This document shows, in pieces, positions 1-40,356 of a DNA stretch of 40,356 nt; position 1 is the first letter of the stretch; each line of letters starts with the position of its first letter. The notes below the pieces were generated by a model, which worked only from the letters and a program-made list of their open reading frames with translations, searched no databases and was not told the DNA's origin. The translations under genes were made by a program, and so were the position numbers. Origin of the DNA: Paludibacter sp. (GTDB taxonomy: Bacteria > Bacteroidota > Bacteroidia > Bacteroidales > Paludibacteraceae); NCBI GenBank assembly GCA_010365115.1, contig JAAFGX010000032.1:1-40356 (forward strand), given 5' to 3'.

Positions 1-201
1 AGTTTTGCAAATGCTATGACAGAAAATGTAAAATTAACTATTTTATCAACCGATGGTAAGTTGGTTTACCAAAACGTGTATTCTTCAAATGGCGTACTTG
101 ATAAAATTTCTGTTCAGTTGTCGCATTTAAAGCAAGGGCTTTATTTGTGCAGAGTAAATAGTAAAAATGTATCAAGTGTAGTGATATTTACTAAAAAGTA
201 G
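1..201 (+). CDS. C-terminal end of a T9SS-secreted protein (partial)
   Basis: The reading frame is open from the first base, so this is the last 66 residues of a gene that starts outside the window. The residues form a typical type A T9SS sorting domain: a beta-sandwich pattern with 'LTILSTDGKLVYQ' near the front, 'LSHLKQGLYLCRV' in the middle and a basic 'FTKK' end. In Bacteroidota this domain takes a protein across the outer membrane and is then cleaved, often with attachment to the cell surface. The catalytic part is outside the window, so the function of the protein is unknown. The next gene starts 72 bases downstream and could share the transcript. Confidence 0.85.
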   Translation, partial: SFANAMTENVKLTILSTDGKLVYQNVYSSNGVLDKISVQLSHLKQGLYLCRVNSKNVSSVVIFTKK

Positions 202-273
202 ATTTGTTGTTCCAATTGAAATTAAATTATTAGAAATTAAAAACTCAAAAGTATTAATATTAAAATTAAATAA

Positions 274-2019
274 ATGAAGAAGTATAGTTTTATAGCGTTG
301 TCGTTGTTAATATTGTCATCAATGCCGTATGCTTATTCCCAAAAAGGAGTCTTTAGAAATAAGACAGTGCCTGTATCATTGTCGCAGGTAAAAGTTGATG
401 GCGAATTGCGGGTTCGTATTCTTAAGAATTTTGATAGACTGGAAGAAGAAAAATATCAACCCGCAAATGTATTTCTAACGGATCAGCAATCGGGTCATTG
501 GCCGGGAGATACTGAAGGACGAACTATTCTTGGCTTGGTAAGAGATGCACAAGCTTCGGGAAGAGAACCAAAATACCTGAAAGAAATAATACGCTTAATA
601 CCCCAAAAACTAAATGAAAAAGGCTACATGGGTAAAGTCTATCCTTATGGCACTATGGATGAGCAGCAATTGTCGGGCAATGGTTGGTTTATTAGTGGTT
701 TAATTGAGTATTATAAATGGAAAAAAGACGAAAATGTTCTGGGATATATTAAGTCAATAATAAACAACCTTTTTTTGCCGGGTAAGGGATTTTATAAATC
801 GTATCCAATTGATCCTAATGTTAGGACGAGTGGAATAGGGGAAGCAATTGGTACTGTTGATAAAAAAGTAGATAATTGGATGCTTTCTACTGATATTGGT
901 TGCTTATTTATTGGTATGGACGGTGCAATAAATGCTTATAAACTGCTTCCAAGTAAAGAATTGAAAGAAGTAATAGATGAGATGATAGAGCGGTTTTTGT
1001 TGATGGATTTGGTTGCAGTAAAGGCACAGACTCATGCAAGTTTAACTGCTATGAGAGGGCTACTGACTTATGCTGAAGTAACAGGAAATAAAAAACTAAT
1101 CAATGAGGTAGTTAAACGTTGGGACTTATATAGAACTTATGGCATGACAGAAAACTATGCTAATTACAATTGGTTTACACGTTATGATGCTGCTACTGAG
1201 CCTTGTGCCATTGTCGATTCGTATATAGTAATTTCACGTTTATGGGAATTGACACAAGACCCTCAATACTTACCTGAATTGGACCTCATTTATTACAATG
1301 CAATTAGCCATGGTCAACGAGAAAATGGGGGATTTGGTACTGACAGGTTTCAACCTATAGATTTGAATTCCTTGACTGTCCAAATTCCTGAGGCCCATTG
1401 GTGTTGTACCATGAGAGGTGGTGACGGATTGAGTAGTGTCGCTGAGTGTGCCTATTTTACTAAAAGGAACTCGTTGTATGTTGTTCATTATGTAGACAAT
1501 AAAGCAACATTAAATTTTAGCAAAAACTCATTTTTATGTATAGAGCAAAAAACTAACTATCCTTTTGGGGGAGAAGTAAATATGGAAATAACTGATGCTC
1601 GAAATGCAAAATCTGTAGCGATAAACCTGAATGCACTTACTGATTGTACTGAAAATATTAATGTTTTCGTTAACGGAGAAAAGGTAAATCCTATTGTCGA
1701 AAATGGATTTATTACGTTGAAAAACAATTGGAAGAAAAATGATAAAATAAAATTTACTTTTGATAACAAGATTCGAATAATAAATCCTCTTAATAAGGAG
1801 AACTATACCAATAATTTGCGAAAAGTAATTTACGGATCCTTATTGCTTGGATATTCGGGAACGCTTAATGTGAAGCTGCCCGAAAAGGTTAAGATAAGAA
1901 AAATATCACCATCTCTTTTTCAGGTTGTTGATACAGACATAGTGCTTAGCCCGGTTTATCATTTATTGGACAAAAAAGTAATTAAGGGAGATACGTACAA
2001 AAAGCAGGTTCTTTTTTAA
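274..2019 (+). CDS. GH127-like enzyme (beta-L-arabinofuranosidase superfamily, DUF1680)
   Basis: 581 aa with a Sec signal peptide (about residues 1-22). The body is an (alpha/alpha)6-barrel followed by beta-sandwich modules of the GH127/GH146 type. The metal/catalytic signature is visible: E293, then E309-P-C311, then C377-C378. The 16-residue E-E spacing and the E-x-C plus CC pattern match the Zn-binding, Cys-nucleophile site known for the family founder HypBA1 (remembered, not aligned). The expected reaction is release of beta-L-arabinofuranose from arabinose-containing glycans, in the periplasm or at the surface. The family also holds other specificities, so the substrate is uncertain. A strong hairpin follows the gene, so it may end its own transcript. 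Confidence 0.8.
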   Translation: MKKYSFIALSLLILSSMPYAYSQKGVFRNKTVPVSLSQVKVDGELRVRILKNFDRLEEEKYQPANVFLTDQQSGHWPGDTEGRTILGLVRDAQASGREPKYLKEIIRLIPQKLNEKGYMGKVYPYGTMDEQQLSGNGWFISGLIEYYKWKKDENVLGYIKSIINNLFLPGKGFYKSYPIDPNVRTSGIGEAIGTVDKKVDNWMLSTDIGCLFIGMDGAINAYKLLPSKELKEVIDEMIERFLLMDLVAVKAQTHASLTAMRGLLTYAEVTGNKKLINEVVKRWDLYRTYGMTENYANYNWFTRYDAATEPCAIVDSYIVISRLWELTQDPQYLPELDLIYYNAISHGQRENGGFGTDRFQPIDLNSLTVQIPEAHWCCTMRGGDGLSSVAECAYFTKRNSLYVVHYVDNKATLNFSKNSFLCIEQKTNYPFGGEVNMEITDARNAKSVAINLNALTDCTENINVFVNGEKVNPIVENGFITLKNNWKKNDKIKFTFDNKIRIINPLNKENYTNNLRKVIYGSLLLGYSGTLNVKLPEKVKIRKISPSLFQVVDTDIVLSPVYHLLDKKVIKGDTYKKQVLF

Positions 2020-2083
2020 TTCGAAAAGCTAAGTTTCTAAGGTGTTAATTGTACTTTGTGTTGGTTAGTTACAAAAACCTCAG

Positions 2084-2129
2084 TTTATCAGTTATACAAA
2101 CTGCCAAAGCGGCTTGTGTAGCTGATAAA
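2084..2129 (+). terminator. Long hairpin after the GH127 gene
   Basis: Arms at 2084-2099 and 2114-2129 pair over 16 positions in RNA, the outer eight (TTTATCAG/CTGATAAA) perfectly and the inner eight with two G-U pairs. The loop holds a further GCC/GGC pairing. It lies 65 bases after the stop codon, with only a weak T-rich tail. Terminator or mRNA-stabilising stem are both possible. Confidence 0.55.
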
Positions 2130-2183
2130 TAAATTTTAAGGGGAGGCAACTACGAACAAAAATAAAATATAAAAATATATAAA

Positions 2184-4703
2184 ATGCGCATTCTAATTGT
2201 GGTATGTCTTCAGCTTTGTTTTCTGCTGCCGGTAATGGCGAAAGATTTATCGAAAAATGATATGTCCCAAAATGATGATAGTGACTTTTGGAATAAAAAA
2301 AAACTGTTTAAAACGCCGGAATATCAGATTACAGCCTCAGATTCTATCAGTACAATTTATTATAAAAGTATAGAATATCAGGGAAAAGAAACCGAAGTGT
2401 ATGCTATATACTGTACTCCGGGTATGCTTTTTAAAGACAAATCATTAGATAAGAATCTTCCTATAGTGGTTTGTGTGCATGGTGGTGCAGGAATCCCTTA
2501 CAGAGACTGGATTATAAGATGGGCACGAAAAGGGTATGCAGCCATTGCAATGGACTGGAGGGGGAATGGCTCTGACAAGAAACATCTCGTAAATGGAGGA
2601 CCAGAGCAAACCCCTGACAACATTCAACTTCATTACGACAGAAATATTAAGGACAGCTGGACATATCAGGCAGTTTCTCAGATTATACTTGCGCACTCAC
2701 TTATCTTAAGCTTTCCGGAAGTTAATCCTTCAAAATCGGTTATTACCGGATTAAGTTGGGGCGGATTTTTAACATCATTGGTAAGCGGAATAGACAACCG
2801 TTTTAAAGCTGCCATCCCTGTTTATGGTTGTGGTTATATTTATGAACATGATTTTTGGAACAACAATTCTTTAAAAATGGATAAAGACTTATACCAAAAG
2901 TGGATAACACATTTTGATTCTTCTGTCAGTTTGAGAAAAACATCTGTCCCATTCTTATTTGTTGCCGGAACCAATGATTTTTACTATCCAATTACTATTT
3001 GGCAAAAATCAGCTTCTTTAGTAAAAAACAAGCGTCAGTTACTGAAATTTGAAATGCCACATGCTACCAAAGCAACCTTCGATGTGGAGGAGATTTATGC
3101 ATTTGCAAATTCAATGGTCAATGATAGTATCCAACTTCCAAAATTTACGAGTGTAAAACTGAAGGGATTATTATTAAAAGCAAAGATATCATCCAAAACC
3201 AGAATTACACGAGCCGAACTTCTATATACGGAAGATGATTCGGAAAAATGGTATAAAAAAAAATGGAAACATGTTGATCTGGGAATCAAGAATAATTCAG
3301 TTGAAGCAAAACTACCGCCCAGCTATAAAGCTGTCTGTATTAATGTGTATAATGTCAATGGCTATGGTGTCAGCAGCGATGTTCTGTTTAACAATACCAA
3401 AACTTTAAGTTTTCAAACGACAGAAATTCCGATGTCAGATCCTGCGATTGTAAACTCAGGTACAGGCTGGCATTTTGGATGTGACTGGGGACCCGGAGCG
3501 AATTCGTATGATGTTGGAGCCCGCATTCTGTGGCGCGATTTAGAACCAACGCGAGGAAACTATGATTTTACAATAATTGAAAATTTATTGAAGCAAGCCG
3601 AATCAAAGGGAGGAAGAGCTATTGTACGATTTCGTGCTGTAGCCACATCAGGAATAGGAATGCCGGATTATATGATTGAACTTATGCCCAAAGGATTTAT
3701 GAAGGACTGGCTATTCAACAAAAAACCTGAAACTTTTGCATACGTGCCCGATTGGAATGATCCTGATTTCATTGAAAGAGCTCGCGCCTTGCTCAATGCA
3801 ATCGGGAAAAAATACAATAACGACCCAAGGCTTGGAGTAATTGATATAGGAATGTACGGAAGATGGGGTGAATGGCATTGTGCAGGCATTAAATATCCAA
3901 CAGAGGAAGGTGCACAGGAAATCTCTCTGGAGAATATCAAAGCGATTATAGATATGCATATCGAGGCATTTCCTGAGAAAAGGTTGGTGATGATGACCGA
4001 CAATATATTAGGACTAAAATATGCGCTTAGCAAATCGGAAAAAATCGGTTGGAGACGCGATAGTTATGGAACCGATTGGTTTCAGAATCCGGAAAGAATG
4101 GAAATTGTGAAAGACTGTTGGAAAACGGCACCAGTAATAGCTGAACCAATTGGAGAATTCGCCCCGGGAAAAATAGAATTCTGCAAAAAGATGGAACAAC
4201 AGGCTGGTGAGTTCCATGTTGCTACCATAAATGGCATCAATACATTTATAAAAGGATTGAACTATTCAGATGAAGAAATAGCTTCGGTTACGAATGCAGG
4301 AAAGAATTCTGGTTTCAGGTTTGCAATCACAAACCTCTCTATACCCGAAAAGCTTGTGTCCGGTCAAAAGTTTGTCGTGTCATCACTATGGAAAAACAAT
4401 GGTTCTACTCCTGCATACGAACATTGGAATGTTATTTACCAGATAAGAACCCATCAAAATGGAAAAGTTGTTTGGGAAGGTTGTTCTAGCCTTAGTCTAG
4501 AAAAATTGCTTCCAACCGGAACTAATGAAGTAGTTATCATCGATAATATGTTTTTGCCAAAGAGTCTTAATTCCGGCATTTATGATTTTTTAATAATTGT
4601 AAAAGACAAAGAAACCAATTATCGTATGCCTTTGGCTTTAGCAATACGGGGAAGACAGCATGATGGTAGTTATAAATTGGGGGCTATATCAATTCAAAAT
4701 TAA
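2184..4703 (+). CDS. Two-domain protein: alpha/beta-hydrolase esterase fused to a DUF4832 barrel
   Basis: 839 aa with a signal peptide (about 1-19). Residues ~45-320 form an alpha/beta-hydrolase of the acetyl-xylan-esterase/dienelactone-hydrolase type, with the nucleophile elbow G-L-S191-W-G-G, D265 (GTNDFYYP) and H293 (MPHATKA) as catalytic triad and a likely oxyanion 'HGG' near residue 98. Residues ~415-700 match the DUF4832 TIM-barrel type ('WRDLEPTRGNYDF', 'YGRWGEWH'), a glycoside-hydrolase-like fold of unsettled function. The last ~120 residues are a beta-sandwich. The expected role is removal of acyl groups from a glycan, with the second domain acting on or binding the same chain. The fusion means both activities are exported together. 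The C-terminal assignment is by motif only. Confidence 0.7.
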   Translation: MRILIVVCLQLCFLLPVMAKDLSKNDMSQNDDSDFWNKKKLFKTPEYQITASDSISTIYYKSIEYQGKETEVYAIYCTPGMLFKDKSLDKNLPIVVCVHGGAGIPYRDWIIRWARKGYAAIAMDWRGNGSDKKHLVNGGPEQTPDNIQLHYDRNIKDSWTYQAVSQIILAHSLILSFPEVNPSKSVITGLSWGGFLTSLVSGIDNRFKAAIPVYGCGYIYEHDFWNNNSLKMDKDLYQKWITHFDSSVSLRKTSVPFLFVAGTNDFYYPITIWQKSASLVKNKRQLLKFEMPHATKATFDVEEIYAFANSMVNDSIQLPKFTSVKLKGLLLKAKISSKTRITRAELLYTEDDSEKWYKKKWKHVDLGIKNNSVEAKLPPSYKAVCINVYNVNGYGVSSDVLFNNTKTLSFQTTEIPMSDPAIVNSGTGWHFGCDWGPGANSYDVGARILWRDLEPTRGNYDFTIIENLLKQAESKGGRAIVRFRAVATSGIGMPDYMIELMPKGFMKDWLFNKKPETFAYVPDWNDPDFIERARALLNAIGKKYNNDPRLGVIDIGMYGRWGEWHCAGIKYPTEEGAQEISLENIKAIIDMHIEAFPEKRLVMMTDNILGLKYALSKSEKIGWRRDSYGTDWFQNPERMEIVKDCWKTAPVIAEPIGEFAPGKIEFCKKMEQQAGEFHVATINGINTFIKGLNYSDEEIASVTNAGKNSGFRFAITNLSIPEKLVSGQKFVVSSLWKNNGSTPAYEHWNVIYQIRTHQNGKVVWEGCSSLSLEKLLPTGTNEVVIIDNMFLPKSLNSGIYDFLIIVKDKETNYRMPLALAIRGRQHDGSYKLGAISIQN

Positions 4704-4830
4704 AAGAGACAATTAAATATAAAGTATATGGCAAATGCTGTTGGTACGTTCTGCAAGAAATTGATGAGTGACTTTTATATATTATAAATGATTTTTACAA
4801 AATAATAAAGAAAAACTGATTTAATAAAAT

Positions 4831-4846
4831 CGTATCTTTAGATACG
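4831..4846. promoter_or_regulatory. Perfect dyad in the leader of the paralogue cluster
   Basis: CGTATCTTTAGATACG has 7-bp arms around TT. It sits in the 307-base gap (4704-5010), 165 bases before the first barrel-lectin gene. The rest of the gap is AT-rich and holds no other recognisable element. A repressor or activator operator is the natural reading, but there is no second copy in the window to support it. Confidence 0.4.
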
Positions 4847-5010
4847 TTTACAATGCAAGTTGTTACATAATAAGTACCTCATGCTAATTAGTTTATATTA
4901 GTATTTTACATTTACTATCTGAAATTCAATAACATTAATCCACATTCAAAGTATAAACTAATTTCGAGCTAGTACTTATAAAAAATAACTCACTTCTTAA
5001 TCAAAAAAAT

Positions 5011-6777
5011 ATGAAAAAATCTTTATTTCAATATTTCCAGATCATTCTTAACTCAGTTTCTGAATTGAAAGGATATTTCTCATTTTATCTTGTCATATTT
5101 ATTGTTACGATAACGAAGGTATCATTAAATGCTAGCAATAATCGTGACATACAAAAACTTCCAGTAAGCTCGGAAGTTAAATCTTCTATGGGTTCTGTAT
5201 TAGGTACTCCAGTGTATGCTACCTGGATAATGGTGTGGGTCGGTTCAACAGAGCCATGGTTTAATCCGGATGTGTATAACGGGGCTACCATGTGGGTAAA
5301 CAACACATGGAAAGCGACCAACTGGAACGATAATGCACAGGTCAATGAATTTGTTCAGAACATGAAAAATGCCGGTATTAAAATTATTATTTGCGATTTA
5401 ACCAATGGTTTTAATTGGATGAGTAAAGTAAAATATATTCAAGGTTTGTGTGCACAAAATGGTATGCAGGTTTGTGTAGCTGCTAATTATAAGGGGAACT
5501 TTGTTACGCTTGATACCCAGGCAAAATCGATATATGATAATTTGGCAGGTCCGAATGCTCCTAATAATACTGCTTATTTTCAAAAAGATGGAAAACCGAT
5601 AATCGTAAGCTATTGTTCCAAACTACAATTTGATGCAGCACAGATATATTCAAGTGTTACGAGAGATTATTTTAATCTTGTTTGGTCTTCGGGAGAAGAC
5701 AGTCAACCCGACAAATGGGGTTGGCAATTAGATCCAAAAGTCGGAACCGTGCCTTCCACCGATGCAATGTTTGTTACTTCGTCCATAAAATGGGCATCGA
5801 GTGTCACCCCTGGTTTATGGCGAAAATCACTTGCTTGGCTTGATTATAATTTTCTGATTGCACGGAAAAATAATCCTCAGTATATTATTGTAGGTAGTTA
5901 TGATGATATACATGAACGCAATGGATGGCTTATTGCAAACACAACTGGTAGTGATCCAGGAATGCAGTTTCGGGATAAATTTGGTGCAATAAGTACAGAT
6001 GCTTATTATAACAGAGTGAAAGAATGGACTAGTGGTGCAAATATTTCATCCATACCTAGTGGACTTATCCTGGATGGATGTTACAATATTAGAAATAAAA
6101 AGAGTAATCTTGCACTTCAAATGCGCAGTGGAAATGGTGTTGCAGGATCACTATTAGAGCAATCATCAACGGCTGTTTACCCGATGAATCAATATTTTTG
6201 GTTTTATCATCTTGGTAATAATACTTATCGTATTATTCCTTTGACAACGGGTCTCCCATTAGCTCCTGTAGAGGCATCGTTGCTTTCTAATATTAAGATT
6301 GAACAAAATTGGGATTTAGATGTGGACTATCAGAAGTGGATACTTGAACAAACTTCTACAGGAATTTATGCTTTAAAAAATAAGCTTTCAGGGAAATATC
6401 TTGATGTTTATCCTGCAGGTACAGGTTCAACTGTTTCAGGCGCAAGTATCATACAAGCTACAAAAACTTCACTGGATTTTCAATTGTGGAAATTGGAACC
6501 AATTGTTCAGTTGGTATCTGAAGTTACTGAAATAAAAGGTATTTCTGATCAAAATGATTCTCAACCATATATTTACTTGATTGATAGAAATATAATTATT
6601 GATAATTTAAAGGGAATCACTGAATTATTTGTTTATAATGTAGTTGGCCAACTAATTAACTATAATCATTCGACAACGGAATCCATTCAAATCGATAACA
6701 AAGAAAAAGGTCTTATTCTTATTGTGTTAAAACTTGAAAATGGAACAAGAGTATTTAAAAAATTGTTTGTCAAATAA
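5011..6777 (+). CDS. Barrel plus ricin-type lectin protein, T9SS-sorted (paralogue A)
   Basis: 588 aa. The N-terminal ~45 residues carry a hydrophobic export segment after a long polar lead. Residues ~70-350 look like a TIM-barrel enzyme related by motif to GH71/GH99-type clans: 'ATWIMVW' opening, 'CDLTNG', 'DKWGWQL' and 'GSYDDIHERNGW', the last resembling the acidic end-of-barrel motif of those families. Residues ~355-500 form a ricin-B-like lectin with QxW motifs (QLW near the end). Residues ~505-588 are a type A T9SS sorting domain ending KKLFVK. It is the first of three tandem paralogues, with 95 bases to the next. The substrate is unknown; an alpha-glucan or alpha-mannan-like target is only a guess from the fold. 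Confidence 0.7.
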   Translation: MKKSLFQYFQIILNSVSELKGYFSFYLVIFIVTITKVSLNASNNRDIQKLPVSSEVKSSMGSVLGTPVYATWIMVWVGSTEPWFNPDVYNGATMWVNNTWKATNWNDNAQVNEFVQNMKNAGIKIIICDLTNGFNWMSKVKYIQGLCAQNGMQVCVAANYKGNFVTLDTQAKSIYDNLAGPNAPNNTAYFQKDGKPIIVSYCSKLQFDAAQIYSSVTRDYFNLVWSSGEDSQPDKWGWQLDPKVGTVPSTDAMFVTSSIKWASSVTPGLWRKSLAWLDYNFLIARKNNPQYIIVGSYDDIHERNGWLIANTTGSDPGMQFRDKFGAISTDAYYNRVKEWTSGANISSIPSGLILDGCYNIRNKKSNLALQMRSGNGVAGSLLEQSSTAVYPMNQYFWFYHLGNNTYRIIPLTTGLPLAPVEASLLSNIKIEQNWDLDVDYQKWILEQTSTGIYALKNKLSGKYLDVYPAGTGSTVSGASIIQATKTSLDFQLWKLEPIVQLVSEVTEIKGISDQNDSQPYIYLIDRNIIIDNLKGITELFVYNVVGQLINYNHSTTESIQIDNKEKGLILIVLKLENGTRVFKKLFVK

Positions 6778-6872
6778 AATTGATGTAATAAAATACGCAT
6801 TTGAAAAAGTAATTTGTTATTTCTTCATATGAATTATTAAAAACAAATAAATAACTCACTAATTTATATTTC

Positions 6873-8630
6873 ATGAAAAAATTAATAGTTCAACTATTTC
6901 ACAATTATTTGAATTCAATTATTAAATTGAAAACCGATTTCTCAGTGAATCAGTACTTGATAATTGTTATGTTAAGTATAGGAATTTTATACTCTTGCAA
7001 AGATCCTGTAATACCCGAAATTCCTGTAATACCTGAAATAAAGTCCGTTTCGGTAGGTGGTTACAATGGCACGTTGAGTGGTGATAAATTTTATGTTGAG
7101 ATCTCCTTTTTGTCGCCAATTAATCTTAGTAATATACAAGCAACTGATATAACTTTTACAAAAAGTCATGGAGAAGCTACAATTTCACCTGAAAGTCCAT
7201 ACAATTTTCAGGAAGCGATAAATAATACCATTCCATTTACGATAAGTTTAAATGGTCAGACCAAGACCTATAATCTGGAAGTACGTAAAACGGTTGATCC
7301 AGGTGGAAATCAGGTTCCTACTTCAGTATATGCTACATGGATAATGGTGTGGGTCGGATCAACCGAAACATGGTTTAACCCGGAAGTATACAATGGGGCT
7401 ACTATGTGGGTTAATAACACCTGGAAAGCTACTAACTGGAATGATAATGCACAGGTCGATGAATTTATCCTGAACATGAAGAATGCAGGGATAAAAATTA
7501 TTATTTGCGATTTAACCAATGGTTTCAAATGGTTCAATAAAGTGAAATATATTCAGAGTGTATGTGCTCAGCATGGTATGCAGGTTTGTGTTGCAAATAA
7601 TTATAATGGTAATTTTGATACATTTGAAGCGAACGCCAAGTCGATCTATGATAATTTAGCTGGTCCAAACGCACCTAATAAAGAGGCCTACTTTAATAAA
7701 GATGGAAAGCCATTAATCGTAAATTATTGTATCAAAACACAATTTGATGCAATTCAGGCATATTCAAGTGATATGAGATCCCGGTTTAATCTTGTTTGGG
7801 CTTCAGGTAGTGACAGTCAACCGAATAAATGGGGATGGCAATTAGAACCAAAAGTCGGCGCCGTGCCTTCAACCGACGCCATGTATGTAACTTCGTCCGT
7901 CAAATGGGCTTCGACTACTGAAAAACCCGGAATGTGGAGGAAATCGCTCGCATGGCTTGATTATAATTTTCTTATTGCACGGCAAAGCAATCCTAAGTAT
8001 ATTATTGTAGGTAGTTATGATGATATACACGAGCGCAATGGATGGATGATTGCAAATACAACTGGTAGCGAGCCGGGAATGCAAATGAGGGATAAATTTG
8101 GAGCGATAAGCACTGATGCTTATTATAACCGAGTGAAAGAATGGACTAATGGTGGGCATATTTCATATATAGCAGGCGGACTAATTAAGGATGGCTGTTA
8201 CACTATTAGAAATAAAAAAAGTAATCTTGCACTTCAAATGCGTAGTGGAAATGGTGCTGCCGGTTCAATATTAGAGCAATCAACTACAGCTGTTTATCCA
8301 TTGAATCGATATTTTTGGTTCTATCATCTTGGTAATAATATCTATCGCATTATTCCTTTGACGAGTGGTCTTTCTTTAGCTCCTGTAGGTGCATCCGTTG
8401 ATGCTAATATTCTCATTGAACAAAACTGGGATTTGGATGTAGATTATCAGAAATGGACGATAGAGCTAACTGCTGAAGGTTCTTATGCCTTTAAAAATAA
8501 ACTTACAGGAAAATATTTGGACGTAACCTCAGCTTCAATAAGTTCAGGTGCGAGTATCATACAAAACAATAAATCTACACAGGATTCTCAGTTGTGGAAA
8601 TTGGAACCCATTGTGCAGTTAAAAGAGTAA
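6873..8630 (+). CDS. Barrel plus ricin-type lectin lipoprotein with extra N-terminal domain (paralogue B)
   Basis: 585 aa. A lipobox 'ILYSC' (Cys about residue 42) after the hydrophobic stretch marks a lipoprotein. It is followed by a short PxIPEI repeat linker and an Ig-like domain (~55-140) not present in the neighbours. The barrel (~145-425) keeps every motif of paralogue A, and the lectin domain (~430-585) keeps the QxW pattern. There is no T9SS domain: the protein stops where the lectin stops. It is probably the membrane-anchored version of the same activity. Same operon as A and C. Confidence 0.7.
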   Translation: MKKLIVQLFHNYLNSIIKLKTDFSVNQYLIIVMLSIGILYSCKDPVIPEIPVIPEIKSVSVGGYNGTLSGDKFYVEISFLSPINLSNIQATDITFTKSHGEATISPESPYNFQEAINNTIPFTISLNGQTKTYNLEVRKTVDPGGNQVPTSVYATWIMVWVGSTETWFNPEVYNGATMWVNNTWKATNWNDNAQVDEFILNMKNAGIKIIICDLTNGFKWFNKVKYIQSVCAQHGMQVCVANNYNGNFDTFEANAKSIYDNLAGPNAPNKEAYFNKDGKPLIVNYCIKTQFDAIQAYSSDMRSRFNLVWASGSDSQPNKWGWQLEPKVGAVPSTDAMYVTSSVKWASTTEKPGMWRKSLAWLDYNFLIARQSNPKYIIVGSYDDIHERNGWMIANTTGSEPGMQMRDKFGAISTDAYYNRVKEWTNGGHISYIAGGLIKDGCYTIRNKKSNLALQMRSGNGAAGSILEQSTTAVYPLNRYFWFYHLGNNIYRIIPLTSGLSLAPVGASVDANILIEQNWDLDVDYQKWTIELTAEGSYAFKNKLTGKYLDVTSASISSGASIIQNNKSTQDSQLWKLEPIVQLKE

Positions 8631-8694
8631 TAGATTAGCTAATTTATACTTGCTTCTATAAAAATATAAGTTAATATCAAAAATTCAGAATTTT

Positions 8695-10188
8695 ATGAAA
8701 AAATCAAAGTTTCAAAAACTTAAGTGCTTACTTAATTCAGCTTTCAAATCGGATAACTGCATGAGAGTAAATATATTGCTTTTTATCATGTTGATAAGTA
8801 TGGGAACTTTAAGCGCAAGCAAATCTCTAATTCAAAAGGATATGCCTGAAATAAAATCATTTGACTTAGGTGAAAATTGTAAATCAAAACCAGAATATGC
8901 TACTTGGATCATGGTATGGATCGGATCAACTGAGAAATGGTTTAATCCGGATTCTTATATTGGTGCTACCATGTGGGTAAACAACACATGGAAAGCAACA
9001 AACTGGAATGATAATGCTCAGGTCGATGAATTTATTCTGAACATGAAAAATGCCGGTATAAAAATTATTATTTGTGACTTAACCAATGGATTCAGGTGGA
9101 TGAACAAAGTGAAATATATTCAGAGTGTATGTGCACAATATGGTATGCAGGTTTGTGTGTCGAATAATTATAAGGGCAACTTTGAGACATTTGATTCGAA
9201 TGCAAAGTTGATCTATGATAATTTAGCGGGTCCGGGTGCTCCCAATAAAGAAGCTTACTTTAATAAAGATGGAAAACCATTAATTGTAAGCTATTGTACA
9301 AAAACACATTATGATGCGATTGAATCCTATTCAAGTGAAATGAAATCTCTTTTTAATTTTGTCTGGTCTTCGGGTGAAGATAGTAAATCCGACAAATGGG
9401 GTTGGCAATTAGAACCTGAAGACGGCACAGTTCCCTCAAAAGATGCCATGTTCGTAACTTCCTCCATAAAATGGGCTCCGAGTAAAAAGCCTGGGCTATG
9501 GAGAAAATCTCTTGCTTGGCTTGATTATAATTTTCTGATTGCACGGGAAAATAATCCGAAATATATTATTGTAGGTAGTTATGATGATATTCATGAACGC
9601 AATGGATGGCTTATTGCAAACACAACCAACTGTGAACGAGGAATGCAAATGAGGGATAAATTCGGAGCGATAAGTACAGATGCTTATAATAAAAGAGTGA
9701 AAGAATGGACCAGTGGCGGAAAGGTTTCTACTATACCCGGCGGATTAATTAATGATGGCTGTTACATTGTTAAAAACCAAAAAAGTAATCTGGCACTTCA
9801 AATGCGTGGTGGAAATGGATACGCCGAATCAATATTGGAACAATCTTCATCAGCAGTATATCCAATGAATCAATATTTCTGGTTTTATCATCTTGGTAAT
9901 AATATTTATCGTATTATTCCTTTAACAAGCGGACTTCCATTGACACCGGTGGGAGCTTCAACCGCAGAAAATACAGTTATTGAACAAAATTGGGATCAGG
10001 ATGTCCCTAATCAAAAATGGAAACTTGAACAACGCAAAACGGGTGAATATTATCTAATGAATGTTTTATCCAATAAATATCTTGATGTGAAAGACGCATC
10101 TGTATTGTCTGGAACCGAAATTATTCAAACTACAAAATCTGATAATGAAAATCAGGTTTGGACAATGGAGGCTATTGTACAACTATAA
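8695..10188 (+). CDS. Barrel plus ricin-type lectin protein, soluble form (paralogue C)
   Basis: 497 aa. It has an export segment at residues ~22-43, with neither a lipobox nor a T9SS domain. The barrel (~60-340) and QxW lectin (~345-497) follow A and B closely, including 'DLTNG' and 'GSYDDIHERNGW'. It differs at 'TTNCERG', where A and B have TTGS(D/E)PG. It is probably periplasmic or released. The first ~20 residues resemble those of A and B (MKK..FQ...LNS), so the leader was duplicated with the gene. GH106 starts 25 bases downstream, suggesting one operon. Confidence 0.7.
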   Translation: MKKSKFQKLKCLLNSAFKSDNCMRVNILLFIMLISMGTLSASKSLIQKDMPEIKSFDLGENCKSKPEYATWIMVWIGSTEKWFNPDSYIGATMWVNNTWKATNWNDNAQVDEFILNMKNAGIKIIICDLTNGFRWMNKVKYIQSVCAQYGMQVCVSNNYKGNFETFDSNAKLIYDNLAGPGAPNKEAYFNKDGKPLIVSYCTKTHYDAIESYSSEMKSLFNFVWSSGEDSKSDKWGWQLEPEDGTVPSKDAMFVTSSIKWAPSKKPGLWRKSLAWLDYNFLIARENNPKYIIVGSYDDIHERNGWLIANTTNCERGMQMRDKFGAISTDAYNKRVKEWTSGGKVSTIPGGLINDGCYIVKNQKSNLALQMRGGNGYAESILEQSSSAVYPMNQYFWFYHLGNNIYRIIPLTSGLPLTPVGASTAENTVIEQNWDQDVPNQKWKLEQRKTGEYYLMNVLSNKYLDVKDASVLSGTEIIQTTKSDNENQVWTMEAIVQL

Positions 10189-10213
10189 TATTGTTATTTA
10201 AAATTATCAATTA

Positions 10214-13165
10214 ATGAAAAGAAATAAAATCATTGTATTGTTTTTCCTCTTAAGTTTAATTGGCTTTGCAAATAATGCTCCTGTCGAAAGTGGTATTGAC
10301 CGTTTGAAGTTTCAATTGCCAACGAATGAATCTGGTCCATACGTTTGGTTTCACTGGATGGGCTATAATATAAACGAAGATGGTATAACCAAAGATCTGG
10401 AATCAATGAAAAGTTCTGGAATTGCAGGTGCTACACTTTTTCAACTTTTGGCAACCGGATCTTCCCGTTCAACACCGATTAAAAATGTGTATCAGGATAA
10501 TGGCGTTTCGTACTACAACGAAAAATGGTGGAGTTTGATGCTGCATACAGCCAAGGAGGCCAAAAGACTGGGACTTAAGATTGGTATGCACAACTGTGCT
10601 GGTTGGTCGATGAGTGGTGGACCATGGATTACAGCTGAAAAATCGATGCAGAAAGTTGTTTGGACTGAAACGAAGCTAAACGGACCGACATGGATAGTTG
10701 AATACCTGCAGAAACCACAAACCATGGCTAATTATTATCAGGATATTGCCGTTTTATTGGTTCCAAAGGGTGAAGTATCGCTCGATAAAATTATTGATGT
10801 TACACACCAAATGGATAAAAATGGTAAACTGTGCACGCAAATCCCTGATGGAGAGTATTCTGTCTATAGGTTTGGCCACACCTCTACAGGAAAAGCACCA
10901 CTTCCTATTCCTGAAGATTTGGATGGTCTGGAAGCAGATAAAATGAGTCCGGAAGTTATGGGTTTTCACATGCAAAATGTATTGAATCCGCTTAAAAAGC
11001 ATCTGGGTGAATACTTAGGCAGTACATTCAATCATCTGCTTTTCGACAGCTATGAAGCAGGTAATCAAAACTGGACAAGGAATATGAAAGCTGAATTTCA
11101 AAACCGAAAGGGATATGATATTATCCCATGGCTACCAGTTTTGGCCGGTCGGGTTATTGAAAGTGCTTCAGCCACCGAGAACTTCAAAAGGGATTTTGAA
11201 ACGGCGATTTCAGAAATGTATATAGAATATAGCTATAAGCTTCCGCGTAAAATGATGAATCAGTTAGGTCTGGGAATTCACATTGAACCCTATAATTCAA
11301 ACGGTCCTGCTCCTTTCAATAGTAACGACTTAATTTCTGTATGTGATTTGCCAATGACTGAATTCTGGAGTCATCAAACCAAAATGTATGGTGAATATGT
11401 GGGTGCGGCAGCGGCCTATTTTGGCAAGCCTATTTTGGGAGCCGAAGCATTTACCGGTAATGCTGAATACAGTCGCTGGAATGAAACTCCTGCCATGATG
11501 AAGTTATCGGGAGATATGGCATTTGCTAAAGGAATCAACCGATTGATTTTGCACCATTGGGTACATCAACCCTTTCCCGATAGTATAAAACCCGGCATGT
11601 CGATGGGTCGTTGGGGTAGCCATTTTGGACGAAACCAGACCTGGTTTGAACCCGGAAAAGCCTGGATTACTTACCTTAGTCGCTGTCAGTACTTGCTTCA
11701 AAAAGGAGAACGGGTTGCCGATTTTGTTGCGCTGGAGGAATTTGTTCCGGGTGGTGATTTAATTTCTGAAAACACCTTGATTACTAATACAAAAGTTGTA
11801 AATGGAAAAATCATAAGTCCTTCCGGAAGATCCTATGCCATGCTTGTACTTCCAAAAACAAAACAGTTGGCGATTGAAACGATAAAAGCAATTTCAGCAT
11901 TGGTTTACCAGGGAGCAATCGTTTACGGGGATAAACCCACTGTATTGAATGGCTCCAAATCGAAACTTGGGTACGATGAGGAGGTGAAGAAACTGTTATC
12001 TAACCTTTGGAATACAGCAGATACTTTAAGACTAAAAGAAAATGCCTACGGTAAGGGCAAAGTCGTTTGGGGACGTAGCATCCCTGAGGTCTTGTTAAGT
12101 TTGAAAATGAAACCGGAAGTGGTGATATTAAAAAGTAATAATGAGGATGCCGTATTCTGGAATCATAGAATTGTAGGCGACAACCATATTTTTTATTTTA
12201 CCAATACCCAATCCGCATCCAATCGTTTACAACTTCAGTTAAGAGTAAGTGATAAACGTCCCGAAATATGGAATCCGGAAACAGGTGAGATACAGGATGC
12301 ACCTATGTGGCAGCCGACAAAGGATGGAATTCGTGTTGGTCTTAGTTTAAAGGGGCATCAGTCATTGTTTATCGTATTTAAAGAAAATCTGAAACGCGAA
12401 AACTTTATTCGTGAAATAAAAGGCAGTTTGCCGGATAGTGTTTATTCAGTTGCACAAACTGCAACCAATGAGTGGAGTATCCATTCGTGGGCAGCGGGCA
12501 GTTTTGAAATGATTTCTTCAAAGGGTAAAAAATTAAATGCTAACATTTCATCTGTACCTCAACCGCTTCCAATTTCAGGGAAGTGGGATGTCCGTTTTTT
12601 GCCTCTAACGAGTAAAGCATTTAAATCAGAATTTCAGGAATTGAAGAGTTTAACACAATCAGCCAATGATTCAATAAAGTATTTTTCGGGCACTGCGGTG
12701 TATGACAATCAATTTGATTTATCGTGTGATTTAGTGAACAGTAATACAAAAGTCGTTTTGAATTTGGGTGTTGTAAAAGACTTAGCCGCTGTGTACATCA
12801 ACGATCAGTTTGTGTCCGTATTGTGGCATTCTCCTTTTTTGCTTGATATTACAAAACAGCTCAGAATAGGTCAAAATAGCATCTCCGTGGCTGTAACAAA
12901 TACCTGGGCAAACAGAATCATTGGTGATAACCAATTTCCTGATGATTGCGAATGGGGCATTCCGATTCCTGTTAGCAAAACTGTAAGTGCCGGGAGTTCA
13001 TTGCTTAAATTCCCGGATTGGCTTCAAAAAGGAGAACGACGGGTATCAGAAAAAAGAAGCACCTTTTCAACCTGGAATTATTTTACCAGCGATTCGCCTT
13101 TAAACCCTGCAGGTTTGATAGGAGATGTAAAATTAGAGTTTTACAAAATAGAGAAATTCAAATAA
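10214..13165 (+). CDS. GH106 alpha-L-rhamnosidase
   Basis: 983 aa with a signal peptide (about 1-20). Family signature: 'GIAGATLFQL', then 'GMHNCAGWSMSGGPWI' and 'KVVWTET' in the first 160 residues. The central part holds the barrel ('LLFDSYEAG', 'ILGAEAFTG'), and the C-terminal beta-sandwich 'TNTWANRIIGD' is usual for GH106 and shared with GH2-type sugar-binding domains. Length is normal for the family. Known members remove terminal alpha-L-rhamnose from pectins, arabinogalactan proteins or related glycans. The start of GH2 is only 9 bases away, so the two are co-transcribed. Confidence 0.9.
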   Translation: MKRNKIIVLFFLLSLIGFANNAPVESGIDRLKFQLPTNESGPYVWFHWMGYNINEDGITKDLESMKSSGIAGATLFQLLATGSSRSTPIKNVYQDNGVSYYNEKWWSLMLHTAKEAKRLGLKIGMHNCAGWSMSGGPWITAEKSMQKVVWTETKLNGPTWIVEYLQKPQTMANYYQDIAVLLVPKGEVSLDKIIDVTHQMDKNGKLCTQIPDGEYSVYRFGHTSTGKAPLPIPEDLDGLEADKMSPEVMGFHMQNVLNPLKKHLGEYLGSTFNHLLFDSYEAGNQNWTRNMKAEFQNRKGYDIIPWLPVLAGRVIESASATENFKRDFETAISEMYIEYSYKLPRKMMNQLGLGIHIEPYNSNGPAPFNSNDLISVCDLPMTEFWSHQTKMYGEYVGAAAAYFGKPILGAEAFTGNAEYSRWNETPAMMKLSGDMAFAKGINRLILHHWVHQPFPDSIKPGMSMGRWGSHFGRNQTWFEPGKAWITYLSRCQYLLQKGERVADFVALEEFVPGGDLISENTLITNTKVVNGKIISPSGRSYAMLVLPKTKQLAIETIKAISALVYQGAIVYGDKPTVLNGSKSKLGYDEEVKKLLSNLWNTADTLRLKENAYGKGKVVWGRSIPEVLLSLKMKPEVVILKSNNEDAVFWNHRIVGDNHIFYFTNTQSASNRLQLQLRVSDKRPEIWNPETGEIQDAPMWQPTKDGIRVGLSLKGHQSLFIVFKENLKRENFIREIKGSLPDSVYSVAQTATNEWSIHSWAAGSFEMISSKGKKLNANISSVPQPLPISGKWDVRFLPLTSKAFKSEFQELKSLTQSANDSIKYFSGTAVYDNQFDLSCDLVNSNTKVVLNLGVVKDLAAVYINDQFVSVLWHSPFLLDITKQLRIGQNSISVAVTNTWANRIIGDNQFPDDCEWGIPIPVSKTVSAGSSLLKFPDWLQKGERRVSEKRSTFSTWNYFTSDSPLNPAGLIGDVKLEFYKIEKFK

Positions 13166-13174
13166 TAAGTAAAT

Positions 13175-14968
13175 ATGATTAGAAGTATTTTGTTAGCCGC
13201 AATGACCATTCTTTTGGCAGTTTTTCATTCGTTTTCGCAGACTGCCATGACCAATGTATATGGCCGCAATAAAACCTCATTGAATGGCAAATGGGAAGCC
13301 ATAATCGATCAGTTTTCGATTGGTACCGAAATGGGAATTTTCAGAAACAGAAAACCAACTAAGCCGACTGAGTTCTTGGAGTACTCGTTCGAAAATGGGT
13401 TGAGGTTGGATGTTCCAGGAGATTTTAATTCTCAAGTTACTGAATTAAAATTATATGAAAGTAGCGTTTGGTACAAAAAAGACTTTCAACTCAAAAAAAG
13501 TACAGATAAACGCTATTTTATACATTTTGGTGCTGTTAATTATTTAGCTGAAGTGTACCTGAACGGAAAACTATTGGGCCGACATGAAGGTGGATTTTTC
13601 CCCTTTCAGTTCGAAATGACTAACCAACTGAATAATGGTGCTAACTTTATTGTGGTACACACCAACAATGCACGTAGTGCCGATGCCATTCCATCCTTAA
13701 AGTTCGATTGGTGGAATTACGGCGGTATAACCCGCGAGGTGTTTATCGTTGAAACTCCAGCTATTTATTTGCAGGATTATACCATTCAGTTGGAAAAGAA
13801 TAGCATGAAACGTATTTTTGCTAAAATTCAACTTTCTGGAGCTACCAGCAAACAAAAAATCAATGTAGAGATTCCTGATGCTAAAATTAAACAAACAGTT
13901 ACGACCGATGAAAATGGATTTGGTGAGATTTCTTTCGATGCAAAATTGCAATTATGGAACACCAAAATTCCTAAACTATACGACCTTGTCATTTCCACGC
14001 CTTTCGAAACGATAAAAGAACGGATAGGTTTCCGTAGTATTCAAACCCGGGGAACAGAAATCCTTTTAAATGGAGAGCCGGTATTTTTAGCTGGCTCCAA
14101 TGTACACGACGAAATTGCACAGCGCGAGGGTCGTGCCTATTCCGAAGCCGATGCTGCACAGTTGCTACGTGAAGTGAAAAAGCTGGGTTCGAACTTTATT
14201 CGTTTTACACACTATCCACCTTTCGAACCCATGGTGCGCATGGCCGAAGAAATGGGCATTATGATTTGGTTGGAAATACCGGCCTGGCAGAAAATTAATT
14301 TCGAAAATCCCAAAACAGTCGCCTTGGGTGAGAACATGCTTCGTGATCTCATTGCACGTGACAAAAACCGCTGTGCTGTAATTCTATGGAGCGTTGCCAA
14401 CGAAACCCGTGTTTCACCTGCCCGCAACAAGGCCTTATCGGGCTACATCGACTTGGTGAGGCAATTGGACAACACCCGACTTGTTACGGCTGCTTTCGAT
14501 AATATCAAATACGAAGAACAAACACGAACATATAAACTAAACGATCCTGTAGCGGATAAGTTGGATGTGGTATCGGTGAACAAATACTTTGGCTGGTATC
14601 ATCAGTGGACTGATAGTCCCGAAAACATGAAACTGGAAATTGCTCCCGACCGTCCGTTTATTTATTCAGAATTTGGTGCCGAAGCGCAGTTCGGACAAGA
14701 TGGCGATACCGAGAATGCCTGGACATGGGGTGAATTATATCAGGAAAAGCTATACAAAGATCATGTTAAGATGTTTGCCAACATTGCCAACCTACGAGGA
14801 GTTTCGCCATGGGTTCTGATCGATTTTAAATCTCCCTACCGCATGCACCAGCGCCAGCAAGACTATTGGAATCGCAAGGGTTTGATTTCGGACAAGGGGT
14901 TTTACAAAAAGGCATGGTATGTTATGTATGATTATTACATCAAGATGCAAATGCCCATTAAGAAATAA
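13175..14968 (+). CDS. GH2 beta-glycosidase (beta-glucuronidase/beta-galactosidase type)
   Basis: 597 aa with a signal peptide ending near 'SFSQ' (residue 22). Order: sugar-binding jelly roll (~35-190), Ig-like middle domain (~195-285), TIM barrel (~290-590). Catalytic residues are visible: acid/base E410 in 'SVANET' and nucleophile E499 in 'YSEFGAEAQFG'. The short length and the motifs fit the beta-glucuronidase branch better than long LacZ-type enzymes. Beside GH106 and GH88 it probably removes a uronic acid or galactose side residue; exact specificity cannot be read from sequence. Confidence 0.88.
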   Translation: MIRSILLAAMTILLAVFHSFSQTAMTNVYGRNKTSLNGKWEAIIDQFSIGTEMGIFRNRKPTKPTEFLEYSFENGLRLDVPGDFNSQVTELKLYESSVWYKKDFQLKKSTDKRYFIHFGAVNYLAEVYLNGKLLGRHEGGFFPFQFEMTNQLNNGANFIVVHTNNARSADAIPSLKFDWWNYGGITREVFIVETPAIYLQDYTIQLEKNSMKRIFAKIQLSGATSKQKINVEIPDAKIKQTVTTDENGFGEISFDAKLQLWNTKIPKLYDLVISTPFETIKERIGFRSIQTRGTEILLNGEPVFLAGSNVHDEIAQREGRAYSEADAAQLLREVKKLGSNFIRFTHYPPFEPMVRMAEEMGIMIWLEIPAWQKINFENPKTVALGENMLRDLIARDKNRCAVILWSVANETRVSPARNKALSGYIDLVRQLDNTRLVTAAFDNIKYEEQTRTYKLNDPVADKLDVVSVNKYFGWYHQWTDSPENMKLEIAPDRPFIYSEFGAEAQFGQDGDTENAWTWGELYQEKLYKDHVKMFANIANLRGVSPWVLIDFKSPYRMHQRQQDYWNRKGLISDKGFYKKAWYVMYDYYIKMQMPIKK

Positions 14969-15026
14969 TGGTTTGGCATTTCTTAAATGTAACGTAATTA
15001 AAAAACGATATTTCAAACAAATAGTA

Positions 15027-16268
15027 ATGAACAAAAAACAATTATTTCATTTTTCAGCATTTTTGGTGATTGGATTGCTTTTATCCATACCTGTTTTTGC
15101 AAGTCAATCGAAAAATAAAAAAGTAACTATAACTCCAAGGGAATATTGGATTAATACAATGTTAAAGGTAGCTGACCCTGTTTTAATAGCCTTAAGTGAA
15201 GAGCAGCTACGAATAAAAATGCCTGTAGAAACTTCTGAAGGACAGGAGAATAAACGAAAACAAGTTACCTATCTTGAAGCTTTTGGTCGGCTCGTTGCTG
15301 GTATTGCACCTTGGTTAGAATTGGGCCCCGACTCTACTGCCGAAGGTAAGCTAAGAGCAAAATACATTGGCCTAACTGTTAAGGCAATAACGAATGCAGT
15401 AAATCCTAAGTCACCGGATTTTATGAATTTCACAAAAAATGAACAGCCTTTGGTGGATGCAGCCTTTCTTGCACAGGGTATTTTGCGTGCACCCAATCAA
15501 TTGTATAATAACTTAGATAGCATTACAAAAGTAAACCTTGTAAATGCAATGATATCGACTCGTTCGATAAAGCCATTTTACAATAACTGGTTATTGTTTA
15601 GTGCCATGATAGAAGCTTTCATGCTCAAAACGGGTCATCAATGGGATGCGATGCGTATAGATTACGCCATAAAGCAACACATGATTTGATATAAAGGCGA
15701 TTCATATTATGGAGATGGGGCTGATTTTCATTGGGACTATTACAACAGTTTTGTTATTCAACCCATGATGCTCGATATTTTAGCTGCTCTAAAAGAAAAA
15801 GACAAAGGAGCAGTTCAAACTTACGAATTGGTTAAAAAACGCGCTATCCGGAATGCTGAAATTCAGGAGAGACTCATTTCGCCCGAAGGTACATTTCCAC
15901 CAATAGGTCGCTCTTTGGCTTACAGGTTTGGAGCGTTCCATGTTTTATCACAAATAAGTTTAATGAATGCATTGCCTGAGGAAATCAAACCCCCGCAAGT
16001 TCGTTCAGCTCTCACGGCAGTTATTATACGGATGATTGAAATGCCTAATACATTTGATTCCAAAGGCTGGCTGAAGATTGGTTTTAGCGGAAACCAACCC
16101 GCTATTGGCGAGCACTATATCTCAACCGGCAGTTTATACCTGTGTTCAGTAGTCTTCTTGCCATTGGGTTTAAACGCAGAGGATGAATTCTGGTCGGGTG
16201 CAGAAATGCCTTGGACTGCAAAAAAAGCATGGGCGGGTGAAGAGTTTAAAATTGATCATGCAGAATAA
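15027..16268 (+). pseudogene. DUF2264 protein interrupted by an in-frame TGA
   Basis: The gene starts at ATG 15027 (signal peptide 'LLLSIPVFA') and runs in one frame to 16268, apart from TGA at 15687-15689. Directly after that stop the same frame continues as 'YKGDSYYGDGADFHWDYYN', the hallmark stretch of DUF2264 proteins, where the position of the stop is normally Trp (TGG). A single TGG to TGA change explains it. DUF2264 proteins have an (alpha/alpha)6 fold and are found in uronate-glycan loci; I recall a link to GH154 beta-glucuronidases but am not sure of it. TGA is a true stop elsewhere in the window (31747 and 32190), so recoding is unlikely. Sequencing error remains possible. Confidence 0.8.
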
Positions 16269-16303
16269 TCTTTGAAATACCATTTTTAAAATAATCAAAA
16301 TTT

Positions 16304-17500
16304 ATGAGGTTGAAATTGAAAATGTTGGTGGCTTGCTTTGTTTTAGTAAGTATACACAGCATATCTGCGAAAAAAAGTTTAAATGTAGTTATTGACAAAG
16401 CCCTACAACATGCAACAGAACAAAGTTTATTAATGGCTAAATCTCTCGAAAATGAGGTAGGCAAACTACCTCGCTCTTATGTAAACGGCAAACTAACAAC
16501 TTCCGATTCGCGTTGGTGGTGTAGCGGTTATTTCCCTGGTGTGCTCTGGTATTTATTTGAAAACTCAAAGAATAATGAAGTGCTAAAATATGCAGAGGAA
16601 TTTACTGCAAGAGTTGAACGCGAAAAATATACTACCGACAACCACGATGTAGGCTTGATGATTTACTGCAGTTTTGGTAACGGTTATCGAATTACAAAGA
16701 AACCAGCATATAGAGAAGTAATATTAACTGCAGCTGAATCGCTTTCAAGTCGTTATAACGAAAAAGTAGGGTTGATACGTTCGTGGGATTTTAATAAATC
16801 CCAATGGCAATATCCGGTTATTATTGATAATATGATGAACCTCGATCTTCTTTTATGGGCATCGAAAGAATCAGGTAATCAAAGATTCAGAAATATTTCT
16901 ATTTCGCATGCCAACAAAACCATGAAACATCATTACAGACTAGATATGAGCTGTTATCACGTGGTTAGTTACGATACCATCACCGGTCTGCCTCACAAGA
17001 AACAAACTTCGCAAGGGGCATCTGACAGTTCATCTTGGAGTCGAGGGCAAGCATGGGGTTTGTATGGCTACACGCTCATGTATCGCGAAACAAAGGATGT
17101 TCATTATTTGGAAATGGCAAAAAAAATAGCCAATTATATATTTAACCACCCTAATATGCCAAGCGATTATATTCCCTATTGGGATTTTAATGCACCCGGC
17201 ATACCTAATGCAAAACGAGATGCATCAGCGGCTTCGATTATGGCTTCTGCTTTAACTGAGCTAAGTGGATATGTAGAAAAACCATTAAGAAAAAAGTATC
17301 TGAAAATAGCTGAAATTCAACTGCGAACGTTAGCTTCACCTGAGTATACAGCAAATATCGGTGAAAATGGCAATTTTATACTGAAACACAGTGTAAGTAG
17401 TATTCCTCATAAATCGGAAGTAGATGTGCCTTTGACTTATGCTGATTATTATTATGTGGAAGCATTATTGCGTATGAAATCTCTTTTAAGAAAAAAATAG
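16304..17500 (+). CDS. GH88 unsaturated glucuronyl hydrolase
   Basis: 398 aa with a signal peptide ending about 'HSISA' (residue 22). An (alpha/alpha)6 barrel follows. The two family aspartates are visible: D115 in 'NHDVGLM' and D175 in 'IIDNMMNLD'. Their 60-residue spacing agrees with D88/D149 of Bacillus UGL as remembered. 'SSWSRGQAWGLYGY' is another family hallmark. It hydrates the double bond of unsaturated uronic acids left by a polysaccharide lyase, releasing the sugar. This implies that a lyase acts upstream in the pathway, although no clear lyase lies in this operon. The sulfatase follows 7 bases later. Confidence 0.9.
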   Translation: MRLKLKMLVACFVLVSIHSISAKKSLNVVIDKALQHATEQSLLMAKSLENEVGKLPRSYVNGKLTTSDSRWWCSGYFPGVLWYLFENSKNNEVLKYAEEFTARVEREKYTTDNHDVGLMIYCSFGNGYRITKKPAYREVILTAAESLSSRYNEKVGLIRSWDFNKSQWQYPVIIDNMMNLDLLLWASKESGNQRFRNISISHANKTMKHHYRLDMSCYHVVSYDTITGLPHKKQTSQGASDSSSWSRGQAWGLYGYTLMYRETKDVHYLEMAKKIANYIFNHPNMPSDYIPYWDFNAPGIPNAKRDASAASIMASALTELSGYVEKPLRKKYLKIAEIQLRTLASPEYTANIGENGNFILKHSVSSIPHKSEVDVPLTYADYYYVEALLRMKSLLRKK

Positions 17501-17507
17501 GAAAAAG

Positions 17508-18542
17508 TTGATAATGAAAACTGCCAAATATATAGCCATTCTTTGTTCCATAAACACATTGGTTCTGGCTGAAAATACAGAAAAAAAAGCCATTTCTAAC
17601 GTAAAATCTAAACCTAATGTGCTATTTATTTGTATCGATGATTTACGACCAGAATTGAGATGTTATGGGAATAAATACATTCATTCACCCAATATCGACA
17701 AATTAGCACAAGCCGGGGCTTTGTTTCAAAATCATTTTGTACAGGTACCAACCAGTGGAGCTTCTCGTGGAAGCATGTTAACAGGAATGTTGCCGACTAA
17801 TGCTTCCCAACTTAGTAATGAAGTGATAAGAAATTTTATTTCATCTCAACCGGAAACTGAACAACCGGAAAGTTTTATACATCAATTGAAAAGAAATGGA
17901 TACCATACCGTTGGTATCGGGAAAATAAGTCATTCGGCCGATGGTTTTCTTTATGATTATACCGGTGAAATATCATCAGTAAGGGAGTTGCCATACAGTT
18001 GGAATGAGGTGGTATTTGATTATGGCAAATGGGGAACCGGCTGGAATGCTTTTTTCGGTTACGCTGATGGAAGTAGTCGTCAGAGTAAAAATAACCAAGT
18101 GAAACCTTACGAGATGGCAGATGTTGAGGATACTGGTTATCCGGATGGATTGACTGCTCAACTTGCTGTTAATCAACTTTCTGAACTTGCTCAAAGAAAT
18201 GAACCATTCTTTTTGGGTGTAGGTTTTTTCAAACCACATCTTCCCTTTAATGCACCTAAAAAGTATTGGGATTTGTATGACAGAGAAGATATTCCGCTTT
18301 CAGAATGCCCTTTTATACCGGAAAATGTTCATCTGATTAGTTTGCATGACAGCCCTGAAATTAAAAGCTACGAACTCACTGACGAAAAACCTTCACTCAA
18401 AGCCAAGGTTTCTGACGAATATGCACGTACATTGCGTCATGCGTATTTTGCCAGTGTTGAACTAAATTCCCTACGGGAAGAGCCCTTACTTAGCACTGAT
18501 TTTCAATGTTTTATATATATATTTCTATATCTTTTCGTTTAA
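17508..18542 (+). pseudogene. Iduronate-sulfatase-like Ser-type sulfatase, 3' end lost
   Basis: 344 aa remain; relatives usually have ~480-520. The N-terminal half is intact: 'FICIDDLRPELRCYG' metal site, active-site motif S83-G-A-S-R87 (serine type, needing a radical-SAM maturase to become formylglycine), 'GKISHSADG' and 'GFFKPHLPFNAP', the last typical of the iduronate-2-sulfatase group. Homology ends after 'RHAYFASV' (about 18455-18465). The following ~25 residues are unrelated, hydrophobic and AT-rich. The second metal site (DHG...LGE) is missing, so the product should be inactive. The cut coincides with the start of a recombinase-bearing remnant. Start could also be the second ATG at 17514. 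Confidence 0.85.
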
Positions 18543-18611
18543 TGATACTGAAAGGGGAGAACTCTAATTTCTCCCCAAAATTAAACAATTTAATTCAATA
18601 TTCAGTATCAT
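18542..18611. repeat. Nested inverted repeats before the recombinase
   Basis: The outer arms are 11 bp, ATGATACTGAA at 18542-18552 and TTCAGTATCAT at 18601-18611, the right one ending two bases before the recombinase ATG. Inside lies a GC-rich hairpin GGGGAGAA/TTCTCCCC (18554-18561, 18569-18576) and a small TTAAA/TTTAA stem. It may be an element terminus, an autoregulatory site or a translation-controlling hairpin. Confidence 0.6.
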
Positions 18612-18612
18612 C

Positions 18613-19206
18613 ATGAAACAGAAAACAGATTTTTCTATTCTCGACCGTGCCATTGCCACAGTGGAGGGATTTGAAGGCGCGTACAAAATCCTTCAACAAC
18701 AAGTTGCCCTGCGTGGACAAAGTAAAAGCATTTTACACAACTATTCCCGTCAGATTAGCCTTGTATCGCTGCATTTCAATCGTTTGCCCGAGTTGATTAC
18801 CGAGCAGGAACTCAACGAGTATCTTGCAGGTTTGGCTATTTCGGCTCGCTCTCCTTCTCGCAGCGCTTTTAAACACGCCGTGTATGGTTTGCGCTACTAT
18901 TACCGCACTTTTGGTTTTTCCAATCGAGCGGTTAAGTTACCCTCCATTAAGAAGGATGCAAAACTGCCCGTTATCCTGAACCGCTCCGAACTTCGTGCTT
19001 TATTTGCAGCTCCTACCTTGCTTAAACACCGCGTTGTGCTAACGCTCATCTATTCAGCCGGATTGCGATCGCAAGAGCTTATCAACCTGAAAATTGCAGA
19101 CATTGATTTTGAGCGTAAAACCATTCATATTCGTCGCTCCAAGTATAACAAAGACCGCATTGTTCCGCTTTCGGATAATATGGCCATTGGTTTGCATAAA
19201 TATTGA
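18613..19206 (+). pseudogene. Tyrosine recombinase/integrase, C-terminal third missing
   Basis: 197 aa. A SAM-like core-binding domain (~5-105) is followed by the start of the catalytic domain: 'LIYSAGLRSQEL' with catalytic Arg at R152 and a beta-strand Lys region 'RRSKYNKDRIVPLS'. The protein stops at 'GLHKY', before the HxxR box and the tyrosine, so it cannot perform strand exchange. Full-length XerC/D-type proteins have ~290-320 aa. The stop is TGA immediately after the truncation. The AT-rich leader of the next gene follows directly, suggesting a deletion junction near 19200. Confidence 0.8.
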
Positions 19207-19297
19207 AAAGTTATTGCCATTACTGAAAAATAAAAATATATATAAACATAAATAGTAAATACTCTTATAAACATCTACTTGTTTAATTTCAAATGTT

Positions 19298-22200
19298 ATG
19301 AAAAAAATTGAGCTCATTATTATTGCTTTTACGCTTTGTTCAACTCAAGCGTTTTCTACACCCCTTTCATTATTGAGAGGCTATAAAAAAAATATTATAA
19401 CATTATTTGTAGTGATATTTATTTTAACAATAAAAATTCATGCACAGGAATATCAACATTTAATCATTTACGGTCAAAGTTTGTCAGTAGGGCATCAATC
19501 ATGGCCACCTTTATCAACGACACCCGTTAACAACAACTTCATGATTGGCAGTCAGGTTTGGACTAATTACGATAATCCTGTAACCAATGTACTGAATCCA
19601 TTAATAGCTAACCCTGCTAAAGCGGTCGAAACACAGCCAAAATTAAGAACATCATCAATGATGTGTGAGTGCCCCTTAGTATCTGCTGCAAATCACATTC
19701 AATTAAAAACTGCAGGTCAATACAAATTTATTGCCTCTTCTTGTGGTACAGGTGGTCAATCAATAGAACAGCTTTCAAAAGAGTATTCGTCACCTACAGA
19801 TTATGCCAATTTTACAAACGCCATTACATATGCATCTTCCATCACTTCGAGTATCCATTGCCCGGCAATTTTTTGGATGCAGGGAGAAGATAATTACACG
19901 AAAGGTTCGCCAACTTCAACCAGTGGGTTAACTGGCGGGACATGCACTTCTGATAAAGCTCGATATAAAATGTTGATGCTTTCTCTCAAAAATAACATGC
20001 AGAATGATATTCAGCTTAAATATAATCAAACAGATAAACCGGTATTTATAACATACCAGGTTGGGAAATCATTCAGTAAAGGTAAGGAGCTTAACATTGG
20101 GATGGCACAGCTGGAGGCTGCCAATGAATATGATGATATTATTTGTGCCGGTCCTGTTTATTATTTGCCAGATCGTTGGGGACATCTTGACGCTAACGGT
20201 TACCGTTGGTTTGGCGAAATTTTAGGTAAAGTATATTATAAAAATCAAGTATTGGGTGAAGATTTCAGGCCTTTACAGCCAAAGGAAATTTCAAGAACTA
20301 TAGATCCTAAAGTCGTAAAAGTAAAATTTCTTGTACCCTATTTGCCACTGGTACTGGACGAAAAGTTGATATCCAAGCAACCAGACTTTGGTTTTGAGAT
20401 TTATTTAAACGGTACCAAAGTTGCCTTAGCTTCCGTTGTTGTCAATGGCGATTGCATTGACTTGACAAGTACCATCGATTTGACAGGTGACGTTGAAGTT
20501 GTTTATGCTGGAATTAATACATCCGGAAAGGGTAATTTACGGGATAGTGATCCCTATACTTCCTTTACAAAATACATCGATTTAGATAAGAAGGATGGAA
20601 CTGGTGCGTATGTTTATGAACGTTCTTCAGGTTCACTTCATCCAGTATCATCAGAGCCTGTAGATGGTACGGGTGCACCAATTTACGATCAACTCTATCC
20701 GTTGTATAATTTCAGTCTGGCATTTTATTATAAATTGAAAGCAACAGATCAGATTTACACTGTTCCAAATTTAACAAAATCTGCATTTGTAAATGTATCA
20801 GGCATAAATGTATCCCCGAACACTTTATCAATGAATTATGGAACAACTGCAACATTAACTCCTACTGTATTTCCTTCCAATGCTACTAATTCATCTATTC
20901 TATGGAGTTCAAGTAATGAATCAGTTGCTACAGTATCCAATGGAGTTGTAACTGCTATTGGTGGTTCTGCAGGAGCCTCGGCTACCATTACGGCTACCAG
21001 TGTTGATCAGGGAAAAACGGCTACTTGTGTTGTTACTTCTACAAGTGCTCCCTATGTTATCCGTTCTGTTCCAAGCCAATATGCTACAATTCAGGCTGCA
21101 ATTACAGCCGCCACAGCCGGTGATATTATTGATATTGCCGCTGGTACTTATACCGAAAAAGTTACTTGTAATAAAGCTTTGACGATTCAAGGAGCTGGTA
21201 TGGGTACTACCATTGTCCAGGCTGATGTTTCTAAAACCATCGCACTAGCTAGCGGTGGATCAGTGTTTACATTGGATGCAGCCTATAATTCAGATGCCAC
21301 AATTACGCTGAAAAACATGACCATCCAAAATGGCTATAACAGTTTCAGCGGCAGTGGCATTCGATTTATTCATACAGGTACTGGAACTGTAACCCTAAAT
21401 CTTTACGATTTGAAAATTAGCGACAATAGAGCAAAAATAAGTGGAGCCGGAGTGGTAGTTTCCGGAAAGTTAATTCTCAATGTTGAAAAATGTGATATAT
21501 CTTCTAATACTGCTAATGCAAATGCTAGTTCAGTGGCTGGTGCTGGAATAGGTATAAACCAAACAAGCTATCCGGTTAATGTGACAATAAAAAACAGTAC
21601 CATTTCCAATAATACGGCAACGAGTGGTAATGGAGGTGCACTCTATTTCGGTTGTGCTGGTTCAGTTTCCTCAATTTCAATTGAAAATTCAACGATTTAT
21701 GGCAATACTACTTTGGCCAGCACACGAAATGGTGCTGGAATTTATATTACGGCCGGAGCGAGCACTGCATCTACCATTACCCTGAAACATTGTACCGTTG
21801 CAAATAATACCACCAATGCGGGTACTGGTGGGGATGGAATTTATATGAATGGAGCAAGTGCAAGTAGCACTACATTGGTTATGAATAACAGCATTGTGAT
21901 GAATAATAGCGGTTCCACATCCAACGTAAGCCAAATTCACGGTTTACTGACAAATGGCGGTATTACGAATAGCATTTTCAGCGTGGCAAACGGAAATACA
22001 TGGTTTCCTTCTACGGGAACAAACACTCACAATAAATTGGATGCAGTGGATGCCGATCTTGCTTTTGCCGGTTCGTTATCGGCTGATGCAACTCCGGTAT
22101 TATCAATTGGAGACAACAGCATTGCAAAAGACTTTGTGTTGACAAATTATTTATCGCCCGCTTTAATGTTTGATCAACGTGGAGTTGTTCGCGACAATAA

Positions 22201-22480
22201 TCCCGATGCAGGTGCAATGGAATATATACTCAGTTCAGCCATCGAATCAGTTTCTGAAATGCAAACTGTTCGTTTAATCACTAATCCTGTAACACATACT
22301 TTACTGCTGGAAGGAAAAGATATCCACATGTTAACTATTTACACATCAATGGGCCAACAAATTTACAAAGGAATATATCAGAATAGTTTGGATGTGAGCA
22401 AACTGCCTACAGGTTTTTATATTGGCAATGTGATAAGCAACAATCAGAAAATCAGTATCATTCGATTTATAAAAAAATAA
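19298..22480 (+). CDS. SGNH-type esterase fused to Big2, beta-helix and T9SS domains
   Basis: 1060 aa. After the leader, residues ~48-340 resemble sialate-O-acetylesterase/SGNH proteins: 'LIIYGQSLSVG' (GQS nucleophile block) and 'FWMQGEDN'. An adhesion-like part follows (~345-500), then a Big2 Ig-like domain (~505-585, 'LWSSSNESVATVSNGVV'). Residues ~590-980 form a right-handed beta-helix of the DUF1565/choice-of-anchor-Q type ('ATIQAAI', repeated 'ISNNTA', closing 'RGVVRDNNPDAGAME'). A type A T9SS domain (~985-1060) ends the protein. It is probably a cell-surface or secreted esterase with a polysaccharide-binding helix. The leader is odd: two hydrophobic export-like segments (1-20 and ~32-49) in tandem. 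Confidence 0.75.
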   Translation: MKKIELIIIAFTLCSTQAFSTPLSLLRGYKKNIITLFVVIFILTIKIHAQEYQHLIIYGQSLSVGHQSWPPLSTTPVNNNFMIGSQVWTNYDNPVTNVLNPLIANPAKAVETQPKLRTSSMMCECPLVSAANHIQLKTAGQYKFIASSCGTGGQSIEQLSKEYSSPTDYANFTNAITYASSITSSIHCPAIFWMQGEDNYTKGSPTSTSGLTGGTCTSDKARYKMLMLSLKNNMQNDIQLKYNQTDKPVFITYQVGKSFSKGKELNIGMAQLEAANEYDDIICAGPVYYLPDRWGHLDANGYRWFGEILGKVYYKNQVLGEDFRPLQPKEISRTIDPKVVKVKFLVPYLPLVLDEKLISKQPDFGFEIYLNGTKVALASVVVNGDCIDLTSTIDLTGDVEVVYAGINTSGKGNLRDSDPYTSFTKYIDLDKKDGTGAYVYERSSGSLHPVSSEPVDGTGAPIYDQLYPLYNFSLAFYYKLKATDQIYTVPNLTKSAFVNVSGINVSPNTLSMNYGTTATLTPTVFPSNATNSSILWSSSNESVATVSNGVVTAIGGSAGASATITATSVDQGKTATCVVTSTSAPYVIRSVPSQYATIQAAITAATAGDIIDIAAGTYTEKVTCNKALTIQGAGMGTTIVQADVSKTIALASGGSVFTLDAAYNSDATITLKNMTIQNGYNSFSGSGIRFIHTGTGTVTLNLYDLKISDNRAKISGAGVVVSGKLILNVEKCDISSNTANANASSVAGAGIGINQTSYPVNVTIKNSTISNNTATSGNGGALYFGCAGSVSSISIENSTIYGNTTLASTRNGAGIYITAGASTASTITLKHCTVANNTTNAGTGGDGIYMNGASASSTTLVMNNSIVMNNSGSTSNVSQIHGLLTNGGITNSIFSVANGNTWFPSTGTNTHNKLDAVDADLAFAGSLSADATPVLSIGDNSIAKDFVLTNYLSPALMFDQRGVVRDNNPDAGAMEYILSSAIESVSEMQTVRLITNPVTHTLLLEGKDIHMLTIYTSMGQQIYKGIYQNSLDVSKLPTGFYIGNVISNNQKISIIRFIKK

Positions 22481-22814
22481 AATCAAAATATGGTAATTTG
22501 ATCGCCGCCATGTAGCTTTTATTTTAAATATATAGAATATGCATATTCTTTTAAAATTACAGTAAATTAAGTAGGGTGTGTTATTAATACATCCCACAAA
22601 TAAAAACGTTTATTTTGTAAAATAGTCTGTAGACGAGCATCTACTGGGCTGCGCCCTGTTAACCCAAATTCAGAAAAAATCACAGAAACCATGAGGAAAG
22701 TATAATATTAAGTTTAGTTGCAATCTTCATAAGATGGAGATTATAACAGGGAGTTTCAAAACTTTCTAAAACAAAATTGATGGTTTACTGATAAATAAAA
22801 AGTTAAATTTAAAA
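22481..22814. other. 334-base intergenic gap
   Basis: AT-rich, with no credible ORF. A small GGGC/GCCC hairpin occurs at ~22646-22657 and an adjacent GTAGA/TCTAC pair; both are too short to name. It probably contains the promoter of the following lipoprotein gene, but no clear TAnnTTTG box was found. Confidence 0.4.
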
Positions 22815-24281
22815 ATGATACAAAAAATGATACAAAAATTATATAAAGCGTTTATGCTTTTAGCTCTTGTTTTTTTTTTCGCTTCATGCAATAATGAGCA
22901 ACTATCAAATGAAATTATTCCAACAAATAATGTAAACACACCTAGCAAGGTTCCTGCGCCTGCTGCATTACCATCAACAGTTATAGCAACATGGATAAAT
23001 GTATGGAACGGCGATACAGAATCATGGTGGATTCAAAACAATTATCATGGCGTACAGGTTCTTGTAAATGGAACGTGGCAATCAATTAACAATAACGATG
23101 CTACACACCGCGCAGAATATCTTGCAGATGTTCAAGCTGCAGGAATTAATACTTTAATTGTAGATTTATCCAATGGTGCTGGTAATAATGCAGGTAAAGC
23201 ATATCAACAGCTTTGCTACTCTAATAGCATGAAAATTTGTGTAGCTCTTAATACTACAAGTACAACTGCATTTGAAAGCTCATGCGGTACTGTATGGACC
23301 TACTGGGCAAACCGTGCAGATGGTACCGGAGTCGCATATTTAAGAGATACATCCACCCCGGCAAAACCAATTATAGTATGCTACATGTCAAAAACTATGT
23401 TTGATGCATGCGTTGCTTCAACCGGACCAAATAGAAGTAAATTTAATCTTGTTTGGGCTTCAGGAGAAACATCATTAGTTGATAAATGGGGCTGGCAGCT
23501 TGAACCATGGGTTGGTCCAATGGCCTCCACTTCGGCTATGTTTGCTACACCAGCAACCAAATGGGGTGCGAATAATCAGGGATCATGGCGTAAATCATTA
23601 GCGTTTTTTGATTTTACAATGCTTGCTATAAAAGCAAATAATCCTTATTATGCAATTATTGGCTCTTATGATGATTTAAGCGAGCGAAATGGTTGGATTA
23701 ATGATTGTAATACTACCAATTCGGATTTCGGTGAAGGTGCAAAAATGAAAGATATCTATGGAAATATTTCAAATACTGTATATTACAATCGTGTAAAAGA
23801 GTTTGTCACTACTGGAACACTTACAACGTACAATTCTGGTGGGTTAATTAATGACGGAGCGTATACGATGCAAAATGTTTGTTATCAGAAAAAATTTGGT
23901 TGTATCCGTCCATCTACATCTCCGGTAGATGTTGGTGCTACTTTACAATTTAATCAGGAACTAACAACCAATATGGAAAAATACTACTGGTTCTATCATC
24001 TTGGCAATAATGAATACAGAATAGTTAAGCTCACAAGCGGACTTTCACTGGCTGCAAGCGGAACAAGTGTTGTTTTAGCCTATGATGCAAATTCAACTAC
24101 ACAGAGATGGAAATTGCAGGTTATTAACAGTAAATATGTACTCACAAACATGTCTACGAATACATCAATGAATTTTGCAGCAATAACTGACGGTACTCCA
24201 ATGGACCTTGTAACAACAAATACAGCTAGTACCAAACAACAATTTATATTAACAGCAGTTGCAAACGGAATAATTAATTAG
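22815..24281 (+). CDS. Barrel plus ricin-type lectin lipoprotein (distant paralogue D)
   Basis: 488 aa with a lipoprotein leader 'FFFASC' (Cys about 25). ATG 22827 is an equally good start. The barrel (~50-335) keeps the frame of A-C: 'ATWINVW', 'VDLSNG', 'DKWGWQLEPWVG', 'GSYDDLSERNGW'. The lectin part (~340-488) has 'WFYHLGNNEYRIV' and only one clear QxW-like motif. Identity to A-C is clearly lower than among A-C, so the split is older than the tandem duplication. Absolute conservation of the aspartates in 'DL(T/S)NG' and 'SYDD' and of the Glu in 'ERNGW' across all four copies makes these the best candidate catalytic residues. Confidence 0.7.
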   Translation: MIQKMIQKLYKAFMLLALVFFFASCNNEQLSNEIIPTNNVNTPSKVPAPAALPSTVIATWINVWNGDTESWWIQNNYHGVQVLVNGTWQSINNNDATHRAEYLADVQAAGINTLIVDLSNGAGNNAGKAYQQLCYSNSMKICVALNTTSTTAFESSCGTVWTYWANRADGTGVAYLRDTSTPAKPIIVCYMSKTMFDACVASTGPNRSKFNLVWASGETSLVDKWGWQLEPWVGPMASTSAMFATPATKWGANNQGSWRKSLAFFDFTMLAIKANNPYYAIIGSYDDLSERNGWINDCNTTNSDFGEGAKMKDIYGNISNTVYYNRVKEFVTTGTLTTYNSGGLINDGAYTMQNVCYQKKFGCIRPSTSPVDVGATLQFNQELTTNMEKYYWFYHLGNNEYRIVKLTSGLSLAASGTSVVLAYDANSTTQRWKLQVINSKYVLTNMSTNTSMNFAAITDGTPMDLVTTNTASTKQQFILTAVANGIIN

Positions 24282-24312
24282 GATAGGACTCTCCACATTC
24301 TAAGGAGCACTG

Positions 24313-24352
24313 AAGTATGCTGTCTCAAAATAACATTTGAGATAGCATACTT
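24313..24352 (+). terminator. 17-bp hairpin after paralogue D
   Basis: Arms 24313-24329 and 24336-24352 (outer AAGTATGC/GCATACTT) pair over 17 positions with a single G-U, around a 6-base loop, 31 bases after the stop codon. The tail is not a strong T run, but the stem is the strongest in this stretch. Confidence 0.75.
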
Positions 24353-24983
24353 ACTATTGAAAAAATAACTAAACTTACTCCAAAATTAATATACTAAATT
24401 GATTCTACAGAATAGTCCGGTTAATTAATTAGTGGCTAAGACAAATGATTGAGCACATTCATAGCTTTTGTATTCCAAGTGCAGGGTGCCTCATTTTTCC
24501 GGAATTATAACCGATAAGAATTCCTAAGCATTTTAGTTTAAATATGCCGCGACCAAAACAAAAAATTGAAAGAAAACAAAATTAATTTAGTTGCGGTGCA
24601 AAATCGCTACAAAACTTTACAGCAAAGGCTTTGATGCCTTCCGCAACCGCAACACCGCAACCAAGGGGTATTTTCTGAAATCGAAATGTAAAAATCTATT
24701 TCAGTTGAGAAATCCAAATAAAATCAGATCATAAGAAAGTTCGGCAGAAAGCGGTCAGGTTTCACCTGAAAGTTCATTACGAGCAGCTCCGCAGGCAATC
24801 CCCAGCCGCCAAAAATCCCCGCCCCTCATTCCTCTGGGCTTGCACGGTCTTTTTGTCGGCTTCCGCACTATCAACCCTTCTGTTGTTTTTTTCTGTCACA
24901 CTTTTTGCAAAAAGGCAAAAAAGCCGTTTGCACTCCAACCGCCACCACCGTGCTACACTTGTGCCAGAAAAAAACAACTCAAA
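24353..24983. other. Gene-free stretch before the repeat region
   Basis: About 630 bases with no ORF supported by start, composition or motif. Base composition rises in GC from ~24590 on. A small TCAGGT/ACCTGA hairpin occurs near 24757. It may be decayed mobile DNA; nothing specific can be named. Confidence 0.4.
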
Positions 24984-25072
24984 GCTATTATACATAACAT
25001 GAAGTTATGTGCGTTCCTTTGGCGAATAGCCAAATCAATAAGGAAGCCCATAACCTAATTATGTATAATAGC
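24984..25072. repeat. 89-bp multi-stem palindrome (attC-like fold)
   Basis: The outer arms are perfect 14-mers: GCTATTATACATAA (24984-24997) and TTATGTATAATAGC (25059-25072). Inside, GTTATG (25004-25009) pairs with CATAAC (25049-25054), TTCCTT (25014-25019) with AAGGAA (25040-25045), and TGGC with GCCA around GAATA. A single strand would fold into one long rod with bulges, as integron attC sites do. No integron core site could be confirmed. Confidence 0.55.
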
Positions 25073-25109
25073 CGCACAAAATCAACGCTTTGCCCCGCTG
25101 CGCTGCCCG

Positions 25110-25183
25110 AAGAATAAGCCCCTGAAGGGAGAGTGGTAAGAATAAAACACCTAATCGGTGAGTTGTTTAGGCGTACCGCCAAT
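25110..25183. repeat. Structured spacer S, copy S0
   Basis: First copy of a ~75-80-base motif found beside the U repeats. It holds hairpin CACC-TAATC-GGTG (25148-25160) and hairpin GGCG-TAC-CGCC (25170-25180). See S1 and S3 for the compensatory changes. Confidence 0.6.
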
Positions 25184-25198
25184 AAAATTCCCTCAAAT

Positions 25199-25588
25199 AA
25201 TTCCCCACCACCCTTTCAGTTGTGCAGTAAAAAATAAATATGTCGAGTTTTATTTCCATGTGCTTGCGGTAGGTTCATTCACTTCTCTCATTACTTTCCA
25301 GGAACGGTTTTCGTACCTCAAACCGATTCCTTTCACTACATTCGTTTGTTTCATTTCACCCACCTCAGCACCGCACAGCATAAGTGGCTCAGTCACTCCA
25401 TGCCACAAATCCATGCAGGCATTTCATTTCGTTTAGCGGCTTAATCCGCGCTTAAATCCATACTTTCAGCCAGCTAACCTCCATTTCATTCCCCAAACGC
25501 ACTGTGACATTCCGATACCTCAACTACCCATGCCCTTTTCCAACGCTTACCAATGGTATATTTTCTTTCACTGCGACGAGTTAGCCCC
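25199..25588 (-). repeat. U repeat, copy U1 (390 bp, most diverged)
   Basis: Read on + it starts ATTCCCCACCACCC and ends GCGACGAGTTAGCCCC, the same borders as U2-U5. The middle is longer than in the others and differs, with an extra ~90 bases. The orientation is nominal: minus-strand reading gives protein-like pieces, but they are not conserved in frame. Confidence 0.6.
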
Positions 25589-25665
25589 GAAAGAGCTAGG
25601 CGCCTAAAGGCAGAGCGGAATATTTATTACGCCTAATCGGCGAGTTTCTAGGCTATCGCCAAAAT
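25589..25665. repeat. Structured spacer S, copy S1
   Basis: Hairpin CGCC-TAATC-GGCG (25630-25642) replaces the CACC/GGTG pair of S0 and S3, with the TAATC loop unchanged. A second stem, GGC-TATC-GCC, follows at 25651-25660. Both arms changing together points to selection for pairing. Confidence 0.6.
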
Positions 25666-25680
25666 AAGAAAACCACAAAA

Positions 25681-25976
25681 TACCCCACCACCCATTAATG
25701 TTGCAGAAAATAAAAATAGTCCGAGTTTATTTATACATGTGCTTGTGGTATATGATTTCCATTATGCTTCATTGCGTTCCGGGTTTCTTGTTCGTTCCTC
25801 ACAACAAAACCCAACTCTCCATTTTCGCTATCATTCCAATCATACACCTCAGCACCGCACAGCTTAGGTAAAAACTCATTTCCATTTTGCTGCGCTCCAT
25901 TCATTCCGTTTTTACCCAAGCCCTTTCCAACGCTATTCCAGTGGTATATTTTTATTTCCTGCGGCGAGTCTACCCC
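25681..25976 (-). repeat. U repeat, copy U2 (296 bp)
   Basis: Borders as in U1. The minus strand carries an open stretch with 'GKGLGKNGMN' and 'LCGAEVYDWND'. Comparable peptides appear in U3 and U4, but single-base indels put the neighbouring parts in different frames, so the conservation is of nucleotides, not of a protein. Confidence 0.65.
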
Positions 25977-26055
25977 GTAATAGCTTAGCGCATAAAGTTA
26001 GGTCAAATATTATAAAACCTTATCGATTAGTTGATTAATGGCGCACAAAACATAA
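25977..26055. repeat. Structured spacer S, diverged copy S2
   Basis: Aligns with S1 over AGCTTAGCGCATAAAG and the TTATCGATTAG part, but the CACC/GGTG stem is lost. It continues into a ~110-base tail that is repeated after U5. Confidence 0.5.
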
Positions 26056-26104
26056 GAATAATGTCCAGCAAGCCAATTTCGCTTACTGTATTTAGTAACA
26101 GTTG

Positions 26105-26145
26105 GTAACAATAGTAACACCTATTACCACTGTTACTATTGTTAC
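26105..26145. repeat. GTAACA dyad, copy 1
   Basis: Perfect 15-bp inverted repeat, GTAACAATAGTAACA (26105-26119) and its complement at 26131-26145, with an 11-base spacer. It lies at the right edge of the U2/S2 block, and a related dyad sits at the matching place after U5. Confidence 0.7.
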
Positions 26146-26255
26146 TATTTTCAATAATGTTACCATAGATTGAACTTAGCCCATATAGCTTTTTATTTTC
26201 AACATTCATTGATAAGTTCTTAAGTTTTCAATTTGCTGTATTTGACTTTAAGAAT

Positions 26256-26286
26256 GTTCAATTATTTTGATTTTTTTGTAACTTTG
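26256..26286 (+). promoter_or_regulatory. Bacteroidota-type promoter of the AlbA_2 gene
   Basis: TAACTTTG (26279-26286) fits the -7 consensus TAnnTTTG exactly. The -33 position 19 bases upstream reads GTTC, a weak match to TTTG. The start codon at 26332 leaves a leader of about 40 bases. Confidence 0.6.
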
Positions 26287-26331
26287 CAGGATTAATAATA
26301 AATCGTAGAATTTCTCTCTCAAAGTTAACAT

Positions 26332-27720
26332 ATGCCCGAACAACAAAATATAGAATACAAACAAAGCTGGCACGATGGATTTTCGTGCAAGGTGAGTGCA
26401 AACCAAACTTGTTTGAGTTTGCCGAACCGAAGCCGAAAATCATGCGAAGCGTAATACCTAAAATGGGTATGTGGTTTTGCTAATGCTCAGGGCGGTCGGA
26501 TTTATATCGGAAAAGACGATGTTGGAAATATTGTTGGTCTGGAAGATTACAAAAGATTAATGGACGAGATACCCAACAAAATTAAAAACAATATGGGCAT
26601 TACTGCCGAAGTTAATCTTCTGCAGGATGCTGAAAACAATTATATTGAAATAATCGTCCAGCCATATTCAGTGCCAATTTCGTTGCGAGGAAGATATTAT
26701 TACCGTAGTGGCAGTGTAAAACAAGAATTAACGGGAGCTGCACTTAATGAGTTTTTGCTCAAACGTACCGGTCAAACATGGGACGATGTTATTGAACCTC
26801 GAGCTACATTTGATGATATTGACGAAAAAACCATAAAAATTTTCTTGCGAAAAGCAGAGGAAGCTGGTCGTTTACCCGAAATTGATGGTCTTTCCACTTC
26901 CGAACTTCTTGAAAAACTCCGCTTGGTGAAAAATGGACAACTCAAACGTGCTGCTATTGTTTTGTTTGGTAAAGATCCAGGCGCATTTTATCCAAACACT
27001 TTTGTGAAAATTGGCAAATTTGAAAATGATGATTTTACAATTCGTTTTCAGGAATTAGAAGAAGGTAATCTTATTCAGATAGTAGACAAGGTTCTTCGTA
27101 CCATCGACCATAAATTTTTGATAAGGAATATTTCTTTTGAAGGAATGAATCGAGTTGAAACGCTTGAATATCCGATTACTGCGCTACGAGAAATGCTTCT
27201 AAACGCTCTTGTTCATCGGAACTATATGGGTGCACCAACTCAAATCCGTGTTTATGACAACAAACTTTCCGTTTGGAATCACGGCATACTGCCCGAAGGA
27301 ATAACGCTTGACAAACTGACTAAATCGCATTCTTCATATCCACGAAACCCAATTCTTGCCGAAGCCTGTTTTCGTGGCGGCTATATCGATTCGTGGGGTA
27401 GTGGCATTATGAAAATTGTCGATTCTTGCAAAGCAGCAGGTTTGCCAACACCCATTATGGAAGAAGATGGTGGCGGTTTTATTGTACGACTTTTCAAAGA
27501 TATTTATTCAGAAGAAGAATTGAAAGGCAAAGATCTTAATGATAGACAAATATTAGCATTGCAGTTTTTTAAATCACAAAAGGAAATAACGACTTCGGAA
27601 TATATGAAAAAGTTTCAAATTGCTGATCGGACTGCACGTAGAGATTTGGTTGAATTGGTTGAAAAGGAGCTGCTTATATCAGAAGGGGAAAATAAATCTG
27701 CTCGGTATGCCTATAAGTAA
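26332..27720 (+). pseudogene. AlbA_2/Schlafen-type ATP-binding regulator, interrupted near the start
   Basis: The original gene starts at 26332 (MPEQQNIEYKQSWHD) and continues after a 75-bp insertion as 'YLKWVCGFANAQGGRIYIGKDD', the AlbA_2 (AAA_4) fold. The insertion ends in an in-frame TAA at 26452-26454. The rest is intact: AlbA_2 domain, ATPase-like C-terminal domain of COG2865 ('REMLLNALVHRNY', 'SWGSGIMKI') and a winged helix (~385-460 of the full protein, 'TSEYMKKFQIADRTARRDL'). Translation could restart at ATG 26560, giving 386 aa without the first part of AlbA_2. Such proteins are thought to act as DNA-binding regulators. It has its own promoter and no operon partner. Confidence 0.8.
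26378..26452. mobile_element. 75-bp palindromic insertion in the AlbA_2 gene
   Basis: Removing these bases restores 'SWHDEYLKWVCGFANAQGG' as one frame. The insert has terminal arms GATTTTCG/CGAAAATC, inner GCAAAC/GTTTGC and central CAAAC-TT-GTTTG, so it folds as one hairpin; ~11 bases lie outside the right arm. The length is a multiple of three and the frame stays open through the insert until the last codon, which becomes TAA at the junction. It is a small non-autonomous element of REP or MITE type. No second copy was seen in this window. Confidence 0.75.
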
Positions 27721-27764
27721 ATGTCCGATAGATGTCCGATATGTCTGATAAATGTCCGATTAAG
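27721..27764 (+). repeat. Four tandem ATGTCCGAT units after the AlbA_2 stop
   Basis: Units begin at 27721, 27732, 27741 and 27752, spaced 9-11 bases; the third has ATGTCTGAT. They begin at the first base after the stop codon. Confidence 0.65.
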
Positions 27765-27881
27765 ATAGATGATATTGGGTAAATGTTCCTCTTTCTCTCA
27801 ATTCACAATATCCTTAAAATCTGCTCTCAATCCCATAAGAGCTGCAAGCAATCATTAAAAAATTACCAAAAGACCACAATT

Positions 27882-28178
27882 ATTCCCCACCACCCATTTT
27901 TGTTGCAGAAAATAAAACATATCGAGTTGATTTTTCAATGTGCTTGTGGTATATGCTTTCCATTATCGCTGCATTTCGTTCCAGGATCTTCGCTCGTTCC
28001 TCGCTTCGTAACCCTTACACTTCATTTTGCTAACACTACAAGCATACACTTCAGCACCGCTCGGCATAAGTAAAATACTCATTCCCATTCCGCAGGCTAC
28101 ATTCATTCCGTTTTTACCCAAGCCTTTTTCCAACGCTATCCCAGTGGTATATTTTATTTTCTGCGACGAGTTTACCCC
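27882..28178 (-). repeat. U repeat, copy U3 (297 bp)
   Basis: Very close to U4 over its whole length. Ends GCGACGAGTTTACCCC at 28178 and is followed directly by spacer S3. Confidence 0.7.
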
Positions 28179-28255
28179 TTAAAACCGAAACGACTAAAGG
28201 CAGAGTTGTAAGATTTTTACACCTAATCGGTGCGTTTTTAGCCGTATCGGCAATT
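28179..28255. repeat. Structured spacer S, copy S3
   Basis: Hairpin CACC-TAATC-GGTG (28220-28232) and hairpin GCCG-TAT-CGGC (28241-28251). S0 has GGCG/CGCC at the second stem, so both arms changed together. An upstream TGTAA/TTACA stem (28207-28221) shares two bases with the first hairpin, so the two cannot both form fully. Confidence 0.65.
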
Positions 28256-28270
28256 CGAGAGTAATGCCCC

Positions 28271-28341
28271 GAAAACCACTTGTAATTTTCATTGGAGTTT
28301 AAAATTATTTCGGGTATAAATGAAAATCACAAAAGGTTTTC
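28271..28341. repeat. 71-bp imperfect palindrome between S3 and U4
   Basis: Arms 28271-28293 and 28319-28341 match as inverted repeats at 20 of 23 positions, with a 25-base centre. CCCC (28267-28270) and GGGG (28349-28352) extend the symmetry. MITE-like in shape, with no ORF. Confidence 0.6.
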
Positions 28342-28416
28342 CAAATATGGGGACAGATGTCAAGCTCCTTACAGCAGCTTATTAATTGTTTAGCACTTCC
28401 TGCAATATCCTCAATA

Positions 28417-28714
28417 ATTCCCCACCACCCATTATTGTTGCAGAAAATAAATCATATCGAGTTGATTTTTCAATGTGCTTGCGGTAAATGATTTCCATTA
28501 ACGCTACATTTCGTTTCAGGATCTTCGCTCGTTCCTCGCTTCGTAACCCTTACACTCCATTATCGCTATCATTACAATCACAAACCTCAGCGCCGCATGG
28601 CTTAAGTAAAATACTCATTTCCATTCCGCAAGCTACATTCATTCCGTTTTTACCCAAGCCCTTTTCCAACGCTATTCCAGTGGTATATTTTATTTTCTGC
28701 GACGAGTTTACCCC
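28417..28714 (-). repeat. U repeat, copy U4 (298 bp)
   Basis: Nearly collinear with U3. No S spacer follows; U5 starts 15 bases later. Confidence 0.7.
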
Positions 28715-28728
28715 AAATATAACCTCAG

Positions 28729-29015
28729 ATTCCCCACCACCCATTTTTGTTGCATTCACTTCAGGCAATAGTGTTTATTTACACGTGTTTGCAGTATATG
28801 CGTTCCATTATCGCGCCATTTCGTTCCAGGTTCTACGTTCGTTCCTCACTTCGACACCTGATACTCCATTTTGCTAACATTTCAAGCATACACTTCAGCA
28901 CCGCAAGGCACAAGTATTCCTTTTCTCACTCCATATATTCCGTTCCCACAGTCATACCCATGCCATTTCCCATACTTTCCAACGGCTGCCTTTGTTCCTG
29001 CGGCGTGTTCACCCC
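28729..29015 (-). repeat. U repeat, copy U5 (287 bp)
   Basis: Same borders, with a more diverged middle. U5 and the sequence after it resemble U2 and the sequence after it, so a ~480-bp block occurs on each side of the AlbA_2 gene. Confidence 0.65.
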
Positions 29016-29187
29016 AAAAGAACTTAGCGCATAAAGTCAGATGCAAAAAAAACAATAACACATTGTTGATTAGTTATTTAATGATACAATAAACATAAGA
29101 ATAGTGTTCAGAAAGCCACTCTTGTTTACTGTATTTAGTAACAAATGGTAACAGTAGTAACACCAATTACTAATGTTACTAATGTTC
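29016..29187. repeat. Diverged spacer S5 and second GTAACA dyad
   Basis: It starts AACTTAGCGCATAAAG like S2 and continues through the same tail to GTAACAGTAGTAACA (29148-29162), with a partial complement from 29174. It is the direct-repeat partner of 25977-26145. Confidence 0.6.
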
Positions 29188-29190
29188 ATA

Positions 29191-29504
29191 TTCAAGTCTT
29201 TGATTCTAATATCTAATATAAGAAGCTAAATACTATTTCCGCAAAAAAAAATGAATATACAAAGATAGCCGTTCCGCTTACCTTCTGTAAAGGTCGAGCA
29301 CTTCGTGTTTTTGTCACAATCTCCACACCTCGTTGTACTTCGGGTAGTATTCTGACAAAAAACCTTGACAGCCGCCGCTGCACTGGCTTTTGAGAAGTAT
29401 ATCCTTTTTTTTTCTTCTTTTCTTTTTTTCTTTCTCTTTTCTGTGGGTAAAAATTATTTGCAGGGGTAGTCCCTCATATTATTCACCCTTTAATCGTCAA
29501 TATC
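29191..29504. other. Gene-free gap with a pyrimidine tract
   Basis: A C/T-only run of about 45 bases spans ~29404-29449. No ORF, and no TAnnTTTG box before the next gene. Confidence 0.4.
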
Positions 29505-29924
29505 ATGTGTACCTTTATTTTGAAGTCTTACAGTCAGAAATCAGAAATTGAAAAACCTCATTTCTTTATCTTAAACAAAGGAAATAACAGCGGAAAGCCG
29601 CTTTTAGCTCCATGTCCTAATTGTTTCGTAATTCAATGTAATTCCGAACCAGAAAAAGAACAAATCTACTGGCTATCTTATAGCCTTTGGCAGTCAAAAG
29701 CATTTTATCCATATTTGCGCGGCTCGGTTATTCCCTTTGTAGTGCTTCGGGATATAAAATCCTGCCTTTTGGTTGGTTTGAATAAGGTGGATAAAAATCC
29801 TGAACAATTTGAAAAAGCGGTTGCAGCCCTCCAGAGTTTAGAAGCAATGGAAAAACAATACAAACAAAATTTACTTTTAATTGCCAATGCCAAGCGAATG
29901 CTTTTTTATAAGTTCATTTCGTAA
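29505..29924 (+). CDS. Small Bacteroidota protein of unknown function
   Basis: 139 aa, no signal peptide or membrane segment. The first half has beta-strand character with a 'LAPCPNCFVI' stretch; the last ~45 residues are a charged, probably helical tail ('EKAVAALQSLEAMEKQYKQ'). It may belong to the DUF6943 family, which is a recollection and not a search result. The gene stands alone, is followed by a long hairpin and faces the minus-strand lysis-type block. No function can be proposed. Confidence 0.6.
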   Translation: MCTFILKSYSQKSEIEKPHFFILNKGNNSGKPLLAPCPNCFVIQCNSEPEKEQIYWLSYSLWQSKAFYPYLRGSVIPFVVLRDIKSCLLVGLNKVDKNPEQFEKAVAALQSLEAMEKQYKQNLLLIANAKRMLFYKFIS

Positions 29925-29953
29925 ATCGGCATTCTTATTTAGTTAGTATTGGC

Positions 29954-30016
29954 GGTAAAACGAGAATAACTTTTTTCGGGCGTTTTAATAGCCCCAAAAG
30001 TTATTTCCCGTTTTCC
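29954..30016 (+). terminator. Long inverted repeat after the 139-aa gene
   Basis: Inner arms AATAACTTTT/AAAAGTTATT plus GGGC/GCCC are perfect, and the outer GG-AAAACG/CGTTTT-CC extends the rod to ~25 positions with a few mismatches. It starts 30 bases after the stop codon. Confidence 0.65.
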
Positions 30017-30130
30017 GTGTGATGGGTGCAAATTATAAGCTAGGTGAGTTGTAGTTAAGCCGTACATAAGTCATACTTAAAACCTATATAAGTCCACACG
30101 TTGCCTGTTTAAGCTTTCACTTTTGAGTAC

Positions 30131-30163
30131 AAAAAAAGGCGTTCCGTTTGCTGGAACACCTTT
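30131..30163 (-). terminator. Rho-independent terminator of the 268-aa gene
   Basis: Read on the minus strand: AAGG-x-GTTCC stem (arms 30153-30162 and 30136-30145, one mismatch), 7-base loop, then a run of seven T. It lies 23 bases after the stop codon. Confidence 0.8.
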
Positions 30164-30185
30164 CTCATTTCTTAGGTTTTAATGA

Positions 30186-30992
30186 TTAGAAAGTAGTTTG
30201 AATTTTCAACGCATGACCTGCATTGAGTAAATAATACTCATTGCCGGCTTTTTGATAGAACTCTATTCCAATTGAGTTCATTACTGTTACATCATCATTG
30301 ATTTCAGGTTCACCTGGAAGAGCACTGGTAATTACTGTCGGAACTGCTATGGCAGTTGTCAAATCCAAGTAGCCCGAAAATTCCACGTTGGACATTTCGT
30401 TAAGAGCTTGTTGGATTGGCTCATAAACTCCTGTTGTTGCATTGAAGGCAAAATCAGAAATCACTGAAACTGCATTAATCAAACGGAAATGAGTTGCACC
30501 TGCAGGAGCAATAACTGACTTTGCAGGATTAAAAGCTGCCACCGTTAATGTCGAACTATTACTGTTCTCGTTACTTGTCAACTCAAAGGGTTCGATAAAC
30601 GAACTTTCAAAACTGGCATTGCGGTTAAAATTCAAACCAACCAAATATTTGCTTTGGGTTGAAACCAAAATTGCACGATAACCACGAGCTTCAGACAAAT
30701 CTTCCAAATTGATTTTCTTCATAATCGCAGTTAATCGACCTGTTAGTTGGGCATCGCTCATTTGCTTCATTAGCATATTGAGTCCTACACGAATGGAACG
30801 AGCTGCATGTGCACATCCGCCAAACTCGTTCATGTTTTCACGAGTTCTGACAAAGCCCGGGTCATTTTTGATTTGTTCGCCAGTTGCACCGCCTTTTAAT
30901 CCGGCAAAATTGCCTGTCATACCTTTAATCTTGAAATGGCGAATTTCGCCGATAGTACCTTTGTACTTTACATGTCCTAATTGTCTGGCCAT
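30186..30992 (-). CDS. 268-aa cytoplasmic protein of unknown function, co-regulated with the lysis-type genes
   Basis: It has no signal peptide, TM segment or lipobox. The N-terminal ~75 residues are basic and Gly-rich ('VKYKGTIG', 'FKIKGMTG', 'GGATGEQI', 'RTRENMNEFGG'); residues ~75-130 look helical; the rest is beta-rich with 'GATHFRLINAVSV' and 'IGIEFYQKAGNEYYLLN'. I recall similar proteins in many Bacteroidota, always unnamed, but could not search. The gene has its own terminator and a promoter that copies the promoter of the holin-M15-spanin operon 128 bases upstream of it. A cytoplasmic cargo or structural protein released by lysis fits this context; that is inference. Confidence 0.8.
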   Translation of the reverse strand: MARQLGHVKYKGTIGEIRHFKIKGMTGNFAGLKGGATGEQIKNDPGFVRTRENMNEFGGCAHAARSIRVGLNMLMKQMSDAQLTGRLTAIMKKINLEDLSEARGYRAILVSTQSKYLVGLNFNRNASFESSFIEPFELTSNENSNSSTLTVAAFNPAKSVIAPAGATHFRLINAVSVISDFAFNATTGVYEPIQQALNEMSNVEFSGYLDLTTAIAVPTVITSALPGEPEINDDVTVMNSIGIEFYQKAGNEYYLLNAGHALKIQTTF

Positions 30993-31033
30993 AATTGTAA
31001 GTTTTTAAAATGAATAATTGAATTTTATCGCTG

Positions 31034-31100
31034 TAAAAATAAGGAGCAATCATCTGTGTTATAAATGTATAAATAATGCTAATCAATGCTTTTTGATGCT
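31034..31100 (-). promoter_or_regulatory. Promoter P1 of the 268-aa gene, with three phased activator-like repeats
   Basis: On the minus strand: GCAT repeats at 31095-31100, 31085-31090 and 31075-31080, exactly 10 bp apart, then 10 bases, TTAT (31061-31064), 19 bases and TATTTTTA (31034-31041). The last two fit the Bacteroidota -33/-7 spacing with weak boxes, as expected for an activated promoter. The same layout with the same distances occurs at P2 (32435-32501). Confidence 0.75.
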
Positions 31101-31120
31101 ATTGAATAAATTCATTCTGT

Positions 31121-31750
31121 CTATTTGATTAGTAAAGCAATCGTTTCTATCAATATGATAATTCCCGCAGCCTTGATTTTTACTCCGGTCCAAAAATCCT
31201 TTTTCTTTTGTTGAGTTTTGTAAGCCGTTATAATAGAATCTTTGGAGGCTATCAGATTTTGTTTGCTGTCGATTACCTCTGTTTGAATATTCACTTTATC
31301 TTCCAATACTTTGACCTTACAACTGTAGTTGTCATTCTCTGAATCGAGACTTTCAATAATACTGTCCTTCATTACAATCTCAACTTCTTGACCACAAACA
31401 AGATCCTCACAAGTGTTAACACTTTTTTCTCGTTCATAAATAGCCTGTAATGTATCGTTGATAATGTGCTGATTTCTTGCATCTACTTTAAGTGCTGCGG
31501 TATGAGCTTTTTCCTTTTCAAGTTTTAAATTGATTAGTTTAATAATACTGTCTTTCTGTTGAAGTAGAATACTCGCTTTTACAGTGTTTAAACTGTCTAT
31601 TTTGGATTTTTCTCTATCACATTGATCAATGTTTGTCGGCTCTGATTTTGGCTGATTGCCGCAGCTAATTTGAAATAGAGATAAAAAGCAAAAAGTGATT
31701 GCAATAATCACCAGTGCATACTTTCTGAGGAATTCAATTTTTGTTTTCAT
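31121..31750 (-). CDS. Unimolecular-spanin-like lipoprotein with C-terminal membrane anchor
   Basis: 209 aa. The N-terminus is a lipoprotein leader with lipobox 'QISC' (Cys30). Residues ~45-180 are charged and coiled-coil-like ('KLEKEKAHTAALK', 'SKQNLIASKDSIITAYKTQ'), and residues ~190-208 are a TM helix ending in Lys. Outer-membrane lipid anchor, periplasmic rod and inner-membrane TM is the layout of phage u-spanins such as T1 gp11, which fuse inner and outer membranes in the last step of lysis. Its ATG overlaps the stop of the M15 gene (ATGA), so the two are translationally coupled. Another periplasm-spanning role is possible. Confidence 0.7.
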   Translation of the reverse strand: MKTKIEFLRKYALVIIAITFCFLSLFQISCGNQPKSEPTNIDQCDREKSKIDSLNTVKASILLQQKDSIIKLINLKLEKEKAHTAALKVDARNQHIINDTLQAIYEREKSVNTCEDLVCGQEVEIVMKDSIIESLDSENDNYSCKVKVLEDKVNIQTEVIDSKQNLIASKDSIITAYKTQQKKKDFWTGVKIKAAGIIILIETIALLIK

Positions 31751-32193
31751 GATTTTTGTTTTTGTTTGAATGATACTTGTTTTTTGTTTTTAAACTTGAG
31801 TATTTGTTTTCTATTTCCTTTCGCCTTGTAGCTTACATGCACCCAGTCGGGTTGTAGGTCGTTTCCTTCTTCCCAAATCAATTGGTCAAAGTCAAAGTTA
31901 TCTCGGATTAGATAGAAGATTCTGGTATTATCAGCACAGTCCAAATCAGCAGCTTCGCCTTTTGTGTGTTGGCTAATTGGTTTTGTTGCTCCACCAATGG
32001 CTTTGTTTATAGCTAATGTTCTAAATCCTGAGTTAACACAGATAGGAAAGCCGTACATTTCCCGAACCGGATCCAGTAGATTTTGCACAAGAATTTTCAG
32101 CTTTTGAGTTGCTATAGTTCCCGGGGTGTTGTCTAAATTCTCATGGGTTACTGTCAATTCTTCCAATGAAAAGTATTTTCCGAGTTGGCTCAT
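31747..32193 (-). CDS. M15-family peptidoglycan peptidase (endolysin-like)
   Basis: 148 aa, a single Peptidase_M15_3 domain. The zinc ligands are visible: H76 and D83 in 'SQHTKGEAAD' and H119 in 'DWVHVSY'; 'SGFRT' (55-59) and 'QLIWEE' (E108/E109) complete the active site. There is no signal peptide, so it needs a holin-type pore to reach the wall. Such enzymes cut peptide cross-links of peptidoglycan (endopeptidase or carboxypeptidase). The start overlaps the stop of the holin-like gene and its own stop overlaps the spanin-like start, both as ATGA. ChiX of the Serratia type 10 secretion cluster belongs, as I recall, to the same broad peptidase class. Confidence 0.88.
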   Translation of the reverse strand: MSQLGKYFSLEELTVTHENLDNTPGTIATQKLKILVQNLLDPVREMYGFPICVNSGFRTLAINKAIGGATKPISQHTKGEAADLDCADNTRIFYLIRDNFDFDQLIWEEGNDLQPDWVHVSYKAKGNRKQILKFKNKKQVSFKQKQKS

Positions 32194-32417
32194 GATTCTT
32201 TCTTTTTAAAAAATTGTAGAATAAAAGCACACACGCCGCCAGCTATGGCTATGTACTTCAGATAATTTGTCGGAATGGCATCTTTGAACTGTTCTGGGAG
32301 TGAGATGTAATACATTGGCAATGCTGCCAATGCACTGGAAAGAAGCTGAAAGAAGCGGGCAAAAGCAGGAGTATCAGCTTTCCACCAGCTAGGCAGTTTA
32401 AATAATAGTTTTTTCAT
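32190..32417 (-). CDS. Small holin-like membrane protein
   Basis: 75 aa from ATG 32417. The frame is open upstream to a TTG at 32450, but that would lie inside the promoter. Two hydrophobic segments, ~22-40 ('FFQLLSSALAALPMYYISL') and ~54-70 ('IAIAGGVCAFILQFF'), are joined by a short polar loop, with a basic tail 'KKKES'. Size, two-TM hairpin, charged end and position before an M15 lysin and a spanin-like gene fit a class II holin. Holins cannot be proven from sequence. First gene of the operon, driven by P2. Confidence 0.7.
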   Translation of the reverse strand: MKKLLFKLPSWWKADTPAFARFFQLLSSALAALPMYYISLPEQFKDAIPTNYLKYIAIAGGVCAFILQFFKKKES

Positions 32418-32434
32418 ACAGTTGATTTTTCTTG

Positions 32435-32501
32435 TAAAAATACAAGTCAATCACCTGTGCAATAAATATATGAATAATGCTAAACAATGCGTTTCAATGC
32501 T
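32435..32501 (-). promoter_or_regulatory. Promoter P2 of the holin-M15-spanin operon
   Basis: Minus strand: GCAT repeats at 32496-32501, 32486-32491 and 32476-32481 (10-bp phase), 10 bases, TTAT (32462-32465), 19 bases, TATTTTTA (32435-32442). Between P1 and P2 the whole ~70-base region is about three-quarters identical, while the sequences outside are not. The leader here is short, roughly 10 bases to ATG 32417. Confidence 0.75.
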
Positions 32502-32930
32502 ATAAAACAATCTTGCTTAAGAAACTGGAAGTACTATCCAGTTCACTTATTGAATAAGTCAAATTTGCGTGTCATTACTATTTAAAAAGGTGGGGAAACC
32601 AAGTGAGATGAAGAATGAGGTGCTGACTTATTTTAGACCATGCTGAACGAGTTTTCTTGCTATTTGATATAAACGTATCTGCAATTTCTAATGAAGTCAA
32701 ACAAGGGCTTTTTGATTTTTTAGTGAAAACATGTCCTGAAATTCAATTACAATAATATATCTTTGTATTGTTTTGTAAATAAATACCTTATTTTGTGTAA
32801 TCTTTGTGTAATGTGAGCAAATAAAAAAGGTCTACACTTTTAGCATAAACCTTTTATTTACAATGTAATATATAAATAAATATAAAAATCAAACAAATCT
32901 CCCTTTAGGGGTTAGGGGTTTATTTATCTT
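32502..32930 (+). promoter_or_regulatory. Leader region of the second carbohydrate operon
   Basis: No ORF. TATCTTTG (32758-32765) matches the -7 consensus TAnnTTTG, with a poor -33 box (CCTG 19 bases upstream). A 7-bp AAAAGGT/ACCTTTT hairpin lies between it and the gene (about 32824-32855). If this is the promoter, the leader is ~160 bases long. Confidence 0.45.
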
Positions 32931-34073
32931 ATGAAAAACTCATTTTTTCTTATATTATTAAGCATTTTTATTTCTCTTCCATTTTTTGCTAAATCTCCAG
33001 ATAGGCAGTATGGTGATAGCGGTTGGAAGATTGATTCAACCCGTTTTGATGTTCGTTTTCCAGCAATGAAAGAATGGGCAAAAGCAGGTGTTGAAGGTGG
33101 TATTCCGAGTAAAAATGCAGTGAGAATTGTAAAACGAATAGCTCCAACCGATAATTTGCAACTTGCCATTGACAACATAGCAAAAACTCCTGCAGTATTG
33201 CTTTTGGCAGAAGGTGAATACGTAATTTCTAATATGATTCGGCTACGATCGGGAATCATATTGCGTGGTGTGAATAAAAATACAGTAATTTTAAGTATAA
33301 AAGTTCGCGGACAGCATCAACATTTTTCGAATACAGCTCATCAATCAGCTTTGTTATTGGAAAATGTGGTAGGTGTAGGAATAGAAAACTTAACAATTAA
33401 ATATACCGATGCACCCTTCGATCCAAATGATAGAGATTCATTCTCTGCGGCATGGACAGAGGACGTATATCATAAAAGAGAAATGCGTGATACAACCTTG
33501 GTCGTTGAACACATAAACATGATTAAAGCTAAAAACTGCTGGGTACAGGACTGTAATTTACTTTGGTCGGGTACCGATCCTATACGTATTTCGGCATCGG
33601 AGCACATTACTTGTCGGAGAAATCTTATCGACCGATGTTATAATAAAGCCGACTTTGGAATGGGATATTATAATATTACTAATTCAAGTTACGTGCTTAT
33701 TTGCAACGAGACAATAAAAAGAATACGGCATTTTGCCATTCAAAATGGAAGCAAATACAATGTGGTTATTAACAATTATTTAGAGGTTGATATAAATTTT
33801 CACAACGGTGATGCAGGATTTAATTTAATAGAAAATAACAGGGTGAGAATCCCTACCTGGCATAGTTGGGGACCTATTTCAGTGGGCGATTCACGTCAAC
33901 ATCAACCACCCGGAAAAGGCAATGTGTTGTTGAACAATTCTTTTCAGGATAAATCTGCGAAAATTCTTTATTCTGAGAAAGATAGAGTTTATTTTATGAC
34001 AACTGATTGGACAAGTAAACGAGTTATTAATAGTGATATTTATTTGAAAAAAAGCTTGTATCCTATACATTAA
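32931..34073 (+). CDS. Right-handed beta-helix protein (pectate-lyase-like fold)
   Basis: 380 aa with a signal peptide (about 1-19). From residue ~65 on there are beta-helix coils: 'LLLAEGEYVISNMIRLRSGIIL', then 'ENLTIKY', 'IRISASEHITCRRNLIDRC' and 'FNLIENNRVRIP'. This fold is used by polysaccharide lyases, GH28-type hydrolases and epimerases. No family-specific catalytic set could be named; conserved-looking R and H near 'KRIRHFAIQNGS' may line the active cleft. First gene of an operon with GH42 (29 bases further), a mutarotase-like protein and perhaps GH3, so it probably opens the chain that these enzymes trim. Confidence 0.7.
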   Translation: MKNSFFLILLSIFISLPFFAKSPDRQYGDSGWKIDSTRFDVRFPAMKEWAKAGVEGGIPSKNAVRIVKRIAPTDNLQLAIDNIAKTPAVLLLAEGEYVISNMIRLRSGIILRGVNKNTVILSIKVRGQHQHFSNTAHQSALLLENVVGVGIENLTIKYTDAPFDPNDRDSFSAAWTEDVYHKREMRDTTLVVEHINMIKAKNCWVQDCNLLWSGTDPIRISASEHITCRRNLIDRCYNKADFGMGYYNITNSSYVLICNETIKRIRHFAIQNGSKYNVVINNYLEVDINFHNGDAGFNLIENNRVRIPTWHSWGPISVGDSRQHQPPGKGNVLLNNSFQDKSAKILYSEKDRVYFMTTDWTSKRVINSDIYLKKSLYPIH

Positions 34074-34102
34074 AATTAATTCATTAAAATAAGTTTGAAA
34101 TT

Positions 34103-36181
34103 ATGAGAAAAACACTTTTTATTTGTTCTTTGTTGTCAATTGCATTTTTATTAAATGCTCAAAGTTTTTTTAACACTGAGAAGATGGTTGAAACGGGTGT
34201 TTATTATTACCCCGAAGCCTGGAATCCAAACCAATGGGACAGAGATTTCAAAAAAATGGCTGAAATGGGTTTTGAATTTACACACATGGCTGAATTTGCG
34301 TGGGCTCAAATGGAACCAACAGAGGGAAATTATGATTTCGCCTGGCTTGATAAAGCAGTAAAATTGGCTGCTAAAAACAACCTGAAAGTAATTATGTGTA
34401 CACCAAGTGCCACGCCACCAGTCTGGTTGGTGCGTAAGTATCCCGAAGTTTTGGTTCAAAAACCAGATGGTCAATTAGCCGATCATGGCACACGGGCTCA
34501 TTGCTCGTGGTCGAGTCCAAAATACCAGGAATTACTTACAAAATTAGTAACAGCTATGGCAAAACACTACGGAAACGACAAACGTATTTGGGGTTGGCAA
34601 CTCGATAATGAGCCTTCGCATTATGGTACAAATGATTATGGAACTGCCGTACAAACAAATTTCAGAAAATGGTTGCAAATAAAATATAAAACCATTGAGA
34701 ATTTGAATAATGCTTGGGGAACTGCTTTTTGGTCGGGGATTTATACTGATTTTAATCAAATAAATATTCCAAATGCTCCACAACTCATTGCTGGAGCTGC
34801 AAGTCAAATTTCATTAGTGGATTATAAACGATTTAGTGCTGATGAATGTGCTGCATTCTTAACGATGCAAAAAAACACGTTACGTGAAAGCATTTCGAAA
34901 ACGCAGTTTGTTACAACCAATTTTATGAGCACTCATACTAATGTAGATCCTTGGCGTAGTAAAGATTTAGATTTCATTACTTACACCACATACCCAGTAG
35001 GTGGATATTCAAAAGGTGTTGGTGATCAAGGATTCAGAATGGGCGATTATTGGCTGATTTCTTGGTCGAATGATTTTTTTCGCCCATTAAAAGGAATGAC
35101 TGGAGTTATGGAGCTTCAACCGGGGCAAGTGAACTGGGGTTCGTACAATCCGCTGCCGTATCCAGGAGTTATCAGAGCTTGGCTGTGGAATGCTTTTGCC
35201 GGCGATTTAGATTTTATTTGTTCGTATCGTTTCCGTCAACCACTATTTGGTAGTGAGCAATTTCATTATGGAATGGTGGGCACAGATGGCATAACACCAT
35301 TGTTTGGTGGTTTGGAATACAGTCAGTTTATGAAAGAAATTCGTGAATTGCGGAAATTGTATAAACCCAATGCGCCTATGCCAACAGAATATGCGTCACG
35401 AAAAACGGCTGTACTTTATAATGTTGATAATGTTTGGGAAACACAAGTACAGAAACAAACAGATCTGTGGAACGAAATCAATCACATTACAAAGTATTAT
35501 TCCGCATTGAAAACACTTTGCATTCCGGTGGATATTGTGGGTGAAGATCGTGATTTATCCAGTTATCCAGTTGTGGTTGCACCTGCCTATCAAATGGTTG
35601 ACAAAGAGCTGGTTGCCAAATGGAAAAAATATGTTGAAAATGGCGGACAGTTGGTTTTAAGTTGCCGTACAGGATTGAAAGACCGTAATGGCCATTTCCC
35701 GGAAGCACCTTGGGCAAATGCTATTACCGAGTTGATTGGAGCAAAAATAAGCATGTTCGATTTGCTCAACAAGGAAACAATTGCTAATGTGAATTTTGAA
35801 GGTAATAAATATAGTTGGCACTCTTGGGGTGATATCCTTGAGCCTTATGCAGGCACAGAAATCTGGGCAACTTTTGCCGATCAGTTTTATGCTGGAAAAG
35901 CAACTGTCATACATCGTAAACTTGGAAAAGGCACTGTTACTTACATTGGAACTGATACCGATAATGGAAAACTCGAAAAAGAAGTGTTGAAAAAAGTGTA
36001 TAATTCTGCCAAAATCACCACCAATGAACAGCCTGAAGGTGTGATGGTTAACTGGCGTGATGGATTTTGGGTGGCTATTAATTATTCATCTGTAAAAGTA
36101 AACATCAATATTCCTTCAAATGCCAACATCATTTTTGGTTCAAAAGAACTGGATATTGCAGGTGTGGCGGTTTGGCAATAA
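34103..36181 (+). CDS. GH42 beta-galactosidase
   Basis: 692 aa with a signal peptide ending 'LLNAQ' (residue 20). The TIM barrel (~28-400) opens with 'YYYPEAWNPNQWDRDFKKM'. Acid/base E170 is in 'QLDNEPSHYG' and nucleophile E337 in 'GVMELQPGQ'. A beta-galactosidase trimerisation domain (~410-625) and a short C-terminal domain follow, as in known GH42 enzymes. The signal peptide is noteworthy, since many GH42 enzymes are cytoplasmic; here hydrolysis is likely periplasmic. It removes beta-linked galactose, or in some members alpha-L-arabinose. Confidence 0.9.
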   Translation: MRKTLFICSLLSIAFLLNAQSFFNTEKMVETGVYYYPEAWNPNQWDRDFKKMAEMGFEFTHMAEFAWAQMEPTEGNYDFAWLDKAVKLAAKNNLKVIMCTPSATPPVWLVRKYPEVLVQKPDGQLADHGTRAHCSWSSPKYQELLTKLVTAMAKHYGNDKRIWGWQLDNEPSHYGTNDYGTAVQTNFRKWLQIKYKTIENLNNAWGTAFWSGIYTDFNQINIPNAPQLIAGAASQISLVDYKRFSADECAAFLTMQKNTLRESISKTQFVTTNFMSTHTNVDPWRSKDLDFITYTTYPVGGYSKGVGDQGFRMGDYWLISWSNDFFRPLKGMTGVMELQPGQVNWGSYNPLPYPGVIRAWLWNAFAGDLDFICSYRFRQPLFGSEQFHYGMVGTDGITPLFGGLEYSQFMKEIRELRKLYKPNAPMPTEYASRKTAVLYNVDNVWETQVQKQTDLWNEINHITKYYSALKTLCIPVDIVGEDRDLSSYPVVVAPAYQMVDKELVAKWKKYVENGGQLVLSCRTGLKDRNGHFPEAPWANAITELIGAKISMFDLLNKETIANVNFEGNKYSWHSWGDILEPYAGTEIWATFADQFYAGKATVIHRKLGKGTVTYIGTDTDNGKLEKEVLKKVYNSAKITTNEQPEGVMVNWRDGFWVAINYSSVKVNINIPSNANIIFGSKELDIAGVAVWQ

Positions 36182-36193
36182 TAAAGCAAAAAA

Positions 36194-37327
36194 ATGGTAA
36201 AAAAAAATGTAAGACTGTCGGTCATCCTATTCCTTCTTTTGATAATTCCAAATAATAAATGCATAGCTGGGAAATCAAAAAATCAACAGTCTCCTATTGT
36301 GAGCTTGTACAATTCGAAAGCACAATTGTCTATCAACCTTCAGGGTGCAGCTATTATTGATTTTGAGTTAAAAGCAAATCCGGTAAATCCATTTAGCTGG
36401 AAACTAACAAATCAACAAATGCCCGTAAACAATCAGAGCGGTGCGGCTTTTCAGGGTCATTTCCTTTGTTTGGGTCGCTGGGGTGCACCTACAGCCGGCG
36501 AAATGAAAGCCGGAGTACCACACAACGGCCAAGCTTCGAGAGATTTGTGGACACTTCTGTCGATCGATAAAACGACTTTTTTAAAAATGGCTGTAAAAGC
36601 TCCGCTTGATGGTGTGTCTGTGGAACGAAAAGTTTCAATGGATAAAGAAAATGCAGTTTTTAAAGTAACTGAAAAGGTGACAAATAATACTTCGGTTGGC
36701 AGGTTATTTAACGTTGTTCAACATGCAACGATAGCTCCGCCATTTATTGATTCTACAACAATAATCAACAGTAATGCTACTCAGGGTTTTCTCCAATCGA
36801 TGTGTTATCCGAATCCTGCTGCTCATGAGTTTGTTTGGCCAACAGCGTATGCCGATAGTTTGCATACACCGTTAGATTTGACCAGATCTGACTCTAATCT
36901 AAGTTATGTGTCAACCCATATTTTTGCCGATAGCATAGGTTGGATAACTGCTTCGAGTCCATACAATGGATTATTGCTGGGTTATTATTGGAAAACAAAA
37001 GATTATCCATGGTTAAACCTTTGGCATCAGCTGGTTGATAGTAAATTATGGGCAAAAGGGTTGGAGTTTGGTACTACCGGTATTGGTCAATCTTATCAAG
37101 ATTTATTGCGTGTCGATACTCGGTTTCATGGCAAGAATTCATTTTTCTTTTTAGATGCTAAAGAGACTGTCGTAAAATCGTATGTTTGTTTTTTGATCCC
37201 GATTCCAGCTAATTTTAAAGGTGTAAAACAACTATATATCAATAATAAAGGCATCGAAATTGTTGAGGGAGACCAAAAAGAAACCAGATATGTTGTTCAA
37301 CATAATTTAATTTTATCGACGAATTAA
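36194..37327 (+). CDS. Galactose-mutarotase-fold protein
   Basis: 377 aa with an export leader (~1-26). The beta-sandwich pattern of aldose-1-epimerase-like proteins is recognisable ('AQLSINLQGAAIIDFEL', 'VERKVSMDKENAVFKVTEKVTN'), with His residues in 'NVVQHATIAPPF' and 'LWHQLVD' as possible sugar-binding or catalytic groups. The family contains mutarotases and carbohydrate-binding or lyase-like proteins, so the role is open. It starts 12 bases after GH42, so it is co-transcribed and probably handles the sugars that GH42 releases. Confidence 0.6.
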   Translation: MVKKNVRLSVILFLLLIIPNNKCIAGKSKNQQSPIVSLYNSKAQLSINLQGAAIIDFELKANPVNPFSWKLTNQQMPVNNQSGAAFQGHFLCLGRWGAPTAGEMKAGVPHNGQASRDLWTLLSIDKTTFLKMAVKAPLDGVSVERKVSMDKENAVFKVTEKVTNNTSVGRLFNVVQHATIAPPFIDSTTIINSNATQGFLQSMCYPNPAAHEFVWPTAYADSLHTPLDLTRSDSNLSYVSTHIFADSIGWITASSPYNGLLLGYYWKTKDYPWLNLWHQLVDSKLWAKGLEFGTTGIGQSYQDLLRVDTRFHGKNSFFFLDAKETVVKSYVCFLIPIPANFKGVKQLYINNKGIEIVEGDQKETRYVVQHNLILSTN

Positions 37328-37486
37328 AAATTCACAGCAATAAATTTATTGTAATTCGAAGAATGAAATCCAAAGATCATGGTGTTTTTCATATAAAAAT
37401 AAGCTTTTAAGGGTCGACGAATAATGTCGTGTTTAAGATAATGTCGAATAACTTATGTTTCTAAATTCCAATAATTAAAATTCATT

Positions 37487-39670
37487 ATGAGAAAAATTAA
37501 AATTATTTTATTAGGTTTTATGTTTTTTAGTTTTTTAACTGCACAGGAAAAGTTCCCTTTTCAGAATCCTCAATTGTCGATTGATGAAAGAGTTTCCGAT
37601 TTGGTTTCTCGATTGACATTAGAAGAAAAAGCAACTCAGATGTTGCACGATGCACCTGCAATCAAGCGATTGGGCATTCTTCCATATAGTTGGTGGAACG
37701 AGGCCTTGCACGGAGTTGCGAGAACAGGTAGAGCAACCGTATTCCCCGAAAATATAGGTTTGGCAGCAACTTTTGATGAAAATCTGATTTTTAGAATTGG
37801 TGAAGCTATTTCTGATGAAGCATGGGCAAAATTCAATATTGCGCAAAAACTAGAGAATTACACTCAGTATTCAGGTATCACTTTTTACGCTCCAAATGTG
37901 AACATATTTAGAGATCCACGGTGGGGAAGAGGTCAGGAAACCTATGGCGAAGATCCATATCTGACTTCACGTATGGGAACAGCATATGTAAAAGGGATGC
38001 AAGGAAATGACCCCAACTATCTCAAAACTGCTGCCTGTGCAAAACATTATGTTGTGCACTCAGGTCCGGAAGCATTACGTCATTCCTACGATGCAGAACC
38101 ATCTATGAAAGATTTTATGGAAACTTACGTGCCTGCTTTTGAGACTCTTGTAAAGGAAGGAAAAGTAGAAAGTGTAATGTGTGCCTACAACCGCACGTTT
38201 GGGAAACCTTGTTGCGGTAGTTCCTATTTATTAAATGACTTATTACGTAAACAATGGGGATTTAGCGGTTATGTGACTACGGATTGTTGGGCCATTCAGA
38301 ATTTCTATAAATATCATGGAGCTACAAAAGATGCTGCTGAGGCATGTGCTTTGGCAATTAAAAGTGGTGTAAATCTCAATTGCGGTGATGAATTCAACAG
38401 TTTACCTGAAGCTGTGAAACGTGGATTAGTAACTGAAAAAGAAGTAGATGTAGCGATTAGTCAATTGCTGAGAACCAGATTTAAACTAGGCCTATTTGAT
38501 ACTCCTAACGAAAATCCATATTCCAAAATTAAAGAAGAGGTGGTTGGATGTAAAAAACATATTGATTTGGCCTACGAAGCTGCAGCTAAATCATTGGTTC
38601 TATTGCAGAATAATAAAAACATTTTGCCTTTGAGAAAAGATTTGAAATCGCTTTATGTAGTGGGTCCATATGCCGCCAGCCAGGATGTTTTACTTGGCAA
38701 TTATAACGGTGTAAGTGATCGTTTGACTACTATTATGCAAGCCATTGTTGGAAAAGTAAGCACTGGAACTTCTGTCAATTATCGTCAAGGTGTAGAACCA
38801 AGTGCTGCTAACAAAAATACCATGAACTATTCCATTGGAGAAGCTGCTGTAGCCGATGCTGTGGTTGCTGTATTTGGCATTTCAGGCATTTTCGAAGGTG
38901 AAGAAGGCGAATCAACTGCATCGACGACACGAGGTGATCGTCTTGATTTAGGTTTACCACAAAATCAATTGGATTATCTTCGTGAACTAAAGAAACTATG
39001 CAAAAAACCGATTATTCTGGTGCTGACAGGTGGAAGTCCTATTTGTACTCCGGAGCTTTCTGAAATTGCCGACGCTATTATATTTGTTTGGTATCCAGGT
39101 CAGGAAGGTGGCCGTGCAGTAGCTGATGCTATTTTTGGAGATGTGAATCCATCCGGAAGATTGAGCATAACGTTTCCAAAATCGGCAAATCAATTACCAG
39201 CTTTTGATGACTATAGCATGAAAGGTCGTACTTATCGTTATATGACCGAAGAACCACTTTATCCTTTCGGTTTCGGATTGAGTTACACCACATACGGATA
39301 TAGTAATATAAAATTGGATAAGCAAAAAATTAAAAAAGGTCAATCCGTGATAGCTTCAGCCACTGTTACAAACAAAGGTAAAGTTAGCGGGGAAGAAGTG
39401 GTTCAGCTTTACATAACTGATTTAAAAACGAGTGTTGAAAATCCGCTTTATGCACTTAAAAGCATGAAACGCATAAAACTGAATCCTGGCGAATCGAAAG
39501 AAGTTACTTTTGAGGTTACTCCTAAAATGATGGAATTAGTAACCGAATCGGGTGACAAAGTGATTGAACCAGGTGAATTCAACGTGTACATTTCAGGCAG
39601 TACACCATCTGCGCTTTCGGCTAAACTGGGTGCAGCAGTTCCAGTGTCGGCAATATTTAATGTAAAATAA
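37487..39670 (+). CDS. GH3 beta-glycosidase (beta-xylosidase/beta-glucosidase type)
   Basis: 727 aa with a signal peptide ending 'FLTAQ' (residue 20). Domains: GH3 N-terminal barrel (~40-330), C-terminal alpha/beta sandwich (~375-590), FnIII-like domain (~630-705). The nucleophile is D266 in 'VTTDCWAI'; the variant with Cys-Trp is seen in the beta-xylosidase/alpha-arabinosidase branch. 'ETYGEDPYL' and 'CAKHYVVHSG' (Lys-His substrate pocket) are present. It probably trims oligosaccharides in the periplasm. It lies 159 bases after the mutarotase-like gene, far enough for its own promoter, though none was clear. Confidence 0.9.
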   Translation: MRKIKIILLGFMFFSFLTAQEKFPFQNPQLSIDERVSDLVSRLTLEEKATQMLHDAPAIKRLGILPYSWWNEALHGVARTGRATVFPENIGLAATFDENLIFRIGEAISDEAWAKFNIAQKLENYTQYSGITFYAPNVNIFRDPRWGRGQETYGEDPYLTSRMGTAYVKGMQGNDPNYLKTAACAKHYVVHSGPEALRHSYDAEPSMKDFMETYVPAFETLVKEGKVESVMCAYNRTFGKPCCGSSYLLNDLLRKQWGFSGYVTTDCWAIQNFYKYHGATKDAAEACALAIKSGVNLNCGDEFNSLPEAVKRGLVTEKEVDVAISQLLRTRFKLGLFDTPNENPYSKIKEEVVGCKKHIDLAYEAAAKSLVLLQNNKNILPLRKDLKSLYVVGPYAASQDVLLGNYNGVSDRLTTIMQAIVGKVSTGTSVNYRQGVEPSAANKNTMNYSIGEAAVADAVVAVFGISGIFEGEEGESTASTTRGDRLDLGLPQNQLDYLRELKKLCKKPIILVLTGGSPICTPELSEIADAIIFVWYPGQEGGRAVADAIFGDVNPSGRLSITFPKSANQLPAFDDYSMKGRTYRYMTEEPLYPFGFGLSYTTYGYSNIKLDKQKIKKGQSVIASATVTNKGKVSGEEVVQLYITDLKTSVENPLYALKSMKRIKLNPGESKEVTFEVTPKMMELVTESGDKVIEPGEFNVYISGSTPSALSAKLGAAVPVSAIFNVK

Positions 39671-40356
39671 TAATTTAGGGTCAAATAATATTGTTAAATT
39701 TACAAGCTTATAACAAAATCTTTTATCAGTAAAAATCAAATTCAAAGGAACAACAAGTGAAAAAGCAATAGAACTAACCAATAATATTGAAAAAGCAATT
39801 TACTGTCATAAAATCAAGGATTAATGTAAATTTTCTAAGATATAGAGTCATACTCGTGCTGCTTATCTGCTAATCCGTTTGGATGTCCAATAAAAAGGTT
39901 TATATTGATTGTACTTCAGACACAGTACAAGCCATTAGAAAGGGAGGAACTCTGGAATTAGAAATAATCTTCAATTACATTTAATACCGATTGCGGAAAT
40001 AATTCAGTACAATGTCAACTTCGTCTAATTGTACTGTTTTATTTCTCCCGTAGAACGGGAAGTACCATATGCCTTCCGCAAGCGGAATCTCGAAATACTC
40101 AATCGGCATTATACCAAAGCTGACTTAGGACTGAAATAATAATTCATTTGGTATAAATTGCAATAATTCCGAAATTTAGTAATGAATTTCGGGATTTGCT
40201 TTTTGGACTTTCCACTCCGCCATAAGGTGAACGATAAAAGGTGAGAATATAGAATTTAATAAAGTTATACCGATTGCACAAACAATATAGTCCAATTTCG
40301 ACCCTGCCTGCCGCAGGCAAGTTCGTCTTATGGAACATCCCGTGTAACGGGATTGT
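39671..40356. other. Gene-free right end with diverged direct repeats and short palindromes
   Basis: There is no supported ORF. Two diverged direct repeats, 39985-40060 and 40268-40353, both start TACCGATTGC, contain TTCGTCT and end in a CCCGT-x-ACGGG palindrome. Between and inside them are TTCCGCAAGCGGAA (40074-40087), TGCCTGC-C-GCAGGCA (40305-40319) and a CAGTACAA/TTGTACTG pair (40005-40036). A CCGAAATT/AATTTCGG hairpin (40169-40192) followed by a T-rich run could be a terminator. Confidence 0.5.

Follow-up and report, generated by a model that had tools for sequence, protein, structure and literature searches.

The window analyzed here, a 40,356-bp stretch of Paludibacter sp. DNA (contig JAAFGX010000032.1), carries a gene for a 268-aa protein and, upstream of it on the same strand, a predicted holin-endolysin-spanin operon. 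Each is preceded by three short direct repeats and promoter-like boxes, termed P1 (268-aa gene) and P2 (lysis operon). The features considered are as follows.

24526..32886 (approximate), no strand assigned: element conserved with loci L052-L056 (blastn)
29505..29924, plus strand: DUF6943 gene (PF22105, 5.6e-49), convergent with the 268-aa gene
30186..30992, minus strand: 268-aa protein, no Pfam or NCBIfam family at E ≤ 1
31034..31041, minus strand: P1 -7-type box TATTTTTA, at a fixed offset from the boxes
31061..31065, minus strand: P1 -33 region, TTTAT
31075..31099, minus strand: P1 triple box, GCATC-N5-GCATT-N5-GCATT, 10-bp period
31121..31750, minus strand: predicted spanin, 209 aa (hydropathy; no family match)
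31747..32193, minus strand: M15 peptidase, predicted endolysin (PF08291, 1.3e-16; PHROG endolysin phrog_894, 5e-30)
32190..32411, minus strand: holin-like protein, 73 aa from its ATG (PHROG holin phrog_1356)
32435..32442, minus strand: P2 -7-type box TATTTTTA
32462..32466, minus strand: P2 -33 region, TTTAT
32476..32500, minus strand: P2 triple box, GCATT-N5-GCATT-N5-GCATT, recovered independently by a profile (R1, see below) built without P2
32792..32812, no strand assigned: tandem TTTGTGTAAT repeats close to where the conserved element ends on the P2 side

Holin and endolysin genes lie in one operon, as in phage lysis cassettes, and the frames overlap by a few bases. The listed holin ORF is an 86-aa TTG form (phrog_1356, E = 1.3e-7; DUF7940 just below the cutoff), the start of which would fall upstream of the P2 -7-type box. 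The predicted spanin has an N-terminal hydrophobic stretch with a lipobox-like Cys, a hydrophilic middle, and a C-terminal hydrophobic stretch.

The 268-aa protein gave a weak PHROG match (phrog_14147, E = 0.002). A search of a large protein collection gave 950 homologues (E ≤ 0.001); a paralogue was matched by 6638 of 7999 scored candidates. Its AlphaFold model (mean pLDDT, 80) comprises 50 N-terminal residues that are strongly conserved yet modeled at low confidence, a helical part, and a C-terminal beta-sandwich with weak matches. An arm of this kind, conserved yet disordered in the monomer model, would be in keeping with a protein that assembles or binds nucleic acid. Membership in the DUF6266 family was considered and rejected, as no Pfam hit was obtained at E ≤ 1 and the hhalign probability was 0.2, against three DUF6266 proteins only.

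The initial annotation had described three GCATT repeats in both P1 and P2. This holds for P2 (32500-32496, 32490-32486, and 32480-32476), but the first box of P1 (31099-31095) reads GCATC, followed by GCATT at 31089-31085 and 31079-31075 (all on the minus strand). The 10-bp period and the equal distances to the -7-type box that it reported were confirmed, with internal offsets in P1 and P2 exactly identical. Likewise, the outer DNA is unrelated, as claimed for the flanks, but the similarity is not confined to the boxes: P1 and P2 share 78% identity across approximately 85 bp, spacers included. In the 40-kb window, the pattern GCATT-N5-GCATT-N5-GCATT was matched three times with up to two mismatches, compared with 0.23 matches expected. 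The third match (35484-35508, plus strand, two mismatches) lies within a coding frame and is not a P1/P2-type site.

Conservation of the motif upstream of 268-aa homologues

Of 237 homologue loci confirmed in named genomes, the 80 best were fetched, together with one viral contig. The upstream set comprised 81 regions including the window (L108 has no upstream DNA), of which 51 were nonredundant at 75% identity. The boxes upstream of the homologue start codons take the form of [GA]C[AG]TT-like words that recur every 10 bp. The initial annotation had proposed comparing these regions for repeats, and 46 of the 51 nonredundant loci, the window included, indeed have them, each outscoring all 100 of its own shuffles (leave-one-out, dinucleotide-type shuffles); the other five were without the motif in the same test. 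Across the 51 regions, a spacing of 10 bp was found for 63 pairs of box words and one of 20 bp for 32 pairs; letter shuffles gave 1.0 for each spacing. In a control region farther upstream, there were 2 pairs at 10 bp, 0 at 20 bp, and no more than 7 at any spacing.

A predicted core promoter lies at a fixed distance from the boxes. Of the 46 motif-bearing regions (one, L123, was shifted 10 bp by hand in register), 35 have TAnnTTTR at offset 59 relative to the motif, and 7 more matches were found at 58 and 60; at other offsets, the mean was 0.11 and the maximum was 3. Forms of the -7-type box include TATTTTTA and TAAATTTA, and its distance from the start codon was 34 to 57 bp in the sequences listed. 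Housekeeping-sigma promoters of Bacteroidota have a -33 box with TTG about 19 to 21 bp upstream. Here, TTG was found at offset 36 in 28 and at offset 37 in 3 of the 46 motif-bearing regions, and the window has TTTAT. The known Bacteroides -7 sequence is TAnnTTTG (PMC4747536, in excerpt), with which the TAnnTTTR box agrees. In several loci (L051, L064, L065, and L071), the 268-aa promoter has a palindromic -7 box, GTAAATTTAC, which could serve the 268-aa gene and a divergent nuclease gene alike.

In a 14-bit scan of the fetched loci, the motif was found before the 268-aa gene and, in the window, L052-L057, and the own-genome copy C25, before the lysis operon. The only other matches were a weaker one in L072 and overlapping or opposite-strand matches at the main site. 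The motif was absent at distant paralogues on C124, C56, and C101, and the wider protein family can thus exist without it. A second subfamily of approximately 250 aa was noted at L045, L046, and L048 (C124, C56, and C85), and the GCATT promoter was absent at its genes on C124 and C56. Neighbors of this subfamily include a DUF5675 gene (Pfam, on C124), small predicted membrane proteins, and, on C124 and C85, DUF6943-like genes. The C124 protein shares >90% identity with Flavobacterium proteins. Proteins of the 251-aa and 268-aa types are encoded back to back, at most approximately 1.5 kb apart, on G164:C26, G166:C47, and G159:C55 (L188 and L180).

At 61 of 85 loci, a divergent gene of approximately 163 aa starts from the same upstream region, and the two copies tested match staphylococcal nuclease (PF00565). 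The repeats could in principle be a by-product of the conserved 5' coding sequence of this gene, as GCATT is the complement of AATGC around the nuclease start codon; in 37 of the 61 loci, the called start occupies either of two offsets in the motif, and in 46 it lies anywhere within the 40 bp of the motif. This explanation is highly improbable in view of the loci in which start and motif part company. The motif is kept in 10 loci (not all independent) with the first nuclease ATG before it and in 17 of 23 nuclease-less loci scored, the window included, and P2 precedes a holin gene with no nuclease nearby. As the motif is present regardless of the start or presence of the nuclease gene, the constraint acts on DNA. 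The phased-repeat pattern is a DNA-level signal found phylum wide.

The boxes keep both their period and their distance from the -7 box, as would be needed by a multimeric activator touching RNA polymerase, and three boxes on one helical face at a fixed -7 distance suit a tandemly bound activator. We propose that P1 and P2 represent the same predicted promoter in two copies, through which a single activator probably turns on the 268-aa gene jointly with the predicted holin-endolysin-spanin genes. The putative activator would bind the three boxes in tandem, on one face of the DNA, and contact RNA polymerase at the -33/-7 promoter. It would be supplied in trans, since short and decayed copies of the element keep the promoter without an obvious regulator gene alongside. 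The genes so controlled would constitute a late, release, or transfer module of a mobile, satellite-like island.

Alternatively, the boxes could be operators from which a repressor silences the lysis and 268-aa genes until it is removed. Lysis genes need tight silence, and because the motif abuts or overlaps the divergent nuclease start, one protein could hold down both sides; moreover, many loci combine a TTG -33 box with a good -7 box, so that the core promoter may work alone. We nevertheless regard repression as unlikely, as every box lies upstream of -33 and none over the core, repression does not need a fixed offset to -7, and the poor -33 sequence (TTTAT) of the window and its near relatives favors activation.

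Distribution of the predicted promoter and of the elements that carry it

The initial annotation expected a regulon of at least two transcription units, and the genome of origin indeed holds a small predicted regulon with three sites. A search of this 4.79-Mb genome (a bin with 7.2% estimated contamination) with P1 returned P2 and C25:59194-59284 (E = 3e-12 and 6e-12), with the next match at 0.003. At C25, the copy is followed by a holin with 89% identity to that of the window and then by a truncated M15 gene, and tRNA-Pro adjoins. Profile R1, built from 46 promoter sequences with P2 and C25 left out, likewise ranked P1, P2, and C25 first (E = 9e-11, 5e-9, and 2e-6; next, 0.007) and gave no further sites above noise in this genome that would mark a resident helper.

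Among 150 genomes of the family, R1 matches at E ≤ 0.01, most of them weak, were obtained in 49. Apart from the genome of origin, six genomes of this draw had sites at E ≤ 1e-5, and in five of the six these lay before 268-aa or holin genes; the exception, G069, has its site at a contig end, with neither gene in the 222 bp left. One genome of the same genus had six such sites, arranged as three pairs approximately 1.38 kb apart, and the one pair read (L146) has holin, M15, spanin, and 268-aa genes ordered as in the window. Single sites preceded 268-aa genes in G148 and G034 and broken holin genes in G130 and G079. The draw of 395 phylum genomes yielded two, besides the genome of origin, with an R1 site at E ≤ 1e-5, in each case before a 268-aa gene. 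Stricter filters were applied in the 150- and 395-genome scans, and sites may therefore be missed in these counts. Viral contigs gave five matches to the motif pattern, none with the query genes, and the approximately 160 bp read by eye at each showed no matching -7 layout.

The lysis operon replaces the nuclease gene in eight loci (the window, L052-L057, and L059), seven of which have their own promoter copy above 14 bits before it; L059 has no P2 above this threshold. Among the loci read, a P2-type site before lysis genes was confined to the window, L052-L057, and the decayed or truncated copies C25, G130, and G079. No lysis genes are shown for the Paludibacter-labeled loci L058, L060-L062, and L073, and the lysis type is thus one branch rather than the whole genus. 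The window holds a short variant of the element (approximately 8 kb, 24.5 to 32.9 kb), with 73 to 76% DNA identity over 3.2 kb to L052-L055 from Paludibacter bins. The DUF6943 cluster is present in 48 of 85 loci.

An array of approximately 300-bp noncoding repeats with up to 91% mutual identity occupies positions 25115-29192 of the window. It has a strand-asymmetric composition and no Rfam match and is kept in Paludibacter loci and partly in other Bacteroidota loci. Between its repeat blocks lies a Schlafen/AlbA-type gene with HATPase_c_4 and HTH domains (26266-27768), which, compared with the C56 copy (L046), a single open frame, is interrupted close to its start.

Of 81 loci, 36 have a tRNA or tmRNA gene no more than 2 kb upstream of the 268-aa gene, on the nuclease side (nine kinds of tRNA and one tmRNA); in 22 of these 36, it is 658 to 684 bp from the 268-aa start. 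None was found within 2 kb downstream in the 61 loci of sufficient length. Thirteen 20-kb regions were extracted, mostly downstream of the 268-aa gene. Beyond this gene, 137 of 155 ORFs of at least 100 aa point toward it; in L179 and L188, the first large ORF has the opposite orientation. A sample of 80 cargo genes from seven regions of relatives included parts of type I restriction-modification systems, two Piwi and two Fic proteins, three DUF3987 primases, two HTH_17 (PF12728) regulators, and five tyrosine integrases (PF00589). The primase Pfam hits were in L176, L178, and L179, and the same cluster occurs in 5 of the 13 regions. Cargo in L176-L182 is rich in defense genes (Piwi proteins, type I restriction systems, and matches to mad2/mad5 models).

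Attachment-type repeats were readable in two regions. The region of Pedobacter cryophilus repeats 47 bp of the tRNA-Val 3' end just past the integrase gene and has a 23-bp repeat at both ends; in a Flavobacterium region, a 15-bp copy of the tRNA-Phe end lies past the integrase gene. These two regions are built like integrated islands: the nuclease/268-aa module occupies the tRNA end, and the integrase lies at the opposite end. A tRNA-end repeat of at least 14 bp was absent in the other four of six tRNA-flanked regions taken to 20 kb and in loci taken to approximately 5 kb, and we infer from position and gene content that the remaining regions are integrated islands as well. In L176, additional copies of the tRNA-Val 3' end lie past the integrase gene (at approximately 18.5 to 19.6 kb), which suggests repeated integration at a single tRNA. 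Overall, the regions of the relatives look like satellite-type islands.

The element of the window itself holds no tRNA, integrase, or primase gene, so that its status as an island is deduced from its relatives; no AlpA-type regulator was seen in it either. A truncated tyrosine recombinase (197 aa, 18613-19206), approximately 11 kb from the 268-aa gene, is apparently unrelated to the element. In L052 and L054, tRNA-Pro adjoins, and no att repeat of at least 14 bp was found in the approximately 5 kb covered, though the element ends within or close to that stretch. The tandem TTTGTGTAAT repeats, of which L052, L053, and L055 have similar versions, may be integrase arm sites.

Phased direct repeats occur in iterons and integrase arms, and the module sits at the tRNA end of integrated regions. 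On these grounds, the boxes might serve in recombination, replication, or packaging instead of forming part of a promoter. This is quite improbable, since their offset to the -7 box is fixed and the -7 box lies 34 to 57 bp before the start codon in the listed sequences, P2 repeats the box set 1.4 kb away before another operon, and separate arm-like repeats lie nearer the tRNA end. Given that the pattern recurs before the 268-aa genes of relatives across the phylum, often beside a tRNA, the boxes are likely the landing site of an activator for release genes of mobile islands. This observation reaches beyond the initial annotation, to what is predicted to be a phylum-wide promoter of a mobile module.

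A further possibility, which we consider doubtful, is that the activator is an ordinary host regulator and that the elements are resident chromosomal lysis or defense loci instead of satellites or transferable islands. Short copies without integrase, primase, or att repeat fit this view, as does the failure to find a helper regulon in the genome of origin and the viral contigs. Several observations speak against it: placement at nine kinds of tRNA and a tmRNA, integrase with tRNA-end repeats in two regions, near-identical upstream DNA across organisms labeled as different families, and several homologues per genome. As no helper regulon was found, dependence of these islands on a helper is offered as a hypothesis.

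Comparison with known systems

The most far-reaching interpretation is a speculative one that we hold to be rather improbable, namely, an undescribed, phylum-wide family of phage satellites with anti-phage cargo, a tRNA-side late module, a three-box promoter, a helper-supplied activator, and, in the window type, promoter duplication. If true, the late module would consist of the 268-aa protein, as a structural or packaging protein, with the nuclease, or of the satellite's own holin-endolysin-spanin set, and the window type would have duplicated the promoter so that particle protein and host lysis start together. One recognizable promoter marks widespread Bacteroidota islands with defense genes, some with lysis genes. 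It offers a handle, as bait for the activator or as a reporter of induction, and raises the questions of the trigger, the satellite nature of the islands, and the role of the 268-aa protein.

Sites of OmpR/PhoB-type regulators, which are winged-helix proteins, and of lambda CII are direct repeats approximately one helical turn apart by the -35 box, read by multimers; those of CII are two TTGC units straddling -35. The motif resembles the OmpR/PhoB-like mode in having direct repeats 10 to 11 bp apart directly upstream of -35/-33. In contrast to both, it has three boxes with a GCRTT unit, placed upstream of a Bacteroidota -33/-7 promoter.

The late genes of P4 and P2 answer to delta and Ogr, and the model proposed here is similar in that one activator would serve matching late promoters of element and helper (PMC8628076, in the sections available). 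The site differs, being three direct repeats; no Ogr or delta gene is known from the islands, and no helper was found in the genome of origin or the viral contigs. The P4 genes delta, psu, and sid were not among the 25 of 79 Pfam families listed for the 80 cargo genes. SGI1 genes answer to AcaCD of the helper, and the likeness lies in island promoters served in trans by an activator from a helper; particular to SGI1 are a conjugative plasmid as the helper and an FlhDC-like activator (PMC7826253, from an extract).

PICMI satellites of Vibrionaceae, which a helper phage mobilizes, are described in part of PMC10803314 with markers including a PF00589 integrase, an AlpA-type regulator (PF05930/PF12728), and a DUF3987 primase. 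Three of four PICMI marker genes (integrase, AlpA-type HTH, and DUF3987 primase) were found in the islands of the relatives, and the likeness extends to PF12728 as the regulator family and to phage defense cargo (same extract of PMC10803314). According to this account, PICMIs lie next to fis, whereas the readable attachment sites here (L176 and L179) are tRNA ends; on account of attachment at tRNA and not at fis, the islands are not filed as PICMIs. They differ further in their extra terminal module, either nuclease/268-aa/DUF6943 or lysis genes, under a phased-repeat promoter, and in their Bacteroidota hosts.
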